A stretch of 64,000 nt of DNA from Thermococcus sp. MAR1 (lineage in GTDB: Archaea; Methanobacteriota_B; Thermococci; Thermococcales; Thermococcaceae). How positions within the stretch are numbered: the stretch's first letter is position 1; each line of letters opens with the position of its first letter. The notes beneath the pieces were generated by a model, which saw nothing but the letters and a program-made list of their open reading frames with translations, ran no database searches and was not told the origin of the DNA. This document shows, piece by piece, positions 1 to 64,000 of this stretch. The stretch spans positions 186,001 to 250,000 of the forward strand of contig NZ_SNUF01000002.1 in the NCBI RefSeq assembly GCF_012027305.1, written 5' to 3'. The translations under genes and the position numbers were made by a program.

Positions 1-1703
1 GTGAGGAGCTCAACAGGTACAAGATAGCCGTATCCAGGAAGTATCATCTCTCGAAGATTCCCGGTAACTCGGACATCCTCAAGGCCATCCCCGAGGAAAG
101 AAGGGAAGAGTTCAGGGAACTGCTCAAAAGAAAGCCGACGAGAACGATAAGCGGCGTGGCAGTCGTAGCTATGATGACCAAGCCCTTCCCGTGCCCACAC
201 GGGCGCTGCATATACTGCCCCGGCGGGCCGAGCGTTGGCTCTCCGCAGAGCTACACGGGAAGGGAGCCTTCAGCTTTAAGGGCCGTCCAGAGCGCGTATC
301 ATCCATACATCATCATGATGCGCAGGTTGAAGCAGCTCACCGACATAGGGCACGACGTCGACAAGGTCGAGGTCATCATCCAGGGAGGTACTTTTCCAGC
401 GGTTGATCTCGACTACCAGGAGTGGTTCGTCAAGTGTGCCTTCAAAGCGATGAACGACTTCCCGCACTTTAGGGATATAGAAAACCTCGATGAGAAGCTC
501 GTCAGGCTAATTGTTAAGGGAGATGAGTCCGTCTTTGACGAGGACCCGAAGTTTAAGGAAGCATGGGAGAAAACCCACTCAAAGCCCTACTACTACCTCG
601 AAGACGAGCAGAGGAAGAACGAGAGGGCTAAGGTCAGGATGGTCGGCCTGACCATTGAAACCCGCCCGGACTGGGCCTTTGAGAGGCAAATAGACAGAAT
701 GCTCCGCCTCGGAACCACGAGGGTCGAGCTCGGCGTCCAGACGGTATTCAACTTCATCCACGAGCGGACTAAGAGGGGGCACGGCGTTGAGGAAATCGTT
801 AAGGCCACGCAACTCCTTCGCGATGCCGGCCTTAAAATAAACTACCACATAATGCCGGGCCTTCCGGGGAGCAACTTCGAGCGCGACCTTTACACTTTTC
901 AGGCTATCTTTGAGGACGCTCGCTTCCGTCCGGACATGCTGAAGATATACCCCACGCTCGTTACGGCAGATGCACCGCTCTATCGCTGGTGGAAGGAGGG
1001 TAAATATCGTCCTTACCGCACGGAAGAAGCCGTTGAGCTTCTGGTTGAGGCATACAAGCTCTTTCCCAAGTGGGTCCGCGTGATGAGAATCCAGCGCGAT
1101 ATTCCAGTTCAGCTCATCGTTGACGGCGTCAAGCACTCCAATTTGGGTCAGTTAGTCTTCAACGAGCTGGTTAAGAGGGGCATAAGACCGAGGGAGATTC
1201 GCTTTAGGGAAGTCGGCCACATGATGGAGAAGTTCGGGGTTCAGCCCGAAATCGAGCACATCAAACTGCTCCGTGAGGACTATGAAGCGGCTGGAGGTAA
1301 AGAGATATTCCTCAGCTTTGAGGACGTCAAAAACGACATCCTCATCGGCTTCCTCCGCCTCAGAATTCCGAGTGAAAAGGCCCACCGGAGGGAGATAAAC
1401 TGCTGTCCCTCAGCCATAGTCAGGGAGCTCCACGTTTACGGCCCGCTCGTGCCGATAGGTGGAAAGCCTAAGTACGAGTGGCAGCACAGGGGATATGGAA
1501 GGGAGCTTTTGAGCGAGGCCGAGAGGATAGCTCGCGAGGAGTTCGACGTCAGGAAGATGCTCGTCATCAGCGGTGTCGGCGTCAGGAACTACTACCGGAA
1601 ATTCGGCTACCGGAAGAACGGGCCCTACGTGGCGAAGAGGCTCGATAGGGGCTACGCTGACTTCGAAATCCGCGGGCACTTCGACGGGCACCTGAACACC
1701 TGA
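1..1703 (+). CDS. elp3: Elp3-type radical SAM / GNAT tRNA-modifying enzyme (5' end cut by window)
   Basis: The reading frame is open from base 3, so the gene starts upstream of the window and only its C-terminal ~566 residues are seen. The radical SAM cluster motif is present as C-x4-C-x2-C (CPHGRCIYC, about base 190-220), followed by the core with RPDW and ELGVQT segments. The last ~150 residues form a GNAT acetyltransferase domain with the acetyl-CoA loop HRGYGRELL and the ending YYRKFGY. Elp3 makes the cm5 modification of wobble uridine in tRNA; in archaea it acts without the other Elongator subunits. The family call is very secure. A T-rich stretch at 1729-1743 follows the stop and may terminate transcription. 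Confidence 0.95.
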   Translation, partial: EELNRYKIAVSRKYHLSKIPGNSDILKAIPEERREEFRELLKRKPTRTISGVAVVAMMTKPFPCPHGRCIYCPGGPSVGSPQSYTGREPSALRAVQSAYHPYIIMMRRLKQLTDIGHDVDKVEVIIQGGTFPAVDLDYQEWFVKCAFKAMNDFPHFRDIENLDEKLVRLIVKGDESVFDEDPKFKEAWEKTHSKPYYYLEDEQRKNERAKVRMVGLTIETRPDWAFERQIDRMLRLGTTRVELGVQTVFNFIHERTKRGHGVEEIVKATQLLRDAGLKINYHIMPGLPGSNFERDLYTFQAIFEDARFRPDMLKIYPTLVTADAPLYRWWKEGKYRPYRTEEAVELLVEAYKLFPKWVRVMRIQRDIPVQLIVDGVKHSNLGQLVFNELVKRGIRPREIRFREVGHMMEKFGVQPEIEHIKLLREDYEAAGGKEIFLSFEDVKNDILIGFLRLRIPSEKAHRREINCCPSAIVRELHVYGPLVPIGGKPKYEWQHRGYGRELLSEAERIAREEFDVRKMLVISGVGVRNYYRKFGYRKNGPYVAKRLDRGYADFEIRGHFDGHLNT

Positions 1704-1780
1704 AAGGTGGTTTGTACCTCCTTGACCTCAGTTTATTTTTATCACCCAGTTCTGAGGAAAAAACCTTTTCTTGCTAGTAA

Positions 1781-1790
1781 AACTTTTAAG
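1781..1790 (+). promoter_or_regulatory. TATA box for the 1826-2932 gene pair
   Basis: AACTTTTAAG fits the Thermococcales TATA element and lies about 36 bases before the GTG start. A GAGGTGA Shine-Dalgarno follows at 1813-1819, so the transcript should have a short leader. Confidence 0.55.
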
Positions 1791-1825
1791 CACTGGTGAA
1801 CAAGTATGGACTGAGGTGAAGCACA

Positions 1826-2395
1826 GTGGCCCTGAAGAAAAAGCTATCCTATGAGACAAGTTTCAGAGTCAAGGTTCTCATACTGGCGCTCATTTTTGGA
1901 ATCGCCATATTCATGATAGTGTACTACCCCCTGCTGAGCCATCAGACCAACCCCTGGGGAGTTGCCGCCCCAAAGGGACAGATCGTTCTTGCCCAGAACT
2001 TCACCATTAGAGGGGTTAACTACACCAACGCCGTTCCGGCAACGTCCGGGAACAACCTGCTTGTGCTCAGGGGCAACGATGACGCCGGAGATACGCTGAC
2101 CATGAAGGTGACCACCTCTGGCTGGTGCATTGACCTCTGGATCTGGGGCGGCTCATCGAAGGGCTGGCAGCTGAAGTACGACTGTGCCAGGGAGGTTCAG
2201 CTGAGCCAGTATGCATTCAAGAGGCTTCCGACACACGAGGCAAACGAAATACTCTATTGGTACCTGGAGCCGGGATACGTCCTCGTGTTCCACAAAGACG
2301 GGGAAGTGGAGAACTACGAGCTGGTCAATTTTACGGTCACCTACGGTGAGGGAACGGATTGGGGGGCATTTAAGGTGTCCCTTGGAAAGTCATGA
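1826..2395 (+). CDS. Membrane-anchored extracytoplasmic protein, paralogue A
   Basis: The start is a GTG with GAGGTGA seven bases upstream. Residues ~12-35 form one hydrophobic segment after a Lys-rich N-terminus, so the protein looks like a signal-anchored protein with ~150 residues outside the cell. The outer part is beta-rich, has N-glycosylation sequons (NFT, NYT) and two Cys (in SGWC and YDC) that could form a disulfide. It shares with the next gene the N-terminal SYET.FR.KVL pattern, VAAPKGQIVL, YW.(L/V)EPGY and the C-terminal VNFTVTYGE.TDWGAFKV. The two are therefore a tandem duplication. I do not recognise a known family or function. Confidence 0.85.
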   Translation: MALKKKLSYETSFRVKVLILALIFGIAIFMIVYYPLLSHQTNPWGVAAPKGQIVLAQNFTIRGVNYTNAVPATSGNNLLVLRGNDDAGDTLTMKVTTSGWCIDLWIWGGSSKGWQLKYDCAREVQLSQYAFKRLPTHEANEILYWYLEPGYVLVFHKDGEVENYELVNFTVTYGEGTDWGAFKVSLGKS

Positions 2396-2404
2396 GGTGG
2401 TTCC

Positions 2405-2932
2405 ATGAGGATATCCTACGAAACGGAGTTTCGGCTTAAGGTTCTTCTCATAGTTCTTATCTTTGGTATCCTGATTTTCAGGATAATCTACTACCCCATC
2501 CTCACCCACAAGACCGTTCCATACGGCGTCGCCGCGCCGAAGGGCCAGATAGTCCTCCTTGAGAACATCACGCTCGGCAACTACACCTGGGAGAACGCGG
2601 TCGACATGCAGAAACATCTGATACTCAAGGGGGGAGAGGACTACGGCAATTCCGTTCTTTTGGAGATTCAAACCCCCGGCTGGTGTGCTGATGTCGCCTT
2701 CTGGGATGGAGAGAAATTCATCGTGAGCGAGAAGTGCAGGAGAAGGCTGGCCATCTCTAAATATTTCTTCGTGATAACCAGTGCCATGTACTGGTACGTT
2801 GAGCCAGGATATCACCTGATCTTCTACAAACCCGATGGAAAACCCGAGAGGTACGAGCTTGTCAACTTCACCGTGACCTACGGCGAAAAAACAGACTGGG
2901 GAGCATTCAAAGTCGCCTATGGAAAAAGTTAG
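2405..2932 (+). CDS. Membrane-anchored extracytoplasmic protein, paralogue B
   Basis: The ATG lies nine bases after the stop of paralogue A and is preceded by GAGGTGG, so the two are co-transcribed. The protein has one N-terminal membrane segment (residues ~8-30) and an outer domain with sequons NIT, NYT and NFT. It keeps the two Cys of its partner (in PGWC and SEKC), which argues for a structural disulfide. Similarity is strongest at both ends and weaker in the middle, indicating an old duplication with divergence of the exposed face. Function unknown. Confidence 0.85.
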   Translation: MRISYETEFRLKVLLIVLIFGILIFRIIYYPILTHKTVPYGVAAPKGQIVLLENITLGNYTWENAVDMQKHLILKGGEDYGNSVLLEIQTPGWCADVAFWDGEKFIVSEKCRRRLAISKYFFVITSAMYWYVEPGYHLIFYKPDGKPERYELVNFTVTYGEKTDWGAFKVAYGKS

Positions 2933-2950
2933 ATAAAAAGAGTGGGAGGA

Positions 2951-3583
2951 TTATCCTCCGATCTCCGCCTCTTTTTTCATTGACCTCGCGCCGAGCGATA
3001 TGATTACGAAGCTGGCACCAGCAACTATAAGCTCGACGGCGATAAAGATGCCTATGACCCAGGGGCTCCACTCGGGCCAGTTGGCGAGTATCATCCCTCC
3101 AATGAAGAAGTCTATGACGCCCGAGAACATCACTAGCCCGCCGTTCTGGACCTTGAATCCCATGAGTATCTTGAGGATACCGAAGATGAAAAAGGCCCCG
3201 CCGAGTATGAACGTCAGTACCCTTGCCGACATCAGCGGCTCCTCTATCATTGTAACGCCAACGGCGAGATAGAGAACCGCCAGCAACAGCTGGAATACCC
3301 TCGTCCCTCCGGTTTCATCGCGGCCGAAGAGTCCCGCGAATATGAGCATTATGCCTCCGACTATCAGGAAGACGCCGAAGACGGCTATGCTGGCGAGCGT
3401 TAAGAAGGGGAGCATCCCCAAACCAACGACACCGAGAACGGTGAGCACTATACCGAGGATCAGGTACCAGGGCCAGTGGGCCATCAGGCTGGCCATCTGC
3501 TCCTTGGCCATCTCCTCCCTGTACTCTTCAGGGGTCATCGCTTCATTTTCCCTGACCCCGGAAGGCTCTTTAACTTCGTCCAT
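2951..3583 (-). CDS. DUF308 / HdeD-like multi-pass membrane protein
   Basis: About 210 residues with a short acidic N-terminus followed by roughly six hydrophobic segments. Gly-rich turns such as LTVLGVVGLGMLP, FLIVGGIMLIFAGLFG and AVGVTMI are typical of the DUF308/HdeD family, which is linked to acid or envelope stress in bacteria but has no known role in archaea. I chose ATG 3583 because GGAGGTAAT stands just upstream. A longer open frame reaches 3733, but that would overlap the divergent gene's promoter and its extension is not membrane-like. A TATA-like GGTTTTTATGG at ~3636-3646 (minus strand) would serve it. Confidence 0.85.
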   Translation of the reverse strand: MDEVKEPSGVRENEAMTPEEYREEMAKEQMASLMAHWPWYLILGIVLTVLGVVGLGMLPFLTLASIAVFGVFLIVGGIMLIFAGLFGRDETGGTRVFQLLLAVLYLAVGVTMIEEPLMSARVLTFILGGAFFIFGILKILMGFKVQNGGLVMFSGVIDFFIGGMILANWPEWSPWVIGIFIAVELIVAGASFVIISLGARSMKKEAEIGG

Positions 3584-3659
3584 GGTATTACCTCCAAAAC
3601 GCTTTTTTGCAAATGGAGTCTCTACTTCGAACCCATAAAAACCTTCCGTCGAATAGTTT

Positions 3660-3674
3660 TCGGAAATATTCCGA
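3660..3674. promoter_or_regulatory. Palindrome between two divergent genes
   Basis: TCGGAA-ATA-TTCCGA is a perfect 6-bp inverted repeat with a 3-base centre. It sits directly upstream of the TATA element of the 3708 gene and between the divergent promoters, so it could be a shared operator. No regulator is identified. Confidence 0.4.
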
Positions 3675-3677
3675 TGC

Positions 3678-3687
3678 ATTTTTAACC
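3678..3687 (+). promoter_or_regulatory. TATA box of a leaderless gene
   Basis: ATTTTTAACC lies ~21-30 bases before ATG 3708 and there is no Shine-Dalgarno, which fits transcription starting at or next to the ATG. Confidence 0.55.
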
Positions 3688-3707
3688 AGATTCCTGAATT
3701 GAATTCC

Positions 3708-4223
3708 ATGAGGTTCGAACCGAAGCCTTTCACGGAGCCGGTGTCCTTCAGGTGTGAGTTCTGCCTTGACTGTTGCAGGGGGAGGCACGTCTATCTGACG
3801 CTGAAGGACATCGAGAGGATAGCGAAGAAGGGTCACGACCCCCAGGAGTTCGTGACGTTCTCGGTTGAGGGAAATAAGATACGCTTCGTTTTGGCTGTAA
3901 GGGAGTGGGACCTTGGCTGCGTCTTCCACGACCCTGAAACCGGAAAGTGCCGGATTCACGAGGTCAACCCGGTAATCTGCAGGATTTACCCCTTCATGGT
4001 TTCGCGAAAGCCCCTCGGGGTCGAGGGAGAAAGGCCGTTCCAGTACAAGGGTCAAGAGCTGTGGCTCTACTACGATGAAAGCTGTCCGGGGATAAATGCG
4101 GAGGAACCGGAAACGACGATAACGCCGGAGGAAATAGCGAAGCTCGGCCTCGAATTCGAGAGGGAACTAGAAAGAACCGACATGGAGGGCTTTGCGAGGC
4201 TCATTGATCGGCTCGAAAAGTAG
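3708..4223 (+). CDS. YkgJ/UPF0153 family cysteine-cluster protein
   Basis: A ~171-residue soluble protein. The N-terminal cluster FRCEFCLDCCRG and the later GCVFHDPETGKCRIHEVNP.ICRIYPF supply the Cys set that defines the YkgJ/UPF0153 family, thought to bind zinc or an Fe-S cluster. No activity is established for the family. I chose ATG 3708 rather than the in-frame TTG 3699 because the TATA spacing fits a leaderless ATG. It stands alone between two membrane protein genes. Confidence 0.88.
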   Translation: MRFEPKPFTEPVSFRCEFCLDCCRGRHVYLTLKDIERIAKKGHDPQEFVTFSVEGNKIRFVLAVREWDLGCVFHDPETGKCRIHEVNPVICRIYPFMVSRKPLGVEGERPFQYKGQELWLYYDESCPGINAEEPETTITPEEIAKLGLEFERELERTDMEGFARLIDRLEK

Positions 4224-4250
4224 ATATACCCCCGTGAGTATTGTTTACCC

Positions 4251-4829
4251 ATGAGGAACTGGAGGCTCACGTTGCTCCTCGCTCCGTTCATCGTTCAATT
4301 GGCCATCAATCTGATTTTCTACGGCTTTCCGGCCGTAATGTTCTCGGGGATAGTCCCGGAGTCCATCTATCCAAAAATTGCCTGGAGCCTGCCCGTTCTC
4401 ATCATCATATACTTCCTCCTGGGGATGGCGGCCCTCTACTACATGGGAATCTCGCCAAGGCCGAAAAGGGGCAGGCTACTCGGCTCGGCGTACTTCGCCC
4501 TCGGTGCTCTCGGCTCAGCCTGGGGGATACCGCAAACCCTCGCGGGCATGGAAACTCCCCTTTTAGCGATAGCCTTCGGCATCTGGTTTGTATCGTCCAT
4601 TGGGGGAATCCTCTCCCTCTGGTTGCTGGAGGAGAAGGTCCCCGATGCTGTTGCCGCCGTGATAATCGCTTTCTTAGGTATCTCGGCCTTCATCAGTGCC
4701 GCAATGGCCCAGTGGGTGGTCACCGACTACTACATCCACGTCCACACGAACGGGGGGATGGAAAACGCCACGGTTGTCGTGGAACACCCAATTGAGGTAC
4801 CTCCCCCGAACCTCACGAACTCAAGCTGA
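4251..4829 (+). CDS. Four-helix membrane protein of unknown function
   Basis: 192 residues with four to five hydrophobic segments (about residues 6-30, 44-68, 80-100, 104-124, 134-156) and a polar, Asn/Pro-rich tail with several sequons. The start ATG lies ~25 bases after a TATA-like GATATACC at 4223-4230, so the mRNA is probably leaderless. I do not recognise a family. It shows no overlap with its neighbours and no operon partner. Confidence 0.75.
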   Translation: MRNWRLTLLLAPFIVQLAINLIFYGFPAVMFSGIVPESIYPKIAWSLPVLIIIYFLLGMAALYYMGISPRPKRGRLLGSAYFALGALGSAWGIPQTLAGMETPLLAIAFGIWFVSSIGGILSLWLLEEKVPDAVAAVIIAFLGISAFISAAMAQWVVTDYYIHVHTNGGMENATVVVEHPIEVPPPNLTNSS

Positions 4830-4835
4830 GCTAAG

Positions 4836-4846
4836 CCTTTTAAGGA
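4836..4846 (+). promoter_or_regulatory. TATA box for NIP7
   Basis: CCTTTTAAGGA, followed ~28 bases later by an AGGTGG Shine-Dalgarno and ATG 4875. Confidence 0.5.
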
Positions 4847-4874
4847 ATGCCCAAGAGTCCCAACAGGTGGGTTC

Positions 4875-5381
4875 ATGGAGGGTGAGCTGAGGTATAGGCG
4901 TGCCTCGTCTTGGGAGTACGATTTGATCCTCCGCGAGGCCGAGAAGTATGGCGGGCTGAAGCACCACTTCTTCGCGGTAGTTGAGGGCCGCTTTAGGGAC
5001 GTTTATGCCGTTAACGAGAGGGTGTGGGCCGAGATTGAGGGTCTAAACATCAAACCCTACGCCTACGGAACCTTCGTCGGCACTATAAAGGTGGACAGAA
5101 ACCTGGTCGAGAAGTTCTACCCCAACGTGGAGTTCTTCTACTTTGTTGATGTGGGTAAGAACTACGCGGTTCTCAGTCCAAAGGCGGGCTTTCTCTTCAC
5201 CACCGGTAAGGACGTGCCGAGGAGCGGCGTGAGGAAATACAGCTGGCAGGGGACGAAGAAGCTCGTTATCTACGATGAAAACGGAACTCTGCTCGGCATA
5301 GGGCGGATAAATCCTGAGAGCAGGAGAAAGTTCATTCTGAACGTGACTGATGTGGGGGAGTTTATAAGGAGGAAGCGCTAG
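4875..5381 (+). CDS. NIP7-like PUA-domain ribosome biogenesis protein
   Basis: 168 residues, the usual length of archaeal NIP7. The N-terminal alpha/beta domain (to ~residue 90) is followed by a PUA domain from the [25 protein letters not shown] segment to the end. In eukaryotes NIP7 acts in 60S and pre-rRNA maturation; the archaeal proteins bind RNA through the PUA domain. Its stop overlaps the stop of the convergent ATPase gene by four bases. Confidence 0.85.
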
Positions 5382-6451
5382 ATTAGCCTGGCGGCATTCC
5401 GATAGACAGGATTGATGAAGGAGTAAAAGACTCTGTGGCCAATAGTTTCTCTTTTGAGCAGGAACAACCCCTCGGTTAGAACTTCAAGGAGGGAGCTTAG
5501 GGAGGGCTTTGAGATTCCGGTTGAAAGGAGTTCACTCCACGATTTTGGCCCCTCAGAGAGTTTTCTAACGACTTCCCGTGAAGCGGGTCCCCTGCCCTCA
5601 AGAATGTTCTCAAGTTCTCTTTTGGCCCTGTTCACGGCGGATGTTGAGACGATGGACAAAGCTTCGCTGTGGGATTCTCCGATGCATCTTCTGAAACCGT
5701 ACTCGTTCAACCATCCGGGGAGCGTTCCGAGAGTGGATACTGTTTCATCTATCTCCACGGGTTCGTAATATGCCCCACAGTCCTTCAATCCTTTAATCAG
5801 GAACTCTTCCGCAGTTTTTCTCGCCCAGGGGAGGACTTTTATCTGGACAGGTGGTCGTCCGAACATGGGCTCTTCGTGATGGGCCTCAACCACTCTCTTA
5901 ACAACCCCTGAGTAAGAGCCCGTAAAGACGATTCTGATGTCTGGTCTCTCGTTAAAAATAACCCAGAGAGCCCTTGTCATTCTGTCAAGTCTTCCCTTCA
6001 CTTCCTGAATTTCATCCAGTATAACCACGGTATTTGGTGGCAATGCCATTATGGCGTCCTCGAAGCTCTCGCTGACGTGATGTTCGTTTGGCCTGTGCAG
6101 TTTTCCCGAGAAACCGAGACCCCCAAGGCCCGCCGGAACGAATACGCTGAACTCTGCATCGATGCTCCGTCTTTTGTCCCTTAGTTTGGAAACCGCGTTT
6201 AACAGGCGAACGGTTAGGTCATGAAAGCTTTTCGCAGTGGAGAGGTTAAGGTATATGACAGCGGTTCTCACGCTTTTTGAGTATTCAACGGCCGTCGCTA
6301 TGGAGAGGCTCGTCTTTCCGACCATGCGTGGTCCAAGCACTACTCCCCATCCCGAGGCATGGAGAACCTTTAAAAGCTTCTCTGCTTCCCTCTTCCTGCC
6401 ATGAAGCGTTCTTATGTCCGTTCTTGGATGAACGTTGAAGTAGTTCTTCAC
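5378..6451 (-). CDS. Archaeal ATPase (PF01637-type P-loop ATPase)
   Basis: 357 residues. Walker A is GPRMVGKT (residues 40-47) and Walker B is VVILDEIQE (~150). The C-terminal third looks like a winged-helix region ([22 protein letters not shown]), as is usual in the archaeal DEXX-box ATPase family, whose members are variable between strains and often of unknown role. The start is GTG, three bases from a strong palindrome (6455-6486) whose G-tract would also be the ribosome-binding site. A TATA-like ACTTTAAT lies on the minus strand at ~6490-6500. This arrangement suggests self-regulation. Codon use looks normal for the region. Confidence 0.85.
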
Positions 6452-6454
6452 TCA

Positions 6455-6486
6455 ACAACCCCCCTTAACCAGTTAGGGGGGGTTGT
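6455..6486. promoter_or_regulatory. 32-bp near-perfect palindrome at the ATPase start
   Basis: The outer arms ACAACCCCCC (6455-6464) and GGGGGGTTGT (6477-6486) match perfectly. Inner arms TAAC and GTTA flank a CA centre with one T/G mismatch between the two sets. It covers the expected transcription start and the Shine-Dalgarno of the minus-strand ATPase gene. It may be a protein operator or an mRNA hairpin that hides the ribosome site. Confidence 0.6.
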
Positions 6487-6554
6487 GCAATTAAAGTTTT
6501 CTCCGGTTGAAGATAAGAGCCAGAATGGGGCAAACTTTTCTAACCAAACGTAAT

Positions 6555-6564
6555 CTTTTTAAGG
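6555..6564 (+). promoter_or_regulatory. TATA box for the KaiC-like operon
   Basis: CTTTTTAAGG lies ~54 bases before ATG 6618, giving a leader of about 30 bases with GGGGGTGA near its end. Confidence 0.5.
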
Positions 6565-6617
6565 CCTTTTGAGTAGAGCATAATGATAACAAAAAGTAAC
6601 TAAAGGGGGTGACGCTC

Positions 6618-7364
6618 ATGGTCAAGCGCGTCAAGACTGGAATCCCTGGAATGGACGAGATACTCCACGGCGGGATTCCGGAGCGAAACGTTGTCCTTCT
6701 CAGCGGTGGACCGGGAACGGGGAAGACTATCTTCAGCCAGCAGTTCATATGGAACGGCCTCCAGATGGGCGAGCCCGGCATATACGTCGCTTTGGAGGAG
6801 CACCCGGTTCAGGTGAGGGGGAACATGGCCCAGTTCGGCTGGGACGTCAGAAAGTACGAGGAAGATGGTTTGTTCGCGATGGTCGATGCCTTCACAGCCG
6901 GAATTGGAAAGAGCAGGGAGTACGAGAAGTACATAGTTCACGACCTCACCGACATCAGGGAGTTCATAGACGTTCTTAGAACGGCAGTCAAGGACTTAGG
7001 AGCCAAGAGGGTCGTCATAGACTCGGTAACGACGCTCTACATCAACAAGCCGGCCATGGCGAGGAGCATCGTGATGCAGCTGAAGAGGGTTCTCGCCGGC
7101 CTCGGCGTCACGAGCATACTGGTGAGTCAGATAAGCGTCGGTGAGCGTGGTTTCGGCGGGCCAGGAGTTGAACACGGTGTTGATGGCATAATAAGGCTCG
7201 ACCTCGACGAGATTGACGGCGAGCTCAAGCGCTCATTACTCATCTGGAAGATGCGCGGAACGAGCCACAGCATGAGTAGGCATCCCTTCGAGATAACGGA
7301 CAGGGGAATCGTCGTTTACCCCGACAAGGTTCTCAAGAGGAAGGGAGTAATAGAACTCGAATGA
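6618..7364 (+). CDS. Single-domain KaiC-like RecA-superfamily ATPase (PH0284-type)
   Basis: 248 residues, closely resembling Pyrococcus PH0284 (UPF0273). Walker A is GGPGTGKT (residues 30-37), the paired glutamates typical of KaiC are in VALEEHP (~60-61), and Walker B is RVVIDSVT (131-138). The segment [11 protein letters not shown] near residue 185 is also KaiC-like. Such proteins bind ATP and form rings, but their archaeal role is not settled. I chose ATG 6618 with GGGGGTGA five bases upstream over the in-frame GTG 6609. A coiled-coil HTH regulator follows after 23 bases, which suggests a signalling pair. Confidence 0.9.
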
Positions 7365-7387
7365 AAACTTGAAAGGGGTGAGGAAAG

Positions 7388-7915
7388 ATGGTGGAGGTTC
7401 CCCTCAACCCGCTCGGAAGGGAGGAGATACACAGGCTTGAGAGCATACTCCTCTTCGCGACCCTCTTCAGGCCGGAGGTCATAGAGCTCATCAAGGACCC
7501 GGCCGAGAGACTGACGTGGGTGGACAGCTTAGCGGTGGCAGCGGGAGCGATAGCGAGGGAAAAGGCGGGCATGACGGTTGGGGAGATCGCCGAGGAACTC
7601 GGCAGGACGGAGGCAACGATAAGGAAGCACCTCAAGGGCGAGACGAAAGCAGGCCAACTCGTCAGGGAGACCTACGAACTCATAAAGCAGGGCAAACTCG
7701 ACGAGCTGGTTAAGAACGTTGAAGTCCTATCCAAGGGTGGCCAGCTCGTCGCGATGGAGGAGTACGAGAAGCTCAGGAAGGAGAAGGAGGAGCTTGAAGA
7801 GAGAATCAGGACCCTTGAGGAAGAGAATCACGAGCTCAAAGCGAAGCTCGAAAATGTGAGAAAAGTTCTCGGCGATGCCCTCGAAAGGATAAAGGAGATT
7901 GAGAAACTTCTTTAA
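7388..7915 (+). CDS. HTH transcriptional regulator with C-terminal coiled coil
   Basis: 175 residues. A helix-turn-helix is visible at residues ~56-90 (GMTVGEIAEELGRTEATIRKHLKGETKAG in outline), and residues ~115-175 form a long heptad-rich coiled coil, probably for dimerisation. It resembles the archaeal predicted regulators found beside KaiC-like genes in Pyrococcus. It follows the KaiC-like ATPase in the same operon with a GGGGTGAGG Shine-Dalgarno. Its stop overlaps the stop of convergent speH. The target is unknown. Confidence 0.82.
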   Translation: MVEVPLNPLGREEIHRLESILLFATLFRPEVIELIKDPAERLTWVDSLAVAAGAIAREKAGMTVGEIAEELGRTEATIRKHLKGETKAGQLVRETYELIKQGKLDELVKNVEVLSKGGQLVAMEEYEKLRKEKEELEERIRTLEEENHELKAKLENVRKVLGDALERIKEIEKLL

Positions 7916-8334
7916 TCCCCGTTTTTCCTCAGGCTCTCTTCCCAGGTCAGTATCATGTGGGTGAAGGTCTCGTCGTCCTCCTCTATTCCACGCTTTATCT
8001 CACTCACGTGAGCGTACTTGGCCTTGAGCTGTTCGAGAATGTAGTCAACGGCCTTCTCAGGGTCGGCGGTGGTTCCGCAGGTGTAGACGTCCAAAGCCGC
8101 GTAGCCCTTCTCGGGCCAGGTGTGTATTGAGATGTGGCTCTCGGCGACGATGACCATGCCGCTGACACCGGTCGGCGAGAACTTGAAGAAATAGCTCGCC
8201 TTGACCTCCATTTTACCAACCTTGGCAGCCTCTAGGAATATCTCTCTTATCTTGTCAGCGTTACCGAGGATTTCGGGGTCACAGCCAGCCGCCTCAACAA
8301 CGTAGTGGAACCCTATCGTCTCTATCTCGACCAT
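7912..8334 (-). CDS. speH: S-adenosylmethionine decarboxylase proenzyme
   Basis: 140 residues of the prokaryotic class of AdoMet decarboxylase, which makes the aminopropyl donor for polyamines. The self-cleavage site is the Glu-Ser bond in AESHIS, so Ser66 becomes the pyruvoyl group. His71 (SIHTWPE) and Cys86 (VYTCG) are the other expected active-site residues. I chose ATG 8334, which has GAGGTGA at the proper distance, over the in-frame GTG 8343. A minus-strand TATA CTTTAAAAAGG lies at ~8368-8378. Confidence 0.97.
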   Translation of the reverse strand: MVEIETIGFHYVVEAAGCDPEILGNADKIREIFLEAAKVGKMEVKASYFFKFSPTGVSGMVIVAESHISIHTWPEKGYAALDVYTCGTTADPEKAVDYILEQLKAKYAHVSEIKRGIEEDDETFTHMILTWEESLRKNGD

Positions 8335-8665
8335 GGCTCTCACCTCTTGTTGCTCCTATTACGAACCCTTTTTAAAGTTAAGCCCTAAAGTGGAGAGCTG
8401 TGAACTGGTCGTTCTGGCGTTGAACTGCTCTCAATTGGCCTGGAATGTATTGAACGGTTATATCCTGGCCGTTATGGAAATTTTCTGAAAGTTCGTGATG
8501 GATTCCTCTTAATCCCGATTTGAAGGCTCTTTCATAGATTAAATCCCTTCTCCACCTCGTTTAATTCCCCTAACCGATGGGCCTTTTTAAGTGTGAACCA
8601 CTAATTTTAAAACTCATACCTCCAACTAACGACAAGTTTGCGAAAACTCACGAAGGGGTGAAGGT
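8335..8665. other. Intergenic region between speH and secF
   Basis: About 330 bases without a credible gene. It holds the speH promoter on the minus strand (~8368-8378) and two TATA-like elements on the plus strand for secF (CCTTTTTAAG at 8582-8591 and ATTTTAAAAC at 8604-8613). The middle, 8400-8560, contains loosely repeated TTGAAC and CTGGCC words but no stable hairpin, box C/D pair or reading frame that I can support. Confidence 0.5.
8604..8613 (+). promoter_or_regulatory. TATA box for secF-secD-trkA
   Basis: ATTTTAAAAC, ~55 bases before ATG 8666, with a GGGGTGA Shine-Dalgarno just before the start. Confidence 0.45.
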
Positions 8666-9580
8666 ATGTCGAAGTCCAAATCAAAGTCCAAGCCCAGCGC
8701 AGGGAATTCTGTGAGGGCGATGAAGCAGGAAAAACTGAGCTTTCTGGCGCGGATGGAGTACAAGAAGATGATAATGTACCCCCTCGCGGTCTTCGTGATA
8801 GCGCTGATGCTTCTCGCGGTCAACTTTCCAACGCTTGGAATTGATCTCCGCGGCGGTGTTGTGGTTACAGCCTATGGGGTTAATGCCAACCCCGATGAGC
8901 TTGCAAAATACCTAAGCGATAAAATCGGCGTTGACGTCAGGGTCGAAAGCTTCACCGGTGTGGAAGCCAGCGGCGTCAGAGTTTACGCCCCCATAGGCAC
9001 TAACCCGCTCAAAATAATCGACGCCATGAAGGATAAGTACCCAAACGCGGAATACACTCACAGCGAGGTTCAGCCGACATTCGGTGAAATCGCCCAACAG
9101 CAGGGAATCAGGGCGCTGGCCTTTGCGTTCCTCGCCATGGCGGTCGTGGTCTTCCTGTTCTTCAGGAACCTCGTTCCATCGCTCACGATAATCTTCTCGG
9201 CCCTCTCGGACATGACGATAGCAGTTGCCCTGATGGGGCTCTTTGGAATAGAGCTCACCACCGCCACGATAGCGGCCCTGCTCATGCTCATAGGTTACAC
9301 CGTCGACAGCAATATCCTTCTCACCACCAAGCTCCTGAGGAGAAAGGAGGATTCCATAGATAAGGCCTATCTCTCGGCCGTTTCGACGGGCTTCACGATG
9401 AGCACAACTACGCTGGGTGCCCTGCTGATACTCTGGGTAATCTCGACCTCGCAGACCATCGACAACATCGCCATAGTCCTCATCTTTGGTCTGCTCGCGG
9501 ACTTCATGAACACGTGGGTTCTCAACGCTGGAGTCCTGAAGTGGTACCTCACCAGAGAGGCAAGGGGTGGTAAATCATGA
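8666..9580 (+). CDS. secF: Protein-export membrane protein SecF
   Basis: 304 residues. After a Lys/Ser-rich cytoplasmic N-terminus there is one membrane helix (~36-54), the GIDLRGGVVV motif, an external domain, then five helices from ~residue 148. The conserved helix-4 segment GYTVDSNILLTTKL is present. With SecD it forms the RND-like complex that helps late stages of Sec translocation; archaea lack SecA, so the coupling differs from bacteria. The secF-before-secD order is usual in archaea. The gene ends overlapping secD by four bases. Confidence 0.95.
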   Translation: MSKSKSKSKPSAGNSVRAMKQEKLSFLARMEYKKMIMYPLAVFVIALMLLAVNFPTLGIDLRGGVVVTAYGVNANPDELAKYLSDKIGVDVRVESFTGVEASGVRVYAPIGTNPLKIIDAMKDKYPNAEYTHSEVQPTFGEIAQQQGIRALAFAFLAMAVVVFLFFRNLVPSLTIIFSALSDMTIAVALMGLFGIELTTATIAALLMLIGYTVDSNILLTTKLLRRKEDSIDKAYLSAVSTGFTMSTTTLGALLILWVISTSQTIDNIAIVLIFGLLADFMNTWVLNAGVLKWYLTREARGGKS

Positions 9581-11100
9581 AGAGAAGAACCAAAAAGCTC
9601 CTCCTGAACTGGAGGATAATCCTGCTCACGCTGTTCATCATAGGTTCCATAGCTTCTCTGTATGTGAATGGGCTGACCTTTGGTATAGACATAAGCGGTG
9701 GTGTTGCTCTCGTTGCCCAGACGGAACACCCCGTTGACACCAAGACCATGGGGCTCGTAACGGACTCCCTTCAGAAGAGGCTGAACACCCTCGGTCTGAG
9801 GGACATAACCGTTGAGGCCCAGGGAGACCAGATAGTCCTCATTAAAGTTGCCAACGTCACCTCTCCTGAGGAAGCAAATCAGATAAAGAGCGTCATTGAG
9901 AGCCAGGGTGTTTTCTACATGGAGTTCAACGGCGTTGTCTTTGGAACAGGAAATGACGTGGAGTACGTTGGAATCTATCAGATAAAGCCTGACAACAGCT
10001 GGGCGGTTCCATTCAGGATTTCAAAGAGCGCCGCGGAGAAATTCGCCGAGCTGGCCTACGGTAAGAAGGGCTGGCCCGTTGACATGTTCCTTGACCCGCC
10101 GGTCAACTCCCTGATGGTTGTCCCAGAGAGCGTTTACAAGACGATGAACAGCTCGGAGTTCAACGCTGAGGCCCCGGAGGCACCGACGCTCTTGGAGAGG
10201 ATTGGCAAGGCCTTCAACATAAGCGTCGTTGCCTACGCAAACCAGAGCGCCGATGAAATAGCCAAGCTCGCTCAGGGTAAGGACAAGATAGTCCTCGTTG
10301 ACGTCCCGGGGGAGCTTCAGGCCCAGCTTGAGGGAATGAACATCACGGTGAGGTACGTTCCAAGGGCCCAGGGCGAGAGTGATCACGCGCTCATAGTCAG
10401 GGTTCTTGGACTCTACGGCCCGTACTCCCTTGGTGAGGGCCTCACGGTTGGAGAGCCCCAGCAGGACGTTCAGATAACAGGAAGTGCCCCCGACAGGCTC
10501 ACGGCCGAGCAGGAAGCCAGCACTATCTACACCGTCCTCAAGAGTGGTTCGCTCCCGGTCAAGCTCAGCGTCGTGGGAATGGAGTTCATATCCCCGCGCC
10601 TTGGAGAGGGCTTCAGGACGCAGGCTCTCTACGCGGGCATAGGTGCGCTGATAACGGTCCTGCTCATCGTCTACTTCCACTACAGGAAGTGGAGGATAGC
10701 AATACCTGTCGCGAGCACCAGCCTCTTTGAAGCGATAATCATCCTCGGCTTTGCGGCGCTTATCAAGTGGAACCTCGATCTGCCCAGTATCGCGGGTATC
10801 ATTGCGGCCATAGGTACGGGCGTTGACCAGCAGATAGTCATAACCGACGAGCTAATCGGAGGGGAAAAGAGCACCAAGATAAGCAGACGCTCCAGCGTTC
10901 TCAAGAGGATGGGGAGGGCGTTCTTCGTCATATTCGCGTCAGCAGCGACTACGATAGCGGCCATGAGCTTTCTGCTGGTCTACTTCGTCGGAACGCTCAA
11001 GGGATTCGCCTTCACGACGATACTGGGTGTGCTCATCGGAATCCTGATAACCAGGCCAGCCTACGCTGAAATAGCCAAATACCTCCTCGGTGAGGACTGA
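9577..11100 (+). CDS. secD: Protein-export membrane protein SecD
   Basis: 507 residues. One N-terminal helix is followed by the GIDISGGVALVAQ motif (~residues 31-43), a large external domain to ~345, then five helices. Helix 4 carries GTGVDQQIVITDEL, the archaeal version of the conserved acidic helix. It is translated from an ATGA overlap with secF, and its stop TGA overlaps the trkA ATG. The three genes therefore form one tight operon. Confidence 0.95.
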   Translation: MKRRTKKLLLNWRIILLTLFIIGSIASLYVNGLTFGIDISGGVALVAQTEHPVDTKTMGLVTDSLQKRLNTLGLRDITVEAQGDQIVLIKVANVTSPEEANQIKSVIESQGVFYMEFNGVVFGTGNDVEYVGIYQIKPDNSWAVPFRISKSAAEKFAELAYGKKGWPVDMFLDPPVNSLMVVPESVYKTMNSSEFNAEAPEAPTLLERIGKAFNISVVAYANQSADEIAKLAQGKDKIVLVDVPGELQAQLEGMNITVRYVPRAQGESDHALIVRVLGLYGPYSLGEGLTVGEPQQDVQITGSAPDRLTAEQEASTIYTVLKSGSLPVKLSVVGMEFISPRLGEGFRTQALYAGIGALITVLLIVYFHYRKWRIAIPVASTSLFEAIIILGFAALIKWNLDLPSIAGIIAAIGTGVDQQIVITDELIGGEKSTKISRRSSVLKRMGRAFFVIFASAATTIAAMSFLLVYFVGTLKGFAFTTILGVLIGILITRPAYAEIAKYLLGED

Positions 11101-11792
11101 TGTTCGTCGTTATAATGGGCGCCGGAAGGGTCGGCTACCTCGTGGCCAAGATGCTGGAGGAGGAGGGACACGACGTAACGATAATAGAGATGGACAAGGA
11201 GCGCGCCAAGGAGCTCTCCCTCCTCATAAACGGCTTGGTCATCGAGGGCGATGCCACCGACCCGAAAACGCTGGAAGAGGCCAACATAAAGCAGGCCGAT
11301 GCCTTTGCGGCCTTGACGGGCAAGGATGATGCCAACCTGCTCGCCTGCATACTGGCGAAGCACCTCAATCCGAGGATCAAGACGTCGCTCAGGATAAGCA
11401 ACCCACAAAACAGGCGCATATTCGAGGAGGTCACCGACCTCAAGCGCTACTTCGACTTCGTGATCTCACCCGAGGAGATAGCGGCTGAATACATCAGCAG
11501 GAACATAGTCACGCCGGGCTTTGATAGGGTGCTCTTCCCGAAGGAAGGTGCTGAAATAGTCCGCTTCAGCATAAACGGTGACAGTGAGATAGCCGGTAAG
11601 CTGGTCAAGGACCTGAAGCTGCCGAGGGACGCGCTTATGGTTGCTGTCTACGACGAGAAGGGCAACCTCATAATTCCGTCAGGCGATACGAAGCTTCCAG
11701 AGAAGGGACAGCTCATAATATTTGCCAAGAACAGCGTTCTGGACGATGTGAAGAAGCTCCTGGAAAAGAAAAAACCCAACAGCGAAAGTTAA
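11100..11792 (+). CDS. trkA: TrkA-family K+ channel/transporter regulatory subunit (RCK_N + TrkA_C)
   Basis: 230 residues. The Rossmann nucleotide-binding motif MGAGRVGYLVA opens the protein and the first ~140 residues form the RCK/TrkA-N domain. The TrkA-C domain (~150-225) follows, with KLPRDALMVAVYDEKGNLIIPSGDT. It should bind NAD(H) or ATP and gate a K+ uptake channel, but no TrkH/KtrB partner is in this window. The start overlaps the secD stop (TGATG), so translation is coupled to secD. Confidence 0.92.
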   Translation: MFVVIMGAGRVGYLVAKMLEEEGHDVTIIEMDKERAKELSLLINGLVIEGDATDPKTLEEANIKQADAFAALTGKDDANLLACILAKHLNPRIKTSLRISNPQNRRIFEEVTDLKRYFDFVISPEEIAAEYISRNIVTPGFDRVLFPKEGAEIVRFSINGDSEIAGKLVKDLKLPRDALMVAVYDEKGNLIIPSGDTKLPEKGQLIIFAKNSVLDDVKKLLEKKKPNSES

Positions 11793-11799
11793 TATGACA

Positions 11800-11837
11800 T
11801 TTTTTTCAACTTTTATGCCCATTTTTGTTCTTTCATC
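11800..11837 (+). terminator. T-rich termination region after trkA
   Basis: Several T-runs (ATTTTTTTC at 11800-11808, AACTTTTATG and CATTTTTGTTCTTTC) follow the trkA stop. Archaeal termination needs U-tracts rather than a hairpin. Confidence 0.5.
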
Positions 11838-11866
11838 GTCAAATCCTCGGTTGGTGGGCCAAAAAC

Positions 11867-11876
11867 TATTTAAACC
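11867..11876 (+). promoter_or_regulatory. TATA box of the ATP synthase operon
   Basis: CTATTTAAAC with a purine-rich CAAAAA upstream (BRE-like). The first start, ATG 11939, lies ~63 bases downstream. Confidence 0.55.
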
Positions 11877-11938
11877 AATTAGGGAAGCCAAAGGTGGCGT
11901 GAGGATCACCTGTTTTCGGTGTCATTGGGGGGCTAATC

Positions 11939-12250
11939 ATGGAGGACGTCATCAAGCAGATTGTCGATGCAGAGAAGCAGGCCGAGGAGAGGATCGAGAG
12001 GGCCAAGGAAGAGGCCAAGGAGATAGTCCTCAAGGCCCGCGAGGAGGCCAAGCTTCTCGAAAAGAGCATAGTTGAAGAGGCCGAGAAAAACGCAGAATCC
12101 CTCATCGAGAAGGCCCGCCTCGAGGGTGAGGAGGAGGCCAAGAGAATACTTGAGGAGGGCGACTCCGAGATCGAGGAGCTCAAGGTCAAGGCCACGAACA
12201 ACTTCGAGAGGGCCATCTCCGCTGGAATAGCGCTCGTGAGAGGGGGCTGA
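11939..12250 (+). CDS. atpH: A-type ATP synthase subunit H
   Basis: 103 residues, almost wholly a charged alpha-helical coiled coil (Glu/Lys/Ala-rich heptads). Subunit H pairs with E to form the peripheral stalk that holds the catalytic head against rotation. It is first in the H-I-K-E-C-F-A-B-D operon and its stop lies two bases before the start of subunit I. Confidence 0.92.
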   Translation: MEDVIKQIVDAEKQAEERIERAKEEAKEIVLKAREEAKLLEKSIVEEAEKNAESLIEKARLEGEEEAKRILEEGDSEIEELKVKATNNFERAISAGIALVRGG

Positions 12251-12251
12251 A

Positions 12252-14228
12252 ATGTTCAAGCCTGAAGAGATGGTCAAGGTAGAAGTCATCACGCTCAACC
12301 GCTACAAGGACAGTCTCCTGACTTATCTCCACGAGAACGGCATGGTTGAAATAAGGGAACTCGACGTCGAGATAGCCCAGAAGGATTCACCCAACGAGTA
12401 TCACAGGAAGGCTGCCTCGTACAGTATAACCATCTCAAGGCTCGTTGATTTCCTGAAGGCCTACCGAAAGTCCACCGGAGGCGGCATAAAGGAGTTCATC
12501 TTCCCAAAGGAGAGGGCGAGGAAGAAGTACAAGTACGAGGGAATCGAGAGGCTTATCAGGGACGTTGAAGACTTTCTCAGCGCCGTCGAGCCGGAGATAA
12601 AGGCGGTTGAGGGCAAGATAACCTCAACCCAGACTGAAATCGAGAGGATAAAGGGTGACATAGCGATACTGGAACTCCTCTCGACGCTCAACCTTGACGT
12701 TTCGTATCTCAAATCGACCGACATGCTTGAAATCGTCGTCGGAACCGTTGACAGGAACAAGTTCAAGGCCCTCGTTGAGGAGGTCACCAAGGCTACTGAG
12801 AACAGGGCTGTCATAGTCTCGAAGGAGCTGAAGGACAAAGTTCTGGCGGTTTTCGTCTTCCTCAAGGTCGACTACGACAGAGCCAACCCGATTCTGGCCA
12901 AGTACTCTCTTGAGAGGCTAGAGGTTCCCGAGGGTGAGGGAACCCCCAAGGAGCTCATAGCGGTCTACGAGGAGAAGCTCAGGAGAAAGGAGGAGGAGCT
13001 TGAGAGCGCCAGGAAAGACGCGGAGATGCTTGCCGAGAAGTACTACGAGGACGTCGTCTTCTACCAGGAGCTCATGGAGAACGAGCGCGACAAGGCAACG
13101 GTTCTCCCGATGCTCGCCAGAACCAACATGACCTTCGCTTTAACCGGCTGGCTCCCAAGGAGCGATGTCCCCCGGGTTCTGGACGGCATCAAGAGGGTGA
13201 CCAAAGGTACTGCTTACATCAACATCAGGGAGCCGAGCAAAGAAGAACTCGACGAGATTCCGATAAAGCTGAAAAATCCATCCTGGGCCAGGCCCTTCGA
13301 GATGCTCACCGAGATGTACGGCGTCCCCAAGTACAACGAGATAGACCCGACGCCGATAATAACCTTCACCTACTCGTTCTTCTTCGGATTCATGCTCACC
13401 GACTTCATGTACGGCCTCATAATAGCAATAATAGCCGCGCTCCTCGTCAAGGGGCACAGGAAGTTCAACGACGGCACCTACAAGTTCGCCTACACCCTGC
13501 TTATAAGCTCGTTCTTCACCATGGCAATGGGTGTTATCTTCGGCAGCTACTTTGGCAACGCCTTTGATCTAGCCGGCTTCACAGTCCCGCGCGTCTGGGA
13601 CACCTTCCAGGATGCACTAGTAGTGCTTCAGCTTGCTCTCGCGATAGGTATAGCCCACCTCTTCACGGGTTACACCGTCGGCTTCATAGTCAAGCTCAGG
13701 AACGGCGAGGTTAAGGACGCGATACTCGACCAGCTCTCGTGGATGCTCATAATACTTGGAATAACCTTCCTGTTCCTCTCCAGTAAAAACCCAGCACTGA
13801 ACATGCCCGGCAAGGCGCTCTTCGGAGTTGGCTTGGCTCTCTTCGTACTCAGCGAGCTCAAGAACGGTGCACTGGCGGTTCTTTTGGTCATCTCGGACTT
13901 CTTCGGTTTCGTGGGCAGCTGGCTCAGCTACGCGAGGCTCATGGCACTCGCCCTAGCGACGGCTGGAATAGCCATGGTCGTCAACATACTTGCCCAGATG
14001 GTCTGGGGCATAAGCATCGGCCCCGTTCCCATAGGCATACTCATCGGAATCATACTGTTTGCCGGCGGCCAGCTGTTTTCGGTCGCCATCAACGCCCTCG
14101 GAGCGTTCGTCCACTCGCTCCGTCTTCAGTACGTTGAATTTTTCGGCACGTTCTACTCAGGTGAAGGTAAACCCTTCCAGCCCTTCAGGGCTAAAAGAGA
14201 AGTTTCCGAACTGGAGTTTGAAGCTTAA
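12252..14228 (+). CDS. atpI: A-type ATP synthase subunit I (membrane stator)
   Basis: 658 residues. The first ~350 are a soluble, coiled-coil-rich cytoplasmic arm (heptads at ~90-125 and 235-275). The last ~300 hold about eight membrane helices, including YSFFFGFMLTDFMYG and the segment SWLSYARLMALALA, which contains the conserved Arg of the ion path. This subunit provides the half-channels facing the K ring and links to the E/H stalks. Confidence 0.95.
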   Translation: MFKPEEMVKVEVITLNRYKDSLLTYLHENGMVEIRELDVEIAQKDSPNEYHRKAASYSITISRLVDFLKAYRKSTGGGIKEFIFPKERARKKYKYEGIERLIRDVEDFLSAVEPEIKAVEGKITSTQTEIERIKGDIAILELLSTLNLDVSYLKSTDMLEIVVGTVDRNKFKALVEEVTKATENRAVIVSKELKDKVLAVFVFLKVDYDRANPILAKYSLERLEVPEGEGTPKELIAVYEEKLRRKEEELESARKDAEMLAEKYYEDVVFYQELMENERDKATVLPMLARTNMTFALTGWLPRSDVPRVLDGIKRVTKGTAYINIREPSKEELDEIPIKLKNPSWARPFEMLTEMYGVPKYNEIDPTPIITFTYSFFFGFMLTDFMYGLIIAIIAALLVKGHRKFNDGTYKFAYTLLISSFFTMAMGVIFGSYFGNAFDLAGFTVPRVWDTFQDALVVLQLALAIGIAHLFTGYTVGFIVKLRNGEVKDAILDQLSWMLIILGITFLFLSSKNPALNMPGKALFGVGLALFVLSELKNGALAVLLVISDFFGFVGSWLSYARLMALALATAGIAMVVNILAQMVWGISIGPVPIGILIGIILFAGGQLFSVAINALGAFVHSLRLQYVEFFGTFYSGEGKPFQPFRAKREVSELEFEA

Positions 14229-14240
14229 GGAGGTGCATGA

Positions 14241-14732
<492 letters not shown>

Positions 14733-14771
14733 CTCCCGCAAACTTTCTTTATAGACCAAGGAGGAAGGAGG

Positions 14772-15383
14772 ATGGAAGGAGCAGAGCTGATCATCCAGGA
14801 GATAAACAGGGAAGCGGAGCAGAAGATACAGTACATACTCAGCGAGGCCCAGAAGGAGGCGGAGAAGATTAAGGAAGAAGCGAGAAAGAGGGCCGAAGCG
14901 AGGGCCGAGTGGATACTCAGGAAGGCCCAGACCCAGGCCGAGACGGAAAGGCAGCGCATAATAGCCAACGCAAGGCTTGAGGTCAGGAAGAAGCGCCTTG
15001 AGGTCCAGGAAGAGCTCATCCAGGAGGTAATAACCGCCCTCAAGGAGAGGCTGGCTGAGCTTCCCGAGGAGGAGTACTTCCCGATGCTCGTTGACCTCAC
15101 AGTCAAGGCCCTCGAAGAACTCGGTGGGGAGGCGTGCATTATCCGCTCCAACGTGAAGACCCTGAAGCTCCTTGAGAGCAAGCTCGGGGAGTTCAGAAAG
15201 ACTGTTGCGGCAAAGCTCGGAAGGGACGTGGAGATAAGCCTCGGTGAGCCGATATCGACCATAGGCGGTGTCCTAGTTGAGACCCCTGATGGCTCTGTTA
15301 GGGTCGACAACACCTTCGAGTCAAGGATAGAGAGGTTTGAGAGTGAACTGAGGGCAGAGATAGCCAAGGCTCTCTTCGGGTGA
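14772..15383 (+). CDS. atpE: A-type ATP synthase subunit E
   Basis: 203 residues. The N-terminal ~95 form a Glu/Lys/Ala/Arg-rich helix that pairs with subunit H. The C-terminal ~105 form the globular head that binds the A/B ring (SNVKTLKLLES, ISTIGGVLVETPDGSVRVDNTFESR). The start follows AAGGAGGAAGG. Confidence 0.95.
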   Translation: MEGAELIIQEINREAEQKIQYILSEAQKEAEKIKEEARKRAEARAEWILRKAQTQAETERQRIIANARLEVRKKRLEVQEELIQEVITALKERLAELPEEEYFPMLVDLTVKALEELGGEACIIRSNVKTLKLLESKLGEFRKTVAAKLGRDVEISLGEPISTIGGVLVETPDGSVRVDNTFESRIERFESELRAEIAKALFG

Positions 15384-15388
15384 GGTTA

Positions 15389-16489
15389 ATGGAAGCAGGA
15401 GCCGTAAGCGGAATCCTAAACACGACGCTGGCTGTAGTATTCACCTGGGTGGGATACAAGACGGCCAGGATAGTGTGGAAGTACACCCCATATTCATACC
15501 CCAACGCCAGGATAAAGGCCATGGAGGCGAAGCTCCTGAGCGAGCAGAGGTTCAACGAGCTGGCCGAGAGCAGGACGCTTCAGAACTTCGTCGTTAGCCT
15601 GGAGGACACCGACTACAAGGACTACCTCACCGATGTTTCGGCCTACACCGTCGAGGAGATAGAGAGAGCCCTAGAAAAGGCCCTTGCCGGGACCTACGAG
15701 CTGATGATCAAGATCCTCCCGAAGAGGGTCAGTCCGTTCTTCAGGTTCATGCTCGAGGAGTGGGACGTCAGAAACATAGCGAGTGTCGTCAAGGCCAAGT
15801 TCGCCGGCGAGGTTGCGGGCGACTACGTCATGGAGATAGGCCCGATGCTTCCAAAGGTCAAGGCCATGGCCGAGGCAAAGACCATGGAGGAGATACTCGT
15901 AATCCTTGAGGGCACACCCTACGAGGAACCCTACCAGAAGTTGCTCCTCGGAGAGATATCGCTCCAGGAGTTTGAGACCGAACTCTACAGGATGCACTAC
16001 GGAAAGCTCCTCCGCTATGCTCTCTCAAGGAAGGACGACGAGAGGGTTATACTCGAGGAGTTCGTCAGGCTCAAAATCGATAAGGCCAACATACTCACCG
16101 TCCTCAGGGCAAAGTCCGCCGGAATGACCGCGGAGGAGATAAGGCCGCTGATAATCCCTGGAGGAAGCGTAAAGCTGGACCCGCTCCTCCACGTCGACGA
16201 CCTGAGCATGGCCTTGGCAGAGCTGGACTCCACCAAGTACGGCAAGGTCATCAGGGACGTCAGGGAGGAAGTCGAGAGGGATCTCAGTGTCCTCGAGAGG
16301 GCCCTTGAGAGGCACATCCTTGAGAGGATGAACGAGCTCAACAGGTTCTACCCGCTCAGCGTTGCGGCTCCGTTGAGCTACATCCTCCAGAAGGAGAGGG
16401 AAGTCAGAAAGCTCAGGGCGATAGCGAAGCTCATCGAGGACGGCGTTCACCCTGAGAGGATAAAGGAACTCGCGGGTGATGTTGCATGA
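15389..16489 (+). CDS. atpC: A-type ATP synthase subunit C (V-ATPase d-like)
   Basis: 366 residues of the V_ATPase subunit C/AC39 family, which sits on the K ring and carries the central stalk. The protein is helical with repeated motifs such as [23 protein letters not shown] in outline. I preferred ATG 15389 to GTG 15380, because the sequence from [20 protein letters not shown] resembles the N-terminus of Pyrococcus homologues. Its start lies just after the subunit E stop. Confidence 0.92.
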
Positions 16490-16794
16490 AGATAGCCGTG
16501 CTTGGCGACAAGGACACCGCGCTCGGCTTCAGGCTGGCCGGTGCCCATGAGGTTTATTCCTTCGACGATACTCCCCTTGATATGGAGAGGCTCCGGAACA
16601 AGCTGAAGGAGCTCGTCGAGAGGGACGACATTGGAATAATCCTGATAACCGAGAGATTCGTTGAGAAGGTTGAACTCCCTGAGGTTACCGTTCCAATCAT
16701 CCTTCAGGTGCCGGACAAGTCCGGCTCCAGGCTAGGTGAAGAGGCCATCAAGGAGATAGTTAGAAGGGCAATTGGTGTTGAGCTGAAGAGGTGA
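16486..16794 (+). CDS. atpF: A-type ATP synthase subunit F
   Basis: 102 residues with the family's start [19 protein letters not shown] and a Rossmann-like fold. It binds subunit D in the central rotor. The ATG overlaps the subunit C stop by four bases (ATGA), so the two are translationally coupled. Confidence 0.95.
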
Positions 16795-16800
16795 AGGGAA

Positions 16801-18558
16801 ATGGGAAGGATAATTCGCGTTACCGGTCCGCTCGTCGTTGCCGACGGAATGAAAGGCTCCAAGATGTACGAAGTGGTTCGCGTCGGCGAAATGGGGCTTA
16901 TAGGAGAAATCATTCGCCTTGAGGGGGACAAAGCAGTCATTCAGGTCTATGAAGAAACTGCAGGTATAAGACCGGGTGAGCCGGTTGAGGGAACCGGCGC
17001 TTCACTGAGCGTCGAGCTCGGCCCCGGACTGCTCACCGCAATGTACGACGGAATTCAGAGGCCTCTCGAGGTTCTCAGAGAGCTGAGCGGTGACTTCATA
17101 GCGAGGGGCCTTACCGCCCCTGCTCTGCCAAGGGACAAGAAGTGGCACTTCACGCCAAAGGTTAAGGTCGGGGACAAGGTCGTCGGGGGCGACGTCCTCG
17201 GTGTTGTTCCAGAAACGAGTATTATCGAGCACAAGATCCTCGTTCCGCCGTGGGTTGAGGGAGAGATAGTGGAGATAGTCGAGGAGGGTGACTACACCAT
17301 CGAGGAGGTCATTGCGAAGGTCAAGAAGCCCGACGGAACCATTGAGGAGCTCAAGATGTACCACCGCTGGCCCGTCCGTGTTAAGAGGCCCTACAAGAGG
17401 AAGCTCCCACCGGAGGTTCCGCTCATCACGGGACAAAGAACCATCGACACCTTCTTCAGCCAGGCAAAGGGTGGAACCGCGGCAATTCCGGGTCCCTTCG
17501 GTTCAGGTAAGACCGTTACCCAGCACCAGCTCGCCAAGTGGAGCGACGCGCAGGTCGTCGTTTACATAGGCTGTGGAGAGCGCGGAAACGAGATGACTGA
17601 TGTGCTTGAGGAATTCCCGAAGCTCAAGGACCCGAAGACCGGAAAGCCACTCATGGAGAGGACCGTTCTCATAGCCAACACCTCGAACATGCCGGTCGCG
17701 GCCAGGGAGGCTTCAATCTACACCGGAATTACAATAGCCGAGTACTTCAGGGACATGGGCTACGACGTGGCTCTGATGGCCGACTCCACGAGCAGGTGGG
17801 CGGAAGCGCTCCGTGAGATTTCCGGAAGGCTTGAGGAGATGCCCGGTGAGGAGGGTTACCCGGCATACCTCGCGAGCAAGATAGCGGAGTTCTATGAGAG
17901 AGCTGGAAGGGTTGTTACACTCGGAAGCGACGAGAGGATTGGAAGTGTTTCCGTCATCGGTGCCGTTTCGCCGCCCGGTGGAGACTTCAGCGAGCCGGTC
18001 GTCCAGAACACTTTGAGAGTCGTCAAGGTATTCTGGGCCCTCGATGCCGACTTGGCCAGGAGAAGGCACTTCCCGGCGATCAACTGGCTGAGGAGCTATT
18101 CCCTCTACATCGACTCCATTCAGGACTGGTGGCACAAGAACGTTGACCCCGAGTGGAGGAAGATGCGCGACCAGGCAATGGCGCTCCTCCAGAAGGAGGC
18201 CGAACTTCAGGAGATAGTCAGGATCGTCGGTCCGGATGCACTGCCGGACAGGGAGAAGGCCATACTCATTGTGACAAGGATGATACGTGAGGACTTCCTC
18301 CAGCAGGATGCCTTCGACGAGGTCGACACCTACTGCCCGCCGAAGAAGCAGGTCACCATGATGAGGGTTATCCTCAACTTCTACGAGAAGACCATGGAGG
18401 CCGTTGACAGGGGAGTTCCGGTTGACGAGATAGCCAAGCTCCCGGTCAGGGAGAAGATAGGTCGTATGAAGTTCGAGCCGGAGATAGAGAAGGTCAAAGC
18501 CCTCATCGATGAGACGAACGAGCAGTTTGAGGAGCTCTTTAAGAGGTATGGAGCGTGA
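16801..18558 (+). CDS. atpA: A-type ATP synthase catalytic subunit A
   Basis: 585 residues. The P-loop GPFGSGKT is at residues 231-238 and is followed by GCGERGNEM and the catalytic-site segment [28 protein letters not shown]. The large non-homologous region of A subunits is present at ~115-195. No intein interrupts the P-loop, unlike several archaeal A subunits. The start ATG follows GAAGGGAA. The stop TGA shares bases with the subunit B ATG. Confidence 0.98.
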
Positions 18559-19955
18559 TGTCGATGCCTGGAATGGAGTACTCAACCGTTAGCAAGATTT
18601 ACGGACCGCTCATGATCGTCCAAGGTGTTAAGGGCGTCGCCTACGGTGAGGTCGTCGAGATAGAGACCGAGAGTGGGGAGAAGAGGAAGGGGCAGGTGCT
18701 TGAGGCCAGGCAGGACATGGCAATCGTTCAGGTCTTCGAGGGAACGCGCGACCTCGACGTCAAAACGACGCGCGTCCGCTTCACCGGCGAGACCCTCAAG
18801 GTTCCGGTCAGCATGGACATGCTCGGCAGGGTCTTCAACGGCATCGGAAAGCCGATAGACGGAGGCCCGGACATAATCCCCGAGGACAGGCGCGACGTTC
18901 ACGGTGCTCCCCTCAATCCCGTTGCCCGTGCCTACCCGAGGGACTTCATCCAGACCGGTGTCTCCGCCATAGACGGAATGAACACCCTCATCCGCGGTCA
19001 AAAGTTACCAATCTTCAGCGGTTCAGGTCTTCCACACAACATGCTCGCTGCGCAGATAGCCAGGCAGGCGAAGGTCCTCGGTGAAGAGGAGCAGTTCGCG
19101 GTAGTTTTCGCGGCCATGGGTATCACCTACGAAGAAGCTAACTTCTTCAAGAAGAGCTTCGAGGAGACCGGTGCAATAGAGAGGGCCGTCCTCTTCCTTA
19201 ACCTAGCAGACGACCCGGCCATCGAGCGCATCATCACCCCGCGTATGGCGCTGACGGTTGCCGAATACCTCGCCTTCGACTACGACATGCAGGTTCTGGT
19301 TATACTCACCGACATGACCAACTACGCAGAAGCTTTGCGTGAGATTTCCGCGGCGAGGGAAGAGGTTCCAGGAAGGCGCGGTTATCCCGGTTACATGTAC
19401 ACCGACTTGGCGACCATCTACGAGCGCGCTGGAAGGGTTAGGGGCAGGAAGGGTTCCATCACCCAGGTGCCCATCCTGACGATGCCGGACGACGACATCA
19501 CCCACCCGATTCCGGATTTGACCGGTTACATCACCGAGGGACAGATAGTCCTCAGCAGGGAGCTGCACAGAAAGGGTATCTACCCGCCCATTGACGTTCT
19601 CCCGAGCCTCAGCCGTCTGATGAAGGACGGTATTGGTAAGGGAATGACCAGGGAAGACCACCCGCAGCTCAGCCAGCAGCTCTACGCTGCCTACGCTGAG
19701 GGGCGCTCGCTTAGGGACCTCGTCGCCGTTGTTGGTGAGGAGGCACTCAGCGAGACCGACAGGAAGTACCTCAAGTTCGCTGACAGGTTTGAGCGTGAAT
19801 TCGTCGCCCAGCGCTACGACGAGGACAGGAGCATCGAGGAGACCCTCGACCTTGGCTGGGAACTCCTCGCTGAACTCCCGGAGAGCGAGCTTAAGCGTGT
19901 CAGGAAGGAGTACATCCTCAAGTACCACCCGAAGTACAGGAAGAGGGAGGGCTGA
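18558..19955 (+). CDS. atpB: A-type ATP synthase regulatory subunit B
   Basis: 465 residues. It has the ATP synthase alpha/beta fold, but the P-loop position reads [11 protein letters not shown] and lacks GKT, as expected for the non-catalytic B subunit. The segment [36 protein letters not shown] is typical in pattern. I chose ATG 18558 (TGATG overlap with subunit A) over the in-frame GTG 18555. Confidence 0.97.
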
Positions 19956-19982
19956 CCTCCCCTTAACTTTTAGGTGGTCGAG

Positions 19983-20636
19983 ATGGCAGAGCTGCTCAAC
20001 GTCAAGCCCACCCGTATGGAGCTCCTGAACCTCAAGAGGCGCATTAAGCTGGCCAAAAAGGGCCACAAGCTCCTCAAGGACAAGCAGGACGCCTTGGTCA
20101 TGGAGTTCTTCACGATATACGACGAGGCGCTCCAACTTAGGGAAGAGCTGGGCAGGAAGATGGCGGAGGCGTTCTCGGCACTCCAGGCGGCGGAGATAGA
20201 CGTCGGAACCCTGCGCCTCAGGGAGATAGGCCTCTCGGTCAAGCCCAACAGAGAGGTCGAGATAAGAAGGAGGAACGTAATGGGCGTCCCCGTTCCTCTC
20301 ATAGAGGCAGAATCCTTCAGGAGAAGCGCGGACGAGAGAGGCTACGCCTTCGTTTCCAGCTCGGCCAAGGTCGACCTCGCCGCCGGGAAGTTCGAGGAGG
20401 TTCTTGACCTGGCCGTCCGCCTGGCCGAGGTGGAGGAGACCCTCAAGAGGCTCGCGAAGGAGATAGAGGTCACCAAGAGGCGCGTCAATGCCCTTGAGTA
20501 CATCATAATCCCCAGGATGGAAGCCACCGTCAAGTTCATCAAGCAGCGCCTCGACGAGATGGAGCGCGAAAACTTCTTCAGGCTGAAGAGGGTCAAGGCT
20601 TTGATAGAAGCCAGAACCCAGGCCGAGGGCTCCTGA
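19983..20636 (+). CDS. atpD: A-type ATP synthase subunit D (central stalk)
   Basis: 217 residues, with a long N-terminal helix beginning [18 protein letters not shown] and a C-terminal helix ending around [10 protein letters not shown]; together these form the antiparallel rotor coiled coil. AGGTGG stands four bases before ATG 19983, which is why I use it rather than GTG 19974. It closes the operon; T-rich CTTTTATTTCC follows. Confidence 0.95.
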
Positions 20637-20682
20637 CGGCAACCCTTTTATTTCCAGCCTCCCTTTTCTTCCTGGTGGTGAC

Positions 20683-21906
20683 ATGACGGAAAAGCTGTTC
20701 TACAAGAACGCCTATCTGTGGGAAGCAGGGGCGAGGGTCGAGAGGGTTGAAAAAAGCGACAAGAAGGTTAGAGTCCTTCTCAACAGGACTATCTTCTACC
20801 CCGAAGGTGGCGGTCAGCCCTCCGACAGGGGGATAATAGCCGGCGAGGGCTTCAGGATAACCGTCGAAAAGGTCGAGGGAAAGGACGAGATATGGCACGA
20901 GGGGAAACTTGAGGGCCGCCTTCCAGAGCCGGGCGAGCCGGTGAGGCTAATCCTCGATGCCGAGTGGCGCTACGAGAACATGCGCCAGCATACCGGACAG
21001 CACATCCTTTCAGCGGTCTTCAAGGACCTCTACGGCGCCAACACGACCGGTTTCCAGATATTCGAGAAATACAACAAGATTGAAATCGACTACCCCGGCG
21101 AGCTCACGTGGGAGATGGTTCTTGAGGTTGAGAAAGCCGCCAACGGAATCGTCTGGTCGGATCTTCCGGTTGAGGTGGAGGTTTACGAGAAGCTTCCTGA
21201 TGAGCTCAGAAAAAAGCTCCGGAAGGAGCTCTCCGATAAAGTCAGGCCCCCGATAAGGATAGTCTCCATTCCCGAGGTTGACGTGATACCCTGCGGCGGG
21301 ACACACGTGAGGAGCACCCGTGAGGTCGGTATCATAAAGGTGGTCAACTTCTACCGGAAGAGCAGGAAGCTCTGGCGCATCGAGTTCGTCTGCGGAAACA
21401 GGGCGCTTAAGTATCTGGACGAGCTTATGGCTGACTATTGGCTGAGCCTCGATGAGATGCCGAACAAGAACCGCCCGCTCGTCGAGCGCGTGGAGGAACT
21501 CAAGGCAGAAATCGAAAGGCTTAATGAGGAAAAAGACGGCCTTAGAAGGGAACTCTGGAGATGGAAGGCGAAGGCCCTGCTGGAGGACGCCGAGGAGATC
21601 AACGGAATAAGGGTCGTCTCGTACATCGAGGACGCCCCGATGAAAGACGCCCAGGCCTTCGTGGTTTACCTCGTTGATAAGAACCCCGGCACTGTGGCCC
21701 TGGTGGCCGGCGAGAACTACGCCATATTCGCCAAGAACAGGGAAGTCAAGGGGCTCTCAATGAGTGACCTCCTGAGGGAGGTTCTTTCCCAGGTCGGCGG
21801 CGGTGGCGGCGGCAGTGAGGCCCTCGCAAGGGGCGGCGGCTTCAAAGTGTCACGGGAAGAAGTCCTGGAGACCGCCCGTAGGGTTCTGAGGGGTTACCTT
21901 GTGTGA
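20683..21906 (+). CDS. alaX: Alanyl-tRNA editing protein, long AlaX type
   Basis: 407 residues, the size of Pyrococcus AlaX-L. The editing-site zinc ligands are in RQHTGQHIL (~residues 105-113) and CGGTHV (~204-209). These proteins hydrolyse Ser or Gly mischarged on tRNA-Ala. The C-terminal part has a coiled coil (~265-300) and the Gly-rich GGGGGGSEALARGGG, as in the C-terminal domain of alanyl-tRNA synthetase. The start has GGTGGTG upstream. It follows the ATP synthase operon closely, so read-through is possible. Confidence 0.95.
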   Translation: MTEKLFYKNAYLWEAGARVERVEKSDKKVRVLLNRTIFYPEGGGQPSDRGIIAGEGFRITVEKVEGKDEIWHEGKLEGRLPEPGEPVRLILDAEWRYENMRQHTGQHILSAVFKDLYGANTTGFQIFEKYNKIEIDYPGELTWEMVLEVEKAANGIVWSDLPVEVEVYEKLPDELRKKLRKELSDKVRPPIRIVSIPEVDVIPCGGTHVRSTREVGIIKVVNFYRKSRKLWRIEFVCGNRALKYLDELMADYWLSLDEMPNKNRPLVERVEELKAEIERLNEEKDGLRRELWRWKAKALLEDAEEINGIRVVSYIEDAPMKDAQAFVVYLVDKNPGTVALVAGENYAIFAKNREVKGLSMSDLLREVLSQVGGGGGGSEALARGGGFKVSREEVLETARRVLRGYLV

Positions 21907-21969
21907 TGTTTTTTCTCTGATAATTCTCTCCTTTTGGGACTTGTTGCACAGGTTTTAATTAAGAGTAAA

Positions 21970-21979
21970 CCTTTTAAGA
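21970..21979 (+). promoter_or_regulatory. TATA box upstream of orphan permease pair 1
   Basis: CCTTTTAAGA lies ~60 bases before the TTG start of the first permease. Confidence 0.45.
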
Positions 21980-22039
21980 ATTGTCGGGAATTTTTATCGT
22001 CACGAGTTAGAACCACACCGTCTCTCTGGGGGTGCCTCT

Positions 22040-23056
22040 TTGTCCCTTGGGAGGATAGTAATCAGATACGCCATAGTGACCCTCCTGGTGGCCCTCGTTC
22101 TCGGATACGCTATAAAGGGGGTTGTGGAAAAGAGGGCCTACCTTGAGGCCATTGATTTCTTCCAGTACAACCCAAACGCCAAGAATGTAGTGGCCGTGGC
22201 CGAGAGGCTCGGTATGGACCCGATAGAATACTACGTCAAGTATATCGCCCCTAAAAACCACCCCGAGCTGGGAAAGTCGAGTCTCAGGGTCGGTCTGGAG
22301 TACTTGGTGCTCACCTTTAAGGACCTTCTCGGGCCTTCCCGGGAACGGGGCTGGAGCTACCTCTACGGTTTCCTTAAGCCGAGCTGGGGTTTCGTTTACA
22401 ACACCCTTATTTTCCTCGTCATGGTTGAGGTAGCCGTTGTCCTTCTGGCGCTTCTGCTCTCGTTTAGGGCCGTGAAGAACGAGCGCTTCTACGGCTTCCT
22501 TCAAACTGCTGCCAGAACCTTCAACGGCATCCCGGTGTGGTTCTTCGTTGTTCTCTTCTTCCTTCTCATAATCTACTCCCCCATACCGTCCGATCTGGCG
22601 AACGGCCTTAAAGGCTCTGGCTTGAGAATGCTCGCCTATTTTGTCTTTCCTGTCCTCTCCGTGCTTCTCGTTGCCTCATGGGGGCTCGCGGAGGGTATAA
22701 CCGTCGTTATGAGGGAGGAGTTCGGGCAGTTCTACGTTGAAGCAAAGAGGGCGATGGGTCTGCCCGAGAGGAGGGTGAAGAGGCACATCGTGAGGGCCTC
22801 CATAGTTCCGGTAATGCACGTCTGGCTCCAGAACTTCATTGAGATTCAAACGCTGGTTCTCGTCGTTGATTACCTCTTCAAGCTCAACGGTCTGGGGACT
22901 GTACTCGCATCAACGCTCATCATAACCCCTGACAGCGTGTTTTTCTTCCCTGGGACTTTTGCCTTCGTTGTCATGGTGCTGGTTCTTCTGAACTTCCTAG
23001 TCTCGATGACCGTTGAGGTTCTCTCGATAAAGCTGGAACCGAGGGGGACGGCATGA
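22040..23056 (+). CDS. OppB-type ABC permease, orphan pair 1
   Basis: 338 residues with about six membrane helices and a ~90-residue outer loop after helix 1. The permease motif that contacts the ATPase is near EAKRAMGLPERRVKRHIVRASIVPV (~residues 233-257). I accept the TTG start because GGGGGTG stands five bases upstream and the next residues (RIVIRYAIVTLLVAL) make a normal OppB N-terminus. The stop overlaps the next permease by four bases. No binding protein or ATPase is linked, so it must borrow partners or be non-functional. Confidence 0.85.
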   Translation: MSLGRIVIRYAIVTLLVALVLGYAIKGVVEKRAYLEAIDFFQYNPNAKNVVAVAERLGMDPIEYYVKYIAPKNHPELGKSSLRVGLEYLVLTFKDLLGPSRERGWSYLYGFLKPSWGFVYNTLIFLVMVEVAVVLLALLLSFRAVKNERFYGFLQTAARTFNGIPVWFFVVLFFLLIIYSPIPSDLANGLKGSGLRMLAYFVFPVLSVLLVASWGLAEGITVVMREEFGQFYVEAKRAMGLPERRVKRHIVRASIVPVMHVWLQNFIEIQTLVLVVDYLFKLNGLGTVLASTLIITPDSVFFFPGTFAFVVMVLVLLNFLVSMTVEVLSIKLEPRGTA

Positions 23057-24300
23057 GGAGAAGAACGCTCGGTGCGGCAATATTAGTTGCGTTCCTCCTT
23101 TTCACAACTGTCTCCTACGCCACCCTGGATGAGGCCAAGCTCGACAACTGGGACAACTACATCTTCTGGGTTGACTATCCGAGGGGAGCTAAACCAGTGT
23201 GGCTTGGTGACTCGTCCAAAACCGTCGCCTTCAGGGGGTCCCTTGACTACATCGTGACCAGAAGAGCCCCCTCCAACATCCTGCTTGAGGGGAAAGGAAG
23301 GGTGTCCATAACGATATTCCGCCCCGATGGAAAGGTTGTTAAACTTAGGGGGACGATAAACGGCACCACGAGCGTTAACTCGAACGTTGAGCTGGCGCTC
23401 CAGGCGAGGCGCTTTGCCATTGAGGAACTTGGGATGAAACGGGAGGACCTGGCGTTCATAACGCCGGCCCAGGCTCTGTTCATGGACGGGACTAAGAAGC
23501 CCCTTTCCGGAAACTACACCGTTCAGGTCAATCCGGCGGGAGTTAAGGCGGCGATAATTGGCGACACCTACGGTCTCCTCGGCACGGACTACAAGGGCAG
23601 AGATCTGTGGGTGGGCTTCGTCGGTTCGACTGTGAACACGCTGATCCTGGCATCTTTAACGACCTTGCTGATAATAATCGTCGGCCTCTTCCTGGGCATC
23701 GGCTCGGGCTATTACGAGAACCGGTTTGGGGATGCAGTTTCGGTTCTGCTGGAAGCCCTGAACTCCATTCCCTACCTCCCCCTGGCGATAGTGATAATAT
23801 TCGTCCTCTCCTCGACGGGTTCCCACGGCAAGCTTGAGATGGGAACCCTTGAACTGGCCCTCGTGCTGTCCCTGCTCCTCGTCGGGAAGTTTGCGAGTGC
23901 CGTTAAGGGCATCGTCATGCACGAGAAAGTCCAGGAGTACATAGAGTCGGCGAGGGCTTTGGGGGCGGGTGATATGGCCATAATCCTCAGGCATATAATG
24001 AAGGCAGTGGTGCCGTATACCCTCTCCTACTCCACGCTCCTCTTCGCCCAGATGATAGCCATAATCTCGGTACTCGGCCTTTTCCAGATAATCCCCGGTG
24101 TCAACTGGGGCTCCTTTGTGGCCGAAGCTTTTACCCAGAACGCCATCTACACCCTCTGGTGGTGGCCGCTCTCTCCCTCTGTGGCGATAGTTCTGGTGAG
24201 CATCTCCCTCTGTGGCGATAGTTCTGGTGAGCATCGGGCTGACACTTCTCTCGGGCGACTCTTAATCACAGTTGTTCTTAATATATTCCAAGCTTTTTGA
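23053..24300 (+). CDS. OppC-type ABC permease, orphan pair 1, with frameshifted C-terminus
   Basis: 415 residues. After helix 1 there is a ~160-residue outer domain, then the OppC signature LLGTDYKGRDLWVG and five helices with the EYIESARALGAGDMAIILRHIM segment. The end is abnormal. A 31-bp exact tandem duplication (24173-24203 and 24204-24234) shifts the frame, so the last ~30 residues (from SISLCGDSSGEH) do not look like a permease. Removing one copy restores VAIVLVSIGLTLLSGDS and a stop at 24263-24265. Even that is ~15 residues shorter than the sister genes. The tail overlaps the convergent PP-loop gene by 23 bases. Confidence 0.82.
   Translation: MRRRTLGAAILVAFLLFTTVSYATLDEAKLDNWDNYIFWVDYPRGAKPVWLGDSSKTVAFRGSLDYIVTRRAPSNILLEGKGRVSITIFRPDGKVVKLRGTINGTTSVNSNVELALQARRFAIEELGMKREDLAFITPAQALFMDGTKKPLSGNYTVQVNPAGVKAAIIGDTYGLLGTDYKGRDLWVGFVGSTVNTLILASLTTLLIIIVGLFLGIGSGYYENRFGDAVSVLLEALNSIPYLPLAIVIIFVLSSTGSHGKLEMGTLELALVLSLLLVGKFASAVKGIVMHEKVQEYIESARALGAGDMAIILRHIMKAVVPYTLSYSTLLFAQMIAIISVLGLFQIIPGVNWGSFVAEAFTQNAIYTLWWWPLSPSVAIVLVSISLCGDSSGEHRADTSLGRLLITVVLNIFQAF
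24173..24234 (+). repeat. 31-bp exact tandem duplication inside the permease gene
   Basis: Two perfect head-to-tail copies, 24173-24203 and 24204-24234, each starting CTCCCTCTGTGG and ending GGTGAGCAT. Since 31 is not a multiple of three, the second copy moves the reading frame. One matching base extends the repeat on each side. Confidence 0.95.
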
Positions 24301-25093
24301 AGACTAACTCTCTCTGCCATTCCGGGACGTTGGGCTTCGAAAGCTCTTTCTCGGCCTTATCCCTCTCCATGAGACCGTATCTCACGAGCGCCGCTATCCT
24401 CCTCTGCTCGAAGCTGTGGCCGTGAACCTCCCAGTAGCGCTCCAGTGCAGGTCCCAGAACCAGGCAATTGGTGGTGTAGCCGGGTAACTCCGGAAACTCG
24501 AAGGGGAGCTTTCTCAGAATTTCGAGCCTCTCCCTTTCGGTCATCATGGACAGGAGCCTTACCTGGATTACTCCCCCGCTCATGAGCCTGTACGGGTGGT
24601 GGCCGAATGGAAGCTCGTGGCCTGTTATTATGTATCGGTAGCCGTTTCGGAGGGCGTACTTCCTCAGCTTCTCCATCGTTCTCCTGGAGCATCGTCTGCA
24701 GGGGGATTCCCCCTTGAGAAGGGCCTCGCGGAAGATGTCGGAGTAGTCGTAGCGCAGAACCTTGAAGGGAACCTCAAGCGCTTCGGCTATTCTCTGGGCG
24801 TTCTCTATAGCTTCCTTCGCCATTAGGCCGTGGTCGACCATTATCGCCTCCAGTTCCGGAATCTTGTAGGTCTCCTTCGCCAGGTAGAGCGCAACAACGC
24901 TGTCCTTTCCCCCGGAGTAGGCAACGATTGCCTTCTCAACGTCCTTCATGAGCTCTCCAAGCTCGGCACGGATTTTTTCCCTGTCGATTGGATGCCTCAG
25001 ATAAACCTGACACTCCCTGCAGATTGGTTTTCCGTCAATGATGTCTATCTTCGCGGTTCTCTCATCGTGGATGCAGAGCGAGCACTTGAGCAT
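24278..25093 (-). CDS. PP-loop ATP pyrophosphatase family protein (TtuA-like)
   Basis: 271 residues. An N-terminal zinc-finger pattern (C4-x2-C7 and C24-x2-C27) precedes the PP-loop SGGKDS (~residues 60-65). A central CRRC motif (~132-135, SPCRRCSRR) is placed like the catalytic Cys pair of TtuA/Ncs6 tRNA 2-thiolation enzymes. The TtuA C-terminal zinc ribbon is absent, so a distinct tRNA-modifying or other adenylating role is possible. There is no Shine-Dalgarno; a minus-strand TATA TTTTTAAA lies ~26 bases upstream (25114-25121), implying a leaderless mRNA. Confidence 0.8.
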   Translation of the reverse strand: MLKCSLCIHDERTAKIDIIDGKPICRECQVYLRHPIDREKIRAELGELMKDVEKAIVAYSGGKDSVVALYLAKETYKIPELEAIMVDHGLMAKEAIENAQRIAEALEVPFKVLRYDYSDIFREALLKGESPCRRCSRRTMEKLRKYALRNGYRYIITGHELPFGHHPYRLMSGGVIQVRLLSMMTERERLEILRKLPFEFPELPGYTTNCLVLGPALERYWEVHGHSFEQRRIAALVRYGLMERDKAEKELSKPNVPEWQRELVFKKLGIY

Positions 25094-25124
25094 GTTGGAA
25101 GAAAAGAGGCGAATTTTAAAAAGG

Positions 25125-25808
25125 TTATTTTCTCAGCTTCGGGAACTTTGAACGAAGTTTTTCGGGAGCTTTCTTGGCTTTCTCAACGGTTTCCTCGGTT
25201 TTCTTTTTCCCCTTTCTGGTGGCGAAAAAGCCCACCGTGGCTATAGCGTTCCTCAGCAGTATTCCACGGTTGTTTCTGGCTATGAACCAGCCAAAGAGCA
25301 GTCCAAAGGCTAGCCCGGCGAGCCAGAGGGAGAGGATGATGATGTTCACGCTCATGCCGCTTGGGCTGAGTGTTACCGAGAAAGCCTTGTATGCGAGCGC
25401 AAACGCCACAACGAAAATCGTTTCCAGCAGTATCGATAGCTTGGTGGCCATCCCGATTATTCTCAGAACCCTGCTATCTTCCGTGTACTCCTCTATGATT
25501 CTCTGGTCGTGGAGGCCGTAGATTAGGGTCTTAGTAATGTTTGCCCCGCTCCTGAAGGCGAGAAAGCCAAAGAATGCCGCGCTCCAGCTGGCCCCCCAGA
25601 GCTTGAGGAATGCCCAAGCCCCAACGGCTATCCAGGCCAATGTGTAAATCCTCTCGATACCCTTCTTTTCGTTCTCCGGTACGTCCACTCTTAAAACCTT
25701 CCTCCACGTCACCCCGGCGATGCTGCCAAAGGTTCTCATCAGAATCAGGGATAGGTTGATGAAGAGGAACGCCGTCAGGAATACGAAGGCCAATATCTCA
25801 CGTATCAT
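25125..25808 (-). CDS. Membrane protein of unknown function
   Basis: 227 residues with about five hydrophobic segments (residues ~4-26, 50-68, 70-85, 112-136, 150-176) and a strongly basic Lys-rich tail (GKKKTEETVEKAKKAPEK) that should face the cytoplasm. I do not recognise a family. The start ATG lies shortly after a minus-strand TATA-like TTTTTATAACC at ~25819-25829, so the transcript may be leaderless. It separates the PP-loop gene from the second orphan permease pair. Confidence 0.75.
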   Translation of the reverse strand: MIREILAFVFLTAFLFINLSLILMRTFGSIAGVTWRKVLRVDVPENEKKGIERIYTLAWIAVGAWAFLKLWGASWSAAFFGFLAFRSGANITKTLIYGLHDQRIIEEYTEDSRVLRIIGMATKLSILLETIFVVAFALAYKAFSVTLSPSGMSVNIIILSLWLAGLAFGLLFGWFIARNNRGILLRNAIATVGFFATRKGKKKTEETVEKAKKAPEKLRSKFPKLRK

Positions 25809-25858
25809 CGCTATCCCCGGTTATAAAAATGGGCGAGAGATAATTAACTTTTCTCCTC

Positions 25859-27142
25859 TTAACGCTCCAGGAAACGCCTTTCTATGTCCCTGGCTATTGC
25901 GACGAAAGAGAGTGTCATCAGGCCTATTGAGATGCCAACGGGCAGGACGTGCCACCATGAGAGCCTGTAAACGGTGTTCTCCCTTATGCTCTGGCTCATC
26001 AGCGTTCCCCAATTGAATCCTGGAACGACGTTGAAAAAGCCGAGAAGTGTTATCAAAGCTATTATTCCCGGGACGGTGAGGGCGAATTGGTAGAGTGTGT
26101 AGGGAATCAGCACCTTTGAGACATGCCTCGTTAGTATCCACCGTGAGCTTCCACCCAGGGCCTTAGAAGACTCGATGTACTCTTTTCTGAGCTCTTCATC
26201 CACTATTGAGCGTATGTTGCGGGAGAGGTCACCAACGCTGAGAATTCCGAGCACCACTGCCAAGAGGATTGGGTTTGTTGATATTGTGTACGTGTAGTCG
26301 TTGATGTCAGAGATTATTATGATGAGCCCTATCGCTACCGGAAGGAGTGGCATGACAGTTAAAAGGTGCGAGACAAAGTTGAGAGCCTTTCCAAGCCCAC
26401 TCGATAGAACGCTGAGCATTCCGAATATCATTGCCAAGCCCATTGCGAAGAGGGCTCCGATAACCGCTACTGCAATCGTTTCCCTCATGCCCCACAGATA
26501 TCCCGCCCATATGTCCCTGCCGAAGTTGTCCGTTCCCATCACTCCGTAGCTTTCCCCTTGGATGTATACCCTTGGAGTCGAGTTGTACTGTCCCAAAGGA
26601 GTAAGCACTATCAGGTACGTGCCTTTAACGGTTTCTGGGTTCAGAATGCAGTCCTTTTTGGGCTTGGAGAAAATTACGTTAAGACCGTTCCAGAAGAGGA
26701 GTTGGTCGGAGGTAGTTTCAATCCCGCACTTTTCTCTTGCGATCTCCCTGAGGACTATCGAATTCCTGAGGTTCAGCTCCCTGGGTATGTGGGTGTTCCA
26801 CATAGTGTACTCGTTTCCCTCTGGATCCTTTATGGTTACCCGATAGCTTTCAAACCTCTCAAGAACGATTATTATGCCCTTGGGGGCAACCTTGTAGTGG
26901 AAGTCGTATTTGAACACGTAGGAACCGTTTTCCTTGGTTGCGGTCAGCCATTCGGTTTTGGGGAGATTGGTCAGTTTCCCGTACCACCCGGGCGGCACGT
27001 TCTTGGGATTGAGATGCCAGTAAAGAATGCTGTCCCAGTTCTCTATATCCTTGGGATTTACCCAACTGGGCCCTATCAGAGAAACCGCTATCATTGTCGT
27101 GATTACTATTACGGAGAGCGGGAGGGCCTTATCTTTAAACAT
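25859..27142 (-). CDS. OppC-type ABC permease, orphan pair 2
   Basis: 427 residues, intact. One N-terminal helix (~7-27), a ~170-residue outer domain containing NWDSILYWHLNPKNVPPGWYG, then the signature MGTDNFGRDIWAG and five helices. The coupling segment EYIESSKALGGSSRWILTRHV is present and it ends IARDIERRFLER as expected. It is homologous to the OppC genes at 23053 and 35405. The start overlaps the 3' end of its OppB partner by eight bases. No ATPase or binding protein is adjacent. Confidence 0.9.
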   Translation of the reverse strand: MFKDKALPLSVIVITTMIAVSLIGPSWVNPKDIENWDSILYWHLNPKNVPPGWYGKLTNLPKTEWLTATKENGSYVFKYDFHYKVAPKGIIIVLERFESYRVTIKDPEGNEYTMWNTHIPRELNLRNSIVLREIAREKCGIETTSDQLLFWNGLNVIFSKPKKDCILNPETVKGTYLIVLTPLGQYNSTPRVYIQGESYGVMGTDNFGRDIWAGYLWGMRETIAVAVIGALFAMGLAMIFGMLSVLSSGLGKALNFVSHLLTVMPLLPVAIGLIIIISDINDYTYTISTNPILLAVVLGILSVGDLSRNIRSIVDEELRKEYIESSKALGGSSRWILTRHVSKVLIPYTLYQFALTVPGIIALITLLGFFNVVPGFNWGTLMSQSIRENTVYRLSWWHVLPVGISIGLMTLSFVAIARDIERRFLER

Positions 27143-28140
27143 CTCTCCTCACCCTTGGGTCAAGTTTTGAGTAGAGAACCTCCATCACGGACGAGTTTAC
27201 GAAGTACAGGAACGCCATGACTAAGGCCACAAAAAAGAGGAGTTCTGGCCTGAAGACAAAGGAAAAAGCAACAACGTGAATTCTCCTCAGATAGCTCCAC
27301 ACGTAGTCATACTGCCTCCCCGCTGACGTTGCAAAGACGTAGCCTATGCCGTTGACGTTGAAGAGCTTCTCAACTGCCATTCCGTTTACCAGCAGGTTCA
27401 GGAAGTTGTAGCTTGTGAAGGTCAAAAACGACGGGAGAACCGTTCTCAGGAGCTTCTTCATTATTTTCCTGTCGGGAAGTCCCTTCAGCACGTCCGCGAA
27501 GAAGTGCTCCTCGTGCATCTCCTTCCTCACAAGCGTCCTCACGTTGAACGCATAGATCACAACGTTGGCGAAGGTCAGCGTGAGGACGGGAATCAGCATA
27601 GCGTTGAGATACGTTCCGAATCCCAACTCGTCGTTGAGCCTTGCCCTCGCTATGTAGGTCATGTAGTCTATGGTTGATAACCCGGTTCGCCACCAGAGTA
27701 CCCAGATTAGAAATACTCCCCAGAACCAGCCCGGAATCGCGGAGAACACCGGGGCAAGGGTGGTCAAGATTCTGTCCGATCGTTTTCCGTTGTATCCCGC
27801 CTTAAGCCCCCAGTAGAGGCCGAGGACGAACACGAGCGCCATTGTGAGGGCGAGTACAACCATCGTCGTGAGGATGGCCCCCTCGGGACTTATCATGTAC
27901 ATCTCTATAAACTGCTCTCTGGCTTCACTTTCCCTGAACAGGGAGATGGAATATTCAAAGTACTCTCTGGTTTTCTTAAGTCCCTCTTCAAGCGTGAACG
28001 GTTTCGTCTGGATGAACGTGTGCCTGCTCCTCCACTCCCAGACCCTGTGCTCTGCTCCAGCAATTATCATCCCGGTTATGATGAGGGCAAGAAAAAAGTA
28101 CGACAATGTTACGAGCTATGTATTTAATAGCCCGTGACAT
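27135..28140 (-). CDS. OppB-type ABC permease, orphan pair 2, with an apparent 5' frameshift
   Basis: The intact frame runs from 28106 (a TTG with no Shine-Dalgarno) and gives 323 residues with the usual OppB helices and RTLVRKEMHEEHF/KGLPDRKIMKK coupling region. Upstream is a much better start: ATG 28138-28140 with AGGTGATAG directly before it, encoding MSRAIKYIARNIVVLF, a typical OppB N-terminus. It is one base out of frame. Removing one T from the six-T run (plus-strand A-run 28092-28097) joins it to LALIITGMIIAG. So the gene is probably frameshifted by slippage, by mutation or by sequencing error. Confidence 0.8.
28092..28097 (-). other. Six-base homopolymer at the frameshift point
   Basis: Read on the minus strand this is TTTTTT within GTACTTTTTTCTTGCC. 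Five T would restore one continuous OppB frame from ATG 28140. Confidence 0.8.
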
Positions 28141-28252
28141 TCTATCACCTAACTTCATATCTGGGTTCGGAATTTAAACTTTTTGCTTGTTGGGGGTAAT
28201 GGAAGTACTTTCTATGATGTTTTACCCACGTTGCTGGGACAAGGGTTAGATA

Positions 28253-29383
28253 TCAAAGAAAATACTTTCTGTACAGTTCTTTTACCTCCTCCTCTCCAAC
28301 GCCCTTTATCAGCACCTTCCCGCTTTTGAAGACCACAACTTCCGCATCGCCATCCTTAAACCGGAGGGTGCCGTTTTTCATTGTGTATCCAATCCTGCGG
28401 GAGCTCAGTTTCATCGCGAGCTCCTCAAGGCTCAGCTTCTCAAGGGCGAGCCTGAACGCCCCGTCGCAGGTTTCCTCTATCTCCGCCCGCTTCCTCTTCA
28501 CTATCGGTGCCACGTCCCTGGCAACGCGCCTTGCGCTGAACAGCGTCAGCGGGTCCATCGTCCTGTAGATTGCGAGCTGGCAGCCGCTTATGCGGACGTC
28601 TATATACTTCTTCGCCCCCATTGCCGTTTTCAGATATTCCCTTATGCTCTCGGCCCTGTCAAAATCCAGCCCGGCTTTCTTAAGCCTCTCAACGTTCAGC
28701 TCGTGAATCGTCAGTGGCTGGAGCATCATCTCATCAATCCCGAGGGAAGCCGCCAACTCGGCTATCCTGGGTATGTCTTCGTCGTTTATACCTGGCATGA
28801 ATATCGTCCTTACAACCGAGCGGACGCTTTTATCTGAGCTGACTATTCTAAGGGCGTTCACGACTGCGTCGAAGGTGTCGGCGTTGGTTATCATCAAATG
28901 CTTCTCTCTCGTTGAAGCGTCGAGGCTTATCATTACCAGGTCGAAGTCGAGCTTCTCCCAGAGTTCCTCCGTCAAAAGCGAGCCGTTGGTCTGAAGGTCG
29001 AGCCTCGCCTCCGGAAACCTCTCTCTAAGCATCTTGTTCACTTCAACTATCCTTTTGCTGAGCAATGGCTCACCGTACTGGGAGACTGTTATGGCATACG
29101 GCCCCTCCCAGCCATAGTAGCCGGGCTTTGGAGCCTTCCCGAGCTTGACCGCGACGTTCGAGTAACAGAAGATGCAGTCGTGGTTGCAGGCTGGGGTTAG
29201 CTCATAGCTCGGGTGGTGAACGGGATTTGGGTTGCTTAAATCGAGCCCCTGACAGCCCTGACAGTGAGTGGGGAACCTTAAGTCCATCACGAACTCCTTT
29301 AAGAGCCTCGCCTCCTCGTTCTCAAGAATATGGGGCTCCACACCCATGCTCCTCGCGAACTCCTCCCAGCTCATCCGTTTCAT
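28253..29383 (-). CDS. Radical SAM protein with a TBP-like C-terminal segment
   Basis: 376 residues. The radical SAM cluster is CNHDCIFC (C-x4-C-x2-C pattern, about residue 65-72 of the chosen start). A further HCQGCQG Cys pair lies ~20 residues before it. The core includes YGEPLLSKRI and LQTNGSLL. The last ~50 residues (RIGYTMKNGTLRFKDGD...VVVFKSGKVLIKGV) resemble one half-repeat of the TBP fold. The substrate is unknown. I chose ATG 29383 with GGTGAGAG upstream; the longer open frame to 29530 would run into pyrK. Confidence 0.82.
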   Translation of the reverse strand: MKRMSWEEFARSMGVEPHILENEEARLLKEFVMDLRFPTHCQGCQGLDLSNPNPVHHPSYELTPACNHDCIFCYSNVAVKLGKAPKPGYYGWEGPYAITVSQYGEPLLSKRIVEVNKMLRERFPEARLDLQTNGSLLTEELWEKLDFDLVMISLDASTREKHLMITNADTFDAVVNALRIVSSDKSVRSVVRTIFMPGINDEDIPRIAELAASLGIDEMMLQPLTIHELNVERLKKAGLDFDRAESIREYLKTAMGAKKYIDVRISGCQLAIYRTMDPLTLFSARRVARDVAPIVKRKRAEIEETCDGAFRLALEKLSLEELAMKLSSRRIGYTMKNGTLRFKDGDAEVVVFKSGKVLIKGVGEEEVKELYRKYFL

Positions 29384-29430
29384 TCTCTCACCGGGGGAGG
29401 CAGAGAAAAGGGGTTTAAAAAGGTGATTGG

Positions 29431-30132
29431 TCAGAGCAGTCCCCTCAGCTGGAAGCCGCTGAAGACAGGGCCGTCCCTGCAGACGAGATACTTCCCGAGG
29501 TTGCAGGAGCCGCAGACGCCGATTCCGCACTTCATGTAGCGCTCAGCCGATATCTGGACGTTCTCGTAGTTCATAACTCTGAGTACCGCTTTCAGCATCG
29601 GCTCCGGGCCGCAGGCGTAGGCTTGGTCGAACTCGTTCTTTCTCTCCGCCAGCACATCGGTTGGAAAACCTTTCCTCCCGGCCGAGCCATCGTCGGTGGT
29701 GATTACCACCTCATCCACGTATTCTTCAATGTCCATCAGGGCCAGCTCTTCCTTCGAGCGGGCGCCGTAGATGAGCGTGATGCTTTCGAGATTCTTTGCC
29801 TCCTGCCTCGCGAAGGCATAGAGCGGTGGAATCCCTATGCCGCCGCCGACGAGGACCACTCGTTTCCCTTTCGGCTCGAAGCCCCTTCCGTACGGCCCGC
29901 GTATCCAGAGGTAATCGCCCTCAGCCAGCTCGAAGAGCCTTGAGGTGAAGGGGCCGACCCTCTTGACGACTATCAAATCCCCCCAGGCCAGGCTGAAGGG
30001 CTTCTCACCGACTCCGGGAAGCCATGCCATTATGAACTGTCCGGCATTGAATTCGAGCTTCTTATCGAAGCGGAAGGCCTTGACGTCCTTTGATACCTCC
30101 CAAACTTCCCTAAGCGCTACCATTTCCAGCAT
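29431..30132 (-). CDS. pyrK: Dihydroorotate dehydrogenase electron-transfer subunit
   Basis: 233 residues. A ferredoxin-reductase-like FAD domain (IRGPYGRGFEPKG, VVLVGGGIGIPPLYAFA) is followed by a C-terminal 2Fe-2S site, C-G-I-G-V-C-G-S-C plus a later Cys in LVCRDGPVF. PyrK passes electrons from dihydroorotate oxidation by PyrD to NAD+. The gene overlaps the 3' end of pyrC by ~23 bases, so pyrC-pyrK form an operon. PyrD is not in the window. The start could also be ATG 30123. Confidence 0.93.
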   Translation of the reverse strand: MLEMVALREVWEVSKDVKAFRFDKKLEFNAGQFIMAWLPGVGEKPFSLAWGDLIVVKRVGPFTSRLFELAEGDYLWIRGPYGRGFEPKGKRVVLVGGGIGIPPLYAFARQEAKNLESITLIYGARSKEELALMDIEEYVDEVVITTDDGSAGRKGFPTDVLAERKNEFDQAYACGPEPMLKAVLRVMNYENVQISAERYMKCGIGVCGSCNLGKYLVCRDGPVFSGFQLRGLL

Positions 30133-31342
30133 TTATCCTGACCCCCTCCGGCTTTCCCACGATCTCATCTTCCTCCATGACGACTTTTCCGCGAAGAATC
30201 GTCATTACCACTTTTCCCTTCAGTCTTCTGCCATTCCACGGGCTCCATTTTGCCTTCGTGTAGAACTCCTCCGGCTTAACGGTCCATTCCCTCTTGAGGT
30301 CTACCACGGTGAAGTCCGCGTCCTTTCCCACCTCGAACCCCTTGTTCGTTATTCCAAATATTTTAACTGGATTTGTGTGCATCTTCTCCACGATGTCGGA
30401 AAGCTCGAGCATCCCCCTGTTAATCGCGTCCAGAAGAAGGGCCACCTCAGTTTCCAGTCCGGGTATCCCTGCCGCGCCGGATTCCTTGTCCTCTGGCGTG
30501 TGGGGTGCGTGGTCGCTCGCTATTATTGGAATCCGGGAAAAGTTCCTCCAGAGTGTCCTTTGGTCTTCTTCGTCCCTCAGCGGGGGATAGACCTTGAGGA
30601 GCGGGTTCCTCTCGTAGTCCTTCTTCGTCAGGAAAAGGTGGTGGGGTGTAACCTCGAAGCTGACCCATGGGAGGTTCGCGGTCAGTACTGCATCTATTCC
30701 ACCGGCGGTGGAAACGTGGCAGATGTTAAGGGGCTTTCTGAATTTCTCGGCGGCTTTCAGGGCCAGTTTTATGGCTGTTATCTCGGCCTCTGGCGGTCTT
30801 TCAGGTTTTTTTCGAATTATTCCAGCGTCTTCAGCATGAACGCTTACAATTCCTGGGATACAGCGATAATCGCTCTCAAAATGCTCGGAGAAGAGACCTC
30901 CCGTCGAAGCGCCCATGAAGATCTTGTAGAAATCCGCGTTCACCCTTTCGGCCTCTGTGCAGTTGTCTCTGACGAGAAAGCTCAGGGCGTAGTCGGCGTA
31001 GGCCCTCCCTTCAAACAGCGCTTTCCTCCGTTCAAACATCTCAACGTTCAAAATGGGCGGCTGGGTGTTGGGCATGTCGAAGACGGTGGTTATTCCCCCG
31101 TGTAGGGCTGCCATCGTGCCGGTTTCAACGGTCTCTTTTTTTCTCTGGTCAAAATCCCTCAAGTGGACATGAACGTCTATGAGGCCTGGAAGGATGAGAT
31201 TCCCACGGCCAATTTTAATCCTTTCCTCTCCTTCCAATTCGCCGAGGGATATTCGAGAAATTTTCCCGCCAAGAATGCCTACGCTTCCTTCTATCACTTT
31301 CCCATCCTTTAAGAGCTTCCCTTTCAGGACAAGGTCGTACAT
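30110..31342 (-). CDS. pyrC: Dihydroorotase
   Basis: 410 residues of the amidohydrolase superfamily. The metal ligands HVHLRDF (~residues 58-64) and the later SVHAED, CHVSTAGG and SDHAPHT segments are present. It closes carbamoyl-aspartate to dihydroorotate in pyrimidine synthesis. The start ATG 31342 has a minus-strand TATA ACTTAAAATG at 31371-31380 upstream. It is first in an operon with pyrK. Confidence 0.96.
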   Translation of the reverse strand: MYDLVLKGKLLKDGKVIEGSVGILGGKISRISLGELEGEERIKIGRGNLILPGLIDVHVHLRDFDQRKKETVETGTMAALHGGITTVFDMPNTQPPILNVEMFERRKALFEGRAYADYALSFLVRDNCTEAERVNADFYKIFMGASTGGLFSEHFESDYRCIPGIVSVHAEDAGIIRKKPERPPEAEITAIKLALKAAEKFRKPLNICHVSTAGGIDAVLTANLPWVSFEVTPHHLFLTKKDYERNPLLKVYPPLRDEEDQRTLWRNFSRIPIIASDHAPHTPEDKESGAAGIPGLETEVALLLDAINRGMLELSDIVEKMHTNPVKIFGITNKGFEVGKDADFTVVDLKREWTVKPEEFYTKAKWSPWNGRRLKGKVVMTILRGKVVMEEDEIVGKPEGVRINAGNGSA

Positions 31343-31614
31343 AGCGCCCGCACTGGAATGGATACTAGCCCATTTTAAGTTTTTTGCATGGGTGCTCCTA
31401 TGGAGTGATGCGGAACTGACCGCTAACGATTTTTGGGGCTTTCCCCAACCCTCTACCGTCCTAACATCGCCCTATCCGTTATGTTTACTGGACATTGGAC
31501 AATTATGCCGTTTTTAACAACGCAATGCAATGATGAACATGTCAAACCTCTATACTTGGGTAATAGTGGCTCGTGGTGGCTCTGTTAAGCACACTACTTT
31601 TACAAGAACGTAAC

Positions 31615-31625
31615 CCTTAAATAGG
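31615..31625 (+). promoter_or_regulatory. TATA box of the ABC transporter operon
   Basis: CCTTAAATAGG, with the predicted start of transcription near 31650 and a leader of ~50 bases ending in GGAGG before ATG 31701. Confidence 0.55.
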
Positions 31626-31663
31626 CTTTCAATGTATATCTTCATGCCATTATACACCATATG

Positions 31664-31677
31664 TGGCAACATTGCCA
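31664..31677 (+). promoter_or_regulatory. Palindrome in the transporter leader
   Basis: TGGCAA-CA-TTGCCA, perfect 6-bp arms, just downstream of the expected transcription start and ahead of the Shine-Dalgarno (31684-31690). Its position fits a roadblock operator or an mRNA hairpin. Confidence 0.45.
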
Positions 31678-31700
31678 AAAAGTGAAGGAGGCAGTGGAGT

Positions 31701-34157
31701 ATGAAGAAGGCTTTGGGATTGTTTATTATGGGTTTGATGTTGTTTAGTATTTTTGCCGTGCACCCAGTAAGCGCAGCGGACTACACTCCAAAGGACATTC
31801 CGCTGAATAGCGATGAGGCCAAGGCCCGTTTCAAGGCCGACCTCCAGTGGTACCTCAAGTACGGCCACTTCGTCATCAGCAACGGTCCGTACATGCTCGT
31901 CATGTACTCCCCGGAGAACCTCTACCTCAAGCTTGAGAAGTTCACCGGCCCGAGGAAGATATTCACCGACACTCTCCCGAAGGACGGTTACGCCGACGTT
32001 ATAGAGTACCAGGGTGTCCAGAACCCTGAGAACGTTATCCTCCAGATCGCCAAGGGTGAGTACGACCTCGGTATGTTCTCGTTCCCGGCTGGAAAGTACC
32101 AGGGTCTTGGTGAGGATGTTCTTGCCAACCTCAACCTGTACAAGAGTGCCAGCTCCTACAACGAGCTGACCTTCAACACCTACCACGACCCGGACAAGGA
32201 CGCTCCGATCGTCACCGTTGGTGACAAGGTTTACTTCAACCCGTTCGCCATCAGGCAGGTCAGGTTCGCCATGAACTGGCTCATCAGCAGGGACTACATC
32301 GTCCAGAACATCTACCAGGGTAGCGGCGCTCCAATGCTCGGCTGCATAAGGCCCAGCCACCCGGCCGACAAGTACTTCGAGCCGGTTTACAAGGCCCTCG
32401 GCCTCACCGGTGCAGGCAACGAGGAGCTTGCCCTCAAGCTTATAGCCGATGCCATGCAGAAGGCCGCTCAGGAGGTTGCCAAGTACGGCCACACCCTCGA
32501 GAAGAAGGAGGGAATGTGGTACTTCGATGGCGAGCCGGTTACCATCAAGTTCATCATCCGTATCGAGGATGAGAGGCACGAGATTGGTCTCTACGTCGCC
32601 GACCTGCTTGAGAAGAAGGTCGGCTTCAAGGTTGACAGGCTTGAGTGGGACAGGCAGAAGGCTGGCCAGGTTGTCTTCGCCAAGCCGCCGAGCAACTACG
32701 AGTGGAACATCTACACCGGCGGATGGGGTACCAGCGGTATTCCGAGCGTCTGGATTGACGATTACACCGCCTGGTTCTACGCCGCCTGGTACGGATACGT
32801 TCCGGGAGCAGTTGATCCGAAGCACATCAACACCGTCACCGTTGAGGACGCCCTCAAGTACCTGGGCGACGGCGACGCTAACGCAGGCCTCCAGAAGATT
32901 GGAACCCTCTACTACAAGAGCGCTGACAGCCTTGGCCCGATGCTCAAGTGGACCGAGGAGGAGCTCACCTACCTGCTGACCTACTTCACCACCAAGGGAG
33001 CCAAGGGCACCCCGTACATCCACGACGACCTCATCCCGGACGAGCAGATCAAGATAACCACCGCGGACCAGTACTGGGACCTCCAGAAGATAAGCATGCT
33101 CATCGGTATCCTCGAGAGCGAGAGGGTCTTCCTCATCGAGACCTGGGAGTTCTACCCGGCCAACAAGCAGAGGGTTACCAGCATCAAGCCCGAGGCCAGC
33201 ACCGGTATCGGCCAGCGCTGGAGCATAATGACCGCTGAGACCCCTGACAAGCACCTTAAGATCGCCCAGTTCGCCTCAACCGGTGCCATGTTCATGAGCG
33301 CCTTCAACCCGGTTGGCGGTCTGAGCGACGTTTACTCCGTTAGGGTCTGGAACCTCATCAGGGACTACGGTGCCACCACCAACTTCGACGGTATCGTCAG
33401 CCCGTACAGGTGCAAGTGGGAGCTCGATCGCGGTCACTTCACCGTTCCGGACGACGCCGTCATCTACAACCAGACCCAGGGATGGATTGCCGCCAACGCT
33501 GGTAAAGAGGCCGTCGTTAAGGTCAAGGTCACCTGCGACTTCGGCGAGTGGCACAACGGCGTTAAGGGCAACATCGACGACCTCAAGTACTACATAGCCT
33601 TCCTCTACACCTGGGCCTACCAGGACGGTGCCGACGACCCGTACTACGACAGCTCACTCGGTGGAACCGCTGGAACGCTCTCCAACATCCTCGGCTGGCA
33701 GTGGACCGATGACGGCTACATCGTCTACGGTACCTACGAGCACCCGCTCGCCGACGACATGACGGCTGGCTTCTACGTGTTCTACCCGCAGCTCCCGTGG
33801 GAGCTCTACTGGGCCATGGGCGAGCTCGTCGCCAAGAGCAAGGAGTACGGCATTGACAAGACCTACTCCTTCAGCAGCGGTGCCGAGGGAGTCCTCTGGC
33901 TCGACCTCCTCACCAAGGAGCACGTTGACGACCTCGCCAACGTCATGCTCAAGATCTCGGGCCTCACCTGGGACGACATAACCAAGACCACCACGACCAC
34001 CCAGCCGCCCACCACGACCACCAGCAGCCCGAGCGAAACCACCACGACCACCAGCCAGCCACCGCAGGGTGGAGGCAACACGACCACCTACGTCATCGTC
34101 GGCCTGGTGATAATCATCATCGCCGCGGCCGCCTGGTACTTCACCAAGAAGAAGTGA
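31701..34157 (+). CDS. Extracellular solute-binding protein of an Opp-type ABC transporter
   Basis: 818 residues. A signal peptide (cut near VSAADY, ~residue 26) precedes a class-5 peptide-type binding protein. At ~765-795 is a Thr/Ser/Pro linker, then a membrane helix (TYVIVGLVIIIIAAAAWYF) and Lys-rich end, so the protein is tethered by its C-terminus. The ligand may be oligopeptides or, as for the related P. furiosus cellobiose system, oligosaccharides; the sequence alone does not decide. Strong codon bias and its own T-rich 3' end suggest high expression. A long antisense frame over it is a shadow. Confidence 0.93.
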   Translation: MKKALGLFIMGLMLFSIFAVHPVSAADYTPKDIPLNSDEAKARFKADLQWYLKYGHFVISNGPYMLVMYSPENLYLKLEKFTGPRKIFTDTLPKDGYADVIEYQGVQNPENVILQIAKGEYDLGMFSFPAGKYQGLGEDVLANLNLYKSASSYNELTFNTYHDPDKDAPIVTVGDKVYFNPFAIRQVRFAMNWLISRDYIVQNIYQGSGAPMLGCIRPSHPADKYFEPVYKALGLTGAGNEELALKLIADAMQKAAQEVAKYGHTLEKKEGMWYFDGEPVTIKFIIRIEDERHEIGLYVADLLEKKVGFKVDRLEWDRQKAGQVVFAKPPSNYEWNIYTGGWGTSGIPSVWIDDYTAWFYAAWYGYVPGAVDPKHINTVTVEDALKYLGDGDANAGLQKIGTLYYKSADSLGPMLKWTEEELTYLLTYFTTKGAKGTPYIHDDLIPDEQIKITTADQYWDLQKISMLIGILESERVFLIETWEFYPANKQRVTSIKPEASTGIGQRWSIMTAETPDKHLKIAQFASTGAMFMSAFNPVGGLSDVYSVRVWNLIRDYGATTNFDGIVSPYRCKWELDRGHFTVPDDAVIYNQTQGWIAANAGKEAVVKVKVTCDFGEWHNGVKGNIDDLKYYIAFLYTWAYQDGADDPYYDSSLGGTAGTLSNILGWQWTDDGYIVYGTYEHPLADDMTAGFYVFYPQLPWELYWAMGELVAKSKEYGIDKTYSFSSGAEGVLWLDLLTKEHVDDLANVMLKISGLTWDDITKTTTTTQPPTTTTSSPSETTTTTSQPPQGGGNTTTYVIVGLVIIIIAAAAWYFTKKK

Positions 34158-34167
34158 AGTAGTTTCG

Positions 34168-34193
34168 TTCTTTCCCCTCTTTTTTGAAATTTT
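34168..34193 (+). terminator. T-rich region after the binding-protein gene
   Basis: TTCTTTCCCCTCTTTTTTG and further T-runs lie just after the stop and before a separate promoter for the permeases, so the binding-protein transcript probably ends here in part. Confidence 0.5.
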
Positions 34194-34228
34194 GCCCGCG
34201 TTTCTGACGGTTCTTTCCAGGCTTCATA

Positions 34229-34259
34229 GTGCACTTCTATGAAAATGTGCACATCTATG
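34229..34259 (+). promoter_or_regulatory. Paired 13-bp direct repeats upstream of the oppB promoter
   Basis: GTGCACTTCTATG (34229-34241) and GTGCACATCTATG (34247-34259) differ at one base and are spaced 18 bp. The first also forms part of an inverted repeat CATAG-N7-CTATG (34225-34241). They end seven bases before the TATA box, where an activator or a BRE-blocking repressor would bind. Confidence 0.55.
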
Positions 34260-34265
34260 CAGTAA

Positions 34266-34276
34266 GATATATAAAG
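34266..34276 (+). promoter_or_regulatory. TATA box for the permease/ATPase genes
   Basis: GATATATAAAG, with a start of transcription expected near 34300 and GTGGGGGTGG before ATG 34338. Confidence 0.6.
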
Positions 34277-34337
34277 CCAGTTTTACAATGCTGAAAAAGA
34301 TACATTAAACACGAGCAACCTACGTGGGGGTGGAAAA

Positions 34338-35393
34338 ATGGGGTATCTGAAGTATCTGGTGTTTAGGATCCTGAACGCCATTCTCGTTCTGCTTATAGTG
34401 ACGTTTATTATCTCGGCACTCTTCGTTAAGGTTGCCGAGGAGAGCAACAGATCAAAGATGTACGAGGAACTGATGATGTGGGAAAGGACAGAGGGTGCTA
34501 AAATCAAGCAGAGTCAAGGTTTGGAGGCCTTTGAACAGGCCAAGGCCGCAAAGCAGGCATCTCTTGAGGAGAAATACGAGCTGAACATCCCCTACTGGCA
34601 GAAAGTTTACAAGAAGGCTTTGCGTACATTGCGGCTGGACTTTGGAACGACGAGCATGCCAATCTTTGGAACCAACAACGTCTCGGACATTATCAAGGTC
34701 GCCGTTCCCAGGAGCATCCTCCTGTTCACGACGGCGACGATAATAGTCATCATACTCGGTATCTTCCTTGGAGTCAGGGCGGCAAGACAGGCGGGCAGCG
34801 TCTTCGACAGGGGATTGTCCATCTTCGCGCTGCTCACCTACAGTCTGCCGATGTGGTGGACCGGAATGATGTTCCTCCTGATATTCGCCTTCAAGCTCGG
34901 CTGGTTCCCGCTCAGTTCAATGTTCGACCCACAGCTCACCGGCTGGGCCCACGTTAAGGATGTCCTATGGAAGCTCGCCCTTCCGGTGTTCACCTACGTC
35001 TTCGTTGTGTTCGGCGGTTGGGCATGGACGACCAGGAACATCATGATAGGAACCCTCCAGGAGGACTTCATCATGGCCGCCAAGGCCAAGGGTGTCCCCG
35101 AACACAAGATCATCTACGGCCACGCCCTCCGCGCGGCAGCGCCGCCGATAGTCACCATGATCATCTTCGCCCTCCTCGGTTCGCTCGGAGGTGCTATCAT
35201 CAGTGAGCTCGTCTTCAACTACCCCGGAATGGGCAGGCTCTACTGGGTCGCCCTCCAGCAGAACGAGACCAACCTCCTCATAGGGCTGACGTACTTCTTC
35301 ACCGTGCTCTACCTGACGGGAGTGGTCCTCGCGGACATGATCTACGGATTCCTCGACCCGCGTGTCAAGGTCGGTGCTTCCGCCAAGATGTGA
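34338..35393 (+). CDS. ABC transporter permease, OppB/DppB type
   Basis: 351 residues, six membrane helices. The outer loop after helix 1 (~residues 30-95) is Glu/Lys-rich. The cytoplasmic EAA-like loop is DFIMAAKAKGVPEHKIIYGHALRAAAPPIV in pattern. It ends DMIYGFLDPRVK as normal OppB does. It is the intact reference for the two orphan OppB genes at 22040 and 27135. It starts a co-directional set of four genes with gaps of only 10-12 bases. Confidence 0.95.
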   Translation: MGYLKYLVFRILNAILVLLIVTFIISALFVKVAEESNRSKMYEELMMWERTEGAKIKQSQGLEAFEQAKAAKQASLEEKYELNIPYWQKVYKKALRTLRLDFGTTSMPIFGTNNVSDIIKVAVPRSILLFTTATIIVIILGIFLGVRAARQAGSVFDRGLSIFALLTYSLPMWWTGMMFLLIFAFKLGWFPLSSMFDPQLTGWAHVKDVLWKLALPVFTYVFVVFGGWAWTTRNIMIGTLQEDFIMAAKAKGVPEHKIIYGHALRAAAPPIVTMIIFALLGSLGGAIISELVFNYPGMGRLYWVALQQNETNLLIGLTYFFTVLYLTGVVLADMIYGFLDPRVKVGASAKM

Positions 35394-35404
35394 GGTGATT
35401 CGCT

Positions 35405-36865
35405 ATGAGATGGGTCGACGTCAAAGAAGGATTTAAGGAATTCCTTGAAGAGTTTAAGAGGGAGAAGACCGGCATAGCCGGTGTTATTCTCCTCATCATC
35501 CTTGTCTTGGTTGCACTCACGGCCCCCTACACGACTATGCCCAACCTCCCCGAGAAGTGGAGAAGCTCCGCCTACTGGGAGGACAACCCAAAGAACGTTC
35601 CTCCGAGCTGGTACAACATGTTCACCTCCCAGAAGCTCGTTCCACAGGAGGTTTACTACGCCAACGACCTCAAGATCAGCCACCCGAGCGACACAGTGAC
35701 CATAGTTGAGGCGGATTACCAGTTCCCCGATGGTTATATCCTCGGTCCCCAGGGAATCATTATCAGGGGTCTGAACGTCACGCTGAACGCTCCATCCCAA
35801 GTACCGACGATGGACATATACCTCCTGAGACCCGACGGGAAGAGCATTCCCCTTCTCAAAAACAAGCAGCTCAGCTCCGGCACCACGATCTCCATAGGTA
35901 GGGACAGCACAATCTCGACCAATGTGTACATCTGGCTCGTGAACGTTACTGAGGGCAGGGAGATAACTATGTTCGAGGTTCCCCTTGAGACGATCCTCAT
36001 CAGCGACATGGTCGCCCCGATGTTCGCCAAGGTCGAGCCGGGCATGAACGTGAGCGATATCATAGGCAACCCACAGCCGCTCAACGGCCAGTACAAGCTC
36101 ATAATGAAGATCAACAACCCCGCTCCAAAGCAGAACCAGGTTATCTACGACAACCTCAAGGTCACCTTCCTCGGAAGAAGCTACGGGACTATGGGTACCG
36201 ACTACCTGGGAAGGGATCTCTGGGCAGGAATCATCTGGGGTAGCAGGGTCTCCCTGACAATCGGTGTCCTCGTCTCGGTTCTCAGCACCATAATCGGTCT
36301 CGTTTACGGAGTCACCAGTGCCTACCTGGGAGGAAACGCCGACGAGTTCATGATGCGTATCAACGAAATATTCGCTTCAATACCGAGCCTGCCGATACTT
36401 ATCCTCATAGGAGCCACTCTGGGACACGTCACCCTATGGTTCATAGTCGTACTGCTGGTCATATTCGGATGGATGGGAATAGCAAGGATTGCGAGAAGTA
36501 TGGCACTCCAGATCAAGGAGCAGACGTACATCGAGGCGGCGAGAGCCCTCGGTGCCGGCAACGGAAGGATAATCTTCAAGCACATTCTCCCACAGCTGCT
36601 CCCGTACGCCTTTGCTGTCATAGCCCTCAGCGTTCCGGGCGCGGTTATAGCAGAGGCTTCACTGAGCTTCCTCGGTATAGGTGACCCGAGCGCAGTAACC
36701 TGGGGACAGATACTCAACGCGGCCCAGGCGCAGTCGGCGACGACCAAGGGCTACTGGTGGTGGGTCCTTCCACCCGGGCTTGGAATCGCTGTCGTCGGCC
36801 TTACCTTCGTGCTGATAGGTACGGCCCTCGATAAGATACTCAACCCGAGGCTCAGGAGGCTGTGA
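35405..36865 (+). CDS. ABC transporter permease, OppC/DppC type, with large outer domain
   Basis: 486 residues, well over the ~300 of bacterial OppC. After helix 1 (~residues 22-42) about 210 residues lie outside the cell, beginning with the motif YWEDNPKNVPPSWYN and rich in beta strands and sequons. Then come the OppC signature MGTDYLGRDLWAG, five helices and the coupling loop EAARALGAGNGRIIFKHILPQ. The same outer domain occurs in the two orphan OppC genes of this window. It may help to dock the tethered binding protein. Confidence 0.95.
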   Translation: MRWVDVKEGFKEFLEEFKREKTGIAGVILLIILVLVALTAPYTTMPNLPEKWRSSAYWEDNPKNVPPSWYNMFTSQKLVPQEVYYANDLKISHPSDTVTIVEADYQFPDGYILGPQGIIIRGLNVTLNAPSQVPTMDIYLLRPDGKSIPLLKNKQLSSGTTISIGRDSTISTNVYIWLVNVTEGREITMFEVPLETILISDMVAPMFAKVEPGMNVSDIIGNPQPLNGQYKLIMKINNPAPKQNQVIYDNLKVTFLGRSYGTMGTDYLGRDLWAGIIWGSRVSLTIGVLVSVLSTIIGLVYGVTSAYLGGNADEFMMRINEIFASIPSLPILILIGATLGHVTLWFIVVLLVIFGWMGIARIARSMALQIKEQTYIEAARALGAGNGRIIFKHILPQLLPYAFAVIALSVPGAVIAEASLSFLGIGDPSAVTWGQILNAAQAQSATTKGYWWWVLPPGLGIAVVGLTFVLIGTALDKILNPRLRRL

Positions 36866-36875
36866 GGTGGTATAA

Positions 36876-37835
36876 ATGGCTAAGAACGTGCTCGAAGTTA
36901 AGGACCTCAAGATGTATTACTTCACCAGCAAGGGTGTCGTCAAGGCCGTCGACAACATCTCGTTCAACCTCAAAAAGGGTGAAGTGCTGGGACTTGCCGG
37001 TGAGAGCGGATGCGGCAAGTCCTCCCTTGGTTTTACCCTTATGGGAATGCCGACTCCTCCGGGCAAGATCGTCAGCGGCAGTGTGAAGATTGACGGAAGG
37101 GAGATAGTCGGCCTCCCGGAGGATGTCCTCAGGAAGGAGATTCGCTGGCAGAAGATATCAATGATATTCCAGGGTGCAATGAACGCCCTCAATCCGGTCT
37201 ACACAGTTGGCTATCAGATGACCGAGCCGCTCATGCTCCACAAGGGAATGAGCAAGGATGATGCCCTTGACAGGGCTCAGAAGTACCTCGAGCTCGTCGG
37301 TCTTGACCCGGAAATAGTTTACCGCTACCCGCACGAGCTCTCAGGTGGTATGAAGCAGCGTGTCATCATTGCAACCGCCCTCCTGCTTGAGCCGGAGGTC
37401 GTTATCGCGGACGAGCCGACAACGGCCCTTGACGTCGTTGTTCAGGCGCAGATCATCAACCTCATGAAGAAGCTAAAGAAGGAGCTCGGCCTCTCGATGA
37501 TATTCATCACCCACGACCTTAGTATACTCGCCGAGATCAGCGACAGGGTCGCGATAATGTACGCGGGTAAGATAGTTGAGATAGGCGACAGCGAGAAGGT
37601 CTACTACGAGCCGGCCCATCCGTACACACAGAAGCTCCTCGCGGCAATACCGAGGCTCCACGAGGACGTTGAGAAGCTGGAGTTCATCCCAGGACAGCCG
37701 CCCAACCTCATCACGCCGCCGAAGGGATGCCGCTTCCACCCGAGGTGCCCCTACGCAATGCAGGTTTGTAAGGAGCAGGAACCCGAGCTGAAGGAAGTTG
37801 ATAAGGACCACTACGCCGCATGCTGGCTGCTGTGA
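36876..37835 (+). CDS. ABC transporter ATPase, OppD/DppD type
   Basis: 319 residues. Walker A GESGCGKS (~residues 42-49), signature LSGGMKQR, Walker B VVIADEPTTALD and the switch His in ITHDLS are all present. The C-terminal extension has four Cys (GCRFHPRCPYAMQVC...C), the set that forms an Fe-S cluster in studied DppD/OppD proteins. It pairs with the OppF-type ATPase that follows after 10 bases. Confidence 0.96.
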   Translation: MAKNVLEVKDLKMYYFTSKGVVKAVDNISFNLKKGEVLGLAGESGCGKSSLGFTLMGMPTPPGKIVSGSVKIDGREIVGLPEDVLRKEIRWQKISMIFQGAMNALNPVYTVGYQMTEPLMLHKGMSKDDALDRAQKYLELVGLDPEIVYRYPHELSGGMKQRVIIATALLLEPEVVIADEPTTALDVVVQAQIINLMKKLKKELGLSMIFITHDLSILAEISDRVAIMYAGKIVEIGDSEKVYYEPAHPYTQKLLAAIPRLHEDVEKLEFIPGQPPNLITPPKGCRFHPRCPYAMQVCKEQEPELKEVDKDHYAACWLL

Positions 37836-37845
37836 GGTGTGAGAA

Positions 37846-38853
37846 ATGGCGGAGCCGATACTTAAAGTTGAGAACCTCAAGAAGTACTTCCCGATCAAGA
37901 GGGGATTCATAGACACGATCAAGGGTGCCCCGCAGAAGAAGGTCCACGCGGTGGACGGCATCAGCTTTGAGATATACAAGCAGCAGGTCTTTGCACTCGT
38001 CGGTGAGAGCGGTTGTGGTAAGTCTACCACAGGGAAGCTGATCGTTAAGCTTCTCGAACCCACTGACGGTAGGATATACCTGGAAGGAAAGGACGTCACG
38101 GACATCAAGACCAAGGAGGAAATCCTTGACTACAGAAGGCACGTGCAGATAATATTCCAGGACCCGTTCAGCTCGATGAACCCGAGGTTCAGGATATTCG
38201 ACATCCTTGAGGAGCCGCTCCTCATACACGGCATAGGTGAAACCAAAGCCGAGCGTGAGGAGCTCATCTACAAGGCCCTTGAAATGGTTAAGATAACCCC
38301 ACCAGAAGACTACGTCGGCAGGTTCCCGCACATGCTCTCCGGCGGTCAGAGGCAGCGTGTCGCTATAGCCAGGGCACTGATACTCAACCCGACCTTCATC
38401 GTCGCCGACGAGCCGGTCTCGATGCTCGACGTTTCAATCCGTGCCGAGATCCTCGAGCTGATGAAGGAGCTCAAGGAGAAGATGGGCGTCACCTACCTCT
38501 ACATCACCCACGACATGTCAACGGCAAGGTACTTCGCCGACTGGATGGCGGTCATGTACCTCGGAAGGATAGTCGAGATGGGGCCGGTCGAGAAGGTCAT
38601 TGACAACCCGCTCCACCCGTACACCAGGGCACTACTTGCGGCCGTTCCAGAGCCGAAGCCTGAGCGCAGGAACATCATCAAGGAACTGCCGATCAGGGGT
38701 GAGGTGCCCAACGCCGTCGACATTCCACCTGGATGCCGCTTCCACCCGAGGTGTATCTACGCCCAGAAGGGACTCTGCGACACCAAGCACCCGCAGCTCG
38801 TCGAGTACGAGCACAACCACTGGGCCGAGTGCCACCTCGTTGGCAAGTACTGA
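37846..38853 (+). CDS. ABC transporter ATPase, OppF/DppF type
   Basis: 335 residues. Walker A GESGCGKST, signature LSGGQRQR, Walker B FIVADEPVSMLD and switch ITHDMS are complete. The C-terminal Cys set (GCRFHPRCIYAQKGLC...C) matches that of the OppD partner. Residues 14-36 hold the OppF-type insertion near IKRGFIDTIKG. It closes the transporter set; a pyrimidine-rich CTTCTTTTCTTTC follows the stop. Confidence 0.96.
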   Translation: MAEPILKVENLKKYFPIKRGFIDTIKGAPQKKVHAVDGISFEIYKQQVFALVGESGCGKSTTGKLIVKLLEPTDGRIYLEGKDVTDIKTKEEILDYRRHVQIIFQDPFSSMNPRFRIFDILEEPLLIHGIGETKAEREELIYKALEMVKITPPEDYVGRFPHMLSGGQRQRVAIARALILNPTFIVADEPVSMLDVSIRAEILELMKELKEKMGVTYLYITHDMSTARYFADWMAVMYLGRIVEMGPVEKVIDNPLHPYTRALLAAVPEPKPERRNIIKELPIRGEVPNAVDIPPGCRFHPRCIYAQKGLCDTKHPQLVEYEHNHWAECHLVGKY

Positions 38854-38884
38854 CCCCCTTCTTTTCTTTCTCTAGGTGATGCCA

Positions 38885-39361
38885 ATGGGAACGCTAAGGG
38901 ATGCTATGGGTTATCCTCTTCTGAGGGTTGGACTGATAATGCTAATCCTCGCCTTGCTCATATCAATCGCGGGTTTCTATCGCGTTGACAAGTCCTACTC
39001 CTCCAGCGGAACCCTTGGTGAGGGCATGCACTACCTGGGCAACGACAAATTCGAGAGTGAGTACCTGTACCACAATAGGACCCTCGTTCTCTATTCCTCC
39101 AACGCGAACCTTTCCCTCCTTCAGGGGACCGAGATGATCAACTACACGCTGGTGAACCGCGAGATAACGCTCCATCCAACGGAGAGACCGGTGATATATG
39201 TTTTTAACGGGAGCGTAAATTATACTTACAGTGCAACTGCCATTGACTACCCCTACGCTGTCTACTCCCTCTTTGCCTTTGTTCTGATGCTGGTAGGGGT
39301 AGTCATGGCGTTCCTGGGGTACTCCCAGTTCCTTAGGGACGTGAAGGAGGGTAAGAAATGA
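38885..39361 (+). CDS. Two-helix membrane protein with an outer loop domain
   Basis: 158 residues. A helix at ~12-33 and another at ~125-148 flank ~90 outer residues with many sequons (NRT, NLS, NYT, NGS). I chose ATG 38885 with AGGTGAT upstream over GTG 38876 and ATG 38879. It lies 31 bases after the OppF-type gene and its stop overlaps the nadE start. No family recognised; a transporter accessory role is only suggested by position. Confidence 0.75.
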
Positions 39362-40119
39362 GGGAGCTTGATTACGGCGCCGCCGTTGAGAGGATAAAAG
39401 AGTTCATCCGTGAGAAGGTCGAAGGAGCCGGCGTTGATGGTGTCGTCGTCGGGATAAGCGGGGGCATAGACAGCGCTACAGTTGCATACCTCGCCGTAAG
39501 GGCACTTGGAAAAGATAAGGTTCTCGGCCTGATAATGCCGTACTATGAGAACAGCGACCTTGAAGATGCCAGGCTCGTTTGCGAGAGCCTGGGGATTGAG
39601 TACAAGGTAGTCAACATAAAGCCCATCGTCGATGAGTTCGAGAGGGCCGTTGGAAGGCTCGACACAAAGAGCAGGGGAAACATCATGGCCAGAACGAGGA
39701 TGGTCCTTCTGTATGCCCACGCCAACGCCATGAACCGTCTCGTCCTCGGAACCAGCAACAGGAGCGAGTTTCTGACGGGATACTTCACGAAATGGGGTGA
39801 CGGTGCCAGTGACTACGCCCCCCTCATAAACCTCTATAAGACAGAAGTATGGGAGATAGCAAAGCTCCTTGGAGTTCCGGAGAGGATAATCACAAAGAAG
39901 CCCTCAGCAGGACTGTGGGGGGGACAGACGGACGAGGACGAGCTCGGGATAAGCTACCGCCTCCTTGATGAGATACTCTGGCGCATGGTTGACCTTGGAA
40001 TGGAGAAGGATGAAATAGCGAGGGAGCTTGGAATAAGCATCGAGAGGGTCGAATACGTCGAGAGACTTGTGAGGGGCAGCGAGCACAAGCGTCGCTTACC
40101 GGTTGGCCCCGTCCTCTGA
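39358..40119 (+). CDS. nadE: NH3-dependent NAD+ synthetase
   Basis: 253 residues without a glutaminase domain, so ammonia is the direct N donor. The PP-loop is SGGIDSA (~residues 36-42); further family motifs are [18 protein letters not shown] and [18 protein letters not shown]. It converts deamido-NAD to NAD+ with ATP. The ATGA overlap with the preceding membrane protein couples their translation. Confidence 0.96.
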
Positions 40120-40128
40120 GGTGAGCCC

Positions 40129-40998
40129 ATGAAACGAGGCTACATTTTCGTTTTTCTAGCCGCCTCCATGTGGGGGACGCTGGGCATATTCGCCAAGTAC
40201 CTCGACGGCTTCGGGATGACACCCTTTACTATGGTGTTCTATCGCGTTTTCTTCGCCGTAGTTCTGCTGGCGGCCTATCTTCGCTTCAGAGGTACCGGAT
40301 TCTCCCTCGAACGCTCCCGCCTTAGGTTCTACGCCCTCTACGGCTTCTTCAGCATCTTTCTCTTCTACACGCTGTACTTCTACACAGTAACGATATCATC
40401 GGTATCCTTCGCCGTTCTGCTCCTCTACACCGCCCCTGTGTATTCAATAATCTTAGGCAGGCTGGCCTTCAACGAGCCCATGGTGAGGGAGAAAATCGCC
40501 GCCCTGGCGATGGTTATGCTTGGCGTTCTCCTCGTGAACTGGGGGGACATGCAGTTCTCCACCAAGGCGCTGATATTTGGACTGCTAACCGGTCTAACCT
40601 ATGCTCTCTACGGCGTTCTTGCGAAGTTTGCTGTTAGGGACGATGAGCCCGAGAAAGCGCTCTTCTACACGCTCCTCTTTGGCATGCTGTACCTCCTGCC
40701 CTTAACGGACTTCTCGGTACCATCGGGCGCAGTTCCGTATCTGTTTGCTCTGGCGTTCTTCCCGACATTCCTGGGGTACATACTCTACAACCACGCCCTA
40801 AAGGAGATTGAGGTGAGCAGGGCCAGCATAGTCGCCACAATTGAACCGGTGGTTGCGATAACCCTGGCGTTCCTGCTCTTCGGTGAGACCCTCACCTTCG
40901 AACAGCTAATCGGGGCTGGTCTTATAATAGGTGGCTCGACGCTGGTGCACCTGAAGGAGAAAGAAAAGCCTGAGGAAGTGCTCGAAGAGATCCACTAG
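40129..40998 (+). CDS. EamA/DMT-family transporter
   Basis: 289 residues with ten hydrophobic helices in two five-helix EamA repeats (to ~140 and ~145-280). The second repeat ends with LFGETLTFEQLIGAGLIIGGSTL, the typical DMT ending. The substrate cannot be read from sequence. It follows nadE by nine bases with a GAGGTGAGCC Shine-Dalgarno, and its stop overlaps the convergent glnA stop by four bases. A distant paralogue lies at 45240-46088. Confidence 0.9.
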   Translation: MKRGYIFVFLAASMWGTLGIFAKYLDGFGMTPFTMVFYRVFFAVVLLAAYLRFRGTGFSLERSRLRFYALYGFFSIFLFYTLYFYTVTISSVSFAVLLLYTAPVYSIILGRLAFNEPMVREKIAALAMVMLGVLLVNWGDMQFSTKALIFGLLTGLTYALYGVLAKFAVRDDEPEKALFYTLLFGMLYLLPLTDFSVPSGAVPYLFALAFFPTFLGYILYNHALKEIEVSRASIVATIEPVVAITLAFLLFGETLTFEQLIGAGLIIGGSTLVHLKEKEKPEEVLEEIH

Positions 40999-42326
40999 AC
41001 GTGGAAGTACCTCTCCAGCTCCCACTCGGTTACCTTCTTTGTTCCCTTCGGGAGACCCTTGGCGCCGAGGTATTCTAGGTATCCCTCCCACTCGCGCTCC
41101 TTGTAGCTCATGAAATTCCTGTACGCCCCTCCCAGGGCTTTCCTGACAACTTTATCTCCCTTCAGCCACTCCAGGGCTTCACCGAGGCTTTCTGGAAGCG
41201 TGTCTATGCCGAGGTCCTCACGCCGGGAGTCGTCCATCTCGTAGACGTTTTCTTCCACGTATGCCTTTGGTTCGATTTTCTTTTTTATACCATCCAGCCC
41301 TGCCATTAGTATCGCGGCAAAGGCCAGATAGGGGTTGGCGCTTGGATCCGGGCAGCGGTACTCTATCCTGGCCCCGTTGCCCCAGAAGGCTGGAACCCTT
41401 ATCAGTGCGCTCCTGTTCCTGTATCCCCAGCTTATGTATACCGGGGCCTCGTAGCCGGGAACGAGGCGCTTGTAGCTGTTCACCGTCGGATTCGTTATCG
41501 CCGTCAGGGCTTTCGCATGGGTGAGCAGGCCACCGAGGAAGTGAAGCGCCGTTTCGCTGAGCCCATCGTCACCGACGAACGCGTTCTTCCCGTCCTCCCA
41601 GAGGCTTATGTGAAGGTGCATTCCGTTGCCGGGAAATCCATAGAGGGGTTTGGGCATGAACGTGGCGTAGAGACCGTGGACTTCGGCAGTAGCCTTCACT
41701 ATGTGCTTGAAGCTGATTATGTTGTCGGCAGTTTTGAGCGCTTCGTCATAGCGGAAGTCTATCTCATGCTGGGCCTTTCCAACCTCATGGTGGAGAACCT
41801 CCGGAACGAGTCCGAAGGCTGACATGTGGAGCGCTATCTCCCTGCGTATGCCCCTGGCTTTGTCGAGAGTAACCAGGTCGAAGTAGCCGCCGCTGTCGGG
41901 TATCTGAAGCTCCCAAGAACCGTTCTTCCTGAAGAGGTAAAACTCGGGTTCTGGCCCGATATACGCCTTGAATCCTGCCTTTTCAAGTTCTTCAAGGGCA
42001 TCCCTTAGGACGCCCCTCGGGTCCGCGGGATAGGGTTTATCTCCCTTGTATATGTATCCGTAGACCCTGGAGACACCTTCCCATGGGGCTTCGGCGTAGG
42101 TTGAGGGGTCCGCTTTGAAAATTAAATCGCTGTCCTCTATCCCCTCGAATCCAGGAATGGAGGAGCCGTCAAAAGATATCCCTTCTTCTATAGCTTCATC
42201 GTATCTCTCTATTGGAACCTCCATGCCCTTCGGAACGCCGTTGATGTCCACGAAGATGAGCTGGAGGAACCTCGGACCCTTTGATTCAAGTCCACCTCTC
42301 ACACCGAACGTGCTCAAATCGTTCAT
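40995..42326 (-). CDS. glnA: Glutamine synthetase, type I
   Basis: 443 residues. Family motifs include DGSSIPGFEGIEDSD, the metal/glutamate site GPEPEFYLF, AQHEIDFRYD, GNGMHLHISLW, VNSYKRLVPGYEAPVYI and the C-terminal RCPDPSANPYLAFAAIL in outline. The adenylylation Tyr segment of the beta class is missing, so it is the alpha type, controlled by feedback and transcription. I chose ATG 42326 with AGGTGAT upstream, not GTG 42335. Two palindromes lie between it and the divergent DUF61 gene. Confidence 0.97.
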   Translation of the reverse strand: MNDLSTFGVRGGLESKGPRFLQLIFVDINGVPKGMEVPIERYDEAIEEGISFDGSSIPGFEGIEDSDLIFKADPSTYAEAPWEGVSRVYGYIYKGDKPYPADPRGVLRDALEELEKAGFKAYIGPEPEFYLFRKNGSWELQIPDSGGYFDLVTLDKARGIRREIALHMSAFGLVPEVLHHEVGKAQHEIDFRYDEALKTADNIISFKHIVKATAEVHGLYATFMPKPLYGFPGNGMHLHISLWEDGKNAFVGDDGLSETALHFLGGLLTHAKALTAITNPTVNSYKRLVPGYEAPVYISWGYRNRSALIRVPAFWGNGARIEYRCPDPSANPYLAFAAILMAGLDGIKKKIEPKAYVEENVYEMDDSRREDLGIDTLPESLGEALEWLKGDKVVRKALGGAYRNFMSYKEREWEGYLEYLGAKGLPKGTKKVTEWELERYFHV

Positions 42327-42414
42327 CTTTATCACCTATTATTGCTTAAATGTTCATTATTAGTGCCATTTTATTGAACGATTAATCCAATAAAAGCCTT
42401 TCCACTGGATTTTT

Positions 42415-42425
42415 GTCATTATGAC
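42415..42425. promoter_or_regulatory. Palindrome 1 in the glnA/DUF61 divergent region
   Basis: GTCAT-T-ATGAC, perfect 5-bp arms. It shares the word TGTCATT with the second palindrome 50 bp away. Confidence 0.45.
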
Positions 42426-42452
42426 GACGGTGCGCCTGAATCCTTCTTTGAT

Positions 42453-42468
42453 TGACAAGAAATTGTCA
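42453..42468. promoter_or_regulatory. Palindrome 2 in the glnA/DUF61 divergent region
   Basis: TGACAA-GAAA-TTGTCA, perfect 6-bp arms with a 4-base centre. It lies ~45-60 bases ahead of the TATA-like element of the DUF61 gene and ~130 bases ahead of glnA. Confidence 0.5.
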
Positions 42469-42546
42469 TTCTATCTGCCCTTCCTGGCAATTTTTAACAA
42501 GTTAATGTTAAGCAAAGGTTTATTGGATTCGCGAGTAGGCACGAAC

Positions 42547-42954
42547 ATGCCGAGGGCAGAGGACATACTAAACAGGGAGATAGCCAGGGTGAACCTCCAC
42601 CTTCCCGCCAGCAGGCCCACACTGGAGGAGTTGCTCAACGAGGATGAACCCCGGGTCAGACTGAGGGATGGGAGCTATCACTACTTCAAACGCTCCGAGC
42701 TGGAGTACCTTCTCTCCCTCCTCGATAAGGGTGAGGAGGAGCGTCTCAGGATACCCATAGTGCTGGAGATAAGCACCCTCTACAGGGGGTATTTTAGGGT
42801 TAGGGGACGAGTGGAGGTTAAGGTCATGGACAAAATCCTCGGTACCTACGATATCCTGGAGGAGAAGGCGGAGGAGCTGTATCCTAGGTACCTCCTTCCG
42901 AAAATCAGAAAAGCCCTCCCGACGACAACGACCTACGCCTTCGTAACGGAGTGA
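42547..42954 (+). CDS. DUF61 family protein
   Basis: 135 residues starting MPRAEDILNREIARVN, a typical DUF61 opening; this archaeal family has no known function. The centre has the pattern VRLRDGSYHYFKRSELEYLL. A longer open frame starts at 42421, but those extra 42 residues are not family-like and would cover the palindromes. A TATA-like GGTTTATTGG (42518-42527) lies ~20-29 bases before ATG 42547 and there is no Shine-Dalgarno, so the mRNA is probably leaderless. Confidence 0.82.
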   Translation: MPRAEDILNREIARVNLHLPASRPTLEELLNEDEPRVRLRDGSYHYFKRSELEYLLSLLDKGEEERLRIPIVLEISTLYRGYFRVRGRVEVKVMDKILGTYDILEEKAEELYPRYLLPKIRKALPTTTTYAFVTE

Positions 42955-42959
42955 TGGGT

Positions 42960-43235
42960 ATGGACGAAGACCTGAGGGTGTTGAGGGACTACTTGGCCTT
43001 CACGGTTCCCCACGTCACGGTGCTCGCAGGAGCACTTCTGGGGGTTCTCCTGATACTGGGGATTAGCGTTAACACCGCCTTGGGGATATTCGCGATATTC
43101 TACGGCTTTATGCTCTTCGTGCTCGGTCTCGTCATAGGGTCCCACTTCTCCAGGCTCCTCTGGTACAGGCTCATGATGGCCGCCTTTGCAGGTTTGATGG
43201 TTGTGGGTGCCCTTATTCTGCTCTATGGAGAGTAG
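42960..43235 (+). CDS. Small membrane protein of unknown function
   Basis: 91 residues with three hydrophobic segments (about 13-33, 35-57, 66-88). I use ATG 42960, eight bases after GGAG; ATG 42954 overlapping the DUF61 stop is also possible. It is co-transcribed with the DUF61 gene. No family recognised. Confidence 0.7.
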   Translation: MDEDLRVLRDYLAFTVPHVTVLAGALLGVLLILGISVNTALGIFAIFYGFMLFVLGLVIGSHFSRLLWYRLMMAAFAGLMVVGALILLYGE

Positions 43236-43277
43236 CCTTTATATGGGTGAAAACACAACTATTGGTGGTGGGAACGC

Positions 43278-44891
43278 ATGAGAAAGACAGCGGTTGCGTT
43301 TGTCCTCTTGATGCTAGTCATGGCGCTTCTCCCCCGGTCCTCGGCTCAGTTCGTCAGTTTCACAACGAACGATGAGATAACCCTGCTGCGCGGCGACTAC
43401 AGCAGCGGGACGATAATGCTGACAAACGCCGGCGGCTTCAGCTTCAAGGTGGTCAGCTACCAGAAATTTTGGGTCGAGGACGCGGACGGAAACAAGATTC
43501 CGGGCTTCAATCTAACTATCAAGCCAACGATATTCACCGACTGGACATCTCAGAAGACGTACTCCGTGTCGTACAACATATCCTGCGTCTCCAACGTCTC
43601 CGGCGGAACTTACACCCTCTATCTGCGTTTTTTGGCGTACACCGCCGACAACTCGATGTACATAGTTCACGCCACGGTTCCACTCCGCATAATCGAGAGC
43701 GCCCTGAACTTTGGGGTTGCCGACGCTTACGTGAAGGAAAGACCCGGTTCATCCTACGCCCTCAACGGCGAAACCGTAGTGGTGTTCTCCCACGTAGACA
43801 ACATCGGCCACTCGGACGTCACTGTTGAGGCCTCCGTTTCCCTGTCCTCGAACGGCAAGGTCTACTTCTCCGAGAACAGAACGCTGACTATGAAGCCCGG
43901 GGACAATCTGATACGTTTTGAGGTTCCCGTTGGCTATGACCTCCCGGAGGGAACGTACAGGCTGGAGTACCGCATTGGATACGACGGCGGAAGCTACAGG
44001 TACTCCCGCGAAATCCCGGTTCGCTTCGGAGTTAAACTCGTTGGTCTCTCCCTCCAGTCGGACGTCGTGAAGCTCGGTGAGAGCAACAGGGCCTACATAA
44101 CCCTCCTGTCGGAGAGAAACATCAATCTCAACATGACCGTGGAGACGTACAGGGGGGAGGTTGTGGTATCTAACTCCACAGTTTCAGTTGCCGTAAGGGG
44201 CGGCACGAACGTTATCGAAGTGAATCTTCCAACCAACGTATCTGGAAACCTGAGCTCGGTCATAAATCTGGTTTTCAACGGGAGGATCATCGGTAGCGGT
44301 AAGGTCTCCTACAAGGTGCAGGCTCCCCCGCTCATCACCAACGTGACCTACGAGAGGGTCTCTGACGAGGATGTTCTGTTTAAAATCATGATAGAGAACC
44401 CCAACTACGAGGAGATTCAGGGCGAATTTGGATACAGAATCGTCGCCGATGGCAACGTCCTCTACAAGGATTCGCTCCAGAGCGTACTCAAACCTGGAAC
44501 CAACGAGGTTTCCCTGAAGTTCGAGTTGCCCGTGGGTAAGGTCGTCGAGTACGAGTTTACCCTGAGTGCGATGGGCGAAACAAGCACGTCAAAGGGAGAA
44601 CTGTATCTGCAGCCTCCCGCGCCCCCAACGACAACCACTACCACCACGACCACCACCGCTTCGAACACTACCACGACAACCTCGTCTGGAGCCTCCGGAA
44701 GCCTGTGGATGGGTCTCGTCATCGTAGCCTTCCTCCTGCTCGTTGCCGGGGCTTTCTACTACTCCCGCGAGGGAGGAAAATCTAAAAAACGCGCCAGGCC
44801 CAAACCGAAAAGGCGCTCGCCTCTCGGAAGGTTCAGGAGGCCCAGGAAGCCGGAGTTCAAGGAGAACAAGGAGCTCCCCAAGAAGAAGTGA
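43278..44891 (+). CDS. Surface-anchored beta-rich protein with Thr-rich stalk
   Basis: 537 residues. A signal peptide (~1-24, ending SSAQF) leads into ~430 residues of beta-rich, Ig-like or CARDB-like repeats of ~95-100 residues, marked by patterns such as MKPGDNLIRFEVPVGYDLPEG and LKPGTNEVSLKFELPVG. Near residue 448 begins a run of Thr (PTTTTTTTTTTASNTTTTT), then a membrane helix and a very basic cytoplasmic tail (RARPKPKRRS). Many N-glycosylation sequons fit an S-layer-associated protein. Function unknown. Confidence 0.82.
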   Translation: MRKTAVAFVLLMLVMALLPRSSAQFVSFTTNDEITLLRGDYSSGTIMLTNAGGFSFKVVSYQKFWVEDADGNKIPGFNLTIKPTIFTDWTSQKTYSVSYNISCVSNVSGGTYTLYLRFLAYTADNSMYIVHATVPLRIIESALNFGVADAYVKERPGSSYALNGETVVVFSHVDNIGHSDVTVEASVSLSSNGKVYFSENRTLTMKPGDNLIRFEVPVGYDLPEGTYRLEYRIGYDGGSYRYSREIPVRFGVKLVGLSLQSDVVKLGESNRAYITLLSERNINLNMTVETYRGEVVVSNSTVSVAVRGGTNVIEVNLPTNVSGNLSSVINLVFNGRIIGSGKVSYKVQAPPLITNVTYERVSDEDVLFKIMIENPNYEEIQGEFGYRIVADGNVLYKDSLQSVLKPGTNEVSLKFELPVGKVVEYEFTLSAMGETSTSKGELYLQPPAPPTTTTTTTTTTASNTTTTTSSGASGSLWMGLVIVAFLLLVAGAFYYSREGGKSKKRARPKPKRRSPLGRFRRPRKPEFKENKELPKKK

Positions 44892-44899
44892 ATACCAAA

Positions 44900-44908
44900 C
44901 TTTTTTAT
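44900..44908 (+). promoter_or_regulatory. TATA box of RNase P RNA
   Basis: CTTTTTTAT, ~24-32 bases before the predicted RNA 5' end, matching archaeal TATA spacing. Confidence 0.6.
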
Positions 44909-44931
44909 CCCTCTTCTCCATACTCCATTCA

Positions 44932-45255
44932 GGCGAGGGGGTCGGGGACTCCCGGGGCACTCCCGAGGAAGTTCCGCCCACCGCACCGGGGCCGCGGTGC
45001 CGCAAGGCACCTCCCGAGAGGGAGGGCAACGGCGCAGAAACGACACGTCCCGGCAGGTATGGGGATGAAAGCGGCGAAGGGGCCGGCGACGGTGCCCGAG
45101 CTAACCCGCAGACGACCTGCCGGGGAGCGGTGAAACGGCCGTCCCGCGGGGTGCAAGGCCGAGGGAGGGGTGATGAGTTCCCGGTGGGAGCCCCGTGGTA
45201 GGCCGCTCAGTCGAATGTCCCCTTGATACAGAAGGCGGGCTACGACCCCCTCGCC
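44932..45255 (+). ncRNA. rnpB: RNase P RNA
   Basis: A ~324-base, very GC-rich stretch between two protein genes. The ends pair as helix P1: GGCGAGGGGGTCG (44932-44944) with CGACCCCCTCGCC (45243-45255). Conserved region I GAGGAAGTTCC is at 44965-44975, and the 3' conserved region ACAGAAGGCGGGCT is at 45228-45241; these two build helix P4. The inner GAAACGACACG and GTGAAACGGCCGTC segments also fit archaeal type A RNA. The RNA is the catalytic part of RNase P, which removes tRNA 5' leaders. The P1 3' strand overlaps the last codons of the convergent transporter gene. Open frames across it are shadows. Confidence 0.95.
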
Positions 45256-46088
45256 GTTGCATCCATCAGGGATGCGAGGAGTATAAGTGCCCCTCCGACT
45301 GCGGTTCTTACCCCTGGAATCTCTCCGAATACAATGAAGGCGTAGACTATCGCGCTCATCGGATCGAGGTAACTCAGTAGGGCTGCCTCGTTAACCTCAA
45401 CCTCCTTGAGCCCGTCCATGTAGAGGAACAGCGCCAGAACGGTGTGAACTGCAACTAGAACAAAAATCGCCCACCAGGCCGGTTCTCCAGCGCCCGAGAG
45501 TGTCATAAACGGGGCGAGGGCGAGTGATGCTATCGCGAGCTGGAGAAACGTCAGCGTTTTGCCGTCGATCCCGCGCAGAAATCTCCCGAGGTTCGGTATT
45601 AGGGCGTAGAAGAAAGCCGCCACCAGGGCGAGCAGAATCCCTATGAAATCCCTGTCACCCCGGTCAACGTTCTGGCCACTCATGATCAGGATGAGCCCTA
45701 TGAACGCGGTGCCTATAAGGAGCCAGCTCTTCACGGTCAGTTTCTCACCGAGAAAGCGCCATGAGATGACCGTCGCTATTATGGGGGCTAGGTAGTAGAC
45801 GAGAACCGCGTTGGCTATCGTGGTGTAGTTGAACGCCGTGAACAGGAAGACCCAGTTCAGGGCGAGGGAAATGCCCAGTGCCAGGAGGGGCTTCCACCTT
45901 GCCTTCAGGAGGGGAGGGAGTGATTGGAGCTGTTTTCTATTCCCTATGAGGATGACGAGAAGCAGGAGGGCACCAAGGGACACCCTGAAGAATGCTACTC
46001 CTAGGCCGGATAGGTTCGAGAAGCGTGCGAATATCCCCACGCTACCCCATATCAGCATCGCGGTGGCTATTTTTATTCTTCCGTTCAC
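45240..46088 (-). CDS. EamA/DMT-family transporter
   Basis: 282 residues, ten helices in two EamA repeats, beginning KIATAMLIWGSVGIFARFS and ending in the repeat IVFGEIPGVRTAVGGALILL. Substrate unknown. The GTG start overlaps the priS stop by four bases (GTGA) with GGGGATGA upstream, so it is coupled to the primase genes. Its last five codons lie opposite the 3' end of RNase P RNA. Confidence 0.9.
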   Translation of the reverse strand: MNGRIKIATAMLIWGSVGIFARFSNLSGLGVAFFRVSLGALLLLVILIGNRKQLQSLPPLLKARWKPLLALGISLALNWVFLFTAFNYTTIANAVLVYYLAPIIATVISWRFLGEKLTVKSWLLIGTAFIGLILIMSGQNVDRGDRDFIGILLALVAAFFYALIPNLGRFLRGIDGKTLTFLQLAIASLALAPFMTLSGAGEPAWWAIFVLVAVHTVLALFLYMDGLKEVEVNEAALLSYLDPMSAIVYAFIVFGEIPGVRTAVGGALILLASLMDATARGS

Positions 46089-47125
46089 AGTTCATCCCCG
46101 TGCTCTTCCAGCCATTCTTCGTAGGCTTCCCTGACCTCTTTCCTCCTGAACTTTGGAACCGCGTCCTCGAACGGGTTGAACCGCTCGAGTTTTTTCTCGT
46201 CCGATCCGATGTATGTCGTTACGAGGCCGACTTTGGAATGGAGGCTCGACGGCAGGCGGAGGATCCTTTTAACATCAACCGTGACTCTTCCGTCGAAGTA
46301 GGCCTTTGAGAAGGTGCTCGACAGAGAGAACAACCTCGTCAGGGTTTTGTATCCTATTCCCCTCGGGAACGCGGTCAGAAGGCCCTTCCGCACGAAGCCA
46401 TCGTATATTTCCTCCCGGCTTCCCAGAACCTTCTCGATCTGCCCTTTCTTCAGGCCTATGTTGAGGAGGTGGTTCTCGTTAACCCTCCTTATGAAGTATC
46501 CGAACCTGAGGCGGAAGACCCGGTAATAGCCCGAGGAGAGCATTATCCGTCTACTCTGGATATCGTCGAAGGTTATCTCCTCCGCAGCACTGATGTAGGC
46601 CAGTACCTTTTCTCTAGCCTTTCCGTCGAGTCTTAGCGCCCACTCGTCCAGAACGCGGATGTGGTAACCCCTTCCGGAGTATATCACGTGGACGTTCTCG
46701 AAGCCGAAGTCCTCCTTGAGAACCACCAGGGTGTCCCTCGCCAGCTCCTTCGCATCCTCGAGGCATATCGGACACACCTGACCGTGCTCGTGAAGGTGGG
46801 AGCACCTCCTCAGCGGCAGGTCCTTCGCATCTATGTCGAAGACGAGCTCTGCCCCCAGCCAGCCGCTCATGCCCTTGGGCTCTTCGTAGAGGGCGACGCT
46901 GGAGTATATCGCGTACGGGGCCGTTGCCCGTATGTAGTCGCCCAGATCGCGAGGATCGAGGAAGACGTTCTTTCTATCGCTCGGTCCCTCTCCCGTGTGG
47001 TCGAAGCCGAACTCCCTGTTCTCCAGAGTTTTAACTATGAACTCTGGGAGTTTTTTGGGGCTCCATTCCCTCGAGTAGTAGAGCTTCCGCTCCTTCGGCG
47101 TGGCCTCCCTGAACAGCTCAGCCAT
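46085..47125 (-). CDS. priS: DNA primase catalytic small subunit
   Basis: 346 residues. Catalytic acids are in VFDIDAKD (DxD), the nucleotide-binding His in SGRGYHIRV, and the zinc stem in CSHLHEHGQVCPIC. The run EFGFDHTGEGPSDRKN and RATAPYAIYSSVALYE match archaeal PriS closely. I chose ATG 47125 with GGTGAGGAG upstream; the longer TTG-started frame to 47179 lies inside priL. It overlaps priL by eight bases, and both subunits form the heterodimeric primase. Confidence 0.96.
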   Translation of the reverse strand: MAELFREATPKERKLYYSREWSPKKLPEFIVKTLENREFGFDHTGEGPSDRKNVFLDPRDLGDYIRATAPYAIYSSVALYEEPKGMSGWLGAELVFDIDAKDLPLRRCSHLHEHGQVCPICLEDAKELARDTLVVLKEDFGFENVHVIYSGRGYHIRVLDEWALRLDGKAREKVLAYISAAEEITFDDIQSRRIMLSSGYYRVFRLRFGYFIRRVNENHLLNIGLKKGQIEKVLGSREEIYDGFVRKGLLTAFPRGIGYKTLTRLFSLSSTFSKAYFDGRVTVDVKRILRLPSSLHSKVGLVTTYIGSDEKKLERFNPFEDAVPKFRRKEVREAYEEWLEEHGDEL

Positions 47126-48335
47126 TCTCCTCACCGCCCTCGATGCTTTCACTCTCGCCGGCTTTTCCTCTGTTTTCAAGGTAGAGGCGCCTCAGATAGT
47201 ACGTCAGCGGGTTCTTGATGTTTCTGCAGTGTCTGTCCGGCTTACAGAGTTGTGGGGCGTTTGCCCGTATTTTGGAGCAGTTTGGTGGGAAGTACCACGT
47301 GGAGTTTCCGCTGTCCTCGAGGGTTGGTTTGTCCGTCAGGCCGAAGCCGAGGTGATACCAGATGTTCTTGACCTCGTGGGGTTGGTCCTCGAAGAGTGGC
47401 GGTGAACAGCGGTTGCCGGCCTCAATTATCACGGGAAGTATCTCCTTCTCAACAATGCTCAGGTCGCTCACGCAGTCCTTTATTCTGATGTCCCTCCTTG
47501 GCGGATTGGGGCACAGTCTCGCGTAGCTGAGAAAACTCGTGAGGAGAACAGTTATGGCATAGTTCCTCAGTCCGGATGGAACACCCCCGAGGGCGATTTT
47601 AACACATGGAGGGAACAGATCAAAGCGCAGTGGCCCCGCCTCAGCCGAACCCATCCTCTCAAGCCTCTCCTTGAAGTACTCCCTCGCGATCTCCCCGAGT
47701 CTCTCGTAGAGCCTGAGGTAGTACTCCGGGAGCTCGTCCCTCACCTCGTAGAGCAGGTTCACCGCCCTTTCAAAGTTCCTCTCAAAGGACTTCTCCCATA
47801 GCTTCAGTCCCTGCTCCTCCGTGAGGTAGGCGTGCCCCCTCCTGATGTACACCTCCTTGAGGCCCCCGTCCCACAGTTCCAGAAACTTTCCGAGGGGTAT
47901 TTTGTACTTTAGTCTGAATCTCTCCCTCTCCTGAGGAGGCAGCTCTTGATGGTGGGTTCTCTCAAGTATCGTCCTGTCCCTGGGGGGTATCTCGTTCGCA
48001 TCCACGCCCTCTAGGGCGATTGAGGTTCCCCGTATTCTCCCCGCCCGTCTAAGCCTCGCGGAGTATATCCTGGCGTTGCTCTCCTTCACGAGCTCCATCT
48101 CTATGCCGTAGGGTGAAAACGCAAGGGCACCCAGAAGGGCGTAGAACGTCAGTAGGTCCTGAACGTCCCCAAGCCCGAGAATCTCCTCCGGAATCTCCCC
48201 AGATTTCACCCATGAGACCCGTTCTATGGCCTGGTCTATTCCCACGTATGAGGGGATGATTGAGAGCAGTTCGCTTATTCCACCGAACTCCTCCTTGACG
48301 AGCCGCTTGGCTCTATCTCCGAAGGGATCAAGCAT
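47118..48335 (-). CDS. priL: DNA primase regulatory large subunit
   Basis: 405 residues. The C-terminal domain carries the Cys ligands of the 4Fe-4S cluster: FPPCVKIAL, PNCSKIRANAPQLC and DRHC. PriL binds PriS and helps in initiation and product-length control. I chose ATG 48335 with GAGGTGA upstream; the open frame to 48386 lacks such a site. It is first in a priL-priS-transporter operon. No intein is present. Confidence 0.95.
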   Translation of the reverse strand: MLDPFGDRAKRLVKEEFGGISELLSIIPSYVGIDQAIERVSWVKSGEIPEEILGLGDVQDLLTFYALLGALAFSPYGIEMELVKESNARIYSARLRRAGRIRGTSIALEGVDANEIPPRDRTILERTHHQELPPQERERFRLKYKIPLGKFLELWDGGLKEVYIRRGHAYLTEEQGLKLWEKSFERNFERAVNLLYEVRDELPEYYLRLYERLGEIAREYFKERLERMGSAEAGPLRFDLFPPCVKIALGGVPSGLRNYAITVLLTSFLSYARLCPNPPRRDIRIKDCVSDLSIVEKEILPVIIEAGNRCSPPLFEDQPHEVKNIWYHLGFGLTDKPTLEDSGNSTWYFPPNCSKIRANAPQLCKPDRHCRNIKNPLTYYLRRLYLENRGKAGESESIEGGEENG

Positions 48336-48613
48336 GGCTTCACCTCTCATCGATAGGTGGACGTTGGAGCATAAAACGATTTCCATGGTGATTGTGGATT
48401 ATATATCCCTTTGATGATGTTTCGCCAAAAATCCTCAGAGCGGCCGTTTGTGGTGCTTGCAGTCCCAAATAGTGCGAACTTCCGAACAACCCCCGGGATA
48501 TATTGATTTAAACGTGAGTGGCCACTTGCACCCCAAAAGTTTTATATCTCTTTGGTTCCAGATGTTATATTAGACAAAGGAGAGAGTTCGTAAAGATTTC
48601 ACGGGTGATTTGG
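48336..48613. other. Divergent region between priL and a KaiC-like gene
   Basis: ~280 bases without a gene. It holds a perfect 10-bp palindrome AGTGGCCACT (48517-48526) just upstream of the plus-strand TATA box AGTTTTATATC (48539-48549). A minus-strand TATA for priL is plausible around GATATATAATCC (48397-48408 region). Nothing else is supported. Confidence 0.45.
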
Positions 48614-49363
48614 ATGGTCATGAAATACACCGTCAAAAGAGTAAAAAGTGGTATTCCCGGTTTTGACGATTTAATCGAGGGTGGTTTTCCCGCGGGGACG
48701 ACCGTCTTGGTTACAGGGCCAACTGGAAGCGGTAAGACTACTTTTGGAGTTCAGTTCGTCTACAAGGGTGCTGTTGAATACAATGAACCCGGAGTCATAG
48801 TCACCCTTGAGGAAAGGGCGCAGGATCTTAGAAGGGAGATGCTGGCCTTTGGATGGGATCTTGAAAAGTACGAGAGGGAACGAATGATAGCCATAGTGGA
48901 CGGTGTCAGCGCGGTGGTCGGGCTACCTTCCGAGGAGCAGTACGTTCTCGAGGGCAATCTCAACGCCGAGGACTTTCTCCGTTACATATACCGTGTCGTT
49001 AAAGCGATAAACGCCAAGAGGCTCGTTATAGACTCCATCCCCTCGATAGCCTTCAGACTCCAGGAGGAGAGCAAGATAAGGGAGGTTCTTCTCCAGCTCA
49101 ACACGATACTCCTCGAGATGGGCGTCACCTCGATACTGACTACCGAGGCTCCCGATCCCAGCAGGGGTAGAATAAGCCGCTACGGAATGGAGGAGTACAT
49201 AGCAAGAGGCGTCGTCCTTCTGGACTTCGTGGAGAAAGAAGTTGAGCTGAAGCGCTACCTCCTCATCAGGAAGATGCGTGAGACCAAGCACTCCATGAAG
49301 AAGTACCCCTTTGAGATCAACGAGGAAGGTATCATCGTCTACCCGAGCGGCGAAGTCTATTAA
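48614..49363 (+). CDS. Single-domain KaiC-like RecA-superfamily ATPase, second copy
   Basis: 249 residues. Walker A GPTGSGKT (35-42), paired Glu in VTLEERA (~64-65) and Walker B RLVIDSIPS (~140) are present. The end KYPFEINEEGIIVYP is shared in pattern with the copy at 6618. The middle differs, so the two are old paralogues with separate partners. I chose ATG 48614 with GGGTGAT upstream; an in-frame upstream ATG at 48518 lies before the TATA box and cannot be used from it. Role unknown. Confidence 0.88.
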   Translation: MVMKYTVKRVKSGIPGFDDLIEGGFPAGTTVLVTGPTGSGKTTFGVQFVYKGAVEYNEPGVIVTLEERAQDLRREMLAFGWDLEKYERERMIAIVDGVSAVVGLPSEEQYVLEGNLNAEDFLRYIYRVVKAINAKRLVIDSIPSIAFRLQEESKIREVLLQLNTILLEMGVTSILTTEAPDPSRGRISRYGMEEYIARGVVLLDFVEKEVELKRYLLIRKMRETKHSMKKYPFEINEEGIIVYPSGEVY

Positions 49364-49383
49364 CCCCTCTTCTTTTCCACATC

Positions 49384-49397
49384 CCCCATTAGTGGGG
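49384..49397. promoter_or_regulatory. Hairpin or operator ahead of a leaderless gene
   Basis: CCCCA-TTAG-TGGGG, perfect 5-bp arms, sits directly upstream of the TATA box GTTTTTAAGG (49402-49411). It could terminate the KaiC-like transcript or control the next gene. Confidence 0.4.
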
Positions 49398-49401
49398 TAA
49401 G

Positions 49402-49411
49402 GTTTTTAAGG
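49402..49411 (+). promoter_or_regulatory. TATA box for the 49432-51704 pair
   Basis: GTTTTTAAGG, 21-30 bases before ATG 49432, consistent with leaderless transcription. Confidence 0.5.
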
Positions 49412-49431
49412 TCACGTTCTTACTCTTAAAC

Positions 49432-50595
49432 ATGGTGACGAATAAAAGATTGACAGTTGTTCTGTTAATTGGTTCGTTAGTGGTTCTTCTGATAATGGCC
49501 CGCATCGGTGCAACCACGAACGCGGATGAGTTCACTGGCGTCTGTGTATACTCCTCAGGCTCTTTCTCACTTCTGAGTGATGGACGGACTACCGTGGGCG
49601 TGTACACTTCCCTAAGGGAGGGCGAGGTTTACCGGGTGGTTGGGAGGCTGTACAACACGACCTCGGGGGTGAGGCTTAGGGATGCTCGGATAGAACCGGC
49701 CGAACCGGACTTTCCCCTCTCCACTTTGGAGGGTGCCTACTGGCCTTCATCGGGCCCTTACATTCTGAGGCCGGGAAGAGTGAGGCTTGCAACTCCTATC
49801 CCCGTGGGAAAGGGCCGAATGGTGAGAATTGAGGGCATCTGGTATCGGAACCGATTTTATCCTGTAAGATACCGGGTTCTAGGGTTTTTGAAGAAACCCA
49901 AGGATGGAATGCCATGGGTCGTCGAGGGGACCGTGATTTACAACGGCTCAAGAACAGTGCTCTGGAACGGAAGTGAGGAGGTCGTTCTCTATCTTCCCTA
50001 CGGCACAAGCCTCGAAGTCGGGAAGCGGGTGAGGGCAGTTGGAATAGTCAGGTTCTACTCAAAGCTTTCACTTATAGTTGATTCGCCCGATGACGTTGTC
50101 GTAACGGGCCGCGCGGAGCGGGTTCCGGTTTCAGAGGCGTCCATCGGGGACATCGCCGTTGGGAACTGCACCGTAATCGGGGCCGGCAGCTCCCTGAAGC
50201 TCGGCTGCACGGGGTTAAGGCTCCACAACTTCCGGGCGAGACTCGGTGATGAGATTCACTTCGAGGCCATCAGGAGGAGATTCTCACTCTACTGCCTGAG
50301 ATGCTATATCATCGAGCCCAGGGAGGGATTGCCCAACGGGATATGCTCATTCTCGGACGGAACGTTTGCCAGGATAGCCGGACGGGTTAAATGGGTCAGG
50401 GTTTACAGGAACGGCTTTGGACTGGCGAACGTCACCAACAACGACTGCTGGGTTCTCATAAAACTCAGGAAGTCTCTCAACGTTTCCCTTAAGGTTAACG
50501 AGACGGTAACGGCCTACGGATTCTTCACTACCTACAGGAACATGCCCGCTTTTGATGTTCCTTCGGGTGATGACCTTTGCTCCGGGAACTGTTGA
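49432..50595 (+). CDS. Secreted or membrane-anchored protein of repeated small beta domains
   Basis: 387 residues. One N-terminal hydrophobic segment (~7-24) anchors or exports the protein. The rest reads as four or five modules of ~65-75 residues, each with a pattern like R(I/V)xGxxxY-N-x-S...G..V.A.G, which looks like small OB-fold-type barrels (e.g. VVEGTVIYNGSRTVLWNG, IAGRVKWVRVYRNG). The last part has several Cys (CYIIEP, ICSF, NNDCW, LCSGNC). I do not recognise a named family. It overlaps the next gene by 19 bases. Confidence 0.75.
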   Translation: MVTNKRLTVVLLIGSLVVLLIMARIGATTNADEFTGVCVYSSGSFSLLSDGRTTVGVYTSLREGEVYRVVGRLYNTTSGVRLRDARIEPAEPDFPLSTLEGAYWPSSGPYILRPGRVRLATPIPVGKGRMVRIEGIWYRNRFYPVRYRVLGFLKKPKDGMPWVVEGTVIYNGSRTVLWNGSEEVVLYLPYGTSLEVGKRVRAVGIVRFYSKLSLIVDSPDDVVVTGRAERVPVSEASIGDIAVGNCTVIGAGSSLKLGCTGLRLHNFRARLGDEIHFEAIRRRFSLYCLRCYIIEPREGLPNGICSFSDGTFARIAGRVKWVRVYRNGFGLANVTNNDCWVLIKLRKSLNVSLKVNETVTAYGFFTTYRNMPAFDVPSGDDLCSGNC

Positions 50596-51704
50596 GCGGA
50601 GTCCTTGCGGGAACCCTTAGCGGAATCCTTCCGGGGATCCACGTGAACACCCTTGGGGCTTTTTTGGCGACTTCGGGGATAGGCGGAAACCTGCTGCTCT
50701 TCTCGATGGGTCTAACTCATACCTTCCTGGACGCCGTCCCATCGGCTTTTCTCGGTGTCCCCGACGAGGGAACGGCCCTTGGAATCTTGCCAGCACACAA
50801 GCTCGTCCTCCGTGGGAGGGCCATGGAGGTCGTTAGAATCGCATTGTGGGCGAGTTTTCTGGCGGTTCTTATGGTGATCCTCATATCTCCCATCTATCCC
50901 GCGCTGGCGAGCGCTTACACTCCAGAAATTGGGAGGGCCGTTGTATGTTTTCTGGCTCTCTTCCTGATCCTCACCGAGAGAGGCCTGAAAAAGCTCCACG
51001 CGGCTCTAGTGTTCCTTCTCTCCGGCCTTCTAGGGTTTCTGGCTTTCCGGCTCCCCTTAAAGCAGCTCTACTACCACTTATTTACTGGACTCTTTGGTTT
51101 GCCCGTTCTCGTTACGGCCATCGTGGATGGGACGGGAGGCCTATCTGAAGGTGAGGGGGAAATTAGAATGAGCTTGAAACGCTTCATAGGTTTCTCCCTT
51201 CTGGGAACCCTCCTGGGAATGATGGCCTCGCTGATCCCGACGTTTACCGCCTCCCAGGCGGCCCTGATAGGCTCTTTCCTCTCCAGGGACGAGCGCTCGT
51301 TTCTGACGGTCGTTTTTTCCGTCAACACCGCCAACTTCCTGTTCTCGTTCGTGAACTTCATGGAAACGGGTAGGATGAGAAACGGTATCGTGGCTCTTAT
51401 GGATCCAGTGGGTGGGCATTTCCTGCCCTACTACGCTCTGGCGGCGGTTTTCGTTTCCCTTCTGGTTCTGAGCTACGGAGAGCCACTGGCGGTCATCATA
51501 CTCAAGGTCCTAGCTCATGTGCCATACAGGCTTTTGAACGGTGCGGTTGTGGCCGTTCTCCTGCTCCTTTCCATGTACTTCGACGGTTTCTTGGGGCTTC
51601 TAGTTCTTACTGGAGGGGCCATGATAGGGCTTTTGGCAATGACCCTCGGTGTCAAAAGAACGAACTGCATGGGTGTTCTCATGCTCCAAATAATAATCGG
51701 ATAA
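50577..51704 (+). CDS. TctA/DUF112-family membrane protein (COG1784-like)
   Basis: 375 residues with about ten membrane helices. The opening GVLAGTLSGILPGIHVNTLGAFLA carries the Gly/Pro-rich LPGIH motif of the TctA family, and the related GMMASLIPTFTASQAAL occurs at the start of the second half, so there is an internal duplication. Bacterial TctA imports tricarboxylates with TctB and a binding protein, neither of which is here. I accept TTG 50577 because GGTGATGA stands at the right distance. It is translationally coupled to the secreted protein upstream. Confidence 0.82.
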   Translation: MLRELLSGVLAGTLSGILPGIHVNTLGAFLATSGIGGNLLLFSMGLTHTFLDAVPSAFLGVPDEGTALGILPAHKLVLRGRAMEVVRIALWASFLAVLMVILISPIYPALASAYTPEIGRAVVCFLALFLILTERGLKKLHAALVFLLSGLLGFLAFRLPLKQLYYHLFTGLFGLPVLVTAIVDGTGGLSEGEGEIRMSLKRFIGFSLLGTLLGMMASLIPTFTASQAALIGSFLSRDERSFLTVVFSVNTANFLFSFVNFMETGRMRNGIVALMDPVGGHFLPYYALAAVFVSLLVLSYGEPLAVIILKVLAHVPYRLLNGAVVAVLLLLSMYFDGFLGLLVLTGGAMIGLLAMTLGVKRTNCMGVLMLQIIIG

Positions 51705-51713
51705 GAAGAGAAA

Positions 51714-52022
51714 TCAGGGAGATTTCTCCTTCAGAATCCTCTGGAGTTCGTTGTAGTCCGTTACTATTCTCTTGTCGTCCAGCGTAGTGAAGTACGCCTT
51801 CTTGACCCGAATCTTCTTCGTACTTACGTACTTCTTCTCGGGCGGATCGTAAGAACCAGGCTCGACGACCTCATCTTCGATCGTGTACATGCCGAGGTCG
51901 GGTTGGCCGACGTATTTCCAGACTTCGTAGAAGACCTCCGGCTCAAGGTGGATTTCTCCATCGATTTCTATCCAATCCGCCCCTATTTCCTCGAGAAACT
52001 CCTTCACTACCTCGAAGTGCAT
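51714..52022 (-). CDS. Small conserved acidic protein of unknown function
   Basis: 102 residues starting MHFEVVKEFLEEIGADWIE, with GGTGATTCT just upstream of ATG 52022. A longer open frame reaches 52349 but overlaps the divergent methyltransferase gene and its promoter. The protein is soluble, rich in Glu, Asp and Tyr, and ends TDYNELQRILKEK. A minus-strand TATA TATATAACC lies at ~52050-52058. It looks like a conserved Thermococcales protein, but I cannot name the family with certainty. Confidence 0.78.
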   Translation of the reverse strand: MHFEVVKEFLEEIGADWIEIDGEIHLEPEVFYEVWKYVGQPDLGMYTIEDEVVEPGSYDPPEKKYVSTKKIRVKKAYFTTLDDKRIVTDYNELQRILKEKSP

Positions 52023-52092
52023 AGAATCACCGGCATAATATAGGACGCTAAGGGTTATATACCTATCGCCCAACTTCAACCGGTGGTGAGAG

Positions 52093-53283
52093 ATGGCAAA
52101 GGTGATAGTTGACGCCCAGGCCGCGAGGGCGATAGGAAAAGGTGCGATGATAGTCTTCAAGAAGGGAGTCGTGAGAACCGAGGGCGAGTTTTCACCCGGC
52201 GACGTTGTCGAGGTGTACACTCGGGGCGGCAAGTTCCTCGGGAAGGGCTTCGTCAATCCCAACTCCAATATCATGATACGGCTCGTTACCAAGGACAGAG
52301 ACGTTGAGATAAACAAGGAGCTCTTCCGCGAGAGGATTAAGAGGGCCAACGAGTACAGGAAAAAGGTTCTGGGCTACGACAAGGCCTACCGTATGGTCTA
52401 CGGCGAGGCGGACTATCTGCCGGGCCTTATAGTTGACCGCTTCAACGAGATTGCCTCGCTCCAGATTTCGAGCATCGGGATGGAGAGGTTTAAGCTCGAC
52501 TTGGCCGAGGCTATCATGGAGGCTGAACCCGAAATCGAGACGGTTTTTGAGAAGAACACCGGACGTTCCAGGAGAAGGGAGGGATTGCCAGAGATAGAGC
52601 GCGTTCTCCTCGGCAAGGAGAAGTACAGGACGGTAATCGAGGAGGGCAAAGCCAAGTTCATCGTTGATATGCGCGGGCAAAAAACGGGTTTCTTCCTCGA
52701 CCAGAGGGAGAACAGGATAGCCCTTGAGAAGTACGTCAAGCCTGGGATGCGGGTCTTAGATGTCTTCACCTACACTGGCGGCTTCGCGATACACGCGGCC
52801 GTGGCTGGCGCCGACGAGGTTGTTGCAGTGGACAAGTCTCCCTGGGCCATAAACATGGTGAAGGAAAACGCCAAGCTCAACGGGGTTGAGGATAGGATGA
52901 AGTACGTCGTGGGAAGCGCGTTCCAGGTCATGGAGGACATGATAAAGAGGGGCGAGAAGTTCGACGTCGTGATTCTCGATCCGCCGGCCTTCGTTCAGCA
53001 CGAGAAGGACCTGAAGAGAGGCCTCCGCGCTTACTTCAACGTGAACTACGCGGGTTTACAGCTGGTGAGGGAAGGGGGCATACTCGTCACGGCATCGTGC
53101 TCCCAGCACGTTGACATGCAGGCCTTCAAGGACATGGTGATAGCGGCTGCAGCCAAGGCCGGCAAGTTCCTCAGGCTCCTTGAGCCGTACCGGACGCAGG
53201 CGCCGGACCATCCGATACTGATGGCCTCGAAGGACACGGAGTACCTCAAGGCGCTCTTCCTCTACGTTGAGGATATGAAGTGA
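52093..53283 (+). CDS. RlmI-like class I rRNA methyltransferase (PUA + Rossmann)
   Basis: 396 residues. An N-terminal PUA domain (~1-75) is followed by the EEHD-like linker with GEADYLPGLIVDRF and a Rossmann methyltransferase domain (VLDVFTYTGGFAIHAA, DVVILDPPAFVQ, SCSQHVD). This is the layout of RlmI (m5C1962 of 23S rRNA in E. coli) and Pyrococcus PH1915. The conserved Cys in SCSQH agrees with m5C chemistry. A structured RNA candidate begins three bases after the stop. Confidence 0.92.
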   Translation: MAKVIVDAQAARAIGKGAMIVFKKGVVRTEGEFSPGDVVEVYTRGGKFLGKGFVNPNSNIMIRLVTKDRDVEINKELFRERIKRANEYRKKVLGYDKAYRMVYGEADYLPGLIVDRFNEIASLQISSIGMERFKLDLAEAIMEAEPEIETVFEKNTGRSRRREGLPEIERVLLGKEKYRTVIEEGKAKFIVDMRGQKTGFFLDQRENRIALEKYVKPGMRVLDVFTYTGGFAIHAAVAGADEVVAVDKSPWAINMVKENAKLNGVEDRMKYVVGSAFQVMEDMIKRGEKFDVVILDPPAFVQHEKDLKRGLRAYFNVNYAGLQLVREGGILVTASCSQHVDMQAFKDMVIAAAAKAGKFLRLLEPYRTQAPDHPILMASKDTEYLKALFLYVEDMK

Positions 53284-53285
53284 GT

Positions 53286-53361
53286 TTAGGGGACGATGAG
53301 GAGAAAGCACCTCCTCTGAGCCGGCGTGGATGCTGAGACGCCCACGGTCCGAGTCCCCTAA
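53286..53361 (+). ncRNA. Candidate structured small RNA (box C/D-like)
   Basis: The ends pair perfectly as TTAGGGGAC (53286-53294) with GTCCCCTAA (53353-53361). Inside are C box-like ACGATGA (53293-53299), D' CTGA (53316-53319), C'-like GTGGATG (53326-53332) and D-like CCGA (53349-53352). The spacings are equal, 16 / 6 / 16. Alternatively two hairpins form: GAGGAG-N7-CTCCTC (53298-53316) and GGCGT-N10-ACGCC. The boxes are not perfect, so it may instead be a structured 3' end of the methyltransferase mRNA. Transcription from its own promoter is not evident. Confidence 0.4.
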
Positions 53362-53393
53362 TTGGTCCCCCTTTCGACCGAAATACTTTTCTA

Positions 53394-53415
53394 TTTGGTC
53401 GTTCAAACGGCCAAA
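53394..53415. promoter_or_regulatory. 22-bp palindrome ahead of an AAA ATPase gene
   Basis: TTTGGTCGTT-CA-AACGGCCAAA has nine of ten arm pairs matching. It follows the TATA-like CTTTTCTATT (53386-53395) and lies where RNA synthesis should begin, so binding here would block initiation. A second short palindrome, TTTCG-AC-CGAAA, lies at 53372-53383. Confidence 0.5.
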
Positions 53416-53427
53416 ATGGGTGAGTGT

Positions 53428-54720
53428 ATGGTCGAACTAACGGACTACCTTTTAAAAATCTCTGCGGAGTTGCCATCAAGGTTTGACTATGCAAGAGGAC
53501 TAAAGAAGCGCTTCCTTTTCGAGAGACTTGCCGGACTCGTTGATGGCTATATCCAGGGTAAAAGCCCAAAAACTGTTCTCCTCCCTGGCCTGAGGGGGAC
53601 TGGAAAAACCACCCTCCTCGGTCAGATATACTTTCACACACTTTCAAAGACCTCCGATGTGATTTACATATCCGCAGATGAAGCCCGTCTCCTCGGCTTT
53701 TCCCTTCATGAGATCATCGAGAGGTATTTCGACGTTTTCAGGCCGAAGAGGCCCGTTCTTCTCCTCGACGAGGTTCAGTACGACCCGAACTGGGATTTGA
53801 CGTTGAAGGTTCTCCACGACAGGAGAAAGGCCCTCGTGATCGCCACCGGCTCATCCGCTTTAAAGCTGAAGGAAAGCCCCGACCTCGCGAGGAGGGCTAT
53901 CCACGTTGAGGTGAAGCCGCTCAGCTTCCTTGAGTACCTCCATCTTCTCGGGGAAAACATTGAGCCGGTGGGTCTTGATGCACTGTTTGAATTCGACGTT
54001 GATGGGCTGGAAAGGGCACTCTCAAGGACTATTCGCTTCGCTAAAACCGCGGAGACGTACTTAAAACTTGGCTCGCTTCCCCTTTCCCTTGAGCTTGACG
54101 GGAGAGAGGCCTACGAATCCCTGTTTTCCCTCGTCGAAAGGATAGTCTATCGGGATCTTCCCGAGTTCAGGAACTTTGATGCCTCAACTCTCGATTCCGC
54201 TCTGAGGCTTCTAACAATAATCGCCGGCCTAAAGGCGGAGCGCTTCAGCTACGAGAGGTTCTCAAAGGCGCTGGGAATCTCAAAGAGCACCGTCATGGAA
54301 CTCGTGAGGGCTTTCATTGCCAGTGGGCTTCTGATAGAGATCCCTCCCATTGGGAGTCTCTCAAAGAAAATTCGCAGAAGTCCGAAGCTCAAGTTCTCGG
54401 CACCCTCCATGAGGGCCGCGCTCCTTTCGAAGTTCGAGGTAGTTGAACTCGCCCCCCTGCTAGAGGACGCAGTTGCCCTCTACCTTTCTGGTGAAGGGCT
54501 CCTGGAGTACGAACCCGGAAAGGGCGGTGCGGACTTCGTTCTCACAAGGAGGGGAAAACGATACGTCGTTGAGGTTGGCCTTGGAAAGGCGGACTATGCT
54601 CAGGTTAGGAGGAGCATGGAGAGAACCGGGGCTGAATTTGGGATAGTTATAGGAAGGGAGTTCGATGCCAGGGGAAACCTCCTGATGATTCCATGGTGGG
54701 TCTTCTTAGGGCTTGTTTAG
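53428..54720 (+). CDS. AAA ATPase with DUF4143 domain
   Basis: 430 residues. Walker A GLRGTGKT (54-61) and Walker B PVLLLDEVQ (~109-117) belong to the AAA_14 fold. The C-terminal half is a DUF4143 region, with a winged-helix-like part (FSKALGISKSTVMELVRAF) and a final PDDEXK-like stretch DFVLTRRGKRYVVEVGLGK in which the usual ExK reads E-V-G, so nuclease activity is doubtful. Such genes vary between strains and their role is unknown. I chose ATG 53428 with GGGTGAG upstream; ATG 53416 abuts the palindrome. It ends overlapping the convergent gene by 15 bases. Confidence 0.85.
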   Translation: MVELTDYLLKISAELPSRFDYARGLKKRFLFERLAGLVDGYIQGKSPKTVLLPGLRGTGKTTLLGQIYFHTLSKTSDVIYISADEARLLGFSLHEIIERYFDVFRPKRPVLLLDEVQYDPNWDLTLKVLHDRRKALVIATGSSALKLKESPDLARRAIHVEVKPLSFLEYLHLLGENIEPVGLDALFEFDVDGLERALSRTIRFAKTAETYLKLGSLPLSLELDGREAYESLFSLVERIVYRDLPEFRNFDASTLDSALRLLTIIAGLKAERFSYERFSKALGISKSTVMELVRAFIASGLLIEIPPIGSLSKKIRRSPKLKFSAPSMRAALLSKFEVVELAPLLEDAVALYLSGEGLLEYEPGKGGADFVLTRRGKRYVVEVGLGKADYAQVRRSMERTGAEFGIVIGREFDARGNLLMIPWWVFLGLV

Positions 54721-55452
54721 TATCAAACTGTGCCTCCACCTCGTTCCAACCCTGAACCTGACGTCTCTGATTTGATACCCCAGCTCTTCTCCCTTTTCTG
54801 TTATGGCCTCTATCAGCGGCTCCTTGTCGGGCAGGAATAGGGCGACCTTTCCCTTGGGGTCCAGGTAGTCCTGCGCCTCCTCAATGAGCCTCACCGAAAA
54901 GGCCTCGCCGTGTTTTCCTCCACCAAGCCCTTCACGCTCGGTTAAAACTCCCTTCGTTGGTCTCTCATAGTAAGGCGGTGCTGAAAACACGACATCAAAC
55001 TTCTCGCCCTCAGGAATTACCCACCTGATTATCCCACCGTTGCTCCTGATGAGCTGGACTCTGGCCCCGTTCCTCTCGATGTTGGCCTTTGCGTACTCAA
55101 AGAACTCTTCGTCGAGCTCCGTCGCGGTAACGTCGCAGTTGAAGAGCTTCTCAGCCAGAAGGGCCATCATTGCAGTGTGTCCGGTTCCGATTTCCAGAAC
55201 CCTCTCTCCCCCGCGCAGGAATGTCTTCAGAAAGAGGTAGCGCGAGACGGGGGTGGTCACAAGCCCTCCAGGATGGTACTCTATCTCCAGCCCGAAGACC
55301 GCATTCGCTATCGCCCTGTTGTAGAGTATCCTCGCTTCCCTGTTCGAGAAGTCGAGCCTTCCGCGCTCATCGAGGTAGTCCTTCAGCTCCGGAAACAGAT
55401 TCACGGCTTCCTTTACCGGCAGTCCCAGCTTTCCATCCTTCCAGGCTGGCAT
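54706..55452 (-). CDS. RlmF/METTL16-like N6-adenine methyltransferase
   Basis: 248 residues. The N-terminal part (LDFSNREARILYNRAIANAVFGLEIEY) matches the pattern of RlmF/METTL16 proteins. The SAM motif is VLEIGTGHTAMMALLA and the catalytic motif is SAPPYYERP, a variant of the N-P-P-F/Y motif of N6-adenine enzymes with Ser in place of Asn. The target is likely an RNA adenine; E. coli RlmF acts on 23S A1618. A TATA for it on the minus strand is probably CTTTTAAG at ~55468-55475. Confidence 0.82.
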   Translation of the reverse strand: MPAWKDGKLGLPVKEAVNLFPELKDYLDERGRLDFSNREARILYNRAIANAVFGLEIEYHPGGLVTTPVSRYLFLKTFLRGGERVLEIGTGHTAMMALLAEKLFNCDVTATELDEEFFEYAKANIERNGARVQLIRSNGGIIRWVIPEGEKFDVVFSAPPYYERPTKGVLTEREGLGGGKHGEAFSVRLIEEAQDYLDPKGKVALFLPDKEPLIEAITEKGEELGYQIRDVRFRVGTRWRHSLILNKP

Positions 55453-55481
55453 AAAAAGGGTTGGGGAAAGGGCTTAAAAGC

Positions 55482-56747
55482 TCAACCCCTCGGGTCCATC
55501 AGCCTGCCCATGAAGAGTACCACTCCTGTTCTCCTGTCCACGATGAGGAACAGGAAAGGATGATCCGCTTTAAAAACCTTGTAGCTTTCCTCTCCCGGTG
55601 GGCCAGATTCCAGGACCACGACGGCCGTCGCCGCGGCAGCCTCTGTGCCGTTCTCGGCGACGCTTATGAAAGTCTTGTGTATCACGTCGTCTATAAAGAG
55701 CCCCTTGGCATCGGTAATTCCCGAAAAATCTGCCCCCCTTGAGAATGCCGTTACCATACCCATGTCGATGAGCGGCATCTTTAACGAGTAGCTCGCCTCG
55801 AACCTGAACTTTGGAATGCTGACATCGACGGGCTCCGGCTTCATGCTCCCCCTGAGCTCCCGGATGAACTCCGGCGTGAGCTTCCCCTCGATGCCTGTGG
55901 GAGAGTTGTCTCTGGGCAGTATTATCATCATGCTCAACCTCTTTCCCTCGTAGGGCATCTCGAGGGCCTGGAGCTCGTCGTTCTCGGTGTAGTTGAAGGT
56001 TCCCCTCCCGTGCATCATTGGAACCACAAGGGTTCCTCCGGGTGTTCTGAATGTGCCATTGCGCGTCTCGCTTGGATCAAATCTGCTCGACCAGTTCGCC
56101 TTGAAATAGACTGCATTGGTTATTATTAGCCTCGTGTCTGGAGTTAGGCCGCCCACGAGGTTCTTTATCCTCTCATTAGTTTTGTTCTCCACCCAGCCGT
56201 TGATAATCCTCTTCGCCCCTTCGGGATCCTCTTTGAAGTCAACGCTCCTCACCTCGCCCATATAGAACTCCCGGATTATCCAGAGGTACCGCTCGTCCAC
56301 GGGGTAGTCCTCCTGCACCCAGAGCGCGTTGGCGGTGCTGAGGATGTAGGGCCCATTAGATGGATTTAGGGAGAGTATCAGGTATCTGAAGCCCGTCCAT
56401 CTCGTTTCATCGTCTCCCGGCAGGTTCAGAATATTTCCCATCTCCTCCCTCGTGCTCCCGTTTGCCCCCTCGTAGACCATCGCCAGGGCGGTGTAAACGC
56501 TGTAGGGCGAGAAGAACAGGTTTCCTCCCTCTGCGCTCAGCTCGCGGTACATGGCAAAGGTAAAAGCATTTAAGCCCTCAACGACCGGTCTCTCCTGTCC
56601 CTCCTTCGAGACGTCGTACTTTGTCATCGGTGGGGTGAACGTTTTGCTCAAGGAATTCGGAGAAACCGTTGACGTTTCTTCGTTATTGGCTATGCAGCCC
56701 GTGGCGAGAACCATGAAGATAATGAGGGCGGCCAGTACGTACCTCAT
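55482..56747 (-). CDS. Serpin, lipoprotein-type
   Basis: 421 residues. The N-terminus is a signal with lipobox-like LATGC, placing the first mature residue at Cys18. The serpin fold follows, with FFSPYSVYTALAMVYEGANG and the shutter/breach motifs. The hinge GTEAAAATA (~367-375) has the small residues needed for strand insertion, so it should be inhibitory. Aligning to antitrypsin puts the scissile bond in the VLESG stretch. Close relatives are known in Thermococcus kodakarensis. ATG 56747 has GGGTGA upstream; a minus-strand TATA (ATTTATATTA) lies at ~56777-56787. Confidence 0.95.
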   Translation of the reverse strand: MRYVLAALIIFMVLATGCIANNEETSTVSPNSLSKTFTPPMTKYDVSKEGQERPVVEGLNAFTFAMYRELSAEGGNLFFSPYSVYTALAMVYEGANGSTREEMGNILNLPGDDETRWTGFRYLILSLNPSNGPYILSTANALWVQEDYPVDERYLWIIREFYMGEVRSVDFKEDPEGAKRIINGWVENKTNERIKNLVGGLTPDTRLIITNAVYFKANWSSRFDPSETRNGTFRTPGGTLVVPMMHGRGTFNYTENDELQALEMPYEGKRLSMMIILPRDNSPTGIEGKLTPEFIRELRGSMKPEPVDVSIPKFRFEASYSLKMPLIDMGMVTAFSRGADFSGITDAKGLFIDDVIHKTFISVAENGTEAAAATAVVVLESGPPGEESYKVFKADHPFLFLIVDRRTGVVLFMGRLMDPRG

Positions 56748-56831
56748 GCGGTTCACCCTGGGTTATGTTAGAAAGGATAATATAAATGTCTGGCGATGGT
56801 TTCAATCGCGTTTGAAACAAAATGGGGAGAA

Positions 56832-58097
56832 TCAGAGAAGAGCAAGGGCCGCCATGACCTTGGCGTCTTCCACCATGTTGTCTATCTTCGCGTACTCGTT
56901 GGGCTGGTGGGCGGTCTCATCAAGAGTCGCCCAAACCACAGCTGGAATCCCGAGTTTCCTGAAGTAGGCCGCGAAGGTTCCGCCGCCTATTCCTCCGACC
57001 TTGGCTTCCTTTCCGCGGAGCTTCCTGAGAGCCTTCTGGAGGAGCTTTACTATCTCGCTGTTCGGGTCGGTTGGGGCCGGAGCGTCCATGCGCTGGAGAA
57101 CCTCGAACTCTATCTCCGGCAGAACTTCGCCGTCGAACTCCTTTCTGTACCTCTCTTTAATCTCCTCGGCGAGGGCCTTTGCGTCGGCGAGGATGTCGTC
57201 TATGCCGTACCTCGGCAGAATCCTGCAATCGAAAACCACCTCGTGCTCTCCAGGTTCTATGTTCGGGCTGTCCGCTGGATTTTTAACCATCGTCGGCTCG
57301 AAGGTGCTCTCCGGCGGGTCGAAGAGCTCGTCCCTATCAGAATACTTCTCGTGGAGGAGTTTGTCGAGGTGGTAGGCGAAGTCGAGCGCCACGCGGTGGG
57401 CGTTGAGTCCCTTGTCCGGCATGCTGGCGTGAACCTGCCTGCCCCTGACCTTCACCCTGAGCCAGAGGATGCTCTTCTCGGCCACCTCGATGAAAGTCCC
57501 TTCCTCGTTTCCGCCGTCCGGGACGAGAACCAGGTCGTCCTTCCTGAACAGCTCCGGATGCTCCCTCATGAGCCACTCGACGCCGTACTTGCTGCCCGTC
57601 TCCTCGTCGCTGACGAAAGCTAAAATGACCGTTCTCTTCGGCCTTATTCCGAGGTTCATCATGGCTTTTACCGCGTAGAGGCTCGCGACGAGGCTCTGTC
57701 CGTTGTCCTCGCTTCCGCGCCCGTAGACCTTGCCATCCTTGACGATCGGCTTGAAGGGGTCACTTTTCCACTTGCTCAGATCCCCGGGCGGAACGACGTC
57801 TATATGGGTGAGAATCCATATTCTCGGGCTCTCCTCGCCGTCTTGGCCGTAGTAGTAGGCGAGAATGCTCGGCCTCACGCCGTTTTTAGCCCTCTCGTCG
57901 GGTGCGTTGTAGACTTCAACCTTGTCAAAGGGCCAGTCTCTGATTATCTCAAGCAGCTTCTGGGCCTTGTCGTATTCCCCCTCGTAGCCGTAGTCCGGAC
58001 TTATGGCGGGGATTTTAATCAGTTCGACGAGGGTTTCCACCATCTCGTCCTGGAGCTTCTCGATCTCCTGCGAGACCTTCTCAAGGGCTTCGCTCAT
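56832..58097 (-). CDS. M20-family metallopeptidase (ArgE/DapE/CPG2-like)
   Basis: 421 residues. Zinc ligands and catalytic residues are in ILTHIDVVPPG, YGRGSEDNGQ and VSDEETGSKYG. The dimerisation domain follows at ~190-300. The substrate could be an N-acyl amino acid, a dipeptide or a lysine/arginine pathway intermediate; nothing nearby decides. I chose ATG 58097 with GGTGGTTAG upstream. It is upstream of the serpin on the same strand but with an 84-base gap and a separate serpin promoter. Confidence 0.92.
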   Translation of the reverse strand: MSEALEKVSQEIEKLQDEMVETLVELIKIPAISPDYGYEGEYDKAQKLLEIIRDWPFDKVEVYNAPDERAKNGVRPSILAYYYGQDGEESPRIWILTHIDVVPPGDLSKWKSDPFKPIVKDGKVYGRGSEDNGQSLVASLYAVKAMMNLGIRPKRTVILAFVSDEETGSKYGVEWLMREHPELFRKDDLVLVPDGGNEEGTFIEVAEKSILWLRVKVRGRQVHASMPDKGLNAHRVALDFAYHLDKLLHEKYSDRDELFDPPESTFEPTMVKNPADSPNIEPGEHEVVFDCRILPRYGIDDILADAKALAEEIKERYRKEFDGEVLPEIEFEVLQRMDAPAPTDPNSEIVKLLQKALRKLRGKEAKVGGIGGGTFAAYFRKLGIPAVVWATLDETAHQPNEYAKIDNMVEDAKVMAALALL

Positions 58098-58157
58098 TCT
58101 AACCACCGATACCTATACGGGTGATTTACTTAAACGATTTTTGTCGGCCCAAATGCC

Positions 58158-58165
58158 TTATATAC
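58158..58165 (+). promoter_or_regulatory. TATA box for the MBL-fold gene
   Basis: TTATATAC, ~50 bases before GTG 58214, with GGGGGTG as Shine-Dalgarno. Confidence 0.55.
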
Positions 58166-58213
58166 CCTCACTGTGATACCCCTACGTCTGCAAAAGAAAA
58201 CGGGGGTGTATCG

Positions 58214-59029
58214 GTGATTGAGATAACGTTCCTTGGCAGTGGGGGCGGCAGGTTCATCACGATAACGCAGTTTCGCTCCACAGGGGGTTTCCACATCCGC
58301 GCCAGCAGAAACATCTACGTTGACCCGGGGCCGGGGGCACTCGTGAGGAGCTGGCGCTACAAACTCGACCCTAGAAAGCTCGATGCCATCTTCGTCTCCC
58401 ACAGGCACGTGGACCACTGCAACGACGTTGAAGTTCTGATCGAGGCCATGACGGGGGGTGCACTCAAAAAGCGTGGCATGCTGATAGCATCGAAGAGCGT
58501 CGTCTACGGCGACGATACCCACACTCCCGCGGTCAGCAAGTACCACATGGACGTCCTTGAGAGCATACACATTCCCGAACCCGGGAGCAAGATAGCAATC
58601 GGCGAGGAGGAGTTCATAATAACGCCCACAGTCCACTCGGACCCCACGACGATAGGATTCCGAATGAGGACCCACTACGGTGACATATCCTACATCCCGG
58701 ACACTGCCTACTTCGACGGGCTCTTGGAGTGGCACGATGGTTCAAGGCTGATAATCGCCGCCGTGACTAGACCCAGGGACATGGGAATTCCCTACCATCT
58801 GAGCACGGACGATGTCGTCATGATGCTGAAGAAGATGGAGGAAAAGCCGGAAACCCTGATAATGAGCCACATCGGCATGAAGATGCACTTCGCCAACCCC
58901 TACAAAGAGGCCAAGTACATAGAGACGGTGACGGGAGTGAAGACCTACGTGGCCAAGGAAGGCTTCAGAGTGATGATGGAAAAGAACGAAATATCGGTGA
59001 GAACGCTGAGGCCTGCGAGATTCGTTTAG
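58214..59029 (+). CDS. MBL-fold metal-dependent hydrolase
   Basis: 271 residues. The metal motif is SHRHVDHCND (H-x-H-x-D-H), preceded by FLGSGGGRF and followed by HSDPTTIGFRM and the later MSHIGMKMHF. The overall layout is like RNase Z-type beta-lactamase-fold hydrolases of archaea, substrate unknown. I chose GTG 58214 with GGGGGTG five bases upstream. An in-frame ATG at 58121 lies before the TATA box. The stop overlaps the convergent mutase stop. Confidence 0.85.
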   Translation: MIEITFLGSGGGRFITITQFRSTGGFHIRASRNIYVDPGPGALVRSWRYKLDPRKLDAIFVSHRHVDHCNDVEVLIEAMTGGALKKRGMLIASKSVVYGDDTHTPAVSKYHMDVLESIHIPEPGSKIAIGEEEFIITPTVHSDPTTIGFRMRTHYGDISYIPDTAYFDGLLEWHDGSRLIIAAVTRPRDMGIPYHLSTDDVVMMLKKMEEKPETLIMSHIGMKMHFANPYKEAKYIETVTGVKTYVAKEGFRVMMEKNEISVRTLRPARFV

Positions 59030-60393
59030 TTTCTATTTTTCATTGCTTCCTCGACTGCCTTTCTGACTGTTTCGTAGGCCAGCTCGAAGAGCTCGTCGCG
59101 CCTCTTCTCGCTCGGTGCCTCGACCACGACGCGGATCTTTGGCTCCGTTCCGCTCGGCCTTACGAGAACCCACGAGCCGTCTTTCAGCTGGAAGCGGTAG
59201 CCTGAAATCGTGAGAACCTCCCTCACCTCTCCCCCCAGCTTCTCTTTGAGGGCATTGTATGCCCTCTCAAGAGCAATACCCTTGAACTCGTCCGGGCACT
59301 TCACGTTCTTCTTGGTGAGGTAGTATGTCGGTATCTCCTCCCTGATTATCTCCGAGAGCGGCTTTCCGCGCTCGTCTATGAGCTTTATGAGGAGCCCCAT
59401 GGTCACGAAGCTGTCTATCCAGGGCCCGAACCTCGGGTGGACCAGCTTCCAGGGCTCGGCCGCGAAGATTGCCCCGTACCTCTTTATTCCGTCATGGGGC
59501 TGGCCGAGGGGAATCCTCACCACCTTTCCGCCGGCCTTCTCGACGACGTGGTCTATCCTTGAGCCGGTGTCTATGGAAACGACGACCGTCCCTCCCCCGT
59601 GCCCCTCCACGTAGAGCTTTGCGAAGAGCGCTATAACGGTGTCCTCGTTCACGTACTGCCCCTTTTCGTCGAAAACTGCTATCCTGTCGGCGTCGCCGTC
59701 CTGGGCGATTACGAGGTCGACGCCGAGTTCCCTAGCCAGCTCACCGAGGTAGGCTATGTTCTCGTACCTCGGCTCCGGCTTCCTTCCCGGGAAATGACCG
59801 TCCACGTGGGCGTTGACGCTTATCACCCTCGCCCCCATCTCGCGGAGCAGATATGGGGCCAGAACGCTTCCCGCACCGTTGGCGCCGTCGTACAGGACTT
59901 TCAGGTTAGTCTCGTGGTTTACGAAGTCGAGAACTGCTCCAATGTAGCCATCTATGATGTCAGTGGGTTTCACCGTCTTTATCTCGTCCCACTCGGCCTT
60001 TTTGAATCTCCCAGAGAAAACGAGCTCCTCCAGCTCCCTCTCCTGCTCGACGTAGAACTCCGTTCCATCGCCATTGAAGACCTTTATGCCGTTGTCGGTC
60101 GGTGGGTTGTGGCTCGCTGTAATCATGACTCCAGCGTCCCCGTATTCCCGCGTTCCCCAGGCAAGGGCTGGCGTTGGTATGAGTCCAAAGTCGAGAACCT
60201 CCTTTCCCGTCGAGAGGAGCCCCGAGATGAGGGCGCTCTGGAGCATTACGCTTGAGGTTCTTCCGTCCCTCGCAACGGCTACCGTTTCTCCATCGACGTA
60301 CGTCCCCACGGCCCTTCCGATGTCCATTGCAAGTTCAGGCGTGACCTTCTCCCACAGGGTGCCCCTAATTCCAGCCGTTCCGAAGAGCTTCAT
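59026..60393 (-). CDS. Phosphohexomutase (phosphoglucosamine/phosphomannomutase type)
   Basis: 455 residues with the four-domain alpha-D-phosphohexomutase layout. The phosphoserine loop is TASHNPPTDNG (~residues 92-102), the Mg2+ loop DGDADR (~237-242), the sugar-binding loop GEP-equivalent AAEPWK and the phosphate loop RPSGTEPKIR near the C-terminus. Archaeal members act on Glc-1-P, Man-1-P or GlcN-1-P, and sequence alone does not fix which. It has a minus-strand TATA CTATTTAAAC at ~60421-60430. Confidence 0.93.
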   Translation of the reverse strand: MKLFGTAGIRGTLWEKVTPELAMDIGRAVGTYVDGETVAVARDGRTSSVMLQSALISGLLSTGKEVLDFGLIPTPALAWGTREYGDAGVMITASHNPPTDNGIKVFNGDGTEFYVEQERELEELVFSGRFKKAEWDEIKTVKPTDIIDGYIGAVLDFVNHETNLKVLYDGANGAGSVLAPYLLREMGARVISVNAHVDGHFPGRKPEPRYENIAYLGELARELGVDLVIAQDGDADRIAVFDEKGQYVNEDTVIALFAKLYVEGHGGGTVVVSIDTGSRIDHVVEKAGGKVVRIPLGQPHDGIKRYGAIFAAEPWKLVHPRFGPWIDSFVTMGLLIKLIDERGKPLSEIIREEIPTYYLTKKNVKCPDEFKGIALERAYNALKEKLGGEVREVLTISGYRFQLKDGSWVLVRPSGTEPKIRVVVEAPSEKRRDELFELAYETVRKAVEEAMKNRN

Positions 60394-60422
60394 ATCACCA
60401 CCGTAACTACTTGGGAGGCGGT

Positions 60423-60827
60423 TTAAATAGGTTTAGCTACGTATATGGGCAGTCCCCGGTAGTTCACCAGCTTCATCCCTCTGGGCATCGCATCGCCCGT
60501 TAGGGGGAGGATATATACCGGAAGCCTGAGCCTTTCTCCGAGGCTCAGGATAGGCCCCACTATCTCCGGTGTGGGCCTGACCGAGTAGAGAGCCTTAGCG
60601 TCCCTGTAGAGCTCAGGCCTCGGGCTGAAGAGGTCGTCGCGAGCCGCCTTTATACCCAGCTCCCCGGCTTTCTTAACGGACTCCGGGTTCCAGTCTACAG
60701 CAAGAACGTCATAGCCGAGCTCCTTCAGTCTAAGCGCCACCTTGAACTGGAAGCCTATCCCCAGCTCCACAATTTTTCCCTTGGGCACTTCATTAGCCAG
60801 AAACTCCGCGAAGTCCTCAACCGGCAT
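60423..60827 (-). CDS. UPF0146 family protein
   Basis: 134 residues. The core KIVELGIGFQFKVALRLKELGYDVLAVDWNP is a degenerate SAM-type Rossmann pattern, as in UPF0146. No activity is known. The ATG lies ~25 bases after a minus-strand TATA CTTTTAAAC (60849-60857) with no Shine-Dalgarno, so it is leaderless. A nine-base homopolymer (60838-60846) lies between TATA and start. Confidence 0.85.
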   Translation of the reverse strand: MPVEDFAEFLANEVPKGKIVELGIGFQFKVALRLKELGYDVLAVDWNPESVKKAGELGIKAARDDLFSPRPELYRDAKALYSVRPTPEIVGPILSLGERLRLPVYILPLTGDAMPRGMKLVNYRGLPIYVAKPI

Positions 60828-60860
60828 GGAAGAAAATGGGGGGGGGAAGTTTAAAAGGTT

Positions 60861-61979
60861 TCAGAACACTGCCTTTCCGCTCTTCTTCTCAAAGACGTGG
60901 GCTTTGCGCATGTCGAATACCACGTCAATCTCCTGGCCTTCCTTCACTTTTGACTCCGAGCGGAATGAGCCGAGGAACGTCACGTCACCAACGCGGAGGT
61001 GCACGATCTTCTCGCTTCCCAGGTTCTCAATGATGTCGACCATTGCCCGGACCATGTTCTCCCCTGGAATCTTCACCTGGGCGAACATTGCATCGTAGAG
61101 GTCTTCTGGCCTTATGCCGAATATTGCCTCCTTCCCGATCAGGTTCCTATCTTCGAGCACTTCAACTTGATCGGGCAGGAGTTTGAGCTTGAACTCTCCA
61201 AAGTCGGCGAAGCCGTCCTCGGTTACCGTCGCGTCAATGAAGTTCATCGGAGGACTTCCGATGAAGCCTGCAACAAAAGTGTTCGCCGGCCTGTCGTAGA
61301 CTTCTTCTGGAGTTCCAACCTGCTGTAAAACGCCGGCGTTTATGACTGCAATCCTGTCGCCCATGGTCATTGCTTCAACCTGATCGTGAGTCACGTAGAT
61401 TGTGGTGACTCCGAGCTGTTTCTGGAGTCTTTTGAGTTCGGCGCGCATTTTCACCCTGAGTTTCGCGTCCAGGTTGCTTAGCGGCTCGTCCATGAGGAAG
61501 ACTTGGGGTTTTCTGACTATTGCCCTGCCTAGAGCGACTCTTTGCCTCTGGCCGCCGCTTAGTTCTCTGGGTTTTCTTTTGAGTAACTCCGTTAGTCCGA
61601 GCATTTCCGCGACTTCTCTGACGCGCTGGTCGATTTCCTGCTTGGAGACTTTTCTGAGTTTTAGTGGGAAGGCGATGTTGTCGTAAACCGTCATGTGCGG
61701 GTAGAGGGCGTAGCTCTGGAAGACCATGGCGATGTCCCTGTCCTTCGGCGGGATGAATACTCCTCTTTCTGGGTCTGCTACTAATTTGTCGCCAATGTAG
61801 ATTTGGCCTTTGGTTGGTTCTTCTAAGCCGGAAATCATTCTGAGTGTAGTTGTTTTTCCGCAACCGCTTGGCCCGAGGAGGATCATGAACTCCCCATCCT
61901 TAACGTGGAGGTTCATGTCTTTGACGGCCGTGAAGTCCCCGAACTTCTTCCACACGCCGATGAGCTTTACTTCCGCCAT
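60861..61979 (-). CDS. malK: Maltodextrin ABC transporter ATPase, MalK type
   Basis: 372 residues. Walker A GPSGCGKTT, signature LSGGQRQR, Walker B VFLMDEPLSNLD and switch YVTHDQVE are complete. A C-terminal TOBE-type domain (~240-372) with IFGIRPEDLYDAM marks the sugar (CUT1) class. I chose ATG 61979 with AGGTGAGAAC upstream. It follows the amylopullulanase gene by 31 bases on the same strand, as in the maltodextrin loci of Pyrococcus and Thermococcus; the permeases and binding protein should lie beyond the right edge. Confidence 0.95.
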   Translation of the reverse strand: MAEVKLIGVWKKFGDFTAVKDMNLHVKDGEFMILLGPSGCGKTTTLRMISGLEEPTKGQIYIGDKLVADPERGVFIPPKDRDIAMVFQSYALYPHMTVYDNIAFPLKLRKVSKQEIDQRVREVAEMLGLTELLKRKPRELSGGQRQRVALGRAIVRKPQVFLMDEPLSNLDAKLRVKMRAELKRLQKQLGVTTIYVTHDQVEAMTMGDRIAVINAGVLQQVGTPEEVYDRPANTFVAGFIGSPPMNFIDATVTEDGFADFGEFKLKLLPDQVEVLEDRNLIGKEAIFGIRPEDLYDAMFAQVKIPGENMVRAMVDIIENLGSEKIVHLRVGDVTFLGSFRSESKVKEGQEIDVVFDMRKAHVFEKKSGKAVF

Positions 61980-62010
61980 GTTCTCACCTCTCAAAAGGAA
62001 AAGTTAAAGC

Positions 62011-64000
62011 TCAGCGCCTCCTCCTGAGGAGGAGCGGAGCGATTGCAAGTGCGGCCATGATTCCTGGGCCGCATATTCCACCGCCTTCTTCAGGGGTGGT
62101 CGTTGTGGTGGTTTCACTTGGACTGGTTGTTGATGGGGTGCTCGTTGTTTCGCTCGGGGTGGCTGTCGTCGTTTCGCTGTGTGTTGATGTGGTCTCGGTG
62201 GCGGTCTCCGTCTGGGTCTCTGTTGGTGTCGGCTGCTCCTCGCCAGTTCCTTCAACGAGCGGTATCATGAGCACCGTCGCCAGGGTCTTCTTCTCAAGGT
62301 CGTAGGAGCTTAGCTGCTCCTCCTGGGTCGGCTTGAAGCCCTCTGGAACGAGTTCGTCAACGACCCTCGGCGCGAGGTTGTCTATGACGGCCTGCGGATC
62401 TGCCCCTCCGAGCTTCCACTGCTCAGCCTCGACCGCGACGGGCCTCCACTTGTCGGGACCGTAGCCGTCCTGGGAGCCGACAAGGATTGAAGCGTAGAGG
62501 CCGTAGTCTGTGATGCTGAGGTACTTCTTCGGGACTTTGACCACTATAGCGTTCCTTGTGGGATCCGCGGATATCTGGAGCTCTCCCTGTATTGAGGTTC
62601 CGTCCGGTAGGACTATCAGGTTGCCGTAGTCCCAGCCGGCTATTCTTAACGCCAAATCCCACGGGTGATTCGGATCGATGTTAACGTTAGCCCCCGGTCC
62701 GTCGGGGAACATCTTGATGGCGCTCGTGTTTCCACCGTCTTTGAAGTCGAAGTAGGCCTCGATTATCTGGAGACTGAAGCCGTTGGGCCCGTTCCATGGG
62801 TTGCCTCCAAGGTTCTTGAAGTAGAACTCCAGCGTCCAGTCGTCGCTTCCCTCCACCATCTTGAACTTGAGCAGGTCGAGGTGGCCCGGAACGAAGACTT
62901 TATCTGTGGCGTAGGTGTAGGTTCCAGGCCCGTGGTCGTCTCCCTCCGGGTCGTTCACGACTATGCCCTTCTTGAGGAGCGGAAGCGCCTTGACCGTGGC
63001 GAGCTTTATCTCATTGGCGTCATAGGAGCTTAGCTGTTCCTCCTGGGTTGGCTTGAAGTCGGCAGGAGCGAGCAGATCCATGACGCGCGGGGCAACGTTG
63101 TTGATGACCGCCTGCGGGTCTGCTCCACCGACCTTCCACTGCTCGGCTTCCACTGCCACAGGTCTCCACTTATCAGGGCCGTACCCGTCCTGGCTTCCGG
63201 TGAGGACGACTCCCCAGAGGCCGTAGTCCTCGTTTATCCCGATGTACTTCTTCGGGACTTTGACTATTATCGCGTTCTTGACTGGGTCGGCCGAGATTTG
63301 CATCTCACCCTGGAGGGCAGTTCCATTCGGCAGGACTATGAGGTTTCCGTAGTCCCAGCCGGCTATTCTAAGAGCCAAGTCCCACGGGTGGTCTGGGTCG
63401 AGGTTGACGTTGCTTCCCGGTCCATCGGGGAACATCTTGATGGCGCTCGTGTTTCCACCGTCTTTGAAGTCGAAGTAAGCCTCGATTATCTGGAGGCTGA
63501 AGCCGTTGGGCCCGTTCCACGGGTTGCCGCCGAGGTTCTTGAAGTAGAACTCCATGACGTAGCTGTCGGTTTGCTCAAGCATCCTGAAGCGGAGGAGGTC
63601 GAAGGCTCCCTCAACGAAGACCTTGTCGGTCGGGTAGGTGTAGGTTCCAGGCCCGTGATCGTCCCCCTCCGGGTCGGTTATGTCAACTATGGGGACTCCC
63701 TTGACCTCCGTCGGGAGCCTGAGCTCCACCGGGGTGCTTATCACCTCAAGGTTTCCGTCCTTGACGGTCGAGACCGCGAAGTAGAAGTCATCGGGGGTCT
63801 CTATGTAGTCGAAGGGGACGACGACCTCGATCCCCCCGCTCGTCTCCTTGACGGTTAAATCCCCGAGCTTCTCATTGCCCTCGTAGTCGGTTGCACCGTA
63901 GATTTCCGCCCTGCCGTTTTTGTAAACAACATGCTTGGTTATCATTAGTCCGACGCTGTCCTTGGAGAACGGGAACATTGAGTAGCGAAGCTCGTTGGGC
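62011..64000 (-). CDS. apu: Amylopullulanase C-terminal part (5' end beyond window)
   Basis: The frame stays open to base 64000, so only the last ~662 residues are seen. After ~100 residues there are two ~219-residue copies of a SLH-like glucodextranase C-terminal-type module, each from DPEGDDHGPGTYTY to EEQLSSYD. Then come a Thr/Ser/Pro-rich stalk (~residues 584-630) and the CGP-CTERM anchor CGPGIMAALAIAPLLLRRRR. The GH57 catalytic domain would lie outside the window. The enzyme would cut starch and pullulan outside the cell and feed the MalK-energised importer encoded next to it. Confidence 0.9.
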   Translation of the reverse strand, partial: PNELRYSMFPFSKDSVGLMITKHVVYKNGRAEIYGATDYEGNEKLGDLTVKETSGGIEVVVPFDYIETPDDFYFAVSTVKDGNLEVISTPVELRLPTEVKGVPIVDITDPEGDDHGPGTYTYPTDKVFVEGAFDLLRFRMLEQTDSYVMEFYFKNLGGNPWNGPNGFSLQIIEAYFDFKDGGNTSAIKMFPDGPGSNVNLDPDHPWDLALRIAGWDYGNLIVLPNGTALQGEMQISADPVKNAIIVKVPKKYIGINEDYGLWGVVLTGSQDGYGPDKWRPVAVEAEQWKVGGADPQAVINNVAPRVMDLLAPADFKPTQEEQLSSYDANEIKLATVKALPLLKKGIVVNDPEGDDHGPGTYTYATDKVFVPGHLDLLKFKMVEGSDDWTLEFYFKNLGGNPWNGPNGFSLQIIEAYFDFKDGGNTSAIKMFPDGPGANVNIDPNHPWDLALRIAGWDYGNLIVLPDGTSIQGELQISADPTRNAIVVKVPKKYLSITDYGLYASILVGSQDGYGPDKWRPVAVEAEQWKLGGADPQAVIDNLAPRVVDELVPEGFKPTQEEQLSSYDLEKKTLATVLMIPLVEGTGEEQPTPTETQTETATETTSTHSETTTATPSETTSTPSTTSPSETTTTTTPEEGGGICGPGIMAALAIAPLLLRRRR
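62299..62952 (-). repeat. Module copy 2 of the amylopullulanase
   Basis: Codes from DPEGDDHGPGTYTYATDK to EEQLSSYD. It is over three-quarters identical to copy 1, with long identical DNA blocks, at a 723-bp period. Confidence 0.85.
63019..63675 (-). repeat. Module copy 1 of the amylopullulanase
   Basis: Codes from DPEGDDHGPGTYTYPTDK to EEQLSSYD. One residue longer than copy 2 (INEDYG against ITDYG). Confidence 0.85.

Follow-up and report, generated by a model that had tools for sequence, protein, structure and literature searches.

A 31-bp tandem duplication shifts the C-terminal reading frame of an OppC-like permease gene in the genome assembly of Thermococcus sp. MAR1

In the 64,000-nucleotide stretch of DNA analysed here (the window), which sits in a 410-kb contig of the 53-contig draft genome of Thermococcus sp. 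MAR1, the 3' end of an OppC-type permease gene carries two exact copies of a 31-bp unit, and the C-terminal frame of the gene is shifted by this duplication. The assembly contains the duplication, the two-copy form departs from an ancestral one-copy state, and the gene is otherwise intact. We consider the most probable explanation to be a single recent spontaneous mutation, namely a tandem-duplication frameshift in an accessory OppC-type permease; on this reading the duplication would be real in the organism.

The first-pass annotation had described two exact 31-bp copies standing head to tail, and these were recovered at 24172-24233. Copy 1 (24172-24202) and copy 2 (24203-24233) lie on the forward strand within the 3' end of the permease gene, and both read TCTCCCTCTGTGGCGATAGTTCTGGTGAGCA with 100% identity. 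The next two bases (TC, 24234-24235) extend the repeat match 2 bp past copy 2, giving an array of 64 bp up to 24235. It is the sole exact tandem duplication with a period of at least 12 bp in the window, and an exact two-copy array of this kind is far beyond chance. A third occurrence of the unit was not found in the genome sequence searched, with up to 3 mismatches allowed.

In its present form the permease ORF (23053-24300, forward strand) encodes 415 aa, with the tail shifted from residue 385. After removal of one copy the frame reads VSIGLTLLSGDS and ends at a TAA stop at 24263-24265; translation thus bears out the earlier claim that deleting one copy restores the permease frame and an earlier stop. 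The protein is unchanged to residue 384, after which nine residues (GLTLLSGDS) are replaced by 31 unrelated ones, the one-copy form having 393 residues. The former 3' end of the gene (24234-24265, forward strand), delimited by comparison with eight orthologues, encodes ...GLTLLSGDS followed by TAA and is now out of frame. The description of an unrelated tail running into the convergent gene was accurate in that the shifted ORF overlaps the convergent ORF (24278-25093) by 23 bp, but the change is limited to the last 9 of 393 residues and the final hydrophobic segment is mostly retained. In the closest relative, G012, the permease end likewise touches or runs a little into the convergent gene beside it, so such an overlap is not odd in itself. 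As regards the identity of the protein, BPD_transp_1 (PF00528) matched residues 211-386 with 46.9 bits (E 3.4e-12) against a curated cut-off of 26.4, while the best NCBIfam match, Opp4C, reached 102 bits against a cut-off of 350 and does not give equivalog-level OppC identity. The Pfam and NCBIfam matches, to BPD_transp_1 and OppC-like permeases, agree with the OppC-type assignment proposed earlier, and the affected permease can be regarded as OppC-like on these profiles.

Orthologues with about 75-92% protein identity were compared from eight genomes (G012, G026, G032, G064, G066, G067, G072 and G084). All eight carry one copy, and none has the shifted tail. Their C-termini, listed here without matching to genomes, are LTLLSGSSG, LTLLSGPSSD, LTFVSSSPD, LTLLSGKS, LTLLSKTSSD, LTLVSNSSSG, LTLLSDDSLR and LTFLSDEF, and the window permease without its second copy ends in GLTLLSGDS, like the predicted LTLLS... 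tail of the orthologues. This comparison, which the first-pass annotation had proposed, supports its claim that a duplication shifted the C-terminal frame of the permease. Since all eight orthologues have one copy and the predicted tail, the two-copy state is a derived one, found only in the Thermococcus sp. MAR1 genome. Exact head-to-tail copies that are absent from orthologues are what a tandem duplication would leave.

Outside the altered tail the permease gene is unbroken, and purifying selection acts on it (dN 0.039, dS 0.254 versus G012); these facts suggest that the event is young. The identity of the copies and the intact state of the gene thus favour the very recent event that had been suggested, and the out-of-frame remainder of the former tail, which is still unbroken, fits it as well. 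From the identity of the copies, the event may be no older than roughly 40% of the divergence from G012, and possibly very recent, although this bound is weak because the unit is just 31 bp long.

The main alternative to a mutation is that the organism has one copy and that the assembly joined two contigs with a 31-bp overlap but left the overlap unmerged. The copies match perfectly at a length of precisely 31 bp, 31 is a usual k-mer size of assemblers, and a k-mer-overlap join of contigs yields an exact duplication of this kind. The genome is also a draft, with three large contigs among the 53 and 11 small ones read that measure 250-736 bp, and with one copy the gene would be normal. However, an exact-duplication scan (threshold of at least 16 bp) of 815 kb of the same genome plus the window (~880 kb, about a 40% sample) gave no other exact tandem duplication, and hence no recurrence with the same period, and no duplication like the array was found in the 460 kb of G012 scanned. 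A systematic artefact of k-mer joining was rejected on these scans. There is no run of N at the array site. Generally poor sequence was rejected as well, as no other gene in the window is frameshifted or broken relative to G012, and an apparent internal stop at 59-60.6 kb was dismissed because it precedes the start codon of a gene that is itself intact. The lack of other duplications in ~880 kb and of other frameshifts in the window indicates that the assembly is generally sound here. Furthermore, one ordinary short read can span all 64 bp of the array, and assemblers more often collapse such repeats than expand them. Of the assembly artefact raised at first pass, the systematic form is therefore unlikely, while a one-off error keeps a minority chance; the odds of a real mutation over such an error are judged to be about two to one.

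The two copies could also be read as a reversible contingency locus, on/off or tail-switching, that slips between one and two copies. Exact short intragenic tandem duplications can revert, as a 60-bp unit in a beta-lactamase gene did at 3.6e-5 (PMC4169377), and in pneumococcal capsule genes phase variation arises from duplications (Waite et al. 2001 and 2003, cited in PMC4022640). Revertibility, however, is a by-product of any tandem duplication, formation of this one was favoured by just 2 bp of homology, and the repeat occurs in none of the eight orthologues. The observed copy-number states are two copies only in the Thermococcus sp. MAR1 genome and one copy in eight other species. A second, one-copy allele was not found on another contig of the genome sequence, a weak result because the 11 small contigs read from C4-C53 (250-736 bp) are wholly N. 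With just two copies, no single-copy allele found in the genome and the repeat in no relative, the reversible switch put forward at first pass found no support. Collapse of the array by slippage is physically possible, but nothing points to an evolved switch. A contingency locus is accordingly very improbable, and slightly more so the specific proposal that the population toggles between one and two copies, and thus between a short and a long permease tail, which would give a hyperthermophilic archaeon a contingency switch based on tandem duplication; reads with both states would make it a rare archaeal case of copy-number switching. A functional role for the longer, shifted tail, as a new allele with an extra C-terminal hydrophobic helix, is scarcely credible. 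The tail does contain a hydrophobic stretch, LGRLLITVVLNIF, which reaches about 1.2 (Kyte-Doolittle, 19-residue window), and the AlphaFold model, built from a shallow alignment, keeps the last helix (373-389) and adds a low-confidence one at 398-414. But the model is poor (mean pLDDT 47.7) and too weak to decide on function, as is that of an orthologue, the last part of the tail is encoded antisense to the final portion of the convergent gene, and the tail is shared by none of the eight orthologues.

On the Kyte-Doolittle scale (19-residue window) the score of the final hydrophobic segment drops from 1.9 to about 1.5, and another segment, moderately hydrophobic, appears at the extreme end. Under a recent spontaneous mutation, most of the last membrane helix would stay, and the protein would be either mildly impaired or lost at little cost. 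We infer any functional effect of the new tail from these features; loss of function is possible, and the frameshift is probably tolerated. Loss without much cost would be understandable if the permease pair is accessory. A DNA match to the end of the permease gene was obtained in just 10 of the 61 genomes of the genus, and in G069 (L067, 5181-5520) the pair is a decayed remnant in which the OppB start is apparently fused to the OppC end by an internal deletion, with a frameshift in addition. The accessory pair has thus decayed independently in another genome, and together these observations indicate that the locus is dispensable.

The only adjoining partner of the affected permease is an intact OppB-type permease (22040-23056, forward strand, 338 aa); the nearest OppD tested is at 36876-37832, within a more typical OppB/OppC/OppD run at 34305-37832. 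The affected pair is therefore best seen as an accessory OppC-like transporter module. The convergent gene (24278-25093, reverse strand) encodes, by its profile matches, a PP-loop ATPase of the TtuA/LarE-like sulfurtransferase superfamily, and occurs at high identity in nearly every examined genome of the genus. It is usually adjoined by a gene for a 227-aa protein (25125-25808, reverse strand), which had no Pfam or NCBIfam match and is carried by 57 of the 61 genomes; apparent stops in this gene in some genomes were dismissed, as the aligned part proved free of stops in the four that were re-aligned (two TGA, two TAA). Relatives differ by rearrangement of the stretch that separates the permease pair from the PP-loop gene (window 24278-28106; L068 3183-5149; L069, L064, L066, L067, L032). 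Another OppB/OppC pair, with about 37-44% identity to the window pair at 25859-28106, stands there in G012, G026, G066 and G069, only fragments in G032 and G067, and no such pair in the window, G064, G072 and G084. The window (25859-28106), G064 and G066 instead have an OppB/OppC pair on the far side of the PP-loop and 227-aa genes, and in G066 (L151, 432-1342) the OppB gene of the neighbouring pair is broken into two frames near residue 94-95, which adds a further frameshift to the permease cluster. A tie between the duplication and this rearrangement was rejected, as G064 and G084 have the same permease-to-PP-loop order and one copy.

In the proposed mutation, 31 bp would have been duplicated head to tail during DNA copying or repair, shifting the permease frame after residue 384, with loss of the nine-residue GLTLLSGDS and gain of the 31-residue tail. 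The one-copy ancestor has a direct repeat of just 2 bp (TC), 31 bp apart, which gives no indication of classic slippage between longer repeats; duplication mediated by microhomology, or slipped re-priming, may have been responsible. The duplication accounts for the odd permease C-terminus and the convergent overlap and has little importance beyond annotation, though the array would illustrate short tandem duplication cleanly in a natural Thermococcus genome. Among the spontaneous mutations known from pyrE of Sulfolobus acidocaldarius, tandem duplications form a documented class (PMC3139894, PMC7785828). They likewise arise de novo and head to tail inside a coding gene, also in an archaeon; they were obtained by laboratory selection, whereas the permease event was read from a genome sequence, with no known selection. 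De novo tandem repeats with units of 9-60 bp have been reported in the beta-lactamase gene penA (PMC4169377). The permease array resembles them in having two tandem copies of similar length that are potentially revertible by slippage, but the penA repeats change a loop and broaden the substrate range under selection, and their reversion was measured, while the permease array shifts a 3'-end frame and is known from sequence alone. In the pneumococcal capsule genes (Waite et al. 2001 and 2003, cited in PMC4022640), a short duplication within an ORF similarly inactivates or alters the gene in a potentially reversible way; switching was observed there, whereas the permease is represented by one sequence with no sign of switching.
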